Shown piece after piece: positions 1 through 64,000 of a stretch of 64,000 bases of DNA. Numbering within the stretch: the first letter of the stretch is position 1; every line of letters starts with the position of its first letter. A program made the translations under genes and the position numbers. Below the pieces are notes generated by a model, which saw only the letters and a list, made by a program, of their open reading frames with translations, did no database searches and was not told where the DNA came from. Source of the DNA: Rhizodiscina lignyota (Eukaryota; Ascomycota; Dothideomycetes; Aulographales; Rhizodiscinaceae); assembly GCA_010015805.1 (NCBI GenBank), contig ML978122.1:2824453-2888452 (forward strand), written 5' to 3'.

Positions 1-1265
1 CCTCGCATCTTCGTCTATTTCGTCGCGTGTTGCTAGTGCACCAGAATCCAGATTCAGTCCGAGGTCACAGGCCATTCGGAAGCTCATCCCTGAGTACACC
101 CAGCCTTTAGCTTCTCTCCCACACCCAGCCTCCCTCACAGACATCAAAGCAAGCGCTTGCACTGTCGGAAGGGATGGCTTCTCATGCTCGTCATTCTCCA
201 AGATAAGCCGTTTTGCCTCTCTGAAGAAATGTTCTCCGGCTGTAGCAGAGTCGTCCGGATCTGACCTAGCACTTGGACGTGCTGTGAAATGGCATCCCAA
301 AGCGCACATCGCGTTGACAAGGAGAGGTGTGCAATACTTTCGTCCATTTCCAGATGGCGGATTGCCGAGCATGAAGTCTCTGAAGAATAGTGATTTGGAA
401 AGCGTCGTGAAATATGCGTAATGCCAGGTGAAATACATGTTAAGCAGATGGGTGACCAGATCCGCTTCGGTCGTAACGGTCGTCCAAGACGTGATGGGAT
501 TCTCCTGCTGCATCTCGTCTATAAAGTCTAACGACATCATCCCCTCGCCCACATCTTCTCCAGCGCTGTGTCCCGCGAATAACAGATGCGAAGTGCCGCC
601 GATATATCTCGTGAAGCCATCTTCCAGTCGTAGTTCACCCATCTTGCCGGACAACTGCTTCTCAAATTCGGGCTTTGTTGACATATCCTCTTCATCTTCG
701 GACGCGAAGTCCTCATCCTCCTCTTCTATGCCAGCTTCCTTGGCAAGTATGCCTTCCGCAACCGTGTCGAGACTCTCGCATGTTCGTATGGATTTTATCA
801 GGTCTGGTACCTCTCCTTCAGGATAATTCAGGATTGCTTGTATGAGTACCTCGAGCGTCGAGTTCCGCGTCTTCAGCTTGTCAATGTCCTTCTTGTACAC
901 TCCCTTCCGCCGATGGTCAGAGTTCGGGTCGTACACGCATTCGGTATTGTATACAGAGGCGCAAGACGAGCACGCAGGCAAGTTACCATCGCACTGGGAT
1001 TCAATATCAGCTTCATGCATACAACCGCGGCGACAATTGCATTGGGATCCGCGCCATTGGGGCATACTTTACTCTTCCGCCGCCGACACGCTATACACGC
1101 GGTACTAACACACCTCCTCTTTGCCGCCTCGTCTGCAGAGACATCCTTTTTCCGATTCCGCACGCGCGCCTTTGGTCTCTGCGCCTGCTCAGGAAGCTGT
1201 GTCGCGGCGTAGCTCTCAGCATTGGTGGCGGGCGGAGCGGGTTGTAGAGGGCTAATGTTGTCCAT
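1..1265 (-). CDS. Zn2Cys6 fungal transcription factor, NIT4/NirA-like, 3' end cut by window edge
   Basis: The first 397 residues of a binuclear zinc-cluster regulator are present; the C-terminus lies beyond base 1. The ATG is at 1265. A 74-bp intron (994-1067) falls inside the zinc cluster, so the six cysteines only line up after splicing: exon 1 gives CIACRRRKSK and exon 2 resumes CDGNLPACSSCASVYNTEC. A short basic and coiled linker (KKDIDKLKTRNSTLEVL) follows. The middle region (around PITSWTTVTTEADLVTHLLNMY) and the later stretch with ALMSVREAGCGREAKGWVY resemble the fungal-specific regulatory domain of NIT4/NirA-type proteins. These proteins act in the nucleus and bind CGG triplets. The NIT4-like label is recall of the family pattern; the inducer and targets cannot be read here. 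The next gene upstream, on the same strand, is the glucoamylase. Confidence 0.85.
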
Positions 1266-2040
1266 TGAGCCTCAGGCTGTTCGAGCAGTAGCCTAGAAGC
1301 ACTCTCAGGTTACTGCGCCATGCCGCGCATCGAATATTTACTTGATGTCCGGGGTCTGGGAGTCAGAAAGGTCTTTAGTCAGGCGCCCGCTCGGTCGTAA
1401 ATCTAGAAGGCGGTCGGTGCCACGGAATTTGTCCGCGGCTTGCTGTTGATTTCAATCTTTGCGGTATTTCTGATCCGAGAAGGATTTGACGTGACTCCCA
1501 AAGCTCACAGAATCAGGATTAAATGAATCTCGAGGTTGAGGTATATTCCTGCTTACAAAAGAACGAAATTGATAGGTGGTGCCCAGCTGAGACGCCAGTG
1601 GTGCCCCCACCTCCGCAGTTATCAGCCCAAAGGGGAAAGGTGTGGAAGATTCATGCATAATCTGTGCAGAACCTCAGATATCTGGCGGATCGGAGATAGA
1701 TCCACTATCTCGCTAACTCGATGGGCAGACAGGGGCAGTTTCGCCGTCATTCTGATGTAGTCTCGTCCATGATGTTAAGAACCAATGTGCCAATGTCGAC
1801 TTGACTGTATTGGGTCTGATTCAATGCAAGTGCATAAGGGCGACAACAATTAGAACGCAAAACTGTATTGATAAGAATTCATAACTGTCTTGTATTCGTA
1901 CTCGTAACTCGTAGTTCATTCATCATAACGAACGTCGGGGGTATCATACCATGCACTATTCTCATGCAATCCCAAGCCACCTGCGCAATGCAATGCCGTC
2001 TTCACATCAACATCTCTGCCACTGCTTCCACATCCGACGA
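1266..2040. other. Intergenic, between glucoamylase 3' end and Zn2Cys6 factor start
   Basis: These 775 bases hold the 3' side of the glucoamylase gene and the presumed promoter of the zinc-cluster factor, both on the minus strand. I see only short, non-conserved open frames and no repeat or RNA gene. Confidence 0.6.
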
Positions 2041-3748
2041 CTACGCCAGCAACCTCTTTCTCGCTCTCACGGCCTGCAGAAATGCGCCGTAGCTCCACGT
2101 CAGGTCTCTAGCACCCCGCTCAAAACCGGTCACCGCATCGAATTGCTCGCTCAAAGCTCCCTCCGCATCCGTGTGGATTTTCACGACGTCTAAGAATTCG
2201 TCGCCAATTTCCTTTAATCTCTTGACAGCTGCGTTGTAGACGATTTCGTTTGCAACTCCCAATTGGAGGTCATCCCGATGCCTAGGAAGTAGTGCACGGT
2301 AGAACGGCAATGAGGTGTTGCTGATGTTGAGAGAGGCGGATGACGTGAGGTATGAGGAAGTGCGGTAGAGCGTCTCAGCAACTGTGCAAGTGCACAAGAA
2401 CCACGGATTTCCGCCATCGGTACTAATTCCGTCATATACGTCCTCGGGATAGCGTCCAACGCCTACGCCATGAAGCTCTTCAGATGCATTTTCTTGGACG
2501 CTGTGATTACATTCGTGAGGCACAGACGGCTTAGAAGAGAAATACGAGAACCACTTTGAAATGCGAGAGATCGGCGGGATTCGACTAGTGCGTTGATTGC
2601 CGGGAGATGAGTTTATCGGAAAGCGGTCCCGCTGGTCATTGACAAGGCCGAGAAGAGAGACGAGCACTTCGTCGGAGTGGGGAGGATAGGGGCTCGAATG
2701 TTTTCCTGTGCCATGAATCGCGCCCAGGAGGAGACCACAATCAAGACCAGAGCGGTCACTCGTGAGCGTTTCGACTAGATGGCCCTTCGTGTCGTCCCAG
2801 AAAAGATGCATGAAGCCCTTTAGCTTGTCTGCTTGCTTCTGATACCATTTTGCCGCGCCTTTGTCGCCAAACAAACGTGCCAGTTCAGCGCCTTCTTGGA
2901 GAGCACGGAGCTGTACCATTGCGGTGAAGAAATGTTTACCTTGGACTTCCTCCCAAAGATCAAAGCCTGATTCGCGCCAGGAGTGGGACACATACTCCAG
3001 ATCCGCCTTGATTGTCGAATTTGCTGGCATGCTAGGATAATACAGCCTATCGAACCAGTCCTCCCCCTCCATACTACTCCAGACTTCGGGATGTGTCTCG
3101 TTATATGCTCGCAGATACTGCATGAGTGTTATAGCTCGCAAAGCTGGTCCATCTCGTTGTGGTCGGCCCCAAGACTCTGTATATGGAGAGCCATCCGCCA
3201 TGAACTTTGGCTCTCCAAGCCCTTTGAGGTTGTCAAACGACCCAGACGGGTTGTCAGTATGTTGGAGCCGGTGAGATATCGTGGTAAAGGCATCGAGAAA
3301 CGTAACGAGGTCGGAAGAGAGGTCCGAGGAAGGATCATCGCGGTACAGGTCTACAATGGTAGAGGCAGTTATTGAGCCGTCTCGCACCCCTGGAGCTATG
3401 TCAGTGATATTTTGGACCTAGTGAATTAAGGAGGCACGTACATTGGTAATAGTAATTTGGCTGCCCTGGCTGTCCCCTCGATGGACTTGCTATGACAGCC
3501 CCTGGAGCAGCATCTTCCGCATTTCTGCCAATTGGTGCGAGGTTCGCGATGAGTCTCTGAACTGCTATTTGCTCTTCCCTCTCCAGCCAGCCATCGAGCC
3601 CCGGATCTGAAAGGTAAGAGGTGAACTTCGAGGTATAGGTCCGCAACGGTTTTTGGGTGCTAGGATTGTAGGTTATAGGAGGAATGAATATACTCGAGAC
3701 GTTAGGAAGGAGATGCGCCACAAAGAGAAACCACCCTAAAGACTTCAT
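2041..3748 (-). CDS. Secreted glucoamylase, GH15, without starch-binding domain
   Basis: Glucan 1,4-alpha-glucosidase, an inverting enzyme that releases glucose from starch ends outside the cell. Exons are 3442-3748 and 2041-3389; the 52-bp intron 3390-3441 splits the Trp codon before RDGSIT. The 551-residue product starts with a signal peptide (MKSLGWFLFVAHLL). Family marks are GAVIASPSRG (about 83-92), GEPKFMADGSPYTESWGRPQRDGPALRA (about 161-187; read in two parts), the general acid in DLWEEVQG (Glu249) and the general base in SEQFDAVTG (Glu517), followed by ARDLTWSYGAF. The protein ends just after this motif, so the C-terminal linker and CBM20 starch-binding domain found in many Aspergillus enzymes are absent. 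A Ser/Lys/Pro-rich insert of some tens of residues precedes VGRYPEDVYDG, longer than I expect for this loop. Function is confident; soluble dextrins are the more likely substrate, which is inference. Confidence 0.95.
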
Positions 3749-4768
3749 GTCGCTCAGATGATGCTATAAGGAATGCAGCATGAATAGAATCAAGGCATAC
3801 ACGCTCTGCATGCAAAGGTGGAAACAGAGTTGCAAGAAGTAACAAAGGAACGATCCAAACCTAGCCACAGCGGCGCAAAGAGGAAGTGACGATGGAGACA
3901 GTCTCCCAGCCTGGCAACCTGGCACCACTGGCGAATAGATCGAGCGAGCATCGTGGCGGCTGAAAGGATGAGGCCGGAACACAAGCGGGTGACAGGCTGA
4001 CATGGCAAAGTGATGTAAAATTCTGGGTCACACGACGAGATGACGACCAGCCATGCAGGAACGCCACTTGTTTTTCGGCAACGCACCCTTTTTGCGGGGA
4101 GGCCTTATCCTGGTTCTGGGTGCCTGTGCACGTGATGGGCGTCGAGGCCTCCCGAAGCTGCGGGTACACACGTACCGACATCTGAGTGCCTATGCTTCTC
4201 ACCTCCAACTCTCTAATGAATAAACAATAACAAGATGTAAAGTCGAAATCGTTCAAACATGGCAAGCCTCCGGTCGTAGGATGGACCTTCTACTAGGCTG
4301 ACTCCTGCTCCAAGTTGCCGGTAGCTTCGAACGATTCAAAGAGATGCCGACTTTGGTCAATCCTCATGTAATTGAAAACTCAGTCAACTTGAGATTTTCG
4401 TAAAGCGCCGTCTAGGCTGTAGCGGTTAAACAAGCAGCCTTCTACTTTCAAGGGGAGAATTAGCTGATGTACCGAATTCTTTTAAGATGTTCCAATTGGT
4501 CTTTCGATTTCCAACGGCTCATGATTGATGACCGTTGGAAATCAATTATGAGCGCGACGAAACCGTTTGATACTGTATCATCTGCATCTTCTCTATTTCC
4601 ATTCGTCGGTGTTCTCAAGCCAAGGTACCTGAGTATAGAAGTCCTTTTCACACCTGTTTTCACTTTAAATTCTGAGTCGTGCTTCTCCTCTCTTCACATC
4701 TTCCAGTTGTCCGTCCTCATACTTTGCTATCAAAATCCCCTATCAAGAGCTTCGCGATATTCTCCAAA
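3749..4768. promoter_or_regulatory. Divergent intergenic promoter region (glucoamylase / Gfd2-like)
   Basis: About 1 kb between two divergent starts. It must contain the glucoamylase promoter (reading left) and that of the Gfd2-like gene (reading right). Open frames here are short and have no family resemblance. I could not assign specific regulator sites with confidence. Confidence 0.5.
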
Positions 4769-5650
4769 ATGGATTCAGCACGTACACCTTCTCAAATGCA
4801 TTGTGGACATCTCCCAGTTCAAATGCCGTCTGTTAACAAATCATCTTATCTTAACCGGAAGAGAGTGGGCTCGGTCGACGATGTTGCGGACATCATTGAC
4901 GAGCTCTGCTCAAATCGCAAAGCGGATAGTTCCTGCGATCCCATCATCATTTCATTGCATACTGTCGGCGGCGGCTCCCCTGGAGGACCGACCGAGATAG
5001 GTATTTCACTGCTGGATTCGCGCACCTTGAAAGGGTCGCTTCCTTCTCATCAACATCCGCTCGTCACAACATACAACTACACCTTGCGCTCCCGCGAAGA
5101 CGTCAGCCGCGCACAGAAGAGGGTATTGCCTGGTGGGATGTGCCGTACCATCCGCACGTATGTTTCGCAACTACTGGGCCACGTCTTTCACTATGGTTTG
5201 TCTGGAGAGGCATCACCCTGCGGATGTAAAACCTTCCGTTCTTTCGAGCCCCGAGGTTCTGGAGAAGGTAATCATTGCGGCCCTACAGATCAAGCATTAA
5301 GCATAGATCTTCGTTACATTACCTCCCGTCCGATCATTCTGGTTGGACACGCAATTCACAATCATATTGCGGCGTTGACGTCAACTGGGTGGGATCCAAC
5401 AGATGTTCTGATCTCAGCTATCATTGACACCCAGCAGATAGCGGCATTTCCCTATGGCAACGGTATCTCGCTGGACAACTTGCTACACCGCCTCGACATC
5501 TTCCCGCTAAAGATGCAGCAGCACAGGCCCGCAGATGACGCAACATTCACGTTCATAGCGGCACTTCGACTTGCGGCGAAGGAGATGAGGGGGGAGAACA
5601 GGCAAAAGATCTCTGACATTGTCGATCGTAGCAATGAAATTAAAGAGTAA
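4769..5650 (+). CDS. Gfd2/YDR514C-like protein with degenerate RNase H-like fold
   Basis: A single-exon 293-residue protein; the ATG at 4769 has a good context (AAAATGG), and an in-frame upstream extension from 4679 is possible but looks like leader. The layout matches the fungal Gfd2/YDR514C C-terminal domain, which resembles 3'-5' exonucleases: an opening strand ending TEIGISLLD (residues about 77-85), a central ILVGHAIHNHIAAL strand-helix (about 191-204), then SAIIDTQQIAAF and HRPADDATFTFIAALRLA (about 254-271). In DEDDh exonucleases an Asp-x-Glu opens the fold; here the opening strand reads LHTVGGGSPGG, so the first acidic pair looks lost, while the final Asp pair remains. It may be a non-catalytic nucleic-acid or mRNA-export factor. 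The family assignment is from pattern memory and is moderate. Confidence 0.6.
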   Translation: MDSARTPSQMHCGHLPVQMPSVNKSSYLNRKRVGSVDDVADIIDELCSNRKADSSCDPIIISLHTVGGGSPGGPTEIGISLLDSRTLKGSLPSHQHPLVTTYNYTLRSREDVSRAQKRVLPGGMCRTIRTYVSQLLGHVFHYGLSGEASPCGCKTFRSFEPRGSGEGNHCGPTDQALSIDLRYITSRPIILVGHAIHNHIAALTSTGWDPTDVLISAIIDTQQIAAFPYGNGISLDNLLHRLDIFPLKMQQHRPADDATFTFIAALRLAAKEMRGENRQKISDIVDRSNEIKE

Positions 5651-5874
5651 TTGTGGGCAAGTTGGTTAAGGAGTCGAGGGTGATATGGAACTTGTTTTGT
5701 GACTGAGGGACTATGCCGAGTTTGCGGAGGGTCAAAGGAAAAGCTACGGGCAGCAGCATACAACATGTCACACCAACTGTGTCATAGAATTACATATTAC
5801 GAATGCACGTCATTGATTCATTAAAGCTCCGTCGCTGAATGCATGATCACCCCATGAAGACATAATTTATGGTA

Positions 5875-8800
5875 TCATAGTTTACCCTCAGGCCTGTACT
5901 CCGGATCGACCTTGCTCTGCTTGAAAAGACTCTTGCCCCTCAACCACTGCCTGTACGCCTTGTACCTCTTCTTCCCACCATCCTCGATGTTGACCGTGAG
6001 GGGATCATCCCCAATCTCTAAGAACTCCGCAAAATCAGCCACATCTTCCTCGTTCGGCTCCGCTGTATCCTCCATCGTACCAGGGCCACCGGCTCCATTG
6101 GCGTAATCCGCGTAGTCCTGATGCCCTTCTGGCAGCTCGTTGGAAACGACAAGGGGAAGGTTAAGCGGATGCGAGATGTATCGTTCGTATTCGTCCTGTT
6201 CGTCAGTAGTGACCGAGGGATTGAGCGAATTGTTGTAGAACTGGTTGAGTGTCCACTGCGTCATCTGACTCTTGTCTGCTGGAACGAACGTGGACGATGA
6301 TGCGGGCGTTGTTGGCTGACTCGGAATGGTACTTTGATCCGGCTGTGTATCGCGCAGTATACTCTGCTTCACTGGCGACACTTGCCCGGGCACGGGCGCA
6401 GTCAGTGGCTGCGACGGTTCGGAGCTTGCGCGGCTCTCAGATCTGTCTTCTGTAGATGGATCGACAATCGTAACTCCTTTGCGGATAACTTTCTTACCGG
6501 GTGAACCTGGTTCTGGGGGAGGTTTGCGTGGGCGAAATGGACTGAGGTCATAGAAACCCCCGTGGCTGGCTTTTTCAGCCATCAAATGCGGTTGGGAGTT
6601 CTTTCTGAACGAAAAAACTTTGGCAAAGGACGATATTACAGAGGGTCTGTAATATTCCAACCAGTAGTCGTCGTACCGGGGGATAACTGTGTCGATTGGA
6701 TCTGTCTCTGCGCCATTGGCAACAGCCGGAAGTCGCCGGGTTTCAAGAAATTTCGGCGTGAACCAGGTGAAGTAATCACGGCGGTTCAGCATCTGCTCGC
6801 TCCAGTGCCTTGGATCAGTATGATGCAAGTAGTAATCTGACGCCAGATCCCACAGCATCGGTTGCCCTTCAGCGAATATGTAATTTCCCAGGAAAAGGTT
6901 GTAGGCTTCTTGTCTCTGCGAGTCGAGGAAGGAATTGTGGTAGTATCTCTTGAACGACTCTACCATATCCCTGGATTGGCTTTGCCACTGGTTGATCTTG
7001 CGGTAGGTCCCCACCGTGTTGACGAGATGGGAACCGCCATATTGGATTGCGATAGTGTCCCCGTGATTGTGCCACATACGAGTGAATATGTTCACTGCAT
7101 CGGTGTCATATTCAACGGTTTGACCTGTAATGACACCAAGAGTGTGTAACTGTCGACCAAGTGCACGCTTCCCGATTACGAACTGAGCGGCATTTGTTCG
7201 GTCCAGACAGTCAATGCAATTGGTCCTCGCTATTCCGTTCTGTACTAAAGGCTCCTCGTTTATGCCATCACCGTTATGGAAGAAGCTCGTGGTATTGAGG
7301 ACGTCTTCAGCTATGAGCTCTAGTGTACCAATGACATCCTGACCGCGTGTTTTCGACGCTCTGCTCATGTCAAACGCCCGATAGAGGATCTGCTTGTCAG
7401 AAGGAAGCGACTGATTGAGATAGTCAATAGCTGCCCGGTATTCGTGGAGCAGTTTCGACTCTCTCGGCGTCCGTTCACGTGCCTTGATGAGGTTGACGAC
7501 ATAGATTGGTGCGCCGTAACGATCGAAGAGATTGTCAAAGTGCAAGGCGGCCGCGCTGTAGAAGGGATCGTTCAGGTTGATCTCGATATCCGGTTTTGGG
7601 CTGACTCCGCTGTTATCTTGTGTCCAAAAGAGGGGTATGCTTCCGCGATGCTGTATGTACGATGTGTATGTGGGGCTTGCGAAGAGCCTTGGACCAGGTG
7701 CATGGAAGGAAGTTGTCAACAGGTCTGACACAATCTGTTCAGTTTCAACGTCATTTGCGACGTAACCAAGGTCGTTTGTCCCTCTTTTCAGGAATCGTGC
7801 ACCTGCGAAGAACCTGGAGCGTCTTGCGATGACAGTCAGATAAATCTTTCTTCCAAAGATATCAATTGGAGCCTGATCAATGAAGCCATGTATAATTGGT
7901 AGGCACCAATCATATGTATTGCGAAGCACTCCCTGGGCTGGCTGGAGAAGATAATGATTCCAGACAAACATATCATTGAGATCAGGGGTCGCGCTCCGAA
8001 ATCCAGAGTTCAGCGCTTCCCTTTCTCGGATGATGTTCTGCTGCAGCGTCCGAGTGATGTTGTACGAATAGCTGAAATAGAAGAAATGGTCGAGGTCAAG
8101 GTGACTCAGTATACTTAGGTATCGCGTCTCTTCGGGGTTGCGATCACGCACAAACCGCGAACTCGATCCAGTCGTGATGGGCACAAGTTCTGTGCCTTCA
8201 ATCTGGTAGATGAAGTGCCCACCAATCAAAGCGACTTGAGTACGCTTCGTAATGACGAGCATGTAGTATGCTTCCGTGAAGCGGATGAATCCTAGCACTC
8301 CCCAAGTGCTGCATTTCAGCTTCAAGCCTCCAGATGCTTTGTTGCCATCATCGATGGCGTTGAGAAGTTGGTTCATCTCACGCTTATTGTAAACGATATC
8401 ATCTTCAAAGATGTCTAGATTTTCCGGCGGCGAGGTACGGTCAATCTTCAAAACTCTGAACTGCTTGTCCGCCATATCCGCACCGACCAGGTAAAACTTG
8501 GTGCTCGTCTCATACAGGGAGAACCTGTGCATCCTGTTGATGCCTTGATCCCCGACCTTCTCATACTCTGCAGTCCGATAGCGTTGCATGGTCGTTGGGC
8601 TTTGAGAGCGCTGGAAGCTCTTCGGCTCAGGCGGCTCTTCATCTTCGTCGCCTTCCGGTTCGAACGAGCCGACTTGTTCAGGTTCTGCTATCGTGGTGCT
8701 CGTGCTTCGAACTTCAAGTACAGGAACTGGCTCCGGATCTGCTTGCGATGCTCGTTCGTCTTTTCCAGTGGATTCTCCCAGCACAGAAGCTTCTCCACGT

Positions 8801-8889
8801 GATGATGTCTCACTCCTTTTAGGCAGGTCCGTGGAGTTGGAGGGTAAGACGTCCTGCTCTTGGTGTGTGGCACCGTCAAGCTTCTCCAT
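5875..8889 (-). CDS. FIG4: FIG4-type SAC-domain phosphatidylinositol 3,5-bisphosphate 5-phosphatase
   Basis: A single-exon 1004-residue protein. The ATG at 8889 has A at -3 and G at +4; the frame runs further upstream only from a GTG. FIG4 removes the 5-phosphate of PI(3,5)P2 on the vacuole/endosome and works in the Fab1-Vac14 complex. Seen: an acidic Ser/Pro N-terminal tail, then the SAC N-lobe (RFSLYETSTKFYLVGAD), LGFIRFTEAYYMLVITKR, and the catalytic CX5R(T) motif CIDCLDRTN with nucleophile Cys558. The post-catalytic region (GTYRKINQWQSQSRDMVESFKRYY) and the long C-terminal tail are as in fungal FIG4. Neighbours are divergent or convergent and not obviously related. Confidence 0.93.
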   Translation of the reverse strand: MEKLDGATHQEQDVLPSNSTDLPKRSETSSRGEASVLGESTGKDERASQADPEPVPVLEVRSTSTTIAEPEQVGSFEPEGDEDEEPPEPKSFQRSQSPTTMQRYRTAEYEKVGDQGINRMHRFSLYETSTKFYLVGADMADKQFRVLKIDRTSPPENLDIFEDDIVYNKREMNQLLNAIDDGNKASGGLKLKCSTWGVLGFIRFTEAYYMLVITKRTQVALIGGHFIYQIEGTELVPITTGSSSRFVRDRNPEETRYLSILSHLDLDHFFYFSYSYNITRTLQQNIIREREALNSGFRSATPDLNDMFVWNHYLLQPAQGVLRNTYDWCLPIIHGFIDQAPIDIFGRKIYLTVIARRSRFFAGARFLKRGTNDLGYVANDVETEQIVSDLLTTSFHAPGPRLFASPTYTSYIQHRGSIPLFWTQDNSGVSPKPDIEINLNDPFYSAAALHFDNLFDRYGAPIYVVNLIKARERTPRESKLLHEYRAAIDYLNQSLPSDKQILYRAFDMSRASKTRGQDVIGTLELIAEDVLNTTSFFHNGDGINEEPLVQNGIARTNCIDCLDRTNAAQFVIGKRALGRQLHTLGVITGQTVEYDTDAVNIFTRMWHNHGDTIAIQYGGSHLVNTVGTYRKINQWQSQSRDMVESFKRYYHNSFLDSQRQEAYNLFLGNYIFAEGQPMLWDLASDYYLHHTDPRHWSEQMLNRRDYFTWFTPKFLETRRLPAVANGAETDPIDTVIPRYDDYWLEYYRPSVISSFAKVFSFRKNSQPHLMAEKASHGGFYDLSPFRPRKPPPEPGSPGKKVIRKGVTIVDPSTEDRSESRASSEPSQPLTAPVPGQVSPVKQSILRDTQPDQSTIPSQPTTPASSSTFVPADKSQMTQWTLNQFYNNSLNPSVTTDEQDEYERYISHPLNLPLVVSNELPEGHQDYADYANGAGGPGTMEDTAEPNEEDVADFAEFLEIGDDPLTVNIEDGGKKRYKAYRQWLRGKSLFKQSKVDPEYRPEGKL

Positions 8890-10414
8890 CGTGGGGATTT
8901 GTGTTTTCACCTTTCGGGCAATACCAATGTTAGACCGCACAGCAGGCGTTGAGCATTCACCCGATCGTCCAGCTGCATAGCTCCAAGAAAGGGTCGGGCA
9001 CTATGCTCTGGAACTTCGATGAGCAAACGGTAGTGAAAATGGCTTGCCGAAGGCTGCTGAACTTTCTAGGATAGATGACAATTGTTTCGTCTAGCAGCAA
9101 AGTCGGTTAGCAGTTAGCATCTGCAGATCCATCATACTTGTTGTCTGCTCCGGCTGGAAGTGCGGCCGGACTTCGGGCAGCAGCAGAACCGCGGCACCCC
9201 CAAATGCAATCCTCAGGCGTGAAGGCATCTTTTCAGTCTTGTGTTCATTGCCTTACCGTACTCGACAAATTATGTTCACTTAGTTGAGCTATGTTAAGTC
9301 GTACTGCGTTCAGCTAGGGTTTCTCTAGTGTTCCAATAATTTCTGACGGATTCCTTATACATTTACTGCATTGTTGTCTTTTTCTGGTAACAAATCTCCC
9401 AATCCATGCCATCCCGTTGCACCGAGCCGCTCAGGAGCTCTTCACCGACGGAAAAATCCATGTGGCAAATTTCAGCTCGAGTCCGTTGCTTTTCATCACC
9501 GTAGTGGTTGCCTCTTGCCGCCGAGGCAGAAAAGCAATCTTGCGTGCGGTGTATGCGTGACGAGACGCACACGAACGCCTCGAGTGTCGCAGCTTGGTGT
9601 TGCGGCCACCCTCCGGATAAAGCTGGGATAAATGCTACGCTCGGCCAAACGGCGCTCATCCAATCTTGTCTCCATGGGGAATTATCGTGCATATTCGCCC
9701 AATATATGTCAAGCAGAGCCGGTGGGATGCTGAGCTAATTCTGGGGAAGTGTGGGCAAACGGCCAAGTCCGGTGATAATGGAGGGTGCAGAAATGCCTCG
9801 CGGTAGACGAATGAATCCAGCCCCAGCACCCTGGTCAGCGGTCGCTCGCTTCGACCACTGCTCTGGATAGTGGACTTGAGTTTTCGCGATGCCTGTTGCC
9901 CAACCATGCTCGTACTCCATCTCCTGACCCGCTCCCACAGCGCTACCAACGGTCTAGCGAAATTCTGTAGCTGGATGACACGAGCTGTAGATACCCTTGT
10001 TATCCCTCACCAAAGCACCATTAGCATTCGACGGTCTAAGGACCATCGATACGGGCCGAGGCGAGAAAATTTGCTTTGGCCCAGGCGCCGTGGATGGCTT
10101 GGTTCGCGTAACTAAGGGTCGTAAATTCGGGGATGCGGGGAAAGATGTGCATCAAACGCCGCCACGCCGGACAACCTACTCAATGCAGAGCGCCTGCGTG
10201 CTTCACTGCACTCAGCCGCTAGACAATATAGCCAAGCCATTTCCCGTACCTCTTCTCTTCTCCTCTTGTTTGCGCTTCTGGGCGGTCGCGGCGGTGTTGT
10301 CCATGTCTTTTGTGCGCGAAACCGCGCCCTCTGCGCTGCACATTCGAAATCGATATCCCAACGTTCGTGATAGATGACGTGCACCGACTCAACGGAACTC
10401 GAGGGAAAGCAACG
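8890..10414. other. Intergenic, divergent FIG4 and membrane-protein genes
   Basis: About 1.5 kb between two divergent start codons, containing both promoters. The only open frames are short, overlapping on both strands, and show no domain or family pattern. No repeat or RNA gene seen. Confidence 0.55.
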
Positions 10415-11515
10415 ATGGCTCCAACGACCAAATCTGTCGAGTTCGCGCGACGCGCCATGGAGGAAATCGGGAAACCGACGAATCCTCACGGGCTGGTTCT
10501 GGAGGCGTGGGCACAGGGCTACATGGTCGGCAGCCTGATTATCATGGCTGCGATTGCAGTTGCAAATATGAGAAAAGGCGTCATACTCCACAAACTCATT
10601 CTGATCGAGGTGCGGCGGCCAAACTGGATCTTAGGACTTATGGTGCACTAACTTTAAGCTTAATATAGCTGCTGCTCGGTACCTTTCACGGAACCTTTAT
10701 CTTTACTGACGCGCCGGTGTACGGCTGGTATCTGAGCACCACGGCAATCTTCCTCAACATGTCATGGAGCTTGCACAATGTGATTTCGTGGATCAAGAAC
10801 AAACCCTTTTTGAGCAAGAGAGTCAGCTATATCTACATCGGAACGGTAATACTAGCTCAGCCATACTGGGTTGTCGAGATCTACGCAAATTTCACCTACT
10901 TCAACAACATCAACGACATCTTCACCAAAACTCGACCTGTAGAGGCCGTATTCCGGTTCGTAGAGCGGAAGCCCCTGGCCGGCCCCCCTGCTGAATTGCT
11001 GACCATATCTTAGTGACCCATGGTGGATATTTACAACAGTTTCGCTCTTCTGGAATATCAAAGTCCGCTACGAGCTCGGCATCATCGAGATTATACGTCT
11101 GTCCCCAAGGTTTGGCGTCCTCCTCGCGGCAATGCTTCTCTCAGTTTGCTTCATTGTCGTCGATATCGTGGCAGTAACTGGCGTCTTCAACAACAACGCC
11201 CTCCCTGATGGCATCAACCCATTCTGGAAGCTGGCCTTCGTTTTCAAGTGTCTTACTGATACCATCATTCTGGACGACTTCAAGACTGCGCTCGACCGTC
11301 TTACTGACGCGAAACTACAACGTTTGGACAGCTTCAACACTGGTAGCTTTAAAAACGACCCTCTGGCCTCTCCAAGTCTACGGGCGCCCCCGCTAGGCCA
11401 CATCCAACACGTAGAAGGCAGCGAGATGGGGGAGTCCTCTCTCGCAAATGGAAACAATTTGTCATTCCAAGATGCGCTGCGTATGCAGGACAGCACAGAA
11501 CTAGCGGCAAAGTAA
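10415..11515 (+). CDS. Fungal multi-pass integral membrane protein of unknown function
   Basis: Three exons (10415-10609, 10669-10955, 11014-11515) give 327 residues. Introns are 59 bp (with a clear CACTAAC branch site) and 58 bp. About seven hydrophobic segments are visible, including GYMVGSLIIMAAIAVANM, LLLGTFHGTFIF, WYLSTTAIFLNMSWSLHNVI, IGTVILAQPYWVVEIY, DPWWIFTTVSLFW and VLLAAMLLSVCFIVVDIVAV. Conserved-looking polar motifs are EIYANFTYFNNIN and KCLTDTIILDDFKTALDRL. The C-terminus is a Ser-rich cytosolic-type tail. I recognise this as a widespread filamentous-fungal membrane protein but know no function for it. The topology recalls a receptor, which is only an impression. Confidence 0.8.
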
Positions 11516-12588
11516 TACAGTCTCTTGTTCACTGAACGACGTATTAGCGTTCCTGGCATTGACTTGGGTTTGTTTACGAAGATATGACTCTACGAAACGA
11601 TCCATCATCATAACGAACGATGAGTGGAGCTCCAGCACGCTGCGAGACTCCCCCGCGACGACGATGCCAAGACCGAGCATAGCGATGGACAGGCGGGCTT
11701 CAGAGGCAGTGAGGCTTGCAGAAGAGAGACAGAAGCTTCAGAGATGGTGGAGTTAGAGAAGGTTCTTGCTCTGTCTAGGACTTGTAGGTCATCACCTGCG
11801 GGGTTCTCGATGCGGGTAGTTGCATATTGGGGCGAACCCTGTATCCTGAGACCTTCCGCGAGACAACAAGCTGGAGCTTGACGTCTCTCCAAATGAAAAT
11901 GGGTGATTCAAGAGGCGTAGAGGTTATTCTGGATACCAGACGACCCCGTCCGTTTGTGCTTTCCCATAGCATGGCTCATTCAGGATTTTGAGACATGAAA
12001 CAATTCATCAACTCACTTTGTTCTTCCCCATTAACGCTTCGCTCACCCAGGCCGTGTATTTCTCCGCTCCGATTCCGCCCCGAGAATAAAGCCGGCGATG
12101 GTGGTGATTCAGAGTTCTGAAAATCCACTACAGGCAGCAACACGGCTGCAGCCTTGGCGCTATCAAAAACCTATTTCACCCCTCACCTGCACCTGGCACA
12201 CTCTCCAACACTTTTCTTCACGGAACACCTCAAACAATGACGTGATTCTTGCTTTCATAAATTCATTTCCTCAACGTCAGTGTCTCTTGCTTCTTTCACC
12301 AACCAACTACCAGGTGGTTGCTCTCTTGCTTCGACGTCTTGCTCAGCCTTGCACGTTGCTTCAAACACCACAGGCCAGCTTCCGTTCTTCCGTTCTACGA
12401 ACGTTGGAAGGAGCTGAACATTATCGCTCCCGTCGTGTTGAACAGATCGATTTCACGTTTCACGTTTCACATCCTCACGGCCGGCATCGGAGACGCCTTA
12501 ACGGCATACTCTACCTTGAGTACGCTGCAAGCCATTCACTACAGTTGCTTTTAACTCTTACGGAAGCGTTTCTGATCTAGTCCAAATC
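11516..12588. other. Intergenic, upstream of the RBR ligase
   Basis: About 1.1 kb between two co-directional genes. It must hold the terminator of the membrane-protein gene and the promoter/leader of the RBR gene. The last 400 bases are pyrimidine-rich with a short TTCACG direct repeat near 12450. Overlapping open frames on both strands look like chance. Confidence 0.5.
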
Positions 12589-13847
12589 ATGGCTTCTCGT
12601 GCAAGCTGCTCGATGTGTGGCTCTCGCAAGCCTGCAACAGCCTTCCCCGTCTCGACCGATGACGCTAAACCCGTGCTGGCAACGTGCCTCAGTTGTCTGC
12701 AGAACTTAGGCGCTAACGTCTGGAACGACCTCCATATCCGAGCCCCTACGATAACCGAGACCGCTGCCGCCTCCGCGGAGTCGGAAGTGAAGACCAACAA
12801 GAAGACCAAGCACGTGACGCGCGCAGCTGCAACACGACGTGGCCGTAAGCGCAAGCACAACGAAGTCGACACTGCACTTACACCTCAAACCAATGTCGTT
12901 GCCACGAACATCAGGACCTGTCGCATCTGCTTTGAGGACAAGCCGTTTCCCGATTTCCCCAGTACTCTCAAGCGCATGACGAAGAACTCCCGTGGAGCCC
13001 TCGGCCTCCCGCCCGCCTGCCAGGTACACCTTGGTGTGAAGAGTCAGCTCGGTCCAGTCTGCAAGGGATGCATTGCCGCCACGCTGACCGCGCACATCGA
13101 AATGCGCGGCCCCGAGCGCACCGGGTGCTTCGAGTGTAACGCGACATGGGATGTCACCTTCATCGCACGCTACGTGACGCCTGATGTCTCCGCTGTCTAC
13201 AACGAGATGCTGCTCAAGGTGATGCTCGCTCGAGACACCCACTTCATGTGGTGCCTTAACGACAAGTGCCCGAGCGGCGGCATAGCGGACAACAGTCGTG
13301 ATGGGTACCCGCAGGTTGAGTGTGCGGAGTGCGAGATGCGCAGCTGCGCGAACTGCATGGTTGAATGGCATAAGGGGATGACGTGCCAGGAGTACCAGAT
13401 GACGACGATGGACGAATTGCCGGACCACGAGAAGCGTGCGCTGAGGAGGCTGGTGAAGGTTGGTGCGAGGCGCTGCCCGAGATGCCAGATGGCAGTGGAG
13501 AAGAATGGTGGTTGTCCTAACATGTACTGTGAGTCTCTCTTCTCCCGTGTTTACAGAATGTCATCACTTATTGGTGTGATTTAGGCACCTATTGCCGGAC
13601 AAACTTCAACTGGGACCTTGCAGAGCTGGTTGCCGCTCCGCCTGATGGCCGGTCCAAGAAGGACAAAGAGGTCCCTGAGAAAAAAGGACTCGTTGAGGCT
13701 GCCCTTAAGCCCAAACACCCAATGCCGCCGTGCGAAGCAGATGAGGCAAAGAAGCCCAAGTCAAACTTGACCAAGGGCAAGCCGGCATTCTTTGGGTGGC
13801 AGAATGCTGCGGCTTTTTTTGCCGCCAATCCTCTTGAACTAATTTGA
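12589..13847 (+). CDS. RBR (RING1-IBR-RING2) E3 ubiquitin ligase
   Basis: Exons 12589-13528 and 13585-13847 (56-bp intron) give 400 residues. RBR ligases take ubiquitin onto a RING2 cysteine before passing it to a substrate. An N-terminal zinc-finger-like CSMCGSRKP...CLSC comes first, then a basic linker (TRRGRKRKH). RING1 starts CRICFEDKPFPDF and continues VCKGCIAA and GCFEC. IBR is MWCLNDKCPSGG...CAECEMRSCANCMVEWHKGMTC. RING2 is RCPRCQMAVEKNGGCPNMYC followed across the intron by TYCRTNFNW; Cys309 in GGC aligns with the catalytic cysteine of parkin-type enzymes. The intron splits the next RING2 cysteine codon, so an unspliced reading would lose the last zinc site. A Lys/Pro-rich tail follows. 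Substrate unknown. Confidence 0.88.
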
Positions 13848-15145
13848 TAAACGGAAGACATCTGCGAACTTGTTCGTAGGCATTGGTGGGCGTTTGGTTG
13901 CGGATGACTCTGGCATGAACTACAAATGTACCACGGCTCTCATGGCCGTTTGATGAATAGCGGTAACGAGAATAGAAATTGGGTTGAAGTATTCTTGAAG
14001 TATTTGAGATTTCACAAGTGACTGAAGAATGAAGATCTGAACGATGGAATGCATAAGAGGCTTTTACAAGAAATTAAACTTGGCGGACTATCGCTAAGAG
14101 AAAGTCTTGAGCCTGCGGTTTCCACGTTAGCTACTACGCACGATGGATGTTTGAAAGTCTAGGGTGCTGCCAATGAATGATGTAAATCGAGGAGAGAGTA
14201 GTTGTCGGAGTCAACGTGCGACTGAGTTCCAATGGTCTCAATCAAGGTCAGAGCCGCTGGTATTGTTGTAGGATGGAATTCCAGTCAGAGCGCTGACGAG
14301 GTCGGACTGATGTCGGACATTACGTTCGAGCATACCCAAATCCTCGCTATTAGCGTCTTAAGATGGACTCGACTTAGCTCCCAGCCATGCCAAATCAGCG
14401 CTCCTTATATCGCAATGTCGAATTTGTCGATCTTTCGCTTGTTTCCTTGAGCCCTAGAAACACCACTGCCTTGTGGATATTGCGTGGCTGCGAATGGGGG
14501 GATCCGGGTCTCGGCATGCGGAGATCGTGGCATCAGATTGTAGAAAAAATAGGACTGTGGAAATCAGCGACGAAGTGATCGCCAGCGGCTCTAATTTGGC
14601 GACGCAGCTCTTGAGATGAAGTGCAAACACCCCGTTTCACCAGCGCGACGGCCGGCGCCTCCGATTGGGCCCCGCCCGCGCTGAGCTTCCGCCGCCCCTT
14701 GCCAAGAGCCGCATTTGGAGGGAGGATAGCGAGCTGGCGTATCTTCACCGTGACAGCAACACCAAAATTAACACTACTGCAGCCGCCGTGGGCGAGCGCC
14801 GCAGCGGGGCGTCGTGTGGTATGACAGCGGGATACACTTTAATCTGTTGCTGAGGCAAGTCCAACTCCTTCAAATGTGGCACTCTCGCTGCATGAGTACT
14901 TCTTCTCTTCCTCTTCTCAAGCTGGAGCTTTCCATCCATTGACACCTTTCGTCTTTCGTTTCTTTTCAGTCACTCTTTGCGCAGCGTGTACTGCTGCAGT
15001 CCACTCCTTCCATCAGTCCGGCAGTGCAGGAATCACAATACCGTGTCAATTGAATTGACCGAATCATCTGCTTCTCCGTACATACTATCAGTTCAAATCA
15101 ATCCGCATTCTTGTACATATATTCCGAGATTTTATCGCGTCCAAG
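13848..15145. other. Intergenic, upstream of the AA9 oxygenase
   Basis: About 1.3 kb containing the end of the RBR gene and the AA9 promoter. I looked for XlnR-type GGCTAA sites and did not find a convincing cluster. Open frames are short and overlap on both strands. No repeat seen. Confidence 0.5.
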
Positions 15146-17044
15146 ATGGTCTTCTCAATGCTCAAAGCGACGATAGTCGCTGTTGCCGCTGCCCAGGCAG
15201 TTTATGCCCACACGACGTTCATGAATCTGTTTGTCGATGGTGTCGAGCAAGGTCCAGGTGTCTGTTGGAGGATGAACAGGAATGCCTCGCAAGCGAGTTT
15301 TCCTATTCCGTAAGCTCATTCGTAATGTTTTTTCTTCAGCAAGCTAACCCTATGAAAGCAACATTGAGAGTAACGATATGGCATGCGGTATGTTCTCAGG
15401 TGTTAAAGACAATCGCTGCATGCTGACTATATAAGGCATCGATGGAACTGAGGGCGTTTCTCGTGTCTGCCCCGTTCCCGATGGAAGTACTCTCACTTTC
15501 AAGTTCCAGTCCTGGGCAAGCGACCCAACGAAACCGAGTCTTGACCCTGGCCACAAGGGTCCGTGTGCCGTCTATCTCAAGAAGGTGGACTCTGCCGTGA
15601 AGGACACTGGCGTCGGAGACGGCTGGTTCAAGATTTGGGATGATGGCTACGACGAGGATACACAGGAATGGTGCACTGACAAGATGATCAATAATGGAGG
15701 TTTCATGTCCGTCAAGCTGCCTTCCGGCCTTGTTGGCGGCGCGTACTTTGTGAGGCCTGAGTTGCTCGCGTTGCACAATGCACTTGCAGGCGATCCGCAA
15801 TTCTACGCCGGATGCGCGCAGGTATTCATTGATAATCCCACTGGCACAGCTATACCAGAAACAACCGTCTCAATTCCCGGATACGTCAAATACGGCCAGA
15901 AGCCAGTTTCATACAATATCTATGCGACTCCGTTGGCACTACCATACCCCATTCCTGGACCTGATGTCACTACTTTCAAGGACGACGGAACGACAACACA
16001 GAAGACGCAGACCGAAGGCAAGAAACCCGCAGGCTGCATCGACGAGAACGACAACTGGTGCGGCTTTGAGGTGCCAAGCTACACCAACAATCAGACTGAA
16101 TGCTGGGCCGTAAGTACTTCCAGTCTCAACTTACAGCATGATTTCTGATTTTAGTACAGTCAGCTGGGAAATGCTGGGACCAGAGCAAGGTCTGCTGGGC
16201 CAATGCTCTCCCTACCGGCGGTGATGGTTGCACGAGGTGGGACGACAAGTGCACCGCAATTAACGACGCTTGCACCGCGAAAGACTGGACTGGCCCACCA
16301 AACAAGGGCGAGGATCTCACTCCGGCCAAATCCACAATCAGCAATGACGTGAAGCTGTATCCTACGAGCATCGGGAGCAGCACTGTCGCGGCAGCGTCAG
16401 CTACCTCCAAGATGTCATCTGCATCTGAAGTGTTATCCACATCAGAGGCGCCGAAGCCTTCGGCGACGAGCAGCAGTAAGGCTTCACCAAAAGCATCGAG
16501 CTACGCAAAGCCCTCCACAGAGCAAGCGCCAGCAAGCTCAACTTCCAAACCGACTTCGTCAAAGAAAGCAGCTCAGGCCACAAGCTCCACCTACGAAGCT
16601 CCATCTAGCACTCCGGAAGCTCCCTCAAGCACCACAGAGGCTCCCCACAGCACCCCGAAAGCTCCCGAGAGCGCTTACAGCAAAGCGGAGTCAACCTCCT
16701 GCGCGGCTCCCTCCGCAGTGACCCTCTACAAAACCGTCACGGTCTCGGCCTCCACCCCGTCGTCCTCAGCCACCGCTGTCTCGGCCGTTGCCGAAAGCAG
16801 CGAGAGCGAGAGCAAGACCGCACCCGCAGAGGCCCACACCACGAAGACGATCAAGAAAATTCACACCATGACGCGCACCCACAGGCCCAAGACTCATTCC
16901 AAATCTAAGCCCACGCCCCTGTCCAAGCCGCCTGTCCTCACCGTCGTCGCGACCGCCACGGCCTGGACAACGGACATCGTGACGGTCCAGCCGTCAGCGT
17001 ACGGAAAGCGTCACGCGAGGGACTTTGATGCGCCGCGGATGTAG
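15146..17044 (+). CDS. AA9 lytic polysaccharide monooxygenase with long Ser/Thr-rich tail
   Basis: Four exons (15146-15309, 15359-15387, 15436-16109, 16160-17044; introns 49, 48 and 50 bp, exon 2 only 29 nt) give 583 residues. AA9 enzymes use copper to cleave cellulose or hemicellulose oxidatively outside the cell. The signal peptide ends VYA, leaving His22 as the N-terminal residue of the mature protein (HTTFMNLFVDG), the first copper ligand. The second is in HKGPCAVYL, and the His/Gln/Tyr set is seen in LLALHNA and DPQFYAGCAQVF. All active-site residues are present. A Cys-rich segment follows (CWDQSKVCWANALPTGGDGC, then WDDKC and DACTAKDW). The last 230 residues are Ser/Thr/Pro/Ala-rich, with repeats around SSTPEAPSSTTEAP, and end in a basic stretch. 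No CBM1 is visible. The family is sure; the role of the tail is not. Confidence 0.9.
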
Positions 17045-20000
17045 GGCTTCCGATGTGTGTGGAATATTGAGGTGGAAGATGGCAAGCGTGTGTATGGCTG
17101 CGCCCAAAGCCGGGACGGGGCGACGGGGAAAGATGTGCGGTAAGGATTCTTTTTTTTACGTGTGAGCTTGGAGGATTGCTGGCGGTGTGACTCGTGAGGC
17201 TGTGGATTATCCTTTACTTCGCAAGAATTATACATATTCAAAAACCTTGGCTCCGTGCTGGCTTCCTGGGCTGCTTATGGGCCTTGGCCCTATTAGGTGA
17301 TGCGGTTTCAGGATGGTACTTGGGTACATATGGAGCGCCCCCTCTCGGAGCTCCTTTGCAATCCATCGCTTGTGTCATCGGCCGCCGGCCTACAGGCCAC
17401 GAGCCACATGGGCGGAACCATGTCTGTGGAGTCAACGACACAACTGACCCCGGACCCGGGAGCAGGGAATCGGGAGGGGCCATGGAGAGCATGCAATTCG
17501 GGAGGTTGATCAATAGGCGTCTAGAGCGGGCTCTGGCCTCTGACTCTCGGAGAGGGGCATAGGAGCGGAGAGGTACATGGGTACATTGCTCTCGTGCGGG
17601 CTTGCAAGTTGTTTGCAAGAACTCCTCTTTTGGTGCTTGAGGATTAAGGCCTCTGATTGGTCTGTCAAGGGTTGATTTTTGTGCTAAGTGCAAGGTGTGT
17701 AGGTACCTCGCTACTTTTACATGGGGAGGCCTTGGATGGAGACGTTCAGGGATTGTCTCCGTCGGCCTGCCTAGTCATGGCCCGTCCGCCAAAAAAGGTG
17801 GAGTGATACCAGGTCCAACTTCTGGCCAAAGAACTATTTGGACAGATACATATATGATCTGTCGAAACTGTTTCGTAACACCCTTTCCTCATTCCGAAAG
17901 TCCTGCCTCCTGGTTCGCACATTAGTGAGCCGGTGATTTCTCCGGCAGTAAGTAACCGTATTGGTGCGGAGAGAAATGCAGCAGCGCGGAGAGTACAGCG
18001 AGGCAGGTACCTGTGTAGTGGAAGTACCCAGCTAATATTTCTAAGTGCGAGATACATCCGAAGATACATAGCAATTGCACTCCCCTTAAAGCAAGCCATA
18101 ACCCTAATTCAAATGGCCCTTTTCTGAGACAGGCGTTCCGGTTCGCTAGCTACCTCGTCTCTGGCGTGATTCAAACGACGTCCGCTTGCAAGGTTTGTGA
18201 CTCAGCTCTCCGTCGCTCGCCGAACGATGGTGTTTCCCAGCAGTGTGGTTCTACATCCCCCTTGAGCATCATGTCCGGTTCCGCGTTGGCGCTGGTCGGT
18301 GATGAACCGTCGCGAAGGTGAAGAACTGGAGGATCTGCCGCTGGGGTTTCACGCGACTGCTCGTTTGCTTGGGGCCGGCTGGGTATGGGGACGACTTGGA
18401 GAGCATGTCTCTCCGTCACTGTCGTTCATTCCTCGTTCTGGGTGTTCTTAGAGTCTGGAATCCTTGACGTGGAGAGGTGGAGAGTCCGACGAATCGTATT
18501 CATGCACTGCATCTCGACCGAGTCACGTACCTTCGTAGCTACCTGCCTGTTTCTGAGCGTTCTGGGTGATGATAACATTTTCCAGCAATACGAGCTGTGG
18601 TAGTCGGCCGCCGACTGATCAAGTTATCGATCTCACCACCATCTCGCTCGATATCTTATTCTCGATATGATGGAAGGGGAAGGTGAAACCTCTTCGGGTT
18701 AGCCCCTTATGCTTAACATTCTCACGTGGCGATCGAAGCCCCGGCCGGCTCCTTGCAGTCTTGTTCAGGCTACAACGTGTCGTTTTGCTGATGGCAATTC
18801 AATTTTGAGTATTTGCGATGCTCGAATGTAGGACATGCTCTAGACAAACCCATACTTACTTACCGTGAATTTTGGTCGGAGGTCAGATCAACGGCCGAAG
18901 ATGCTGGGCATCGTAACGTAAACCGCCGTCCAAAAGTAGCCGTGAACCGGCATTCGAGCGCCAGCCACATGGCTTTCGTCGATCATTCCACAAGCTCGCA
19001 GCAGCGCAACGATCAAGCACGCGAAAGCAACTGCCGTCCTGCTGCGCTGAAGTGCAACGTCGCAGATCATTTCCATCGGAAGTCATGGCGAGGTTGGCAC
19101 GTTGTAAAATGATGTGCTCTGGCTGTCTACATCCGCGCGCATATCTGGGTGCAGCGGGCAGGAAAGGGAGATCTTGCAGCGCAGCGGACTGCCATCATAA
19201 GGCAGCACGCAGACCGCAAGATTTTAGCTCCCCGGGGAATAAAACGGACTCAAGCAGCAAGCCAGATCCTTCTGCGCGCACGGAGCGACTCGGGCGAGCA
19301 CTTCAGAAGGCTTGACACGAGTCGTGGCGTGGAAAGGGGATCCTCGGCTTGCCGAGCTCCCCGCCCGACGACGCTGCACGACATCCGCTTCCCAGATGCC
19401 TCTTCCAAGCTCTTCCTGCGACAGCGCCATCAAGGTGAGATTTTAAGACGAAGGCTAACGTTAAAATGAACAGAACAAGCGAGGCCTTGCGCAATGTTCC
19501 AACCCGGCGGCCGGCCCAATCGGTCACACCTCTCGGTCGAACAGACTGCGGCCGGGGGAGAGCACCAGCAGGGGGCCTTCAGTCAGGTTGGACTCGTTGG
19601 AGGTCGGGAAGCGAATGAGAGCATGTCATCCGCAAGGAGTTTGCACCGTTCCAGCAAAGATTCGAAAAGCCACGAGGGAGGCTGGCCGGCCGCGCGTGTG
19701 CCTGAGGACGGTCGATGCCACTCCAGAAGCCCAGGCGGCCCGTTCCCGGCCCATCGCAGTGGTCCTGATTCGGTCGCTAAGTCGACGGCGTGTCTGATCC
19801 TCGCTTGGGGCAGCTGGAGCTCGCCCGTTGGTCCTGAGTCGGACCTGACACTCGGTCCCATCTGTTGTGTCATTTGTGCTTCTTTTTCCCAACCTGGCCA
19901 GCGGTATACCTGAGGGAGATTGAGTTTGTAGATTGGGTGTGTAGCCAGGGCTCCGCACCTTGTAATACTTTCATCATAATACAGAGCGACAGAGCGGTGA

Positions 20001-20578
20001 AACGGCGGTGCAACCCAGGAACCAGAAAATGGATGGGCGAGATTTTGGGACCGTTCCTGTATCATATAGATCTTGTCATATTCTCCGATTTGGGACCCAA
20101 GATCCTGCCACAAAAGAAAAAAGAATGTTTCCCTCCCGGACTTGGCATGTAAGAGGAAGAGATTGCTGAAGAACTCGGATTTCCCGAGCAAATGAGCAAA
20201 TGTTTAGGTGGTCGGGTAGGCCGAAGTGGCACTTGCGCTCTGGTTACCGTGTGTCACTTTGGTGTCCATCCCAGTGGAAGCGACCGTAGGTGCACCGCGA
20301 AGTGCCGGTCGGTCAGATTGAGCGCTGTAACTATGTACATGACGTTGCTTTTGTGTGTGGTTACTGCAGTTGCGTGCAGTGGAACACGACTCCGATGATC
20401 ATCCAACCCAGAGTGTCCAACGCTCTATTTACAAGCCTTTTTTATGACGTTATCGTGTTGATCATAATTTTGAAAATACGACGACAAGTCTGCATCAATG
20501 TTCGTATAGACATGACATCCTCATGACATGTAGATATGGAATGTCCCGTGTGGGGGTTCCTCTAAATCGCAAATAGCA
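17045..20578. other. 3.5-kb gene-free stretch between AA9 and xlnR 3' ends
   Basis: The two flanking genes converge on this stretch, so no promoter is required, yet it is 3.5 kb long. Base composition is not strongly AT-rich, which argues against a heavily RIP-mutated transposon. Open frames of up to about 200 codons (for example 19583-20191, minus) have no family pattern and overlap others on both strands. GGTACCT-like words recur near 17700 and 18010. I see no terminal repeats, tRNA or rRNA. Confidence 0.5.
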
Positions 20579-23500
20579 TCATAGAGCCAACCCTGTGCCG
20601 TCGCCAGTCCACCTGTACAGTGCTAGAACTTCCCGTCTCTTGGCCTGCTGTTCGCCGAAGTCTTCGACCATCCGGCCACGGACTTGGGTCAGGGCTGAGC
20701 GCATCACCTTGCGAAAGTTTCGCTGTTCAATCCTTAGCTTATGCCGGAAAGGGAAAGCGATGAGAAATACGTACCTGGTATTCTGTATTGAGGGTGACGA
20801 CGCAAGCTTCGTGGGCTCTGACAATTGTCTCGCATGCTTTGACCACACTCTCACTCGCCTCGCCCCTCAGCTTGTCGGCAATCAGGAGAAGGAGGAAACT
20901 GCTCTGCAGTAGGTAGATGCCAAAGAAGAATGGCATGAAGCTTAGATCTGGGTCGTGCTCCAAGAGTTCGCTTAGCGCCTCAGCAGCGCTGACAGCATGT
21001 CCTGTGGCTGAGATGAAAGACTGAGAGGAGATCCAGAGATCATTGTCGTCAAGAAGGCTGATTGGATCCCACTTGCCGTTGAGCAAGATGTGCAGAGTGT
21101 GCATCAGATGCGTCCCGTATGCGACCACAATCTTTGTCTGCAAGATCGTCTCTGCGACTCTACTTGCTGTGGAAGTGACAGAGCGTCCAGATGGAGTTTC
21201 GGCTTCTGTCCCTGTATGTTGCATTTCAGTGTCCGCACTCAACCCTTCAGCTGGTTTGGTTGCCCCATAGCGTGCTGATAGCTCCTCTAGACTGCGACCA
21301 TATGCTTCGAGCTGCGACGTAATTTCCGAAGCCTGATCCTCCCAATCGGTAGCCGTGCGGAATCTCAGACCAAAGCGAGGGTGATTGCGCGCGTGGTTAA
21401 GGTCGACAATTTCTCCTAGGACTGTCATTAGAGGTGTAAAGTAGCCGAAAATGCTGTGGCCGGTACATTCGAAAGAAGGGCCTCGCCTCCGATACTGCGG
21501 TGATGATGGGTCCTCACCGAGCTGAGATGGATCTGGGTTGAACCATTCGCCCGCTTGCCAGACTGAATCGTCGATCGGCTGCAGCAGACCTTCGCATTCC
21601 TGGTCGAGTAAGAAGAGAGGCTTGTTGTAGCACAATGCCAAATGGCGATCCATAGTATAGCAGAGCCACCATATTCTCCGTCTCTCCTCCCGCTCTTCCT
21701 CAGTAAACACCGGTGCTGGTTCTGTATGTGTGCCGAATGGTTCAACGTTGCGATCCTCTCCTGCGTTAGCACCCTCGCCTGGAGCGTTATTGTTAAGCGA
21801 GCCGTTCGGTGGGAGTTCCCGCCCTAATTTCAGCTCCCTGCAAAGCGACCAGGCTGCATTCCACCACCGTAAGCTCGCCATCTTGAACTCGGTGGCTGAT
21901 ACTACCGTTGCTAGATGCATATATGTAACCACATCGTCTAAGGCTGCTGAAGCTCCAGGTGAACCGCCATCCGTCGTCTCGTGCTGGGGGATGGTGACGC
22001 CAAGACCTCCTAGGGCAACTCCGTTAACAACCGTGTTTGGAGCCGAGGTAGGCGACTGCAACTCAGAGCCAGGCGCCGGAGTGTGAATCAGAGGTTTTAA
22101 TAAACCAACCGTAAGTTCCAATAATTTTTGACATATTCTGCCACGAGCGGATGGGGGTGAGGTGAAGAATGCGGATTCGCTTGTCTGTGCACCGACCCAC
22201 AGCATGCTTGAGAGTAAGGCTGGGCTGCATACCCGTGGATTTGAAGCTCTGAGGAATGAACGCTTTCGGAATACGTAGCCTAGAACATACGGTGACTGTG
22301 GTTGAGTAAACACGGAGGAGGTGCTATGAAAGTATAGCTCGAGCAAATCGCATGCGACGGGTATCGGTACGATCGATCCAAGGTAAGGTAGTAGCGGCTG
22401 TAATACTGGATAGCGTAGTTGTTGCGCATTAGAGACCGTCTGTGAATACAGCGCTGCGGAAGGCGTGGGCATGGAAAGCCAACCCGGCGAACCTGCCATG
22501 GGAGAAGGGACGAATCCATACGGGCTTTCACCGGTTGGAACTCTGAATCCTAGAGGTGTGGGCATACGCTGGCTCTGAGGACTGAGCATGTTGAATCCAT
22601 CGGCTCCCATGTTATTCGCTTGCCCGCCATGTTGGAATTGCTGGAATAGGCCGCCTGGGCTCGCTGGAAACAATTGCTGTCCTTCTGATGGAGGCTGCAT
22701 CATCCCAGCCTGGTACTCCCCAACTTGGCCATATGTCGGGGTGTCCCCCGAATGCGTACTGCCATTTTCTCCATTCGACAGTAGAGAAGGATGTTGGAAT
22801 TGAGAATGCGCAGCTTGGGCCTGATCCATTTGCTGTGAATAAGGTCCATTCAGCGCCGTGCTCCCAGCTGATCTTGGATCGTCGGCTTGCGTGACACCTC
22901 CATACATGGAACTCCCACCCACGGCTTGCTCGAATCGTGAATTCGTGGATGATGCTGAAGTAGCGCTGACTGGTGTCGGCTGGCTGACTGTGGGACGGCT
23001 AGAGGACCAGGGATCCTGTGGTGTTTGATTCGCTTGCGACCTTGGAGATGGCTCTTCATCACCTGCTCCCGAATCCTTCTCTTCGTTGCCAGAATGGGCA
23101 GCTGCAACAGCAGCGGCAGCCGCCGCCTGTTGCGCTGCAATTTCCTTACGAGATGCCTTCCCACGCTTTTTGCGTTCGCGATTATATTCGCAAGTTAGGC
23201 CGAATTCTAGAGCATGTTAACGGGAAATATAAATACGAGTCAATTTGGAATGGCTCACCAACGCAGTGTGCACATGGCGTTTTGCCATCGCACTTTGTTC
23301 GGAGCTGGTTGCACTGGTCGCACGCCCGACTGATTCGTCGCCGCACTGGGCCAGATGCGCTGGCGGACCTGCTCGTTCGAACCTGCGTCATTGAAGGCGC
23401 TCGCTGGAAATGTGAGCTGGAGATTGACCTCTGATATGGATGGTGTCGCGAATCCATGGCGGTATGCGGTATTGAGTAGTGTCGTCGGTCGTGGTGGAAC

Positions 23501-23664
23501 TGCTGCAGAGCGCTGTGCGAAGTCTCTGCCAGCGTGTCGAGACCGTGGGTCGGACTGTAATGCGACAACATTTGGTCATCTTGGGTGACAACATTTTGCG
23601 GAGAATAATGCGTGAAAATTGGCGATTGTTGATGGAAAGAGCTGGGCTGCATGGTTGACAGCAT
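20579..23664 (-). CDS. xlnR: XlnR/XYR1 xylanolytic and cellulolytic transcriptional activator
   Basis: Exons 23259-23664, 20775-23206 and 20579-20722 (introns 52 and 52 bp) give 993 residues. XlnR is the nuclear activator of xylanase, cellulase and pentose-use genes, binding GGCTAA-type sites. Seen: GLDTLAE near residue 41 as in known XlnR; the zinc cluster [18 protein letters not shown] (first Cys 115), split by intron 1 before the last cysteine and resumed [19 protein letters not shown]; a Gln/Ser/Pro-rich stretch; the fungal regulatory domain ([20 protein letters not shown]); and the C-terminal activation region [16 protein letters not shown] joined across intron 2 to [17 protein letters not shown], ending [12 protein letters not shown]. 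Both introns lie at positions I associate with XlnR. ATG 23664 is chosen; a second Met lies four codons on. Length is slightly above the usual range. Confidence 0.96.
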
Positions 23665-26600
23665 GGCTCGGTGGATGGAATACCGCGAGCGAAGGTGAGT
23701 CTGGTTGTTGATACAAGGGTGCTCGGGGAGGTAGTTGGCGCTACATGGAAGGCAGAGGGCAGCAAACGCAGGTGGGCGAAAGCAAGCAGAAACAGAGTCG
23801 AAAATCGAGCAGAAGAGTTTGACGGGGCAAAAGCGTGCGTTAAAGAGCACTTCGAGGTGGAGGAGCAGGGTAGGACGGGTCTGAGGAAATGAAGCAAGTA
23901 CCTAGGCGCAAAATGCAATTCCCAGAGTAGCTCCGGATACGCGATGCTCGCGGGGTATCTTTATTTTAGTGCGCAGCTGCTATCCCGAGCGTCTAAGGAT
24001 GTCAGTTCGAAGATTCCCCGGCGTGTGCTCGAGGGTAAGTGGCACTTGGTCGATAACTGGCTTAGCGAGGCCGGCCCTGCATGGATTCAGTCGGCTGTCT
24101 GTCTCCTTGGGGGTGGAGTGGAGCACGGTGCATGGCGAGCTTGGGATTACCTTCGACCGCAGAGTGGCAGGCAGGCAGGCTGGCAGGCAGGCGGCACGTA
24201 GATCGAGCAACGGCGAGCGCATGAGTTCTGAGCGTCGAAACATAATGCTGACGAGGACGCCGCGCTGCGTGCAATTGATGAGTGCTGACGCGGTTGGGTC
24301 GCTGGGCAGGCAAGCCCGTCTGCCGCTGGCAATCGTTAGAGCAGCTCTCGGAGACTCCAGCAGGAGCAGGGAGGAGGGCTGGGAAGCCAGTGGCAGCGGA
24401 GAGGGAACGAGGAGGCCCCCATACCCTCCCCTCGCCCTCGCTCGCACTCACACCTTTCTCATCAGTCACCACTGCCACCCTGCCATAGCACGCTACAGGT
24501 ATTCGCTGACCGTTTCACGCCGGGACGTGGCAGAGAGGCGGCGGTCGCTGGCGTGTATGTAACCTTGCGACTCGCCGTCCACTCAGTGATGGGCGAACGT
24601 TTCGCGGGCATTGTGGCCAGAGGGACAGTGACAGCAGTGCCGCCATAGTGACGGCATTTTGGCGGCACCTCTCCATTTGGGCATTTGCCGAGCCAGCTCC
24701 ACACCGCACAGCCATGCTGCGACGCCATGCTGCGAACGGGCGATGGCGGCGGACGATGATGTCGACGCCTGTCCGATACCGTTACCGACAGCCGCTCCCA
24801 CAGATCTCCGCCGTTATTTCTGTGGCGCCATGCGTGATGCGCTCACCCTCGCTCCTCGTGCAAACCACCCTCCCACTGCTTCATCCCAGCCTTCGAGAAG
24901 GCCGCTAGAAGGCGCACGCTTAGGGCAACGACAGCAGGCTCTCCATGCGCAGAGAGTGCCTCCAAATGACCATGCTGCTGCATGAAGGAATCAAGCCTCA
25001 CCCCCCTCAATTGTATCTGAGCGCGGCTTGCAGTCGACTACGGAAGTGGCCTCGATATTATTCCACCACTTCCGTCTCCCGCTGGGCCGTCCGCTGCCAC
25101 GGTAGTTGATTCATCAGATCAGTGCTTTTCGGTGAGTTCTTGGCATCATTGTTGTGGTTGTCGATATTCCCGCAATATCGTATCCCCTTAGCAAGCTGCG
25201 AATAACGCAATAGCGCCCTTGCATTGAGACTCCACCGCCCCTCGTCTTCACGCTCGTTCTCTCTTTGCTGCAAGAGCGTCCGGGTTGCGATCTTGGTTTG
25301 TAGACGCTAAACCCTACCCCTGGAATTCGCAGTACGACTCGGATGCCTAGACTGCTGACGTGCGTCGCAAGGTGCTTCCCTTGAAAAATAGCTCATTGGC
25401 TGGCCAGTAGCGGGCGTAAGGAAGTGCCGGATTCGGAGCTCTACATGACAACTATGTTATTGGGCATCAAAATTAGAGGCATGAATCGTACTTTGGAGCT
25501 GTGGGATGTTTCATGGCCGCATGTGGCTGATGTAAACCACTGCAAAAGCTCAATCCTTCAGGTGGATGCTATTGATGAATATCGTGCCATGTTCCTCGGC
25601 CACTTTCTGCCATTCCGGGACGGGATCCCCTCTGTCTCCAGAAATCCTGCATGATCACCAAGAAACATGCAAGTTCGACCCAGGAGACAGTTCTGCTGCG
25701 AACGTGCCTCTCCCATGCCCGTCCTTTCAACCCATGAAGATGCATTCTTTAGGAGCAGCTTCTGCGCTGTTTCCCGCAAGTGATAGGGTGGAGAGGAGCT
25801 CCATCTCGATCAAAGCTCCTCCATCGGGTACTCACGGATCGGAAACGGTGTGCGAGCTCCAACAATTGCTTCTCCCATAGCGCAACCAACGATTGAACGA
25901 AGTGTAACCCCACGAACGCTCGATCAGGTTGGCGTCCCTCAACGTTACTGTCGCGTAGTTGTACCTGCGTATACGTATGTAGAAAGATATCGCTAACCGC
26001 GGCGGTGATGAAGCGTGCAGAATGCGTTACGAGATGTGATCATTGCGCTTATGAAAGAGGATACACATTGCCGCGGAGCTTCGACTCATGATACTGGAAG
26101 GATCTCAAATCATGGCTAGGTGTAGAGAAACGTGTTGATCTACTCGATGGAACATGCAATCCACTTTTGATTCCGTACCTTGACCAAAAGAAGAAGGCGA
26201 GGAAGCCAGCCATGTCTTCAACTGTGCTTCCATGATAGCATCCGAGCTTCCGACATTGGTAGTCGTCTTGATTGATATGAACAATGGTGGCAGGGATTTC
26301 GGCAGGTATCCGAATAATTTCATCGGTATTAGGTATCGCGATTCTTTCCATCTAAGAAGTGCGGAAGTACTATGCCTATCGACACGTCATGGCGAGTTAG
26401 TGAACGTTTCCGCAAAAACGGGCGGAGATGAGCAGTAGGGTATTGTCCCAAGCTTCACGGATGGTTGTATCAAGAATCTGGCGTGATTGCGATCCTCTGA
26501 GGTCAGAGAGGAGGCGGAATCTTGGCTTCGGCGTTGCTTCTTCGTAGCATCACCGTAAAGATTGAAGGGTGCGTTTCAGACGGGGAAGAGGCGCCGACAG

Positions 26601-27568
26601 GATTTGAAACGAACTCGGAGAACTGCTTCAATGTTCCACCATTAGCACGGATAACAGATCCCGTCCATTTCGATGGAGTCCATTTGAAGGAGGACGGCTT
26701 GTATGGACCATAGTGTTCATGGTGATTTGGCGTGTCGCAAGCTAAGGAGCGGGCGAATAATGCGATTCCTTGGGTCCATCTTGAAGATTGTGAGTCGTAG
26801 AGAACGGAGCGGGATAGCGAGCTTGCCAATCTGTCAGAGTGATTTGAACTTCGCGCCAGAAATAAATCGAGATTTTAGATTTTCTCAAGTCTTCGAAGAG
26901 AGGTCTCCGGTTCCTTTTGTACGCCAATTACTCCTGGGCTAACAGCTTCTTGCCGGTGCCTAAATTCACACTGCGGAAACTAGCAGCAGATCCCGAGAGT
27001 TTATCCTCTCCCAATGTCTTGGTCGAGGAAACATGTTCGACAAAACACTCAGTGTTCACGATGCACTTCTTCCGCTGGGCAGTGCGGGTCTAGCGATATG
27101 CTGAACTGTGAGCAGAGTAAGAGTCAGAATCTCCAGCAGATACATTGGTACTTTACCAAATCAACGATTCTATTATTGAAAACAATTGCATACGCTGCTG
27201 GGTAAAGGGATGCATCTCGAAGGGACCGGGATTCAGGCTAAATTGCTTCCCCAGGAACAAGCGAGGCGTTGAGGCTTTATTCAGATCGTGGGCCAAATCC
27301 AGCCTGCTGGGCCCAAATGGTTCGAGGAGAACCTTGGGACCCAGCTTGTAATCGCAAATAATATCCGGAGAGGAACAGTCAGGCTCGTCGGGGACTATTA
27401 CGAGCTAAAGGTGGTTGACCGCGACAAGGGAAAGACCGTTGAACGGACGTGGGGCACGTCACTCATCAGTCTTTTCACGCGCTTGCCACACCACCACACC
27501 ACCACATCTCCAGCCTCCTCCAGATTCTCGATCTTTCAATTTATCCAGAATACGAACATCACGCCAGG
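23665..27568. other. 3.9-kb intergenic region: xlnR promoter side and ALDH promoter
   Basis: The divergent starts of xlnR and the aldehyde dehydrogenase lie 3.9 kb apart. No convincing gene is visible; short frames at 26049-26351, 26503-26829 and 26742-26927 (minus) lack recognisable domains. A GGCA microsatellite sits at 24166-24193. The stretch next to xlnR is GC- and purine-rich; that next to the ALDH gene has ACCACCACA repeats near 27490. A long control region for xlnR or an unrecognised RNA gene is possible. Confidence 0.5.
24166..24193. repeat. GGCA microsatellite
   Basis: Seven consecutive GGCA-like tetranucleotides with one T interruption, about 500 bp upstream of the xlnR ATG. A simple repeat, possibly variable between strains. 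Confidence 0.85.
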
Positions 27569-29086
27569 ATGTCGTTGGAAACTCTAACAACCATTTCTCC
27601 GACCACCAACAAGCCCGTTCTGACTCGCACTGGCCTCAGTGATGCGGACCTCGCCGCCCTGCCGACAACGGCCACAGAGGCTTTCAAATCCTACAGAGCA
27701 ACGTCCCTTGCTGAGAGGCAGGAGATCGTCAGGAAGGCTCTTAAGGCCCTCGACAAGCGGAAAGATGTGCTTGCCAAGGAGCTCACTGAGCAGATGGGAC
27801 GCCCCATCGCGTACACAGCAAAAGAAATCACGACTGCAGTAGCTCGTGGGGAGTACCTCCTCAAGATCAGCAGCGAAACTCTTAGCGATACTGACGGAGA
27901 GCCGGAGAAAGGGTTCAAGAGGTACATCAAGAAGGTCCCCATCGGTCCTACATTGATCCTCTTCGCTTGGAACGTAAGGCCTCCGGCAATGCGCCTTTTC
28001 CCCATGTTGTCCGAGCTGACAGAGATCATGCAAAGTACCCCTACCTGATTCTCGTAAACTCCATTGTCCCTGCGTTGCTAGCAGGCAACTCAGTAATCCT
28101 CAAGCCTTCTCCACAGACCCCAACAATTGTGGAGCAAGTACAGGAGATTTTCATTGAGTCTGGCTTGCCTCAGAATGTGATTCAGTATTTCCACTGCGGC
28201 TCCCTGACCCAGCTCGAGGCCATCATCCGGAATCCAGCAATTCAATTGGTCTGCTTCACAGGGTCCGTGGCTGGCGGACTTGCCGTGCAAAATGCAGCTA
28301 GTGACAGAGTCCCAGTGCGCGTTGGGCTTGAACTTGGTGGGAAAGATCCCGCATACGTCCGAGAGGACGTTGATATCAGTTGGGCAGCAGAAGAGATAGT
28401 GGATGGCGCCATCTTCAACTCGGGACAGAGTTGCTGTGCTATCGAACGAGTCTACGTGAAGGACAGCATATACGATAAGTTCATCGAAGCTGTGCAGGAA
28501 GTCCTAAAGGGCTACAAGCTCGGGGATCCGTTCGACAAGTCGACCAATATCGGACCTGTCATCTCGAAGCGATCTGTAGAGACGATCAATTCGCATATCA
28601 AGGACGCTTTGGACAAAGGTGCCAAGGATGCAACACCGGCGAATGAGTCTTTCAAGTCTCCGCCTCCCGATGGCAACTATGTGGCCCCGACTCTCCTGAC
28701 TGATGTCACCCATGACATGTTAGTCATGACTGAGGAGACCTTTGGCCCAGTGATACCAGTGATGAAGGTCAAGGACGACAAGGAGGCTGTGGCTCTTATG
28801 AACGATAGCAACTTTGGTCTAACCGCGAGCATTTGGACGAAAGATGTCGAGAAGGGACATGAACTCGTCGATGACGTCGAGGCCGGCACTGTGTTCGTAA
28901 ACAGAGCCGACTTCCCTGCTCCGGTAAGCTCATCGGAGAGTAGTCGATTTCCTGACGCTGATATTGATATAGGACCTCGCATGGGTTGGTTGGAAGGATT
29001 CTGGAAAGGGCCAGACATTGAGCAAGTTCGGATTCGATCAGTTTGTGAAGCTGAAATCGTACCACATTAAGGACTACCCGAAATGA
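27569..29086 (+). CDS. NAD(P)-dependent aldehyde dehydrogenase family protein
   Basis: Exons 27569-27973, 28036-28923 and 28973-29086 (introns 62 and 49 bp) give 468 residues, full length for the superfamily. These enzymes oxidise aldehydes to acids. Cofactor and core motifs are in place: FAWNYPYLI across intron 1, ALLAGNSVILKPSPQTP, VCFTGSVAGG, the general-base glutamate in LELGGKDP (Glu234), catalytic cysteine in NSGQSCCAIERV (Cys268) and EETFGPVIPV. Intron 2 precedes DLAWVGWKDSGKG, the usual C-terminal motif. The pattern is nearest to the succinate-semialdehyde-like branch, but the substrate cannot be fixed by eye. No targeting sequence is evident, so probably cytosolic. Confidence 0.92.
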
Positions 29087-30118
29087 TTGCGAGCATATGA
29101 GGATCAGCAAGTGATGTACCTGTCTGACTTATTGGACCTTTACACGTCGTGCTGCAAGGCTTCACAAGGAGGTATGACACGAGCACACGACCATGGCGCG
29201 TTCTGCTCTATGTATAATTAACTCATACATAAGGCTGAACCGCTGAAGCAAGGCAATTACTCAATACAGATGACTGACATCACGTCTTCACGATCGCTCG
29301 CACGCATCAGAATTCACACGGCCATTCTTCGTTGATACAATCACCCGATGAACACGTAAATTCAATCCGCTGCCTCGGACGACGTTGACATCGTGAATTT
29401 GTAGTCGTGATAACTGGAGTGGCGCGTTGGCGTCGTACCTGGATTGGAATGCGCGTCGACCCGGCGCAAGGCATGTAACACAGCAGATTCTGAAGCGAGT
29501 TGCTCGGTCCCATGTCGGTCAACGCCTTGACTACCTCTACTATAATTTCCTTAAATGGATTTCCGTCGATGTTCTAATGAGCTAACGCTCTCGTACCTTT
29601 CCTACCACACTATTAGCGTGTTTGCGTTGTCATTTCATTATCAGAACTTCTACAACACCGCGCTTTCGTCATAAAGTTGTGCAAATAATACATTCCAAGG
29701 TCAATGGAAAGTGCCGTACTCTCCCCGCCATCATATCTCTGGTCCTGACTCCGCGGAATGCGAAACCATGGCGACTGTCTCAAGCAAGGCAAGACCGCGT
29801 CTTGCGTCCTTCACGTGGCAATCAGCAAGACCTCAATGTCTCATTTCTCAGTCCCAATCTCACTGTAATTGGCTGCAGCTTGGACCATTTTGACCTTCTC
29901 TTAAAAAGCTTCAGAGAGCAAGCTCCTCCTCTCCTCCATCAACCACGAACCGCCCAACTCGGACTTCGTCTTTGAACAGTACACTCTTTCTTGATTCAGC
30001 GTTAGCGTGTATACTACGATATTGTCCTTTTCCCTTTCTATTCGCTCCTTCGAATATACTTTCACCTAGCGGGCTTACCTCACGTTCGCCCTTGTTACTC
30101 CAACCTTGAACCACAACC
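29087..30118. other. Intergenic, upstream of the CRIB-like small protein
   Basis: One kilobase between two co-directional genes. Short overlapping frames only. The last 250 bases are pyrimidine-rich, like a promoter and leader. Nothing else seen. Confidence 0.5.
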
Positions 30119-30638
30119 ATGAATCAATCACCACTAGCCAGAATCAAGAAGTTCATTGTGCATATCCTCTCCTGCTGCGATCACGCAGACGACCATCATA
30201 CTCCTCTGCAGATTGTAAGTCGCTCATCTTCCGTGTCTCCCGTTCGTCCAACAACTGTCTCTTAACACACGGTCCCAGGGCGCTCCAACCGACTTCCGAC
30301 ACATGGACGTCACACTCCCAGGCCTCACCGAAGACGAGCAGACCTTTATCCGTGAGAAGGCTGTAGACGATGCCGCTCGCATGTTCGCCAACTCACCAAA
30401 CACCCAAGCAACTCACCCATCATTTCCTGACTATCAAATCCCCGCTCCGCGCTCGTCACCATCACTCCCGCATTTCTCCTCTCCGCTGCCGGGCCACCAG
30501 CGCCGGATGAGTCGCGTCGTTGGCCACGCGAGGAAGCTGTCTGCCAGCTTCATGGGAGTGGACTCCGCTGCTGTGAGCGATGAAGAGGGCCCATTGATCG
30601 GCGGGCAGGATGCCGTGGAGGGAGCGAGCGCGCTGTGA
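30119..30638 (+). CDS. Small protein with Cys pair and degenerate CRIB motif, CDC42-small-effector-like
   Basis: Exons 30119-30214 and 30279-30638 (64-bp intron with GTAAGT donor) give 151 residues. The N-terminus is short and basic with a double cysteine (KKFIVHILSCCDHAD), a likely palmitoylation site. Directly across the intron is IGAPTDFRHMDVTLPGL, which resembles the Cdc42/Rac-binding CRIB consensus I-x-x-P-x-x-F-x-H but lacks the second His and the closing Gly. Then TEDEQTFIREKAVDDAARMF (helix) and a Ser/Pro-rich tail with SRVVGHARKLS. Animal CDC42SE1/2 have the same order: cysteines, then a CRIB with IGEPTNFVH. I recognise the fungal protein as conserved-looking but not by name. A membrane-bound Cdc42 or Rac effector is inference. 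Confidence 0.65.
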
Positions 30639-31043
30639 GCCTGTAACTTTAGATCGGTTGTGAGTGGCTGGTGGTAGCGGACTGCAAATAAGGGACGAGA
30701 ACTTATAGATGCAAGAATGACACTCATTCAACTGTCTCTGCTGTGCTACATTGAATATCAGACGTGATTTGCTTACCTTGTGCCCATGCATGATGCTGCT
30801 ATCGGCACCATGTTGAAGCTGCTAAGTCACGCGATAAGCTATTGAAAAGGCTTCCGAGCCAGTCAGATTGATCGCTGAACTTCATTTCAGTTCAGTTGTG
30901 CCCGTGGCCAGTGGTAGTGAAACTGAGAGTAAAGTTGCAATTGAATTCAGGTGTACCTGTGCAAAATAGTGATGAACCTGGGTATGATCTTACACTCTAA
31001 TATGAACTACACCGTATTGCGCAAAATACACCTAGCCAAAGCG

Positions 31044-32477
31044 TTATCTGGGTCTCAAGAGCATGACAAGCACGCCAACTACGGTAGCGCCAATGGCTAC
31101 GCTCTCCAATGCCAATGTGGTCATGTCGACCTTGCGAACACTGACAAGACGCTGGCTGAAAAGGTCTTGTAGAGCAGTTTGCCAGCTCTGCATCAACCTT
31201 TGCGCCCTTTCTTGCGGCAGGGCGGTGGGCTTCGACTGGTCGCCAACAGCGCTGAATGCTTCAGCTGCTACCGCTTCGTGGGTTTGATCCTCTACAGCTT
31301 GTAGCTCTTCGTCAGCGGCTTCTTGCATTGGTGCAGCTGATACAGTACCACCGACGAAGTCGTCGGCGGATGTGGCGATCGCAAGGACGTCCTCCTCCTC
31401 GGCCTTCTCAACCTCTTCAGGCGTGGCGCCTTCCGGTAGGACAGCCTCATCAATAGCTTCTTCGATCGCCGCTGTCTGAATCACCCCAGCCTGTGCTTTC
31501 TCATCCAGCGCAGCCTTGATCTCCCGGACCATTCTTCTGCGCCTCCAAGGCTCGAAGACACCAATGTTCGCGAGCAACAGGAAGATATTGAATCCCATAA
31601 GGCCGATCGTGACCCATGTGCTGTTTCTCCTGATAGTATCGCTCCATATCTGCTCCTCATGATACTGTGCCCTCTCCCTCCTCTCGAGCCTCGCTCTGGC
31701 CTCTTCCAGCGCTCGTTCTGAAGTAAGCCACTCTTCGCGCGATGCTTGCACGTTTTGCTCGTTCACATGCTCCATTCTGATGAGGCTCATGTATCTCTCC
31801 AAATCCGTCCCGCTCCATGAGTTCTTCCTCTCCAGCAAACTGACCACCTCTTTCTGTGACGCGAGTTGTTGTGTCTGTGCAACGTCGAAGGCCGCTTTGG
31901 CGGCGGCGACAGAAGCATGTCGTGCCTTGACGAGCTGCTCTTGATCCTTTATCTCCTGCCGCAGAGCCTCAATGCCCGAGTAGTCTGTGCCGGTGTACTT
32001 GTTGATCTCGTGCCCTGCCGTTGCGAGTCGGGCAAGGAGGGTGTCCATGAAGGTATTGAATCGTCTCGTGAACGCATATCTCTGCCTCTCATTGTGGGAC
32101 GGGAGATCTTCTGCTGGCGCAATTTTGACAGCTTCTGGAGCTGTAGGGAGCGGTTTTGGGATGGTAGAAGTTGGAAGGGTGCCTGTAGGTCTCGTAATTG
32201 GAATCTCATCTGCTGTCTGCTCTTCCTTCCGTGCTCGTGCGGACTGCGAAAACCACCTTGACGACCGCGCTGGTGTTCCGATAATTGATATCCGCGTTGT
32301 TCTCCCTACATGACGCGTCCCCTGCGTCGCCAGCGCGCTAAATTGACGTTGTGCGCATACTGGATTCAAGCTGGACCGTATCGAGGTGGCTCGCGGTTGG
32401 ATTCTCCCCAAAGATTCCACGGCGTATTCCAGCAGCACCAGGCGCGATGCTGGGCGGAAGAGGGGTCGCATTTTCAT
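31044..32477 (-). CDS. she9: She9/Mdm33 mitochondrial inner-membrane protein
   Basis: A single-exon 477-residue protein; ATG at 32477. She9/Mdm33 shapes the mitochondrial inner membrane. Seen: an Arg-rich, acidic-poor presequence (MKMRPLFRPASRLVLLEYAV), a long heptad-like coiled-coil region from about residue 140 (GIEALRQEIKDQEQLVKARH) through LEEARARLERRERAQYHEEQ, the conserved IWSDTIRRNSTWVTIGLMGFN leading into a first membrane span ending LLLANIGV, FEPWRRRRMVREIK, an acidic matrix/IMS stretch, and a final span near the C-terminus (ATVVGVLVMLL). Order and length match the fungal family. It is divergent from the PYP1-like gene, sharing 349 bp. Confidence 0.93.
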   Translation of the reverse strand: MKMRPLFRPASRLVLLEYAVESLGRIQPRATSIRSSLNPVCAQRQFSALATQGTRHVGRTTRISIIGTPARSSRWFSQSARARKEEQTADEIPITRPTGTLPTSTIPKPLPTAPEAVKIAPAEDLPSHNERQRYAFTRRFNTFMDTLLARLATAGHEINKYTGTDYSGIEALRQEIKDQEQLVKARHASVAAAKAAFDVAQTQQLASQKEVVSLLERKNSWSGTDLERYMSLIRMEHVNEQNVQASREEWLTSERALEEARARLERRERAQYHEEQIWSDTIRRNSTWVTIGLMGFNIFLLLANIGVFEPWRRRRMVREIKAALDEKAQAGVIQTAAIEEAIDEAVLPEGATPEEVEKAEEEDVLAIATSADDFVGGTVSAAPMQEAADEELQAVEDQTHEAVAAEAFSAVGDQSKPTALPQERAQRLMQSWQTALQDLFSQRLVSVRKVDMTTLALESVAIGATVVGVLVMLLRPR

Positions 32478-32826
32478 TGACTTCGTAATTGACGCTTTTT
32501 GAGCTTCTACATGGTGAATGGTACAGAGCAAATGGACGAGAGTCACTTGTCTTTCAGACCCTGAGTTCTGCACGAAGCTGCGCAGCCCTTGTGCCCTTTT
32601 CCGGCGGCTGAGTTCGGACGGGACCTGGCTGGCCCTGACGTCTGCGGCTCCAAATTTCTCAACGGGCGGCAAAAAACTTGCGATCAACAACATCCGCCAC
32701 GCAATACACCTTCTTATAGACCTTCTTTTGTGCTTGATAGACTCGCCGGTGTTCAATTTCTCTTACATAGACTTTCGGCCTTTTTACACTTTTTTCCTAC
32801 TTCAATTTACATCAGAAGACTCGACC
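32478..32826. promoter_or_regulatory. Compact divergent promoter, she9 / PYP1-like phosphatase
   Basis: Only 349 bp separate the two divergent ATGs, so the genes must share promoter elements. The side near the phosphatase is T/C-rich (TTTTTACACTTTTTTCC), typical of a fungal leader. Specific factor sites not assigned. Confidence 0.6.
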
Positions 32827-33801
32827 ATGGGTTCGATGGGAGAACTGCCGTACTTGCAGACAAACCCGAAATTCATCTTCTTCACCGACTTTGACGGAAC
32901 AATTACACTGCAAGACAGTGAGACCCTACTCTCCTTCTCACATCTCTAGACGCTTGATTTTTTATTTTAAATGGAGTTGCGCTGTTCCGGCTGGATGCAA
33001 ATGCTAAATGCGCGATTCCAGGCAATGATTTTCTGGTGAGCGCCGAGACCGACAACTTTTGAATTCAATTTCTTACTTAGTTAGACCGACAACATCGGCT
33101 ATGGCAAAGAAAAACGAGTCGCAAGTAACCATGCTGTCCTCGAGGAAAGAGAAACTTTCCGCGAGTCCTTCCAGGGCATGATGGACTCCGTCACCAAGCC
33201 TTACGACCACTGTATCCAGCTCCTTGTCGACAACATCCAGTTGGATCCATACTTCAAGGAATTCCTCTCCTGGGCGATTGCCAACAATATTCCGGTCGTC
33301 GTCCTTTCATCTGGAATGGTTCCGATCATCAAGGCGCTCCTCAAGAACCTTGTTGGAGACGACAGCGACTACATCGATATTGTTGCAAACAACGTCGCCG
33401 CTCGTCCCGGCAAGAAGATTGAGGAAGAGGGCGGGTGGGATATCGCTTTCCACGACGAGAGTGGATTCGGCCACGACAAGTCGCTCGCTATCCGACCATA
33501 CTCGAACCTGCCAGCCGAGAAGCGGCCGACGATGTTCTACGCTGGCGACGGAGTCTCTGATCTGTCTGCCGCGAAGGAGACACATTTGCTGTTTGCGAAG
33601 AAGGGAAAGGATCTCGTGACGTACTGCGTAAAGGAGGACATCCCTTTCACGCTCTTCGAAGACTGGGAGTCTATCCTGGCGAAGACGAAGGAGATTGTGG
33701 CCGGCCAAACTCGCGTTGAGGAAGCCGCCCGCGAAGGGTATGAAGCATACAAGAGGGGCGAGGCTGGAGTCAAGGTACAGAACGGATCGCTTCGTCATTA
33801 A
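32827..33801 (+). CDS. HAD-family polyol/sugar-alcohol phosphatase, yeast Pyp1 (YNL010W)-like
   Basis: Exons 32827-32917, 33022-33035 and 33085-33801 give 273 residues; introns are 104 and 49 bp and the middle exon is only 14 nt. Start has ACCATGG context. HAD motifs: DFDGT with nucleophile Asp21 and Asp23, VVLSSGM, the Lys in GHDKS, and GDGVSDLSAAK. Without the microexon the QDSNDFLTDNIGYGKEKR stretch, strongly like YNL010W, would be missing. Yeast Pyp1 dephosphorylates sorbitol, mannitol, ribitol and erythritol phosphates; the bacterial relative MtnX acts in methionine salvage. The polyol role is by homology recalled, not shown here. The C-terminus (EEAAREGYEAYKRGEAGVKV) is longer than in yeast. 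Confidence 0.92.
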
Positions 33802-34424
33802 CGTCTACGAGACCGTCTTTGATGCCATTTTGGGATGCGGCGTTTCATTAGAGAGGGCATCGATATAGACTGCTGGAAGAGCCTTTTCTACGACTCTGGA
33901 ATAGACATTTTAGACCTGGAAATACATATAACAGTGACCCTACCTAACGAGTATCAGAAATATAAATTGTCGCTTGCCAATCGCAATTTTGCCGAGGCTG
34001 TGCCGACAAGCGGCCGTAAAAAGGGGATATTCGTCTCTTCGCTGAACTTCACTCCATCCTCCGTTCCTTTCAAACTAGGTTCAAGACCGAATCTCTTCCT
34101 TTTGTCGAGCAAACATGCTGTTGCACCTGCCATTGGAACTTCTGCTTGGGCGGTATTCCTACTACCAAGCACTACTGTGCAGGAATGAGGCTGCGGTCAA
34201 AGATGGCGATTGCAATGCTCGAGAGGTGCGGAAGGATGATCAGTGGATGCGTCCTCTGTGGGACAAATATTCCGATGCTCTCGGAGCGTGTCTTGTTGAT
34301 CCGCTCTTTGAAGACTGAAGGAGTTCGACTTTCATCCGCGCTTGCGACAGATTTCTGGAAAAGAGGAAGGCGTTTGTTACCACTTCAAGTGGCTTTGAGG
34401 AAATGCTCTACTAGGCATTACGTT
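33802..34424. other. Intergenic, convergent 3' ends
   Basis: About 620 bp between the phosphatase stop and the Tti2 stop, which converge. A 117-codon plus-strand frame (33835-34188) has no family pattern and overlaps a minus-strand frame. Presumably only terminators. Confidence 0.5.
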
Positions 34425-37400
34425 TTACTGGTTAATGTGCTCGAATAGTCCCTCCAAGCGTCCATCAGCAGTAATCAGAATTTCAGCATCTTCCTTCAAG
34501 CCTCCCTTGCCATCCATTTTCAGGGCCTCATCCAGCATCTCAACACACTTTTCCATATCCTCCATCAACTTCTTAACGCCCTCATTCCCTTCAGTCCCTT
34601 CATCCAGGACCTTCCCCCAACCCAAACACAACCCCTTCAGCACCTCTCCTTTCCACCCCTCGATCCGTGGCCACCCCATCCTCACAACATCCCCTAACGC
34701 CCCCACCGCCGCCCTCATGAGCTCCACATGCGCCAGCGCAAACGGATCCGCCAGCACATTACCCAGCAGCGGCACGGTCTCCTTCAAATGCTTCACGCTA
34801 TCGATCCCCTCTTCTCGAACAAGCACACCGAGCTGCGTGATCAACACCTCTGCAACAGCGGGGTGCTCGCCTGCAAACGACATCCCATGCAGAACGCCGT
34901 GACGAATTAGTTTGTCGATTGCTTTGACTTTCGCGTCCCAGATTTCCGGGGCGTCGTTTCGAGCCTCTCCTGGGAACCGGGTTCGCGTAAGCGTTACGAG
35001 CGCCGGGTATGCCGAATTTAGAATTGTGACGGATTGTTCGACAGGCGTTAATGTGGGGAGGTACGAAAGAGCAGGCGTTAGCGCCTCTTCAAAAACGCCT
35101 GCTAACCCCGTGCGCGCGAGCAGTGCCGGGGGCGTCGCGCTAAGTAGTAGTGTGAGAAAATCGCAGCCGCGGGCTTTGAAGCGCGTTTCGTGGTCGTCGA
35201 TCATTGCGAGGATTGGTGGGATGAGAAGAGGCCAGTTTGTTTCTACGGTGGTTGGTGTAAGGGAATTCAGGATCCAGCGCAGGATGTGGAGGACGTAGGG
35301 GTCGTGTTTCCAGGGGGTTTGGGTGGCGGCTTCGGAGGGGAGGGTTGGGTTTTGGGGAAGGGGGATATCGCGTTTTCGCGCTGATGGGGTAACGGAGGGG
35401 TGGGATGCTTGGGAGAAGAGTGGACGGATTGCTCGGCGGAGGAAGTGGGTGATGAGAGAGGAGAGGAGGTCAGACTTTGCGGAGTCTTGAGTAAGCCTTA
35501 GTGTTGAGTTTGGTATATGGTGAAGGTGGACTTACCTTCGGTTTTGGATTTGCTGCTTGGGGCGTCCTTGCCGCCTTTGTCGATGCTTCGTCGTTTCTGT
35601 GCCGATGCGGAAGCCTGGTTGTTCTCGAGGTGTAATTTGACAGCCTCGATGGCCTCAGATGGATCAGTAGCGTCAGGATGACGGAGCTGCCATGCCACCA
35701 CGACATCAAGAGCATCTTTCATCCATGGTCCTGGCGGAGTGGACAAAGCTGTCGAGAGCGCCTTTCCATCCATCAGAGGTTTGATCGCGTAAGCGTTGAG
35801 TAATTCGAGTGCTTCGAGGTGTTTCAGAAAGTTGGTGTACGACAATTCGATAGCTGCAAAGCGTTAGAATCGCTACAAGAATCTCTTTCAAGGCAACAAA
35901 GACTTACATTCTGTCGAATCGGGATTCTGGAAAATCTCATAAAGCAGGCTAAACACAGCCTGCTCCCTCCACGAGGCTCCCCACCGACGAATCGCCATAC
36001 CAAGAGTGTCGCGAGCAGTCGCATCATCTCCCTCTTTACGTTTATGTGGGAATTTTGACTGAGATATGAATTTGTCTTTCAACTCCCGGATCTCTTCGTA
36101 GTTGTGCAAAGATGACTCGACGATGTTGGCAACCTTGTTCGGTGCTTTGAACCCTTCTCGAGCCACTGCCACTGCTAGAGGTACGGGCGTCCTATTTTTC
36201 TTTGGCGGAGCTGGAAGAGGAGCATCTACCCAAGGGATGAGGGCAGCAGAAATCCAAGCTTGATATTGGCCTTCGAAACTAGAGAGAAGTATTGGCCTCA
36301 AGTGGCGGTCGGAAGAGATGTTCTTGGGAGAGATCAGCATCTCAAGTGCCATATATACCGCCTTCCAGTTCTTCGTCTCAGGTACGTAATCTGGCTTGTT
36401 GGTCGGATCTGTGAAGACAGTGTTGTAGAGGTTGAGCTTGTTGATGTATGTCAACGCTCCAGCAGGATCTCTGCCTTTCAGCATTTTCTCGAGCTCTATG
36501 CCAACACGCTCCCTGCTGATCTTTATGCGCAATGCTTCTCTGATGTCGTCGTTATTCATCGCTCCCTGGGCAGCCGAATCTATTTCGAAGTCCAGCCTTG
36601 TTGCAAACCGAATCAGGCGGAGAACCCGTAGAGGATCATCCTTGAATGTCTGATACGGCTCAAGAGGAGTTCGGATGATCTTAGCCTCCATATCATCGAA
36701 GCCACGTTCGGTGAAGTCTTCGATCTGGCTAGTATTGATGTTGTAGAACATGGCATTGACGGTGGCATCTCTGCGCACTGCATCCTCTTCTGGCGTGCCG
36801 AACTCCATTTGAGGATTACGGCTGTCTTCCGTATACGTCTCCTTGCGCAGATTCACAAGATCAATATCCAGGCCGAGGATTTTGGTAGTGACTGTCTCGA
36901 GATGCTTTGACTTTTCTGGATTGGCCTCGATTTTGTAGAGACCACCGCCCATCTTTCGCTTGCCATCTGATTTGCTACTTGACTCGGTGCTCGCCAGACC
37001 ATACTTTTCAGCGTTCCCAGGGATCTCGAGATATTCTTTCATCTTCAGGCCGAATTGGTAGCCGGTCATCTTGTTGATGGCAACATCAATGTCATGACTT
37101 TGGGTATCCAGAAGCTTGTCGCGCACCCAGCCACCAGTGAAACGAAGGACCAGGTTCTCATTTTGAAGTTCTGATGGCGGCTGTGCTTCACTCTCAGGGA
37201 CTGAGGGCGAATCCTCGATATACTCTGCCGTGTCAAGTAGCAAATGTCTTAATGTCTGCTCAACATCATTGAGCTCGATTATTTTCGAGCGATAGCGGTG
37301 CCGCATGGCCATGTTGGTGAGTGACTGTTTGATGAAAGGTGGGCGTGAAGAAGGAAAAGGAAGAGGATGTGAGAAGAGAGTTTTGAGGGGTATTAAGGTT

Positions 37401-37435
37401 TGCACACGCGCCAGACGCCCGCCCAGTACGTTCAT
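34425..37435 (-). CDS. tRNA CCA-nucleotidyltransferase fused in frame to Tti2 (TTT complex) domain
   Basis: Exons 35908-37435, 35536-35853 and 34425-35485 (introns 54 and 50 bp) give 968 residues. Residues 1-616 are CCA1: a mitochondrial-type leader (MNVLGGRLARVQTLIPLKTL), alternative starts at 37312 and 37306 for a cytosolic/nuclear form, then GGWVRD (101-106), DID metal site (115-117), RRDATVNA (221-228) and RVLRLIRFATRLDF. The C-terminal KPLMDGK...PGPWMKDALDVVVAWQLRHP crosses intron 1. Residues 617-968 are Tti2-like: NWPLLIPPILAMIDDH, TPPALLARTGLAGVFEEAL, SYLPTLTPVEQSVTIL. The Tti2 frame has no ATG between an upstream stop near 35532 and 35204, inside the domain. Splicing GAAG|GTAAGT to TCAAG joins the frames exactly. 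If intron 2 is kept, CCA1 ends at 35498 (627 residues). CCA1 adds CCA to tRNAs; Tti2 with Tel2-Tti1 stabilises TOR, ATM and ATR kinases. The domains are confident; the fusion is strong inference. Confidence 0.82.
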
Positions 37436-37495
37436 GAGAGGAAAGGAAGGTTCGAGAGATCTCAATGCATATTTGACGAAGTAGAGTGCCGGCAC

Positions 37496-38538
37496 TTGAT
37501 TGCCAACGACGGAAGAACTAAAGGAACCGTGGTGTTTGTCGCGGCAGTCGTTATAGTGTCAAGGCCGCGCTAACCCGTTGTGGTCTGTGCTGTGTTATGT
37601 AGTGGGAGCCGCCAGCACTCACGGCTTTGCAATATTTCTTGAGTTAAAGGTTATAATTAAAATAGTTTTTCCTAGTCACTGCCTTCGGGCATCATGGTCA
37701 AGTTCAACTTGGTCCATTATTTAAGTAAGATTTTATCCTGAAAAGAACAGATACGGTTAACCTTCAACAGTGCGTTTGAGCTGTCAGTACGCCTCTCCCC
37801 TCTGCTAACCCATAGGCGCTCAGTGACGGACAGCACCTTCTCGTAGTACTGGGTGTGAGTAATCTTAAAGATGAAACCAAGACTGTCCAATATTTTTTTT
37901 GTCACCTGTAGGCCTCAAGTTCAAAACCTGCCTCCGGCGTTGTATTTTTTTTCCTCTTTTAATTTTATGCTAGCCTGGAATGGTTTGACATTAGGCGAAC
38001 TTTATTTGCCAAATTCCATATTTGGGAAAGTTAAGACTATTTCAGGCTAGCTTTCAAACGGCGGTGGATTTAAGATGCCAGGAGACCACTTTACTTCCCA
38101 CTTCACTTTCTATCTTACTGAAGAAGGGATATGAATTTTATTTTACAGAGTACCTACGGGGGAATAGATGTATATACTAAACTCGTTTATCTAGATACAA
38201 ATTACACCTTGACTCGTCTTCTATACGCAGATCCACAGTTCAAATAGAAGAAGACGTTCCTTAACATTGGCAAATTATGGGATGAAAGGTGTGGCTTTTC
38301 GTGGCGGCTTAATACCGTTCGCCTGACATTATAACTCCATCCACGGTCCGCCTTGTCATCACTTGGAGACAACCACCGACACTTTAATGCGACCACATAT
38401 TGATCGCATGCCGGCCTCTTCACTCCTTTGACACCGTGACGATCGCAAACCTCTCCCGAAGCTCGTCTCACGATCAATGAGCCTAAACATCGAAATCGCA
38501 CCCCAAGAGCCCACCAAGGGAGTTCGCAGGAGACACTC
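37496..38538. other. Divergent intergenic region, AT-rich with an inverted repeat
   Basis: One kilobase between the CCA1 and TRS85 starts. The stretch 37620-38200 is clearly more AT-rich than its surroundings and has two poly-T runs (near 37890 and 37945). A 13-bp inverted repeat with one mismatch is listed separately. A small decayed element inserted between the two promoters is possible; no transposase or tRNA-like gene could be shown. Confidence 0.45.
37969..38051. repeat. Inverted repeat, 13-bp arms
   Basis: Left arm GCTAGCCTGGAAT (37969-37981) and right arm ATTTCAGGCTAGC (38039-38051) are reverse complements except for one base, with 57 bp between them. The region is AT-rich and non-coding. 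It could be a hairpin or the ends of a very short non-autonomous element; chance cannot be excluded. Confidence 0.45.
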
Positions 38539-41075
38539 ATGACCTCTCCGCCGTATGGCTCACCCATCAAGTCGCCGCAGCTCGGTGCCATCGAATCGTC
38601 GATAGTCTTCCCGAAGCGCAAAGGCGGATCACCAGCATCGTCGCTATCTAACCTCCCATACCGCCGCTCGAATCAATCTTTATCCTCTCTATTCGCGTCC
38701 ACATCATCTTTACCTGGTTCTGGCCCGAGCTCCGGCACAGCAACGCCCACCGCAACAGTCGCGCGAGACTCTGTATTCTCACCAGGCGGGACACTTCGAC
38801 CGCGGTCGCCTGCAGGAGCACCAGTCGTAGACAGCAGTGGACTAAGAGATGTGCTCATACGATCGTTTGCGCCACACGTCGCGGTTCTTGCGTCGGCAGA
38901 CACGGACGAAGTTATACGGCAGAAGGGTTTCCCGGGAGGATTTCTGCAGTTAATACGGCCGTTTGGACAGCAAGTGCAAGGGAAAGTTACTGTCAGAGAC
39001 AGCATTGGGGCGAGCAAGAGTTTCGAGGATTTTGGGATACGGTTCACGGGACTGAAGGATGGGCTGAATCCTCCGAAACCACCTCCGCAACCGAGGCGCA
39101 GCGCAGAGGTTGGAGAGAAGGCTGTTAATGGGGGTGCAGAGCCTTGGGTAGAGTCATTTCCCGCGTGGGCGCGGACAGGTGGTGACGTTGCGCAGATTGA
39201 AGAGCTCGTGGACCGGCATCTGTCGTACGCAGAGATGCAATATGGCGGCTCCATGTCCGACTATCTGAAGCACGATGGCGATGCAGCTGGACGTGCACAT
39301 ACGAGCGGTGCTCCTTCACCTTTCTACACGCTCTATTTTCGCCGATTACTCTCAGCACTTCCTATGTCACCGCACGAGACATTCTCCCATCCTGTCGCGT
39401 GCATCATTGCCATAAGCAGCCGAAACCCTTCCCCGATAGAAGACCTGCGACGGTTGTATAATGCCACAAACACTGGCGACCTGCGGCTACCGCAGTGGGT
39501 CAATAATGAATTCCTACGATACTATGTTCTCGTCCACGACGAGGATCATGACGACATTTCCAAATCCACAGCGTTGTACGAGCAAATGAAGCGCCATTTT
39601 GGATTACATTGCCACCTTCTCAGATTACGAAGCCTGCATGTTCTCCCATCCGACGATGACAGTGTACGGTTACCGACGACTGAGTGGATCTCTGCGATGG
39701 AGGAGCTTACAGAGATTCACCGGCGAGGCAAGTCAACAGCACACTCGAAATCCACAGAATTACGAGAATGAAGGCATTGCAAGAACATCCAAGCTAACAT
39801 ACTGCAACAGAAAGCTCCGAAACTGACGCTGATCCTACCCCCTGTCTTTTCGACTCCGACGTCTCCGCCCTCCGCACTCTCGTCCGCGAATTAACCATGC
39901 AATCCATCATCCCCTCCATGGAACGCTCCCTCACCGCCTGGAACGAACAAGTTCTCTCCCGCCGACGTGGCCTCTCCGGCCGCTTCATGTCCCTATCCAA
40001 ACGCTGGACGCCCTTCGGCAGCTCCTCACGCAATTCATCTGGTCCGCTCGCCGGGCTACAGGCTTCCGGCGGCGGCACCAGCGGCAACTACGACAGCCTA
40101 CAGGGCTTCTACCGGCCCGAGAGTGCGGAGGCGACGATGCGGAAATTGGCGGACTACGCGGTCATGCTGCGGGACTTTAAACTCGCGGCCAGCACGTACG
40201 ATCTGCTGCGCGCAGATTTCAATGGTGATAAGGCGTGGCGCTACTATGCTGGAGCGAATGAGATGGCCGCGATTGCGACACTGTTGGATGCGCATTTGAG
40301 GAGTGGGGCGGAGAAGAGCACGAGTACGAAGAGTAGGCTGGAGGCGGTGGATGGATGGCTGGAGACGGCGAGTTATAGCTATGTTACGAGGTGCATGGCG
40401 CCGTTTTATGGGCTAAGAACTCTTGCGGTGGGAGGTGAACTGTTGAAGATGAGGGGGACGAGTACGGGTGGGGACGAGGCAGCGAAGTGGGGGAGTAAAA
40501 TTCTGGAGGATCGACTTGTCGGACCGGTTGGGCGGCCGTTGTTTATGGAGAGGATTAGTGCGAGCTTTGGGAGTAAGCTCGGACGAGGGGAGTTGAGATG
40601 GGGTGGAAGGAGGAGAAAAGCGGCTTTCTGGGCGGTGTTGGCAGTGGAGAACTGGCTGAAAATGGATAAGGTAGTGCAGGCAGGGAAGATGTTGGAGAGC
40701 GTGAGCGAGTTGTACGGTCTCACGGACGCTGGGGGTGTTGCGGTGCAGGAGGATGAAGAGAAGGGTGGAGGAGCGGAGAAAGCAAAGCCGAGAGAGCTGA
40801 AGTTCGCGGAGATGAAGGACTTCATCGAAGAACTGCGGGAGGCTGTCGTTGCGAGGAAACTGGCTGCCCACGGCTATGAAGGCGAAGAGTCTCCAGAGGC
40901 GGACGAGACGACGCTTGTCGAGGAAGTGAGTGAGAAGCTCGACGCGCGACCACATCGGATGAGCTTGATAGGAATTGCGGCGCCTCCTCCCATGGCTGGA
41001 ATGGACGTTACGCCGCTCAGCCCGCTGAAGGTGCGAGATGAGGAGCCGAATTTCAGGGACGATAGTTTTGAGTGA
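38539..41075 (+). CDS. TRS85: TRAPPIII subunit Trs85 (Gsg1/TRAPPC8)
   Basis: Exons 38539-39727 and 39811-41075 give 817 residues. Trs85 is the TRAPPIII-specific subunit that directs Rab1/Ypt1 activation to autophagy and endosomal traffic. Seen: a Ser/Pro-rich N-terminus; LRDVLIRSFAPHVAVLASADTDE (about 102-124, read in parts) and FGQQVQGKVTVRDS, the family start; HETFSHPVACIIAISS; then after the intron LFDSDVSALRTLVRELTMQS and SAEATMRKLADYAVMLRDF with ASTYDLLRADFNGDKAW and YYAGANEMAAIA. The 83-bp intron uses a GC donor (GAG|GCAAGT) with a CTAAC branch site and CAACAG acceptor. No GT donor nearby restores the frame. The tail is Glu-rich. Confidence 0.92.
39728..39810 (+). other. GC-AG intron in TRS85
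   Basis: Donor G|GCAAGT matches the consensus of non-canonical GC-AG introns in every other position. The branch site GCTAACA lies 21 bp before the acceptor. Splicing here yields IHRRESSETDADP; reading on unspliced gives a stop within about 14 codons. Confidence 0.85.
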
Positions 41076-41672
41076 GTTTGAGGATGCGTTCAGCTTCCGT
41101 ACCTGAAGATGCATAGCAATGGCGCTGGTTAGGTTCGGGATTTCCCTTAAGAAGAGGAACGGCTTATAGATGCTTTGAATGTATATGATACGAATTGAAG
41201 TATAAATTTTATCTGGTCTACTGAATATATTTGGTTGCAATTCTGTCTTAAGTGGCTGCTCTGACGAACCTTCTGCAATATTTGAATGCATAAACACGCT
41301 ACGACCTAAGTGGAAAACACGCCTTTTTAAACTCAGTCAACTTAAAATACAGACATGTTTGGTGATACATGTTGGTTGTCTGCCTACTGTAATACATAAG
41401 GTATTGTCTGTTGACATAGTTGAACATCCAATCAAGTGTCATATGCATGTGCGTCCTGCACGCGTGCTTCTCCGACAACCATCTCCAAATAACATCCTCA
41501 TCCAGAGACCATCTCGCTTCAAATTCTTTCTCCTATCTGTACATAGAACCTCCAGTCTCCTCACCAACTGCCCGTTCCGCACTCTCTTCTCCTTTAACAG
41601 ACGCCCTTGCGCCGGGACACGCGACCCCACACGCGTCTTCCCCGCCGGTGGACATTCGACTCCCCCGAAACA
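41076..41672. other. Intergenic, upstream of CHMP7
   Basis: About 600 bp between co-directional genes. The first part is AT-rich (TRS85 terminator side), the second half C/T-rich leader for CHMP7. No gene seen. Confidence 0.5.
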
Positions 41673-43229
41673 ATGACGTCCACCAATACCTCCCCCCTTC
41701 TGTCCTTCCTTCTCACCCACGAAGAGGCATTCAAATCCCGCGCGCGGCTCGCATCTCTATATTCCGACTTCCGCGCGCAGGCGTCAACAAACCCAGATGG
41801 CTACGTAGCCAATGTATCGGCATGGCGGAAGGCGCTGGCAGACGCGGCGCGGGCGGGCCTGCTGCCCGGAGGAGACTTACTGGTCGTCAAGACGGGCGAG
41901 GAGTTGTTGAGGGAGCTGGAGATGGCGGGATGGGGACGGCCGGGGGCGCTGGGTGCTGTGGTGGTGAGTGATTTCTTTCATTGCTGAGAAGAACTTGGAA
42001 GGGTTTTGGGAGGTTCGGGTATGTGCATTGGATTGCAAGCTAATATATGGGACATGTGCAGAATGACGCAGTCGCAAAAGGCGAGATGATACCCCTCGCG
42101 CACTTCCTACAGCAACGGCACAGCATCTATTCGCGCAACCGCATAAGCCCATGGAGTGTCTTGACTTGGGGCCTCCGCCAGCTGGGTGTGCTAGGCGCGG
42201 AGAGCAGTTCAGAAGACAGACTCGTCGTGGGAGAATTCGTCGTCAAAGCCAATGTCGAGGTACGTTTCTCCCCAATCTATATCGCTCCCATCCTCCGCCA
42301 ACTTTATAGCTAATTATATGGCAAAGGGAGCAGCAACCTCCCTCCTCTCTGACCTCTCCAAATCTGCGTCGACATCCGGGCCCGCCCTCATCCACAGCCG
42401 CAGCACCTTCGCCGCCGCCTTATCTCACTGCTTCTCCATGCACACTCCGCTGACCGACCGCGACACCGATATCCTCCTAACGCACCTCTCGCGCGACTTG
42501 CACAGCTGCGCGTACGAGCCCATCAGCGGGACCATCAAGTTTGTGGCGCCGAACCAGAGTATCTCCGCGTTTGCGGACCTGGATCCTGTCAGTGAGAACG
42601 ATGTTGCTATTGCAAGACTAAAGAGCTTGATTCTTGCGCTAGAGATGGAGGTTCCGGCGCTTGAGGTGCGAGTGGCGGCACTGGACACGGCGGCGAGAGA
42701 AGCGGTGGTGGAGAAGAATACGGCGAAGGCGAGGGCGAGCCTGAGGAGTAAGAAGCTTGCTGCCGCGACGCTGGAAAAGAGACGGGAGACGCTGCATCAG
42801 CTGCAGGATGTGTATGCGCGGATTGAGGCGGCCGCTGATAATGTGGAGATTGTGAGGGTGATGCAGGCTTCTGCTGGCGTGCTGCGGGATTTGAACCGCG
42901 AAATTGGTGGAGCAGAGGGCGCGGAGGAGGTTGTTGACAAGCTGAGAGATGAGATGGAGAGGGCGGATGAGGTCACTGGCGTGCTCACGGAAGGCGCGGT
43001 GTCCGGTGCGGTTGATGAGGGTGAAGTGGATGAAGAATTCGAGGCACTGGAGAAGGAGGAGAGCGAGAAGGAAGAGAAGGAAGAAGCAGAGAAGACGAAA
43101 GCCAGGTTTGAAGAGCTTGAGAAGCTGGAGAAGGAGAGGAAGGAGAAAGAGGAGGCACAGAAAGAAGATCACGTGCCTGATACAGATAGAGAGCAGGAGG
43201 CACAAAAGGAGTCAGTTGTGGCTTCATGA
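41673..43229 (+). CDS. ESCRT-III related protein CHMP7/Cmp7
   Basis: Exons 41673-41963, 42062-42259 and 42327-43229 (introns 98 and 67 bp) give 463 residues. CHMP7 recruits ESCRT-III to the nuclear envelope, with LEM-domain partners in yeast and animals. Seen: an N-terminal winged-helix-like half (SFLLTHEEAFKSRARLASLY, ISPWSVLTWGLRQLGVLG) and a C-terminal Snf7 half of charged coiled coils (VSENDVAIARLKSLILALE, RKKLAAA-type helices, LHQLQDVYARIEAAADNVEI). The TEGAVSGAVDEGEVDEEFEAL stretch (read in parts) matches the Snf7 alpha-5 region. The last 70 residues are extremely Glu/Lys-rich. The double-half build is what marks CHMP7 rather than a plain Snf7 protein. Moderate to high confidence. Confidence 0.85.
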
Positions 43230-43400
43230 ATTTGATTCCCATTGGGACTAAGTCCCACGACGAGTAGTTTATCCATTTCAAACTATCGTCGATCGATCTA
43301 TTTGATCGCGACTTGCTGCCCCCAAACTCCCGCAAAACCCACTGCTGATCCTCAAATGAAATAGAGCTTGAAGCTCTTTGATCGTCGCTCCCCCATCTCC

Positions 43401-44446
43401 TCAGATCTGCCTCTGGAAGGTGACCTTGATAGGCCTGGCCTGCTCGCCCAATGGCATGCCCGTCGTCCTCTCCTTGGCAGAGATAGCTCCATCAATGCCG
43501 TCATACTCCACAAACGCAATGCCGGGTCGGTTCGGCACAACGCGCACCTCCTGAAAGCCCTCGAAGCGCGAGAAGATGACGGTAAGCGCGTCGACGTCGT
43601 AGCTGTCCGGGATGTTCTGGACGAAGAGCACCTTGTTCGGGGGAAGGTACTCGTCGGGGATGAGACCCGCTCCACCAGCAGGCTTTGCGCCACGAGCGGC
43701 CTTGTTGGGGTGGGCTCCAGCGCCGGCTGGATCACCCGGCCGCTTGATGCCAGCGGCCTCTCTGCGCTCTATAGTGAAAGGTCAAAGTTAGCATCAGCTC
43801 TGTAGCAAAGAGATGGGCGATATTAAATATGAAAACACCAAAAATAGCATACCTCTGTCGGCAATCCTTGCGCGCTTGTGCTCCTCGAGCTGCTCCGGAT
43901 TCTCCTTCTCGACAATCTTGTCACTCTTTGTGCGCGCGTACTCAAGCTCCATCTTCTTGCCGAAGAGCTCGAAGCCATTCACATCCTCGATGGCCTGCGT
44001 TGCACTCTCGACGTCCTTGAACACGACGAAGGCCTGGCCCTTGCGGTGGAGGGACTTCTTGGCGACGATGTCGAGGATGGTGCCATACTCCTCGAAGATT
44101 TCGCGGAGCGCTTTAACGAGCTCGGGGATCTTGACGCGGTCGTCGAGGCTGTGGACCTAGAAGGAAGCCATCAGCCACTGTGTGCAGTGTGGGTGAGAGC
44201 AGGTGAGGGTTAATTACGTAGACTCTGTGAAAGCGTCAGTAGATGATCATGTTCAATGTCGCGCGTCACTTACGTGTTATTGGCGTTGGTGGCCATTTTT
44301 TCTGCAGCAGGAACAGGCTCTGGGTAGGCAGCACGAACGGGCTCAGGAGGAGCAGCACGAACGGGCTCAGGAGGAGCAGCACGAACGGGCTCAGGATGAG
44401 CAGCAGGAACGGCAGCAAGAACAGGCTCAGGCCAGGAGCCGTGCAT
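43401..44446 (-). CDS. U1A/U2B'' spliceosomal snRNP protein with two RRMs and a repeat-bearing N-terminus
   Basis: Exons 44274-44446, 44218-44224, 43853-44156 and 43401-43768; introns 49, 61 and 84 bp. The second exon is only 7 nt. Starting at 44446 gives 283 residues; the internal ATG at 44296 gives the conserved 233-residue core. U1A/U2B'' binds stem-loops of U1 and U2 snRNA. RRM1 begins NNTVYVHSLDDRVKIPELVKAL and has RNP1 GQAFVVFKD; RRM2 has LFVQNIP and GIAFVEYDG. The NNTVYVH strand needs all three first exons. The N-terminal extension carries PPEPVRAA octapeptides from a 24-bp tandem repeat. Fungi usually have separate or single U1A/U2B'' genes; which this is cannot be told by eye. Confidence 0.9.
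44218..44224 (-). other. 7-nt microexon in U1A/U2B''
   Basis: The 7 bases AGTCTAC supply the third base of Thr, then Val and Tyr, of the RNP2 strand (NNTVYVH). They are flanked by TTCACAG upstream and GTAATT downstream. Skipping it would break the reading frame. Confidence 0.8.
44328..44399 (-). repeat. 24-bp minisatellite encoding PPEPVRAA
   Basis: Three near-identical 24-bp units, then a more degenerate fourth, lie in frame just upstream of the conserved U1A/U2B'' start. Because the unit is a multiple of three, copy-number change would only add or drop eight residues. Confidence 0.9.
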
Positions 44447-45343
44447 ATAAGTGTCTCCACTCCTGAGAGAGTAGTAAGGAAGTTGACGGTCGCTATGGAG
44501 CGGAAACTTGCATCTTTCTTTTGGTAGATGGTGTGTACTTGGTGGTATTGGTGTGTGAAGAAGCTGGAGTTGTTGTTGTTCTTCGTGTGCTGGGGAAGAG
44601 AAGAAGCTCAATTCAAAATTGAAGATCGGGGTTTTGATGTGGGGCCTGGCGCCGGCGATCGGCACAGGGATACTCCGGCACAACCTGCCGAATCTGCAGG
44701 TCACGTCAACGCCTTTCCGCCCTTACAATGTCGAGATACGCCGCATTTCGCTTGTTGACAGAGTTTGATTCGAGACGGCTTCTGCTCTATTGAACGCGCA
44801 AGTATCGAGCAGTTCAAGTGAAAGAAAGATCCTCTGTAGCTGAGCCTGATTGGCCATTGAAAAGTCTGGATTGCTCACCCGGAGTCTCAACATTTCGTGG
44901 CCAACCCTGTCGACACTTTAACTATGTGCGGTCACCGCATTTGGAGGTGACGAACAGCTTAGCTCGCGATGAATCACGAGCGCATACACGAACTCCGGCA
45001 GGGCATTTATTCCACAGTCCGCACGCTCTGATCGCTAATACAGCTATATATTGACTCATATCACGTCGTGTTGCACTTTCTGACTGCTCCCTGACCTCGA
45101 GCCTGTTCAATTGATCTCTCTCGGTCCTTCTAGTCGCTCGGGCTGTGACGTCAAGCCCGGGAAGAGCGCCGGCGTTGAGGCTCGAAAGATTTCCACATTC
45201 CGCTTACCGCTTTCCTCCAAGACACATCCTCCAGCGAGCTTAATTGTGCTATTTAGAGCTCGTGGAATGTCATACGTCTTCAATCTTGACCTCTCCGATT
45301 TCCTATCCACAGAAGCATTATTCTCAGCCTTCTCAACCATTCC
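44447..45343. promoter_or_regulatory. Divergent intergenic region, U1A/U2B'' and MFS transporter
   Basis: About 900 bp between divergent starts, holding both promoters. No conserved frame or repeat seen. Confidence 0.5.
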
Positions 45344-46916
45344 ATGCCCGAAGATTCAACGCTCTCCCGTGTGGCAAGCACAGTCAGCAATGGTGCCAAA
45401 AGCATCATCAAACCCGACTACTCGAAATGCCCAGTTGGCCTCAAATGGCGATCGAACACTTTCTTCATCATAGTGACGATCGGCGTCGGCATCTTCACCG
45501 ACCTCTTCCTCTATGGCTTGATTGTGCCGGTCATTCCTTTTATGCTCGAGGATAGAGTTGGGATCCCGAGATCTCACGTTCAGAGCAATGTTTCTATGCT
45601 GCTTGCTATCTATGCGGGAGCCAGTGTTGTGTTCTCGCCAATTGCTGGAATTCTCGCAGACAAGACGAGTAGCAGGCAGCTGCCATTCCTTCTAGGTTTA
45701 TCCGCCTTACTGTTTGCTACGTTGCTATTTGCAGTTGGCCAAAGCATTCCAGTTCTTGCAATTGCGAGAATATTGCAAGGTCTGAGCGGATCTGTTGTTT
45801 GGACGATTGGCCTCGCGATGTGCTTGGAAACAGTCGGGCCTGAGCGACTGGGTAGAGTTATAGGCACGGTAAGTAGAGACCCATATCCATATGAGTGGGG
45901 CTGAAGCTAAGATTATGAAGATATTTAGTGTCATCTCAGTCGGCACGCAAGCGTCTCCCACTATCGGAGGCATTCTCTACGAGAAGGCCGGGCTCCCAGG
46001 CGTATTCGGACTCGCGATAGCGCTACTGGTGGTCGACTTCGTCATGCGCCTGCTGGTCATCGAAAAGAAGATTGCCGCCAAGTACGAAGCTCATATGCGC
46101 AGAGCATCGTTGGCAAACCCCCAAACCGATGGCATGGACGGTACCGCTGAGCACGATAATCACGACCCAGACGAGGAAAGTCCGTTGTTGAGCGGCAACG
46201 AGCACAAGAAATACCACCTCAACGAACCGAAATCATGGATCTTGCGCAAGGTTCCGATTCTAGCTTGCATTCATGACACTGCGCTTCTCGCAGCCCTTTG
46301 GCTTGCTTTCGTTCAGGCCATCCTCCTTGGCTCCTTTGATGCGACTATCCCGACTGTTGCAGAAGACTATTACGATTTCGACGCGCTCAAAGCAGGTGCT
46401 CTATTCCTATCACTAGGCTTGACGGACCTGATCACCGGGCCTATTGGTGGATGGGCGGTCGACAAGTACGGCACAAAACCGGCAGCCGTGATTGGCTGTG
46501 CATGGCTAGTACCTTTCATGATACTGCTCAGGCTGCCAAAACCTGATCTGGCCAATGGAGTAGCAAGTGATCAGGTTAAAATTTGGGCGGGACTCCTTGC
46601 GCTTATTGGTATCGGTATGGGCATCTTCGGAGCACCGAGTATAGTTGAGGCCGGAGCAGTAGTGCAAAGGTACTACAAAGCCAATCCGGATTTCTTCGGA
46701 GAGAATGGGCCGTATGCGCAGCTATACGGCCTGAACTCGATGTGCTTCTGTGGCGGACTGACTATTGGTCCTGTTATCGCCGGTGGGCTGAAGGACAGCA
46801 TTGGTTATGGAAATATGAATGCAGTACTGGCTGCGATCGCTGGTGTTACTTCTATTATTAGCTGGTTATACATCGGCGGGCCTCCGAGAATTGGAAAGTG
46901 GAAGGTGTTGAAGTAG
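45344..46916 (+). CDS. MFS transporter, vesicular-amine/multidrug type
   Basis: Exons 45344-45868 and 45921-46916 (52-bp intron) give 506 residues. Membrane spans are visible from FFIIVTIGVGIFTDLFLYGL onward. Motif A-like GILADKTSSRQLPFLLG lies between TM2 and TM3, and ARILQGLSGSVVWTIGLAM in TM4. A long hydrophilic loop with EHDNHDPDEESPLL lies between the two halves, which contain about six spans each. The pattern GRVIGTIFSVISVGTQASP fits fungal VMAT/tetracycline-type antiporters. Substrate unknown. The acceptor chosen (TATGAAG) is phase-consistent; a nearby TTTAG would break the frame. Confidence 0.9.
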
Positions 46917-47070
46917 ATGCGCAGGCCCTCGATGCCATCGCACTGATGGATAGGGATCGGTTCGAAATAGACTCAGCCGCTTTGTATTCTCCATAGATTT
47001 GGAAAAATGCATGGGTATCGATACTTCTAGACTCAACTCGAGGAGTTGCTCCGAGAGTGGAATTAACGTA

Positions 47071-47952
47071 TCATTTCTTGTGCGGGAGCTGCCCACAGAG
47101 AACAACATCGTCGCCCATCTGTTGCCATCTCGTGTTCGTGAGTCGTCCAACGGCCGAAGCGTTCCCCTGCTCTGCACTTTTCCTCTCCGGTGAAACCACA
47201 ACTCCCCCTTGGCCCAGCCACGTCGGCGCGATCGTGATAATCACCAAGTTAACCAACTCTTGATACTCTTCCCTCAACAATTCATTAATAACGCGCTGAC
47301 CCCCCTCGACCATCAAGCTATCCAAACCCTCCCTCTTCAACATCGCCAGTACATCTCCCCAATCCAACCTCTTCTCCTCCGTCTCCTTATTCGTCCTCGG
47401 CTCCACCATCAAAACTTTCCCTCCAACCCCCTCCAACAACCGATCAATCGCGTTCACCCGTCCCAGCACCTCCGAATCATCCGTCCACGCCATAACTACC
47501 CACGGCCCCCGTCCCCTCCTCTCCCTGGCAAGCTTCATCACCTTACTCCCCTCTGCAACATCCAGCCACCGACCCTTCGGATCCACAATCACCGGCCTTG
47601 GCTGCATATTCAGCCCTCGCCCGCCGTACCCGCCCACGCCCTCGAGCCGGCAGTTCAGACTCGGGTCGTCTGCCAGTGCCGTGCCGATGCCCACGAGGAT
47701 GCCGTCGTGCCGCGCGCGTAGGTAGTGCGTCATGGCTTTGGTTTCGGGGCCGGAAAGGGCGGTTTGAGTTCCTGGCGCCAGGCTGATGGACGAGTCGAGG
47801 GACTGTGCGAAGGTGAGTGTTGTGAAGGGGAAGGGAGTGCTGTCGTCGGGGAGGTAGGGGTTGTGCCATGAGCGGTGGAGGGGGAGGTATGGTTCTAGGA
47901 AGGGACGGGAAGACTGGGGGAAGTGGAGCGCGTCGCGGGGAGGCGGCGACAT
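47071..47952 (-). CDS. RIB7: Riboflavin biosynthesis reductase RIB7
   Basis: A single-exon 293-residue protein: 2,5-diamino-6-ribosylamino-4(3H)-pyrimidinone 5'-phosphate reductase, the second step of fungal riboflavin synthesis. Seen: a Pro-rich start, LPFTT-type first strand (PFTTLTFAQSLDSSISLAPG), AMTHYLRARHDGILVGIGT (residues about 73-91), ADDPSLNCRL, RPVIVDPKGRWL, and LDSLMVEGGQRVINELL near the C-terminus, ending APTWLGQGGVVVSP. All are characteristic of the RibD-C/DHFR-like fold in RIB7. It is convergent with the MFS gene (154 bp) and divergent from the GH125 gene. Confidence 0.95.
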   Translation of the reverse strand: MSPPPRDALHFPQSSRPFLEPYLPLHRSWHNPYLPDDSTPFPFTTLTFAQSLDSSISLAPGTQTALSGPETKAMTHYLRARHDGILVGIGTALADDPSLNCRLEGVGGYGGRGLNMQPRPVIVDPKGRWLDVAEGSKVMKLARERRGRGPWVVMAWTDDSEVLGRVNAIDRLLEGVGGKVLMVEPRTNKETEEKRLDWGDVLAMLKREGLDSLMVEGGQRVINELLREEYQELVNLVIITIAPTWLGQGGVVVSPERKSAEQGNASAVGRLTNTRWQQMGDDVVLCGQLPHKK

Positions 47953-48486
47953 TGTTTTTCTTTGATGGACAGATTTTCTGAGACTTTGAATTTTTGAGAT
48001 GAGGAGAATATGAGAGATTGTTGATTGAAATTGAAAATCCCGTCACTGTTGTCTTAAACGCGGATGCTTTTCTGATGCCACTGATGTCTTTGAAATCCGT
48101 TGCTCTTTTACTAGAGGGGCATGCCCAAACTAATCAGGAGTGAATGAAAAATAAAAGTTTGTTAGAAAAATGCCCAAATCGAGCATTCATTGTGAAATTA
48201 AAGATTCGTGGAAGATATCCAGTGTAAGACCTCCGAGGCTGCACTAGGCCATATTGGGACAGCTCCTACATATCCCATCTTCAAGTTGCTGTTGAGCTTC
48301 TCCTATGCTTCAAGCTTTCCAAGCTTCTCTCCCTCCGCGGACCTTAAATTGTTCTTCTTGATTGCAAGGCTTCCTTTACCTCAAAAACACACACGACAAC
48401 CTGTGCACTTCGGATCAATTACACACTGTTTATCTGTTTCGTTGCGGCAAAGCTCCGGACCGCTGACGACCACCACATGTGAAGCG
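47953..48486. promoter_or_regulatory. Divergent promoter region, RIB7 / GH125
   Basis: 534 bp between divergent ATGs, AT-rich in the middle (near 48060-48200) and C/T-rich near the GH125 start. Specific sites, including any riboflavin-responsive element, were not found. Confidence 0.5.
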
Positions 48487-50176
48487 ATGGCTCGTACGAA
48501 GGCTCTGTTATGGGCTCTCCCCCCAATCTTAGGAGCGCTGGCCGCACTTTTGCTCGAGGGAGCTTCAGCACAGCAAGACCCTCTGATAGACCCGCTAAGG
48601 TATAGGGAAGCATGTCCTGACTACCTTGCATACTCGAAACGTGGACAGTAAGTGGAATTCAAGAAGCATTTCAGTTTTTACTGCTTAAACTTTGTACAGC
48701 CCTCCCAGAAGCGAAGGCGACCTCCACCTCCCCTTCCAACGTCCCTCTCCTCACTGCCGAACCTTTACCTCGTCTCATGTTGAGAAGGTGATCGAAGATA
48801 TGAGCGAGAAGATGCTCGACAAAGACCTTGCGCGCATCTTCGAGAATGCCTTCCCAAATACCTTGGATACAACCGTGCGGTGGCATGTGGATGGGAAAGA
48901 GAGACCTAAGAAGGCCATCCACCCTGATAAAGGCGTATGGGACGGCGCGCAGTCATTCATCGTGACAGGCGACATCAATGCAGAGTGGCTGCGCGACTCG
49001 ACAAACCAGCTAGCACAGTACCAGATCCTTGCGAAGAAGGATCCCGCGATTTCGAACCTCATTTTGGGGGCCATCAACACTCAGGTTGAGTTCGTGATCA
49101 AGTTCCCGTACTGCAACGCGTTCCAACCTCCCGCACCATCAAGGCTACAACCTGTCGGCAACGGACAGACAGATGCAGTGCATCCGAACTACGAACCAGG
49201 CTTTGTGTTTGAGTGTAAGTACGAGCTCGACAGCCTAGCACACTTCCTGAGCTTGGGGAACCAGTACTGGGCGCACACAAAGAACAAAGCTTTCCTGACG
49301 TCGCGATGGTACAAGGCGATCGACACTGTTCTGGAGGTCATTGCACAGCAGAGCAAAGGCACCTTTGAGAAGAATGGGAAATATGTCCAGAACGAGTACC
49401 GATTCCAGCGCCAGACGAACACTGGCACTGAGACGCTGGGCCTGAGTGGTGTTGGGAACCCATTGGCAAATGACACGGGCTTGGTTCGAAGTGCTTTCAG
49501 ACCCAGCGATGATGCTACGATTCTTGGTTTCTTTATTCCAGCCAATGCGTTCATTGCTGTGGAACTGGAGAGGACTGCAGATATGCTGAAAGAGATTGGA
49601 GGAAAAGCGACGCTCGCGGAGACATTGCAGGACCTGTCTGATCGCATCAGAGAGGGTATTTGGGAGCATGGCGTTGTGACGCATAAGAAGTATGGAAAAG
49701 TCTTCGCTTATGAGGTGGACGGCTATGGAGGACAGATCTTGATGGACGATGCGAATCTTCCGAGTCTCTTGGCGCTGCCATTGCTGGGCTTCCTTGATAA
49801 CAGAGAGGAGACGTACCAGAACACAAGGAAGATGATTCTGGAGAAGAGCGGGAATCCGTACTACTTGCAGGGTCGCGAATTCCATGGGATTGGTGGACCG
49901 CACATTGGACTCGAGTACGCGTGGCCGATGAGCTTGCTTGTGCAGGCAATGACGAGCGATGATGATGACGAGATTATGGACAATTTGATGTTGGTCAGAA
50001 ATGCAAGCAGACTTGGTCTGGTGCATGAGAGTATCAACGTCAAGTTCCTTGTGGACTATACGAGACCTTGGTTTGCCTGGGCGAACTCGGTCTTCGCTCA
50101 AACGATTATCAACATCGCGCAGCGCAAGCCGCACCTCCTGTTCGGTGAGGGAGAGCAGGCTTATGTGTTCGAATGA
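48487..50176 (+). CDS. GH125 exo-alpha-1,6-mannosidase (Mug157 family), secretory
   Basis: Exons 48487-48647 and 48700-50176 (52-bp intron) give 545 residues. GH125 enzymes remove alpha-1,6-linked mannose with inversion; fungal members are often called Mug157. A signal peptide or anchor (ALLWALPPILGALAALLLEG) precedes the domain. Family motifs: RPSPHCRTFTS, TLDTTVRW, ITGDI-like VTGDINAEWLRDSTNQLAQY (acidic centre), FECKYELDSLAHFLSL, RSAFRPSDDA, VDGYGGQILMDDANLPSLL, GREFHGIGGPHIGLEYAWPM and GLVHESI. The catalytic acid (in DINAEWLRDS) and base region look intact. The stop overlaps the ATG of a SUN-like fragment (ATGA). Confidence 0.94.
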
Positions 50177-50600
50177 AAGATTACTGGTGTGTTGCGCCTA
50201 CCAAGGACAACGGCAAGGACCAACTCGCCGTGGTATTACCGTACCCCAGGTACCCAGACCGCCTCGTTATCGAACATGTGCCCAAGCTTAGTGTGCTTGA
50301 TATCGCGACTGCCCCACAGAAGATCGAGCTTGGGCCCGAATTCACAATAGAGCTGCGGGCACTGGTGTGATGAGGAACCACACTAACGCTTTATGGGAGT
50401 ATTGGATATAAGTTACTCTGGCAGTAGCTGCGTTGACGTCGCCTCGAGCTATCAGCTCATTACCAGTTCAATCACGAAGAAACGCCTTCAAACTATATCA
50501 TATAGTGAATATTGTCGCTGCGATCGCTGGCTCAGTCAAGGATGCGTCGAATTACACTTGTGCAATACAAGATGGAACCAATACTACTGTATCTCATTCT
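50173..50600 (+). pseudogene. Fragment of a SUN (Sad1/UNC-84) domain protein gene
   Basis: A 65-codon frame starts at the ATG overlapping the GH125 stop: DYWCVAPTKDNGKDQLAVVL, YPDRLVIEHVPKL and DIATAPQKIEL. This resembles the middle of fungal SUN domains (CWCAP, QLAV-L, VIEHVP, TAP-IEvW). The usual Trp after IE is replaced, and the frame stops at 50370. A possible later scrap, DASNYTC, near 50550 in another frame recalls the SUN end motif (NWG-xx-YTC-YR). No upstream part is present because GH125 coding runs up to this point. A host gene copy broken by rearrangement is the best reading; a chance resemblance is possible. Confidence 0.45.
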
Positions 50601-51046
50601 GACAATAGTTGCTCTCTCCTGGGCATGAGAGATGGCCTCTTCGGGCTTGCTCCATTGATCATGCTGTTCTGCCGTTGGGAGGTTTATACTGCCGTGAAGA
50701 GCTCAGAAGAATGCGCTTGTTGTTGCTGCATTGGGTAGAGGTCGGGCACGGTTGGATCGCTGCCTTTGTCTCGCTATAGTTCGATTGATCTTTCTATCCC
50801 AATGTCTACCCAAGGAGAGAATCGTAAGTTGATGCACATTTCACGCTTTCACAACAGCGACACAAATGTAGATAGTGTACGACATCACCTCACGCATGAT
50901 ATCATTTCACTATATATACCTTCTACAGTTTAAATTCTCCCTTCTTGTACAGGTATCTCCGCAGTAATTCATTGTGCTCTTCGTCAACGCTGCCTCTTCC
51001 TATGCAATCTACATTAATCTTCTAGGCTTAACTAGGAGATCACACG
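50601..51046. other. Intergenic stretch before the repeat-rich ORF
   Basis: No gene seen. An ATG at 50801 followed by a GTAAGT donor (50823) could be a first exon of some gene, but no matching acceptor and frame could be supported. Confidence 0.4.
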
Positions 51047-51409
51047 ATGTCTACTCCCTCAACTCCCCCAACTCCCCCAACTCCCCCAACTCCTAGCTTC
51101 TTCGAGGACGAGTTCAGGTGCCTCACGACTCCACCAAACTCAAGCTCCAAGGACGCGAGCTCCAAATATGCGAGTTCCAACGACGTGAGATTCAACGACG
51201 CGAACACTAACGACATCAACTCTAACGACGCGAACTCCGACAACGTCGGCAATCCAGCGGACAAGCTCATTGACGAAAAGACCTTCCCGGGCTTCGAGCA
51301 CGCCGTCTATTGCGCTCGTCTTCTTAAAGAATTCGACAAGCGCAATGCAATATTGGCTCCAACTGCGAAGGAGCAAAAGTATATGAGCGAATACTTCGAC
51401 TTCGATTAG
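51047..51409 (+). CDS. Small low-complexity ORF with Thr-Pro and pentapeptide repeats, hypothetical
   Basis: A 120-codon single-exon frame. It opens with a TPP repeat (residues about 5-16), then seven 5-residue units (SSKDA, SSKYA, SSNDV, RFNDA, NTNDI, NSNDA, NSDNV) coded by 15-bp repeats, then a non-repetitive end FPGFEHAVYCARLLKEFDKR with AKEQKYMSEYFDFD. The end looks like a real amphipathic protein region. No signal peptide or known domain. I do not recognise it; it may be a young or fast-evolving gene, or chance. Confidence 0.4.
   Translation: MSTPSTPPTPPTPPTPSFFEDEFRCLTTPPNSSSKDASSKYASSNDVRFNDANTNDINSNDANSDNVGNPADKLIDEKTFPGFEHAVYCARLLKEFDKRNAILAPTAKEQKYMSEYFDFD
51143..51247 (+). repeat. 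Seven imperfect 15-bp tandem units
   Basis: Units of the form AACTCYAACGACGCG lie head to tail and in frame with the 51047 ORF. Divergence is mostly at third codon positions and at the outer units. Confidence 0.85.
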
Positions 51410-51811
51410 AACTCAAGTAATAGAGAATAAAGGTAGGGTTCAGCATCGAATCCTGGTCATAGACTGCGTCAAGGCACTTTGCTTGGGCGTAACAGTCCTG
51501 CTTACATATATCAGGTTGACCCTCGCGATTTGGGAGCTTTGGATGGACTTTGAATACGGGAATGGGATACTATTGTTGCAGAGGGGATGGCAAATGCAAA
51601 AGCAGCTGACTTGGATTAATGGAAAGCGAATCAATTAAAATCGTACAGAGGTATTAAACATACCCCAGTGCAAATAATCAAATACCATCTAATCTTCAGC
51701 GGTGCTCTCGTTTGTGTTGAAGAAGGGATTTAGTCGTTGGGTTTTGCCGAGCTTGCCTTAAAAGCGACGGAATTAAAGCTGCAAACAATCGGTATCTACT
51801 CTTCAAGGCGT

Positions 51812-51852
51812 TGGAAATACCGCCTAGAATGGCTTTTCGACTAGTATTTCCA
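51812..51852. repeat. Perfect 9-bp hairpin
   Basis: TGGAAATAC and GTATTTCCA form a perfect 9-bp inverted repeat with a 23-base loop in AT-rich non-coding DNA. Could be a terminator hairpin or chance. Confidence 0.4.
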
Positions 51853-52026
51853 GCAACGCAGTCTTGCGATAGGAGAAAAAGAAATCGGCATCATCCTGCC
51901 ATTACGATGATGATGATAATTATCAGGTAACAACGACGCCGATGCTCATTCAGTAGGACCTTTATCGGAGGTGGAGCATATATAATAGGACCTGTATGAC
52001 ACGAAGTCGATTTTTATGAAGTGTCT

Positions 52027-52092
52027 TTTATCATTATGATACATAGTTTATCACCATTATGAGATGAAGTTTATCATCATTATAATAAGAAG
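52027..52092. repeat. Imperfect 23-bp tandem repeat
   Basis: Three successive units starting TTTATCA and ending near GATGAAG/AAGAAG/ACATAG (20-23 bp each). AT-rich minisatellite with no coding role apparent. Confidence 0.65.
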
Positions 52093-52640
52093 TTTACCTA
52101 AGTAGACAAGTTGCGTCCGTGCAGACTTTCATTCTTCGAGTGAGATATTCTGCTAGTGGTAGTCTCGTATTCGGTGGTGGTAGTGAAGGGTTGTATGCCG
52201 GAAAACGTAAGCTAGGTGCCGCGTACATATAGTATTTTTGGCTGAGTGGTTCCGTCTCCCTTTTGTTCACAGCGGCGGGCTAAAACATCCAAAGCAAAAG
52301 TGATTGAATCTTTCCTTAAACTGGATCGTAGCACGCTGTTAGCCCCTCAACTGTTCAGTACAGGTATTCAAGCCCACGACGGAGCCCTTGAGGCCAGTAA
52401 GGTCCTTTCAAAATTCTTCATCCTGGTTCGCCATGGAAGTGATAGTGTTGGCTTTCTTTCTACCCTTATACGTAGAAATAGTGTAAATGGCACTATTCCT
52501 ATTAAGGTAAAGTGAACTCTTGTCACGTGACTTCGCGACACCGCGTTTCTTCCGTCTAGACTCGAGACACGAATCTCTTCATACATCCTCGCCTTGTTTT
52601 GTATATTGACTCTCACCTTCTAGATTCTTTGCCACATGCC

Positions 52641-54137
52641 ATGGACTCGATTTCGGAAGTTTCTGACCCTACAGACTGGTTACCTACCCCTCTCCCACTC
52701 CTCGCTCCAGTCGATTCGGCGCTACGATGTCAAGTCTGCAAGGATTTCTATGAAACCCCAATGATCACGTCGTGTTCGCACACCTTCTGCTCACTGTGTA
52801 TTCGCAAATGCCTCTCATCGGATGGCCGCTGCCCCGCATGCCGCGAACAAGACCAAGCCAGCAAATTGAGACGGAATTGGGCGATTCAAGAAGTAGTGGA
52901 GTCATTCAAGACAGCAAGACCACAAGTGTTGGACGTTGCAAAGAGAAGGGAAAATGAAGAAGATGGATCCCCAGTTCAAATAAAGGGCAGAAAGCGGAAG
53001 TGGCAAGACGTTGGTGGCGAGCGCGAGGACGCGGAGGGAGCTCGGAAGGCCGCGAGGCAGACACGAAGTCAGAGCCGAAAAGCGACGACTTCTGCAATCT
53101 CGCAGGACATCGTCATTCTCGATAGCGAGGGTGATGATGACTATGATCCGTCGGGGGAAGCTGAGGACTATCCACAACCAGGGGACGGACTTGTTCCATG
53201 TCCTGTGTGCGGAGCGCGAATGAAAGAGGAAGCGGTCTGGTTACACATTGAGCGTTGTGATGGAAATCCACCGAAGAAGCTGAGTGAAGCCAGGTTAGTG
53301 GTATCAATTTTTCGATTTATGTAACCCATGAGCTGAACCAATTCGAGGTCTATCACACCGCAAATCTCTGCTTCTCGTCACAATCGACCTCCTCAGCCAA
53401 ACCTTATTCCTCGATTACCACAACTGAATTACTCTCTGCTCAAGGACGGAGCTCTGAAGAAGAAATTCGACGATCTCGGTATACCTAATTGGGGTTCACG
53501 CGAACTGCTCATCCGTCGTCACACCGAATGGGTGAACTTGTACAATTCCAACGCCGACTCTTCAACTCCGAAATCCAACCGAGAACTGCTCAGAGAGCTG
53601 GACCTTTGGGAGCGCAGCCAGGGCGGAAGAGCGCCAGCGAGGGATGCCTTGTCGAAGAAGAAAGACTTCGATGGTAAAGCCTGGATGGAGGGTAACAAGA
53701 GCCAATTTGACGAGTTGATTCGGGAAGCGAGGAAGAAGCGGCAAGTGCCATCCAAGAAGGAGGGTCAAAAAGAAGAGACTGCAAATGATGGTGGCATTCG
53801 TGCCGGCGAATCTGTTATCAAAGCCAGAACTGCCAACACAGTTGTTCTAGCCCCTTCCACCGACATGGCTATGGGTCATAGAGAGCCATCCTCCATTGGC
53901 CATCAAGACACCCTTGACGTCCCGGTAGAGTCGATCTCATCACAAACGCTACCAGGGGCGGAGCCAACACCAACACTACCGACGCCTAACACCCCTTCCA
54001 AAGCGGAAAGGTCTCCAAATATGCCGTCCGCATTGCCTGGACAGTTGGCATTATCTTCCACCAAGAAGATGCCCATGTTTGCTATGCCATCAGAACCGAT
54101 ACGAGATGGGGATGGGATTGAGGACTCTACTCAATGA
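52641..54137 (+). CDS. RAD18: Postreplication-repair E3 ubiquitin ligase RAD18
   Basis: Exons 52641-53293 and 53348-54137 (54-bp intron) give 480 residues. With Rad6 it monoubiquitinates PCNA at stalled forks, in the nucleus. Domains in order: RING finger CQVCKDFYETPMITSCSHTF to RCPACRE (residues 30-70); basic linker (KGRKRKW); UBZ4-type zinc finger PCPVCGARMKEEAVWLHIERC (about 187-207, read in parts); SAP domain LNYSLLKDGALKKKFDDLGI with PNWGSRELLIRRHTEWVNLYN; then the Rad6-binding-like region and a Ser/Pro tail. The intron falls between UBZ and SAP; its acceptor is a weak GAG. Length is typical. Confidence 0.94.
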
Positions 54138-54667
54138 ACAGATGTTGAAGGGCTTGAACAATTCGAGTTGTAAGGCGACCGAGGTGTCTAAATGTACAGA
54201 AGCATAAATCTATTGGCTTCCAGGAACGGTCACGCTTGCTCTGAAGGGCAGAAATCGGGCGTGATGCGGAATGCCAATTCTCACGAAGCCCATCATAGTA
54301 AGGCATTAAACGAAATGTAACATCGGCTAAAATTTATGAGGAAACATCATTGAATCATAGGTTTTGATACCTAAACAGTATCAAATTACACCTACAATGC
54401 TAATTGAAGCGTAGTCGCCCGTCTAACGACCTAGGGTTTGGGGTAATGACAAGATCTGTTTTCCTTGATTTTGGGCTCCAGCTCAATTGCTCTGCTTGTT
54501 TTATTCTGGCCGGACCTGTCGCCTTGTTGGGCTCCTGAGTCGCCCTCAGTTGGTATATCATTTCGTCTCTTGAGCGGAATTTCTTCATTTACGTATTTCC
54601 CGATATTTTCCACCCCATAGATTCTTCACAAATTCCACGTCGCCACAGTTCGCCGCCGCATCAAAAC
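54138..54667. other. Intergenic, 530 bp
   Basis: Between RAD18 and the unknown 243-residue gene. Two short overlapping minus-strand frames only. Nothing else supported. Confidence 0.45.
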
Positions 54668-55399
54668 ATGGCACCTGAAGACATCTCAAGTCACCATTCT
54701 GACAATCAAGTCGGAACGAATGCAGACCCTCACGCCTCTGCAGTTCCAACATACTCAGATCCCTCACAGACAGGAAATGCTCCAAAACGGGCACAGTCCG
54801 CTCCAGCTCCAACAGACAACTCTGCTACCAATTTTCCGGAGCCGATAGTATTTGATCCAACACTTACACTTCAGGCTTCCACGTTCACTCAAGAGCAGGT
54901 GTCCGAAGGTTCAAAGCAAAATGAACCAACCCAAAAGGACTGGGATTTCGCGACAACGCTAAAGCTTTGGAAAACTCTTCAGTGTTTGCTGAGGGGCGAG
55001 AAAGTCGAGAGTATCGATGGTATTGACACCACACAGAATCCGAGTGCGGAAAACATTGCGGAAGATGCAGAAAAATGGACACGCCACTTTCCGATTCAAA
55101 TGATTGCGCTCGCCAAATTGTGGCTCGAGGACGAACTCTACTTGATAATGATGAAGAGCGCGATCTGTGAGCTGAAAGAGACAACTTCTCTGGAAAAGCG
55201 AAATAAAATTAGGTTGGAGGAATGTCTCATTCACATGAGATTCAGAATTGTGGGAATTTGGAGTGTGCAAGATCGATATATTCTGCTTCTGTTCAATCAC
55301 GCACCAATTACGACAGTTCACCATGTTCAAAATCTTATTTCGGGAGTCAGATCGCTGTGTCAGCGATTGAAAGGTTTTCCTGAATGGCGCATCATTTGA
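54668..55399 (+). CDS. Hypothetical protein, 243 residues
   Basis: A single-exon frame with good start context (AACATGG). The N-terminal 80 residues are Ser/Thr/Pro-rich and probably disordered. The rest is helical and charged: KDWDFATTLKLWKTLQCLL, QMIALAKLWLEDELYLIMMK, RNKIRLEECLIHMRFRIVGI and VHHVQNLISGVRSLCQRLK. I recognise no domain, signal peptide or membrane span. It is convergent with the efflux-pump gene. The helical part is too regular for chance, so it is probably a real lineage-restricted gene. Confidence 0.6.
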   Translation: MAPEDISSHHSDNQVGTNADPHASAVPTYSDPSQTGNAPKRAQSAPAPTDNSATNFPEPIVFDPTLTLQASTFTQEQVSEGSKQNEPTQKDWDFATTLKLWKTLQCLLRGEKVESIDGIDTTQNPSAENIAEDAEKWTRHFPIQMIALAKLWLEDELYLIMMKSAICELKETTSLEKRNKIRLEECLIHMRFRIVGIWSVQDRYILLLFNHAPITTVHHVQNLISGVRSLCQRLKGFPEWRII

Positions 55400-55585
55400 G
55401 ACATTCAATTCAGGGATGGAAGATAGGCTTGGATCGCCAACTAATTAACACGATGCGTTTCTAGTCTACCTTTCCAGTTCTAAGGTCATTTCGTGATCCT
55501 TAGGTGAACCTTCTCTACGTACAACCTTACGCGAATAACAAGTTTTTAATAGTGACCTTTGCTTTACAGTAGACTCCTTAAAGGC

Positions 55586-57539
55586 TCACGCTCCGCCGCT
55601 ACTAGCCTTTTTGAGAGCATCGCCGTGAAGCTTCTTCCAGCTGCCAAATGCGCCAATAAATGTTGACACGCCGTATGCTGTGATCGTAATGGCAAAGACG
55701 GCTTTCAATCCAGTCATGTAGGCATCGACCACAAAGGGCACTTGCGTGGGTGTGAAGGCTGTGCGGATCTGCGTTGCACCAGTCGCTAGCGCCGTCGCTG
55801 GATTGATGTTTGGGAGTGATTTTGCCAACGCTTCGACGACCTGGTTATTGAAGGCCGATTGTGCTGCCGAGATGAAGAAGGACGCGCCGACCGTCAGAAA
55901 GACTGCACAACAAGTTCAGCGCGACACATTGCTTACGTTGTGAGGTGGACTTACAATTGATGATGGCCGTGACCTGCGACATGTCTTCGGGCGAAGCGTG
56001 GACTTGTCCATTAGAGAGCGCAACCTGGAATGTGTAGCCGCTCGTAAAGCCAACGATAATCTGGTACCCAATCCATTTTCCAGTTGTTGTATGAGCGTCC
56101 ATGGTGTAGAACAGGCCACAGCCAATACTGCCGAGTGCGCCACCAATGATCCAGAACAAGGGTACGATGCCAACCTTAGACAACGTGATCCCTTGGAGAA
56201 TGGCGGTAATGGTCAATGGTATGATGAGCGCAAGCATTTTGACGCCAGACCCTATGGGACTATTGTTGTAGACACTCTGAAAGTAGATCGGCAAGTAATA
56301 GAGGATGGTGAAGTAAGCTCCGCCAAAGAAAAACATAAAGATGGAGCCGACCCAGACATAGCGTTTAAGAAACTACAGTGGCTGAAGTTAGCACATCACG
56401 TCGAGCATATAGACGGACCGCGACCTACGAGCCGTGGAACGACCATTGCCCGCTCCTTTTGATAGAACTCCCATGCGATAAAGAATAGGAAGATGACAAA
56501 AGATCCGACCAGCAGGCCTATGACAGTGCTACTCTTCCATGGATGTGTTTGACCGCCGTATTGCATGGCCAGAATATATGAGACGATCAAGCCCATCATC
56601 AAGGCCGCGCCGACAAAATCCATTTGCAGCATCTTCTCCTTAAATGTAGCATCCACTGGCCTCGCAATCGCCGGGGTCTTGAAAAAGAGGAGAACGATGA
56701 TTGCTGCCAGTCCGCCGATAGGCAGGTTGATGTAAAAACACTATCACATGTCAGTAAAAGCTCGTCGTGAGCAAAATGCCTTGACATACCCAGCGCCATG
56801 TCACTTTGTCCGTGAACGCCCCGCCAAGGAGTGGTCCCAGAACTGCGGCGATACCATATGTTGCGCCTGTAAAGCCCAAGAGTGCCGGGCGATTCGCGGG
56901 AGCTGCAGCGAATGCAAGTATGGTGAAAACACCAACCACGACACCGGCTCCACCAAAGCCTGCGACTGCCCGACCGACAATCAAGGTTGTGGGATTTTGT
57001 GCAACACCGCAGACGAGACTGCCGACCTCAAAGACTAGCATGGCAACGAGGAACCATAGCTTTAGAGGGAAGTATTTGAAGAACTTGCCCCATACCGATT
57101 GAAATCCTGCCTGTATTAGCAATAGCCATCGTGAGTTGGAAAACTGAGCGGTCGCAGCATCGCGATCTCAGTAGAATATATTCTCTAGCTTTTGATCAGC
57201 GATCTCTCATGCGAACGCTGCAGGATGACGTCTTACTACCGCCAAAAGTCATAAAGTATGCTGATCCATACCATGAGACCTTGGTCAAATCATGAAACTC
57301 ATCCGTGATCTTAGGAATAGCCGTACTGAGGATGGTCTAGGAACAGCTTTGTAAGCTTGGCAGGATATTGGATGCATGCGACTTACATTGTCAAGTGAAA
57401 TTAGGAACATGGCAAGCATGAGCGATATGACGAGGGCAGCGAGGCGCGCGCCATGCGGATAGTCAATAGAGGCCGCCCCTTCGGATTCTGCGATCTTGAC
57501 ACTCGGGGAGCTCTCTTTATCTTCCAAGTCGAATGCCAT
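55586..57539 (-). CDS. MFS drug:H+ antiporter of the 14-spanner (DHA2) type, toxin/multidrug efflux
   Basis: Six exons (57387-57539, 57240-57336, 56790-57106, 56429-56740, 55955-56372, 55586-55902; introns 50, 133, 49, 56 and 52 bp) give 537 residues. Seen: TM1 [38 protein letters not shown] (motif A-like); [17 protein letters not shown]; motif C in [20 protein letters not shown] then [13 protein letters not shown]; later spans through [15 protein letters not shown] and [17 protein letters not shown]. Fungal DHA2 pumps often export mycotoxins, HC-toxin or aflatoxin. Its start is 814 bp from the divergent Zn2Cys6 gene, suggesting a regulator-pump pair. Substrate unknown. Confidence 0.93.
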
Positions 57540-58352
57540 TGTGTGCGACTGTTGCAAGGTCTCGTCGGTTGCCTCTAGCTTCTCTGGGTCTAACGACTAC
57601 GCAGTCGATAACGGGCGGAGATGAAGGCATTGACAATGTCGAGACCACTCATGATATATATGCTGGCTTCGACCGGGTTGGAGCGCAAGGAATTGTGATT
57701 GCTATCTTTCAAGCGTGCACATACGGGCAAGAGTTTCTAGCGGCATGATCCAAGTACTTGTTCGTCCGAAATACTCTATGAAGACTTTACGAATCTCGGA
57801 CCGTAGCCATCGCACCGATTCGTGTCTCTGCTGGCCTAAACTGGTGGTCTTCAAGCTGGCCTCTACGACGTGGCGCATTCAATGCAGGACATCGCTGTGA
57901 ATTGTTAAACTCAAGTAATCGCGAAGGAAGAGCACCATAACCTCTCATTAGGTGACCGCGTCGGCCATTGCCCGTCACCTTACCCGCAGCAAATCGAGAG
58001 TCAAGCACGACATCAGGTCCACTGAGAGAATCCAGCCGCAGTTGTGTGACATCCGAGAAAGGATGATCACAAGTGACCGTAGTTCGATTCGGTCGAGGCC
58101 GAACCTCAGAGTCCGGGGCGCCAAGATTCAGGAGGCCTTCGTCCGACCAGCTAGCCCCTGACCCACTCCATATCGGTCGAGATTATTAAGCAAGTCTCAA
58201 CGCAGTTGAGTTCGGCCGAATGATAGATTGATATCTCCGAGTCGAGCACTTCGTGTCAGGACACAGCTTCGTCAATGATCACTTGCTGACTGCAAACACG
58301 TGCTTGTGTATTGCTTATACAGTTGTGCTTGCGACGTGTCCTTTGAGTTATC
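57540..58352. promoter_or_regulatory. Shared promoter of efflux pump and Zn2Cys6 regulator, with CGG/CCG palindromes
   Basis: The 813 bp between the divergent starts contain a TTCGG-N6-CCGAA palindrome (58088-58103, read TTCGGTCGAGGCCGAA) and a TTCGGCCGAA palindrome (58211-58220). Zinc-cluster factors bind paired CGG triplets, and CGG-N6-CCG is the spacing of Ppr1-type sites. Both lie nearer the regulator gene, fitting autoregulation. That the neighbour factor binds here is inference. Confidence 0.55.
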
Positions 58353-60679
58353 ATGGACGCGTCCTCAGACGAGCCTGCCGCGAAGCGAAGAAGAGTCCGA
58401 AAAGGTACACGCTCCTGCTGGGAATGCAGGCGCAGAAAGGTCAAATGTATCTTTGCTTCATCCGAAGCCACCATTTGCATCATGTGCAGTCGTCGAGGCT
58501 CGGGGTGCGTAAGCCAGGAAGACTCCGAAGGAGCAGAACCGGGAGACGGAGAGTCAAGCTATGTTTCCCAAGGGCCCATTAAAGATGCTCAGCAGCTTTC
58601 TACGACCCAAGTTATGGCTAGTGCTGGGCAGACGACTACATTCCTAGCCGTTCAAGATGCCCAACGTACTACTCCAACAGTGGTCACCGAGAGCGCCGCC
58701 AGTAGTGGTCAACCGTCACGTCTCTCGACGTATCCGACGCCAGAATCGACTGCAAGGGGCAACACAGTGGTCAGTGACATATATTGGTTCGCCGAATAGT
58801 CTGCTGATTTGTTTCCCTTGCTTAGTCCGCCACTAGCAACCATGCCAGAGGATTCGGGCAGTCTCTCGTATTCATGACATCCCATTCTCCGGCTAGGTCA
58901 AAGTCCACACCTATCTCCGTTGCAGATCCATTCGCTCATTCTGAAGTGTCTCGGGCCCTCATCGACAGCCTCCCAGCCAAGGCAGATCTCGATATACTGC
59001 TTGGTAAAGTCTCGAAGGTCTCCCTGTTTTGCTATCAGTCGAATTACAAGTCTCGCATTGCCACGGGAGGTGAACTGCCCAGGGAAGCAATCTCTATCTC
59101 TAGTCTAACATATCCCGAGTCACATCCAGTGCTCTTGGCGCGGCAAATGTTGCTCTTTGCAGCGGCCCTTCAATATCTCTCCCCGAACGAAGTGATACCT
59201 GGAGTGTCCAAACATCACCATACCATTATGGAGGAACTTGCAGAGTCAGCAATCAAACTCGTCACAACCAACCACCTTCTACTAGGAACTCTGGAAAGCT
59301 TGGAAAACATCATCTTGGAAGCCTTCTATCACATTGATAGTGGGAATATCCGGCGCGCCTGGATGACGCTACGTCATGGAGTTATGGTAGCACAGCTGCT
59401 GGGCTTGCATCGCCCAGGCCATTATCGATTCAAAATCATCAACGATCAAAACAATCTCGACCCCCAAGTGATGTGGGCCTGTGTCGTGTCAATGGAGCGT
59501 TTCCTATCCCTGCTACTGGACTTGCCTACCAGCACTAGCGGCATAAGCTTTGTGACCCCGGAAGCCACAAGTGCATCTGTACAGGACAACAGCCTGCCTG
59601 CTTTGACAATGGATGTGACTGCCAAAATCCTCGAGAGGAATCAGCTGCAAGACCCACATCAAGCATTGGACATGACGCGAGAAATCGACCGTGAGCTTGT
59701 CAAGCTTACAGACCGAATGCCATCTACGTTCTGGCGACCACCAACTTTCGCCGGCATGCAGGCAGACTCGGTGGATGCTTTCTGGGAGCTTCGGCGAACC
59801 TGGGACCAAATGTGTTATTATACATTGGTGAATCAGCTGCATTTACCTTTCATGCTAAGTACAGGCCATGGTCAGCAGCTGGTGGTTTCGAGAATGGCCT
59901 GCGTCAATGCTAGCCGCCAGGTTCTGACCCGCATGGTGATAATCCGGACATTTAACCCGATCACTGCCTGCTGCCGGAAGGGAGACTTTATGGCGCTCAT
60001 CGCAGGCATGACGTTGATGCTGGCCTACATCATAAGCCGTTGTAACCCAGAGATGAACAATTTACTGATCCACCAACGACTGGGCGACCGTGCAATCGTG
60101 GAACAGGCTCTAGAATGCATGAAGGCCATGTCTGAGCTGCGCAAAGATGTACTTGCTGCAAAATGTGCCGCTATGCTCAAGGATCTGCTGGCAATTGAAG
60201 CAGCCATTGCACGAGGTGAGGACGTGTATGCACGTGGCGTGCAAATATTGGAAAGTGGCCTCGAGATGGACCACAATGTGTTGATTGTCAAGGTGCCATA
60301 TATCGGCGCCGTGCGAGTTGCGCGGGATGGCATCTCGACCATAACACTGGCGGAGCTGCAGCAGAACCGAGACATGTATGAGGGCGCCGATGTCGGGGGC
60401 ATCGGATCTATCCAAGTGAACAACTCAAAGCCACCGAATAATTACGACAGTACTGCGATATCTAATGCTGTGTCTACACATGGAATAGACGGCTTTCAGC
60501 CTATGCCGCGGGATGTTGCTGTACAGCACGCCGATATGTACCCCGATATTGCCGCCGACTTGGACGACTGGGTGTTTCAAGGATTTGACACGGCTTTTTT
60601 CGAGACTCTTATACGCGGGTCTGAGCAGCAGTCGCGTGACGCTGGCGCTGAAGGATGGGACTTCACTACATTTACGTGA
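58353..60679 (+). CDS. Zn2Cys6 transcription factor next to efflux pump
   Basis: Exons 58353-58769 and 58826-60679 (56-bp intron; donor GTCAGT is weak but phase-correct) give 756 residues. The zinc cluster is SCWECRRRKVKC then CIMCSRRGSGC, with C-x2-C-x6-C-x9-C-x2-C-x6-C spacing. A basic KRRRVRKGTR precedes it. The fungal regulatory domain includes PESHPVLLARQMLLFAAALQ, NIRRAWMTLRHGVMVAQLLG-LHRP and DPQVMWACVVSMERFLSLLL. The C-terminus is acidic, aromatic and activation-like (DLDDWVFQGFDTAFFETLI). Likely regulates the divergent pump gene. Confidence 0.9.
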
Positions 60680-61954
60680 CGCTTCAGAGACACTCAACCC
60701 CACAAACCAACAGCATTGGTGCCGCACTAGCACTTGGCGATTGAAACTGCCGCAGCAAATGTTAGCTTGTCACGACTTCCACCACGTCCTACCAGGCAAT
60801 GGGCTACTGATGATGTACACGGCGTGCCAGTCGAAGCTGTCACTAAGCTAGTCAACGGCGCGATCCTAGTCTAACAGTGCGGCGCCAGTCGACCGATCAA
60901 GAGCGAAAAGGGCCAAATTCTGACCAATCCGCGGCGAACGAGGTCCAGCATACAGGCTACGGAACGCGCAGACAAGCACTCGACGACCCCGACCACACTG
61001 AGGCCTGAGGCGAGTGCCCAAACGTTCTGCACGACTGAAATCGCCAAGGCTGGTGTCCTTACCCTGGCGGTTCTCTCCAGCAACACGCCAGAAAGCGAGA
61101 CGATCTCCGTTAGCTCCCACTGCTAACTGCTATCCCCAGCAGCTGCGATCCTGCAGCTCTGTGAAACAGATGGCAAGCAGGAGCAAGACGTACCTGCGAC
61201 CTCACATGGAGGCTTACAGTTCTCATCTGGATGCTCCGATATTCATGTGGGTCCATTGTCAGACAATTGCAGTGTAACTCAGAGGTCTTGACGAGTTCCC
61301 CTGCAAACTGGATTGGTCTTTTCTAAGCAGGATAACGTGCAGCTCGAGCTCGCTGTGCTAGAGTGCCAACTCTTCCACGACAAGTATCAGCGGATGCCGA
61401 GTATCTGCCGTATTACAACGTATAATGATAGCCAAACAGTTTAGAAAACCAGCGAGCGTTTCGGTGGTAAACCCAAACGCTTTGCAGATTATTAAAATGG
61501 TGACGGTGCTCACAGTCATGATATCACGGCTACTATGCGCACCCACAGGTGTCGTGGTTAAGCGTCTGTCGTCCAGAGATCAATAGATCAATCCTTCAAC
61601 GCAAGGGGAACTGTGGTCGGTACAGGGTTCAAGGACCATAAGCTCCCTTTTAAATGAGGAATTTGATTTTGGTGAGATCACTTTCAAACATAGTGTCCAG
61701 CGCTATAATTTATAAAATGCTACAATGCGACCATGCCCCAGTCCTAGCTTAACAGGCCGATACGTGTGTTGAGCCAGCAAAAGAATCACAGTCAACCTTC
61801 TGGTGGTAAAGGTTATTAAGCCTAACGATGGTTCTTCACCCAGATAGGTCACACCCTCCATTGTCGTTAGATCGATTTCTTAAGATATTAATTTTTTTAA
61901 TAAATCTAATACATTATAAGATTCACAAACTTTAATAGACACTGTGTCCTGAAT
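60680..61954. other. 1.3-kb intergenic region
   Basis: Between two convergent genes. No gene-like frame, repeat or RNA gene seen; AT-rich from 61860 to 61930. Confidence 0.45.
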
Positions 61955-63409
61955 TCAGGTCTCCAATGCGCGCCATGGTATGTCTACATCAAGCGCCGCG
62001 GCAACCCTCATGGCGGACACCACGCAGCCTTCCAGAAGTACCATTCCATCCCAACACCAGCCTCCGACTAACCAAATCTTATCGTCGCCGTTCCTCCAGG
62101 AAGATTTTTTTTCGTCAAGGAGCGGACTGCTGAGGTTCTCGCGGAATATGTCGTTAACCACACGCCTGCTGCGTGGAGTGCGGAGGACTCGAAGGAATTT
62201 TACGGATGTCAGCACATTTTGTGCTGATGAGATATCGTTAAACGGACATGTTGTCACCATGGCTCCAGACGGATGGACGTGTATGGATTCTGTTTGCCCC
62301 AGACTGACTGAGGTGCGAAAATGTATCGTTTGCGCTGCTCTTGCCCTTTTCGATGCGAGCCCGTTGGCCGTAGTGTCATTCGTGGCACGCTTCATACCAT
62401 CACCTTGTACAGTGCTTTCGACCATGGTTGTTGGAATCTGTGCCGTGGCTTTTCCGAGAGGCTGGAAGATCCTTCCAGCAATATCAGGGGCTACCGCCAA
62501 AACTACCTGGTCGAATATCTCTTCATTAATTTCCTTATCCAATGTATTCCACACAACCTTAAGTCCTTTATTTTGGAGCGCTTCAACCTTGGTGACCGTC
62601 GCGGAGAATCTAGCTTCCAATCCACATCCTAGCGTTCTTTGCACTTCGTGCAAGCCAGAGACCGTGTAATGCTCCCCGCCTGCCGATTGTCTTTTATATT
62701 CGGTCAAATCCCTGGCCGGAAACTGAAGAAGAGCTTTGTGTGAACAAGTTGCAACGCTCGCTATGAGAGGAAGTAGATAGAAGTTCACAAAGTGGCGGGG
62801 AAGCATAATACGTTGGATGTATTGGTCCAAAGATTCGCACATAAGAGAGTTTGTCGCGGGTATTGGTGGGATCCAGAAACAGCAAAGCGACCACCAAAAG
62901 TAGCAGACTGCCACGTAAATGATCTCTATGAACCAGGAGGACAGACTAATACCCTCGGGGCGGATTGGCGGAAACCGATGGTTGTTCGAGGAATAGATAA
63001 AGTAGCCTTCCTTGCTTCTCTCGCCCAAAGTCTCGTTGGCTGCTTTTTTTCTGAAGCTATAAATGAATTGCTGTGAATGGTATCGTACCCTTAGGTATTT
63101 GTACATGCTGATCAGATTTTTGTAATAACCTTCTGCGAAGGCGCGCATAGGAACGTCAATGCGATCGACTATTTCGCCTGATTGATCTTGTATAGATATG
63201 GACGCAGAATCGAGGGAAAAGGATCCACCCTAATGGAGCCATGTTAGACTAGCGAACGGAAGCATTTGAGACATACGTACGCTTTCAAAGACAGTCACAG
63301 AGTACCGCTGATGTAGATCGTGGTGGAGAAGGTGCGCAGTGACCAAACCTGCCAGGCCGGAACCAACTATAGCCACTTTCTGCTTCGCTTTGCTCTTTGT
63401 GAACGTCAT
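61955..63409 (-). CDS. FAD-dependent oxidoreductase, flavin amine-oxidase/prenylcysteine-oxidase-like
   Basis: Exons 63281-63409 and 61955-63229 (51-bp intron) give 467 residues. The dinucleotide-binding start is KVAIVGSGLAGLVTAHLLHH, then TVFES, with GGSFSLDSASISI after the intron. MRAFAEGYYKNLISMYKYLRV and a C-terminal WLVGGWCWDGMVLLEGCVVS (second FAD-contact motif) match a broad fungal family often listed with NAD(P)-binding amine oxidoreductases. A hydrophobic stretch (IEIIYVAVCYFWWSLCCFWI) in the middle may be membrane-bound. A Lys/Arg-rich insert (GLASKRARAAQTIHFRTS) sits in the substrate half. Reaction unknown. Start at 63409 gives ATG then a short basic tail before the FAD motif. Confidence 0.85.
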
Positions 63410-64000
63410 CTTGACGATGCTCTACATATACCAATGAAAAACAGCTTGCAGAAGAGTGGCAGGTCTTCCGATTTCTGTGGGAATAAATGACGTATGTAAA
63501 GCATTGCACAGCAAAACCAAACGATAACGGTCCAAGAGCTTGATTCCACAGGAAGGAAAGAATATCGGTGGCTGAGCTTTGCAAAATAAACAGGACCGGC
63601 GAGATGAAGGACTAGCCAGGATATTGCCAAGCTGCGACCCCGATCAAAGTTCGTCCTGGGACTGCATTCCATGTTGATGATTCTTGACTGACGTATCAAG
63701 CCCGCTCAGTAGGAATTTAGTGTATGCAAGAGTTGCTAGAATCTTGGCGACACTTGGCAATGGAAAATAGAGTAACCTAAAGAAGCCCGTACGCAAGTCT
63801 TCACGGGAACTGAAAAATCTCAAGAATTTAAGACAGACTATAATTTAGTACCTTTCTTAAGAGTTTTTCTTAAAAAATTTTATACATAGAAAGTACTGAA
63901 TACAAAGTATAAGTTTATATATTCTTAACAACTACATAAGCTCATAAAAAAGTGAGGAGTGTTTTCTGCTGGAGCGTCGCTAAGATTCAAGCAACTTGCA
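63410..64000. other. Right-edge intergenic, AT-rich end
   Basis: Upstream of the FAD gene. 63810-63950 is strongly AT-rich. A neighbouring gene may begin beyond the window; none can be shown. Confidence 0.45.

Follow-up and report, generated by a model that had tools for sequence, protein, structure and literature searches.

We found that a single spliced gene on the minus strand of the genome of Rhizodiscina lignyota (Dothideomycetes, Aulographales), within the 64-kb stretch of DNA analysed here (the window), joins a tRNA CCA-adding enzyme, CCA1, in frame to Tti2 of the TTT co-chaperone. The locus as a whole is best explained as coding for a single protein with two functions, in which a short linker connects an intact class II CCA1 to a helical-repeat Tti2, and we put the probability of this reading at about 0.86. 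At the level of sequence it is built on demonstrated features: a single frame once the introns are removed, a lone detected copy of each domain in the genome, conserved catalytic residues and a junction at nearly the same position in several fungal classes. That the two halves form one polypeptide is a well-supported prediction; the idea that this ties tRNA maturation to TOR assembly is conjecture. The gene model is as follows.

37435-35908, minus strand: exon 1, CCA1 catalytic head and neck/body with an optional N-terminal extension, placed by splicing and PF01743.
35907-35854, minus strand: intron 1, 54 bp, GTAAGT..CTAAC..TTGCAG, missing from NCBI protein P0001.
35853-35536, minus strand: exon 2, CCA1 C-terminal tail (GPWMKDALDVVVAWQLRHP) and linker.
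35535-35486, minus strand: intron 2, 50 bp, GTAAGT..CAAG, at the fusion linker, missing from NCBI protein P0001.
35485-34425, minus strand: exon 3, Tti2 domain (PF10521) and stop codon.

Spliced, the three exons give 2907 nt, or 969 codons including the stop. The gene model proposed in an earlier sequence-only reading of the window, with its 50-bp second intron, in-phase join and 969-codon total, stands as written. The NCBI "tRNA nucleotidyltransferase" of Rhizodiscina lignyota (P0001, 927 aa) is 100% identical to the spliced model, an agreement in splicing far beyond chance; intron 2 rests on annotation and homology. Pfam places two domains on the spliced protein: PF01743 spans residues 97-255 (E 1.6e-22), and PF10521 spans residues 618-866 (E 3.7e-73; 246.9 bits against a curated cut-off of 25.2). 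The Tti2 frame is open from 35531 to 34425 and preceded by a TAA, and its first Met codon, at 35204, is residue 110 of the frame and lies within the Tti2 domain; frame and Pfam match together bear out the earlier statement that this frame has no ATG ahead of a codon already inside the conserved domain. Read by eye, intron 1 carries a CTAAC branch-like site and intron 2 a CTTAC just ahead of its CAAG end. The neighbours are ordinary genes: a She9/Mdm33 family member (31044-32762, minus strand), a HAD-type hydrolase (33085-33801, plus strand) and the TRAPP subunit Trs85 (38440-39771, plus strand). ARAGORN, run with the bacterial code, reported no tRNA gene within the 64-kb window.

The N-terminal half carries the PF01743 head with the DxD, RRDxxxN, DDxxRxxR and ER motifs, which we take to be the functional motifs of class II CCA-adding enzymes, and has the overall fold of a CCA enzyme. 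The key catalytic residues are invariant in all 71 aligned CCA1 rows. The CCA1 half has its catalytic motifs, general fold and C-terminal tail in common with the CCA1/TRNT1 class II tRNA nucleotidyltransferases, as in Arabidopsis 9kma and in 9ns2 (cca1) and 9ns4 (cca2), presumably the S. pombe enzymes. The matched solved CCA and poly(A) polymerase chains are 390-580 residues long and have no Tti2 stretch in the match, whereas in R. lignyota the last CCA1 helix is followed by Tti2 on the same chain. AlphaFold2 models the fusion as two well-folded halves (pLDDT 91). From these features we infer that the CCA1 half is an intact class II tRNA CCA-adding enzyme, predicted to add CCA to tRNAs.

The C-terminal half is a helical-repeat solenoid in the predicted structure, and it shares this architecture and PF10521 with TTI2 of the TTT co-chaperone (7f4u, 7ole and 9wjy; profile match E 2e-10). 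TTI2 was not among the best 50 Foldseek or the best 50 VIA-align rows, an uninformative absence since the helical half draws importins and similar proteins, and a PDB search with the Icmadophila Tti2 likewise found no TTI2. The fused Tti2 aligns only from about residue 196-215 of the solved TTI2 chains (residue 215 of 7f4u_C), and CCA1 precedes it. Residues 1-193 of human TTI2 pull down TTI1, and the 194-508 piece is mostly insoluble, as described by Pal et al. 2021 (PMC8278493). Since the fused Tti2 lacks an aligned counterpart of human residues 1-193, its membership in TTT is not assured, and this same feature would suit a Tti2 part that has left TTT and now serves CCA1 as a helical C-terminal domain, for instance one binding tRNA or protein. 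However, the standalone Tti2 of Exophiala also has only a short stretch ahead of the core, so that unfused genes can have a short N-terminus as well.

The contents of the genome also speak against such a departure from TTT. PF10521 has one match in the 33.4-Mb R. lignyota genome, at the fusion gene, and PF01743 matches only there, in two stretches. A six-frame search, exon by exon, detected no second Tti2 or CCA1 of a kind that it could recognise, a very diverged copy being one that might escape it. TEL2 (PF10193) persists on contig C9, and TTI1 (PF21547) on contig C4 as a 1050-residue open frame. Both CCA1 (PMC9917222) and Tti2 (PMC4889661) are reported to be essential in yeast, and for this reason the single gene most likely must serve both roles. 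With TTI1 and TEL2 retained, no other Tti2 found and yeast Tti2 essential, we consider a Tti2 part repurposed outside TTT quite improbable. Yeast Tti2 is described in both nucleus and cytoplasm, a location that fits the places where CCA1 works, and low levels of it support viability with slow growth (PMC4889661).

We asked how widely the architecture is shared. With the full-length protein as query, 7996 candidates were scored and 862 matched at E<=0.001; PF01743 and PF10521 are both present in all 120 of the best 120 of these 862 that were listed, and all 120 also match two profiles made for this analysis, one for the CCA1 tail and one for Tti2. Thus the protein search that the sequence-only reading had called for returned the same architecture, and its in-frame fusion of CCA1 and Tti2 is confirmed by splicing, by the identity to P0001 and by these relatives. 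It had named relatives that always keep the two as separate genes as evidence against a fusion; this is not the pattern found, and separate genes do occur in other lineages. Most of the named fused proteins among the matches listed are from Dothideomycetes, the exceptions being Xylona heveae, Sarea resinae and Pycnora praestabilis, with class membership mostly recognised from organism names. A fungus-like fused protein filed under cork oak (Quercus suber, P0087) is most likely fungal contamination of the assembly.

A second query, the CCA1 half of Pycnora alone and hence open to fused and unfused proteins, gave 1850 matches, of which 120 were listed; PF10521 is present in 100 of these 120 and lacking in 20. 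This search added fused proteins of Candelina and Candelaria (Candelariomycetes), so that the fusion extends, among the matches listed, over Dothideomycetes, Xylonomycetes, Sareomycetes and Candelariomycetes. The 20 proteins without PF10521 comprise seven named ones from outside Dothideomycetes, five named Dothideomycetes models and eight further proteins. The seven outsiders are two Trichoglossum proteins and one each from Geoglossum, Peltula, Piccolia, Watsoniomyces and Thelocarpon, and six of them end cleanly a few residues past the last CCA1 helix, for example with AIEEVRKHREELKIN in Watsoniomyces. The separate state in Geoglossum, Trichoglossum, Peltula, Piccolia and Watsoniomyces is read from the CCA1 end alone; Thelocarpon P0194 runs into an unrelated tail and is not counted as a clean separate end. 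The sampled Geoglossomycetes and Lichinomycetes thus have a CCA1 with a normal end. Recognised names among the listed 120 of 862 and 120 of 1850 matches include no Sordariomycetes, Leotiomycetes, Eurotiales or Arthoniomycetes.

The five Dothideomycetes models without Tti2 differ in where they stop. Coniosporium P0200 stops within the CCA1 tail, those of Cladosporium halotolerans (P0201), Teratosphaeria nubilosa (P0202) and Cercospora zeae-maydis (P0212) stop at or just after the junction, and Neofusicoccum P0189 reads into the start of Tti2 before it stops. Another Dothideomycete, Dissoconium aciculare, has a 318-residue Tti2-only model (P0160) that begins after the first Tti2 helix and could be either a split annotation or a real fission. 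We read these five models and that of Dissoconium as putatively truncated or split, and CCA1 ends such as those of P0201 and P0212 may reflect kept introns.

The junction itself was examined with the 352-residue Tti2 part as query against candidates of about 194-616 residues (7995 scored, 65 matches). By profile count, 43 of these 65 shorter matches, all of them from lgn, jgi or ena sources, have the CCA1 tail and Tti2 within one frame; several of the 43 begin with residues that, read by eye, resemble translated intron, which points to gene calls made without regard to introns and hence to a junction within an exon. The remaining 22 hold Tti2 only, and those named are Icmadophila ericetorum (Lecanoromycetes), Exophiala bonariae and E. 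aquamarina (Eurotiomycetes) and Dissoconium aciculare. The Tti2 of Exophiala and Icmadophila is therefore standalone, unlike the R. lignyota fusion. Between the two profiles, CCA1 tail and Tti2, the gap has a median of 13 residues over the 171 proteins, out of 212, that have both; Pycnora, Candelina and Candelaria each have a gap of 4 and R. lignyota one of 42, and we attribute four negative values among the 171 to parts that are absent or poorly matched. The junction is at nearly the same place in Candelariomycetes and the other fused lines, being a few residues shorter in the former, and that of Pycnora is confidently modelled in the predicted structure. Between the end of the CCA1-tail match and a point 20 residues into the Tti2 match, 101 of the 120 full-length relatives have no Met and 19 have one.

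These data bear on two further accounts of the locus. In the first, annotation has merged two neighbouring genes, and R. lignyota does need a short intron to join its frames. The join is conserved in every listed relative, though, the two parts share a single frame in the 43 short matches, and in R. lignyota the Tti2 frame contains no Met that could serve it as a separate start; on these grounds we reject a merging artefact, which we judge to be very remote. In the second, the gene is fused but its products are kept apart by intron retention, an internal start or proteolysis, leaving the fusion physically meaningless. Retention of intron 2 in R. lignyota adds 12 residues to CCA1 before an in-frame TAA at 35500-35498 and so could yield CCA1 alone; the relatives' models P0201 and P0212 end just past the CCA1 tail; a Tti2-only frame, P0121, which is 72% identical to the Tti2 part, begins MLKLNQD where the window, read by eye, has LRLTQD across the splice site; and the 19 relatives with a Met near the junction might start Tti2 there. 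Against separate products stand the junction inside a single frame in the same 43 matches, the 101 relatives without a Met able to start Tti2, and the 4-residue gap of the three Candelariomycetes with the confident Pycnora model, which hardly leave space for a stop that is spliced out or for a protease site. We consider separate products unlikely and retain one bifunctional protein as the preferred reading. The fusion itself is, as judged from sequence, real, old and widespread.

The position at which translation starts was only partly as proposed in the sequence-only reading. The ATG at 37435 that it chose is in frame, but the NCBI model P0001 begins instead at 37312 (ACCAACATGGC), the second in-frame ATG, 41 codons further on. 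The nearest in-frame stop upstream of the exon 1 ATGs is at 37561, and the context of the ATG at 37435 (CCTCTCATGAA) looks weaker than that at 37312. The extension (37435-37313, minus strand) has 41 residues with five Arg/Lys and zero Asp/Glu, and looks like a mitochondrial presequence. At least 35 residues precede the column of P0001 residue 14 in 12 of 66 fused rows. Several fused relatives with longer N-termini have more than one Met and, by eye, a KRR-type basic patch. In yeast, several start codons of CCA1 serve mitochondria, nucleus and cytosol. The upstream ATG at 37435 is a possible second, mitochondrial start reached by leaky scanning, and alternative starts at 37435 and 37312 would send part of the fusion protein to mitochondria.

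The fusion would have arisen from a Tti2 gene lying downstream of CCA1, through loss of the CCA1 stop and of the DNA between the two, an event that probably trimmed a few CCA1 residues and the Tti2 N-terminus. How often this happened bears on the fungal tree. As told in PMC12238968, Diaz-Escandon et al. 2022 united a Lichinomycetes sensu lato, which Goremykin and Donati 2025 split (PMC12238968): in the tree described there, early branches are formed by Geoglossomycetes and by a clade of Lichinomycetes that takes in Piccolia and Thelocarpon, Xylona and Sarea adjoin Arthonio- and Dothideomycetes, and Candelariomycetes are sister to Eurotiomycetes and Lecanoromycetes. The distribution of the fusion agrees with these early branches and with the Xylona/Sarea placement of that source; its placement of Candelariomycetes fits less well because the Exophiala and Icmadophila Tti2 are standalone. 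The Pfam PF10521 match starts at profile position 2 in Icmadophila, 21 in Exophiala, 21 in the fused Candelina and 33 in R. lignyota; as the fused Candelina starts where Exophiala does, only Icmadophila hints at never having had the fusion.

Trees of Tti2 and of CCA1 were built from 38 chosen rows each, the CCA1 tree being without Eurotiomycetes or Lecanoromycetes and including Thelocarpon P0194 cut at residue 545. The Tti2 tree groups Candelariomycetes with Xylona at 100/98 and with Sarea at 94/36. In it, one fused clade is not rejected (p-AU 0.468), and a grouping of Candelariomycetes with Exophiala, Icmadophila and four other standalone rows is rejected (p-AU 0.019, uncorrected for three AU tests). 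In the best CCA1 tree the fused rows do not form one clade, Peltula and Watsoniomyces stand beside Dothideomycetes, and the "Lichinomycetes s.l." rows make up one side of a branch at 84/25; one fused clade is again not rejected (p-AU 0.28), and this gene tree is too weak to count fusion events. At least two independent fusions, one in Candelariomycetes and one in a Xylona/Sarea/Dothideomycetes line, would be in keeping with the placement of Candelariomycetes in PMC12238968, given the standalone Tti2 of the sampled Exophiala and Icmadophila, and would suit both the slightly shorter Candelariomycetes junction and the split of fused rows in the best CCA1 tree. The nearly identical position of the junction on both sides, the Candelariomycetes-Xylona grouping and the AU tests of both trees argue the other way. 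We hold repeated fusion to be possible but doubtful; a single event is favoured, though not shown.

Within the literature searched, with most subscription journals outside it, we found no description of a CCA1-Tti2 fusion, in keeping with the sequence-only reading, which knew of none. Databases already annotate both Pfam domains, and one record (P0049) is named for both families. Within that literature, this is a new, conserved and undescribed domain architecture of two known families.

In the bifunctional protein that we favour, the C-terminal half would join Tel2 and Tti1 in TTT, which matures TOR, Mec1/ATR, Tel1/ATM and Tra1. The two activities would be made 1:1, and CCA1 would be carried into the TTT complex. 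The proposed link between tRNA end-processing and TOR assembly follows from the fusion no further than as a shared polypeptide with matched supply; a regulatory link would be conjecture. A bolder proposal, which we advance as a long shot when taken in full, has CCA1 resident in TTT, with the state of the tRNA 3' end, as precursor or CCA-deficient tRNA on the CCA1 half, controlling or reporting the delivery of TOR and other PIKKs to the chaperone, and has a fusion of single origin marking a clade of Dothideo-, Xylono-, Sareo- and Candelariomycetes whose limits divide the disputed Lichinomycetes sensu lato. Such a switch is attractive because yeasts are reported to connect tRNA with TORC1, which is inhibited by free tRNA in S. 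cerevisiae and sustained by tRNA precursors in S. pombe (PMC7563549).

Two genes that are essential in yeast are thus joined across a whole fungal group. The fusion predicts that CCA1 would co-purify with Tel2 and Tti1 and that point mutations would separate the loss of one half from that of the other; if true, a built-in physical link between tRNA and TORC1 would be a concrete model. Within Lichinomycetes s.l., the sampled Candelario-, Sareo- and Xylonomycetes are fused and the CCA1 of the sampled Geoglossomycetes and Lichinomycetes ends normally. The fusion is a rare genomic change that bears on a live dispute, and it may help to settle a contested part of the fungal tree.
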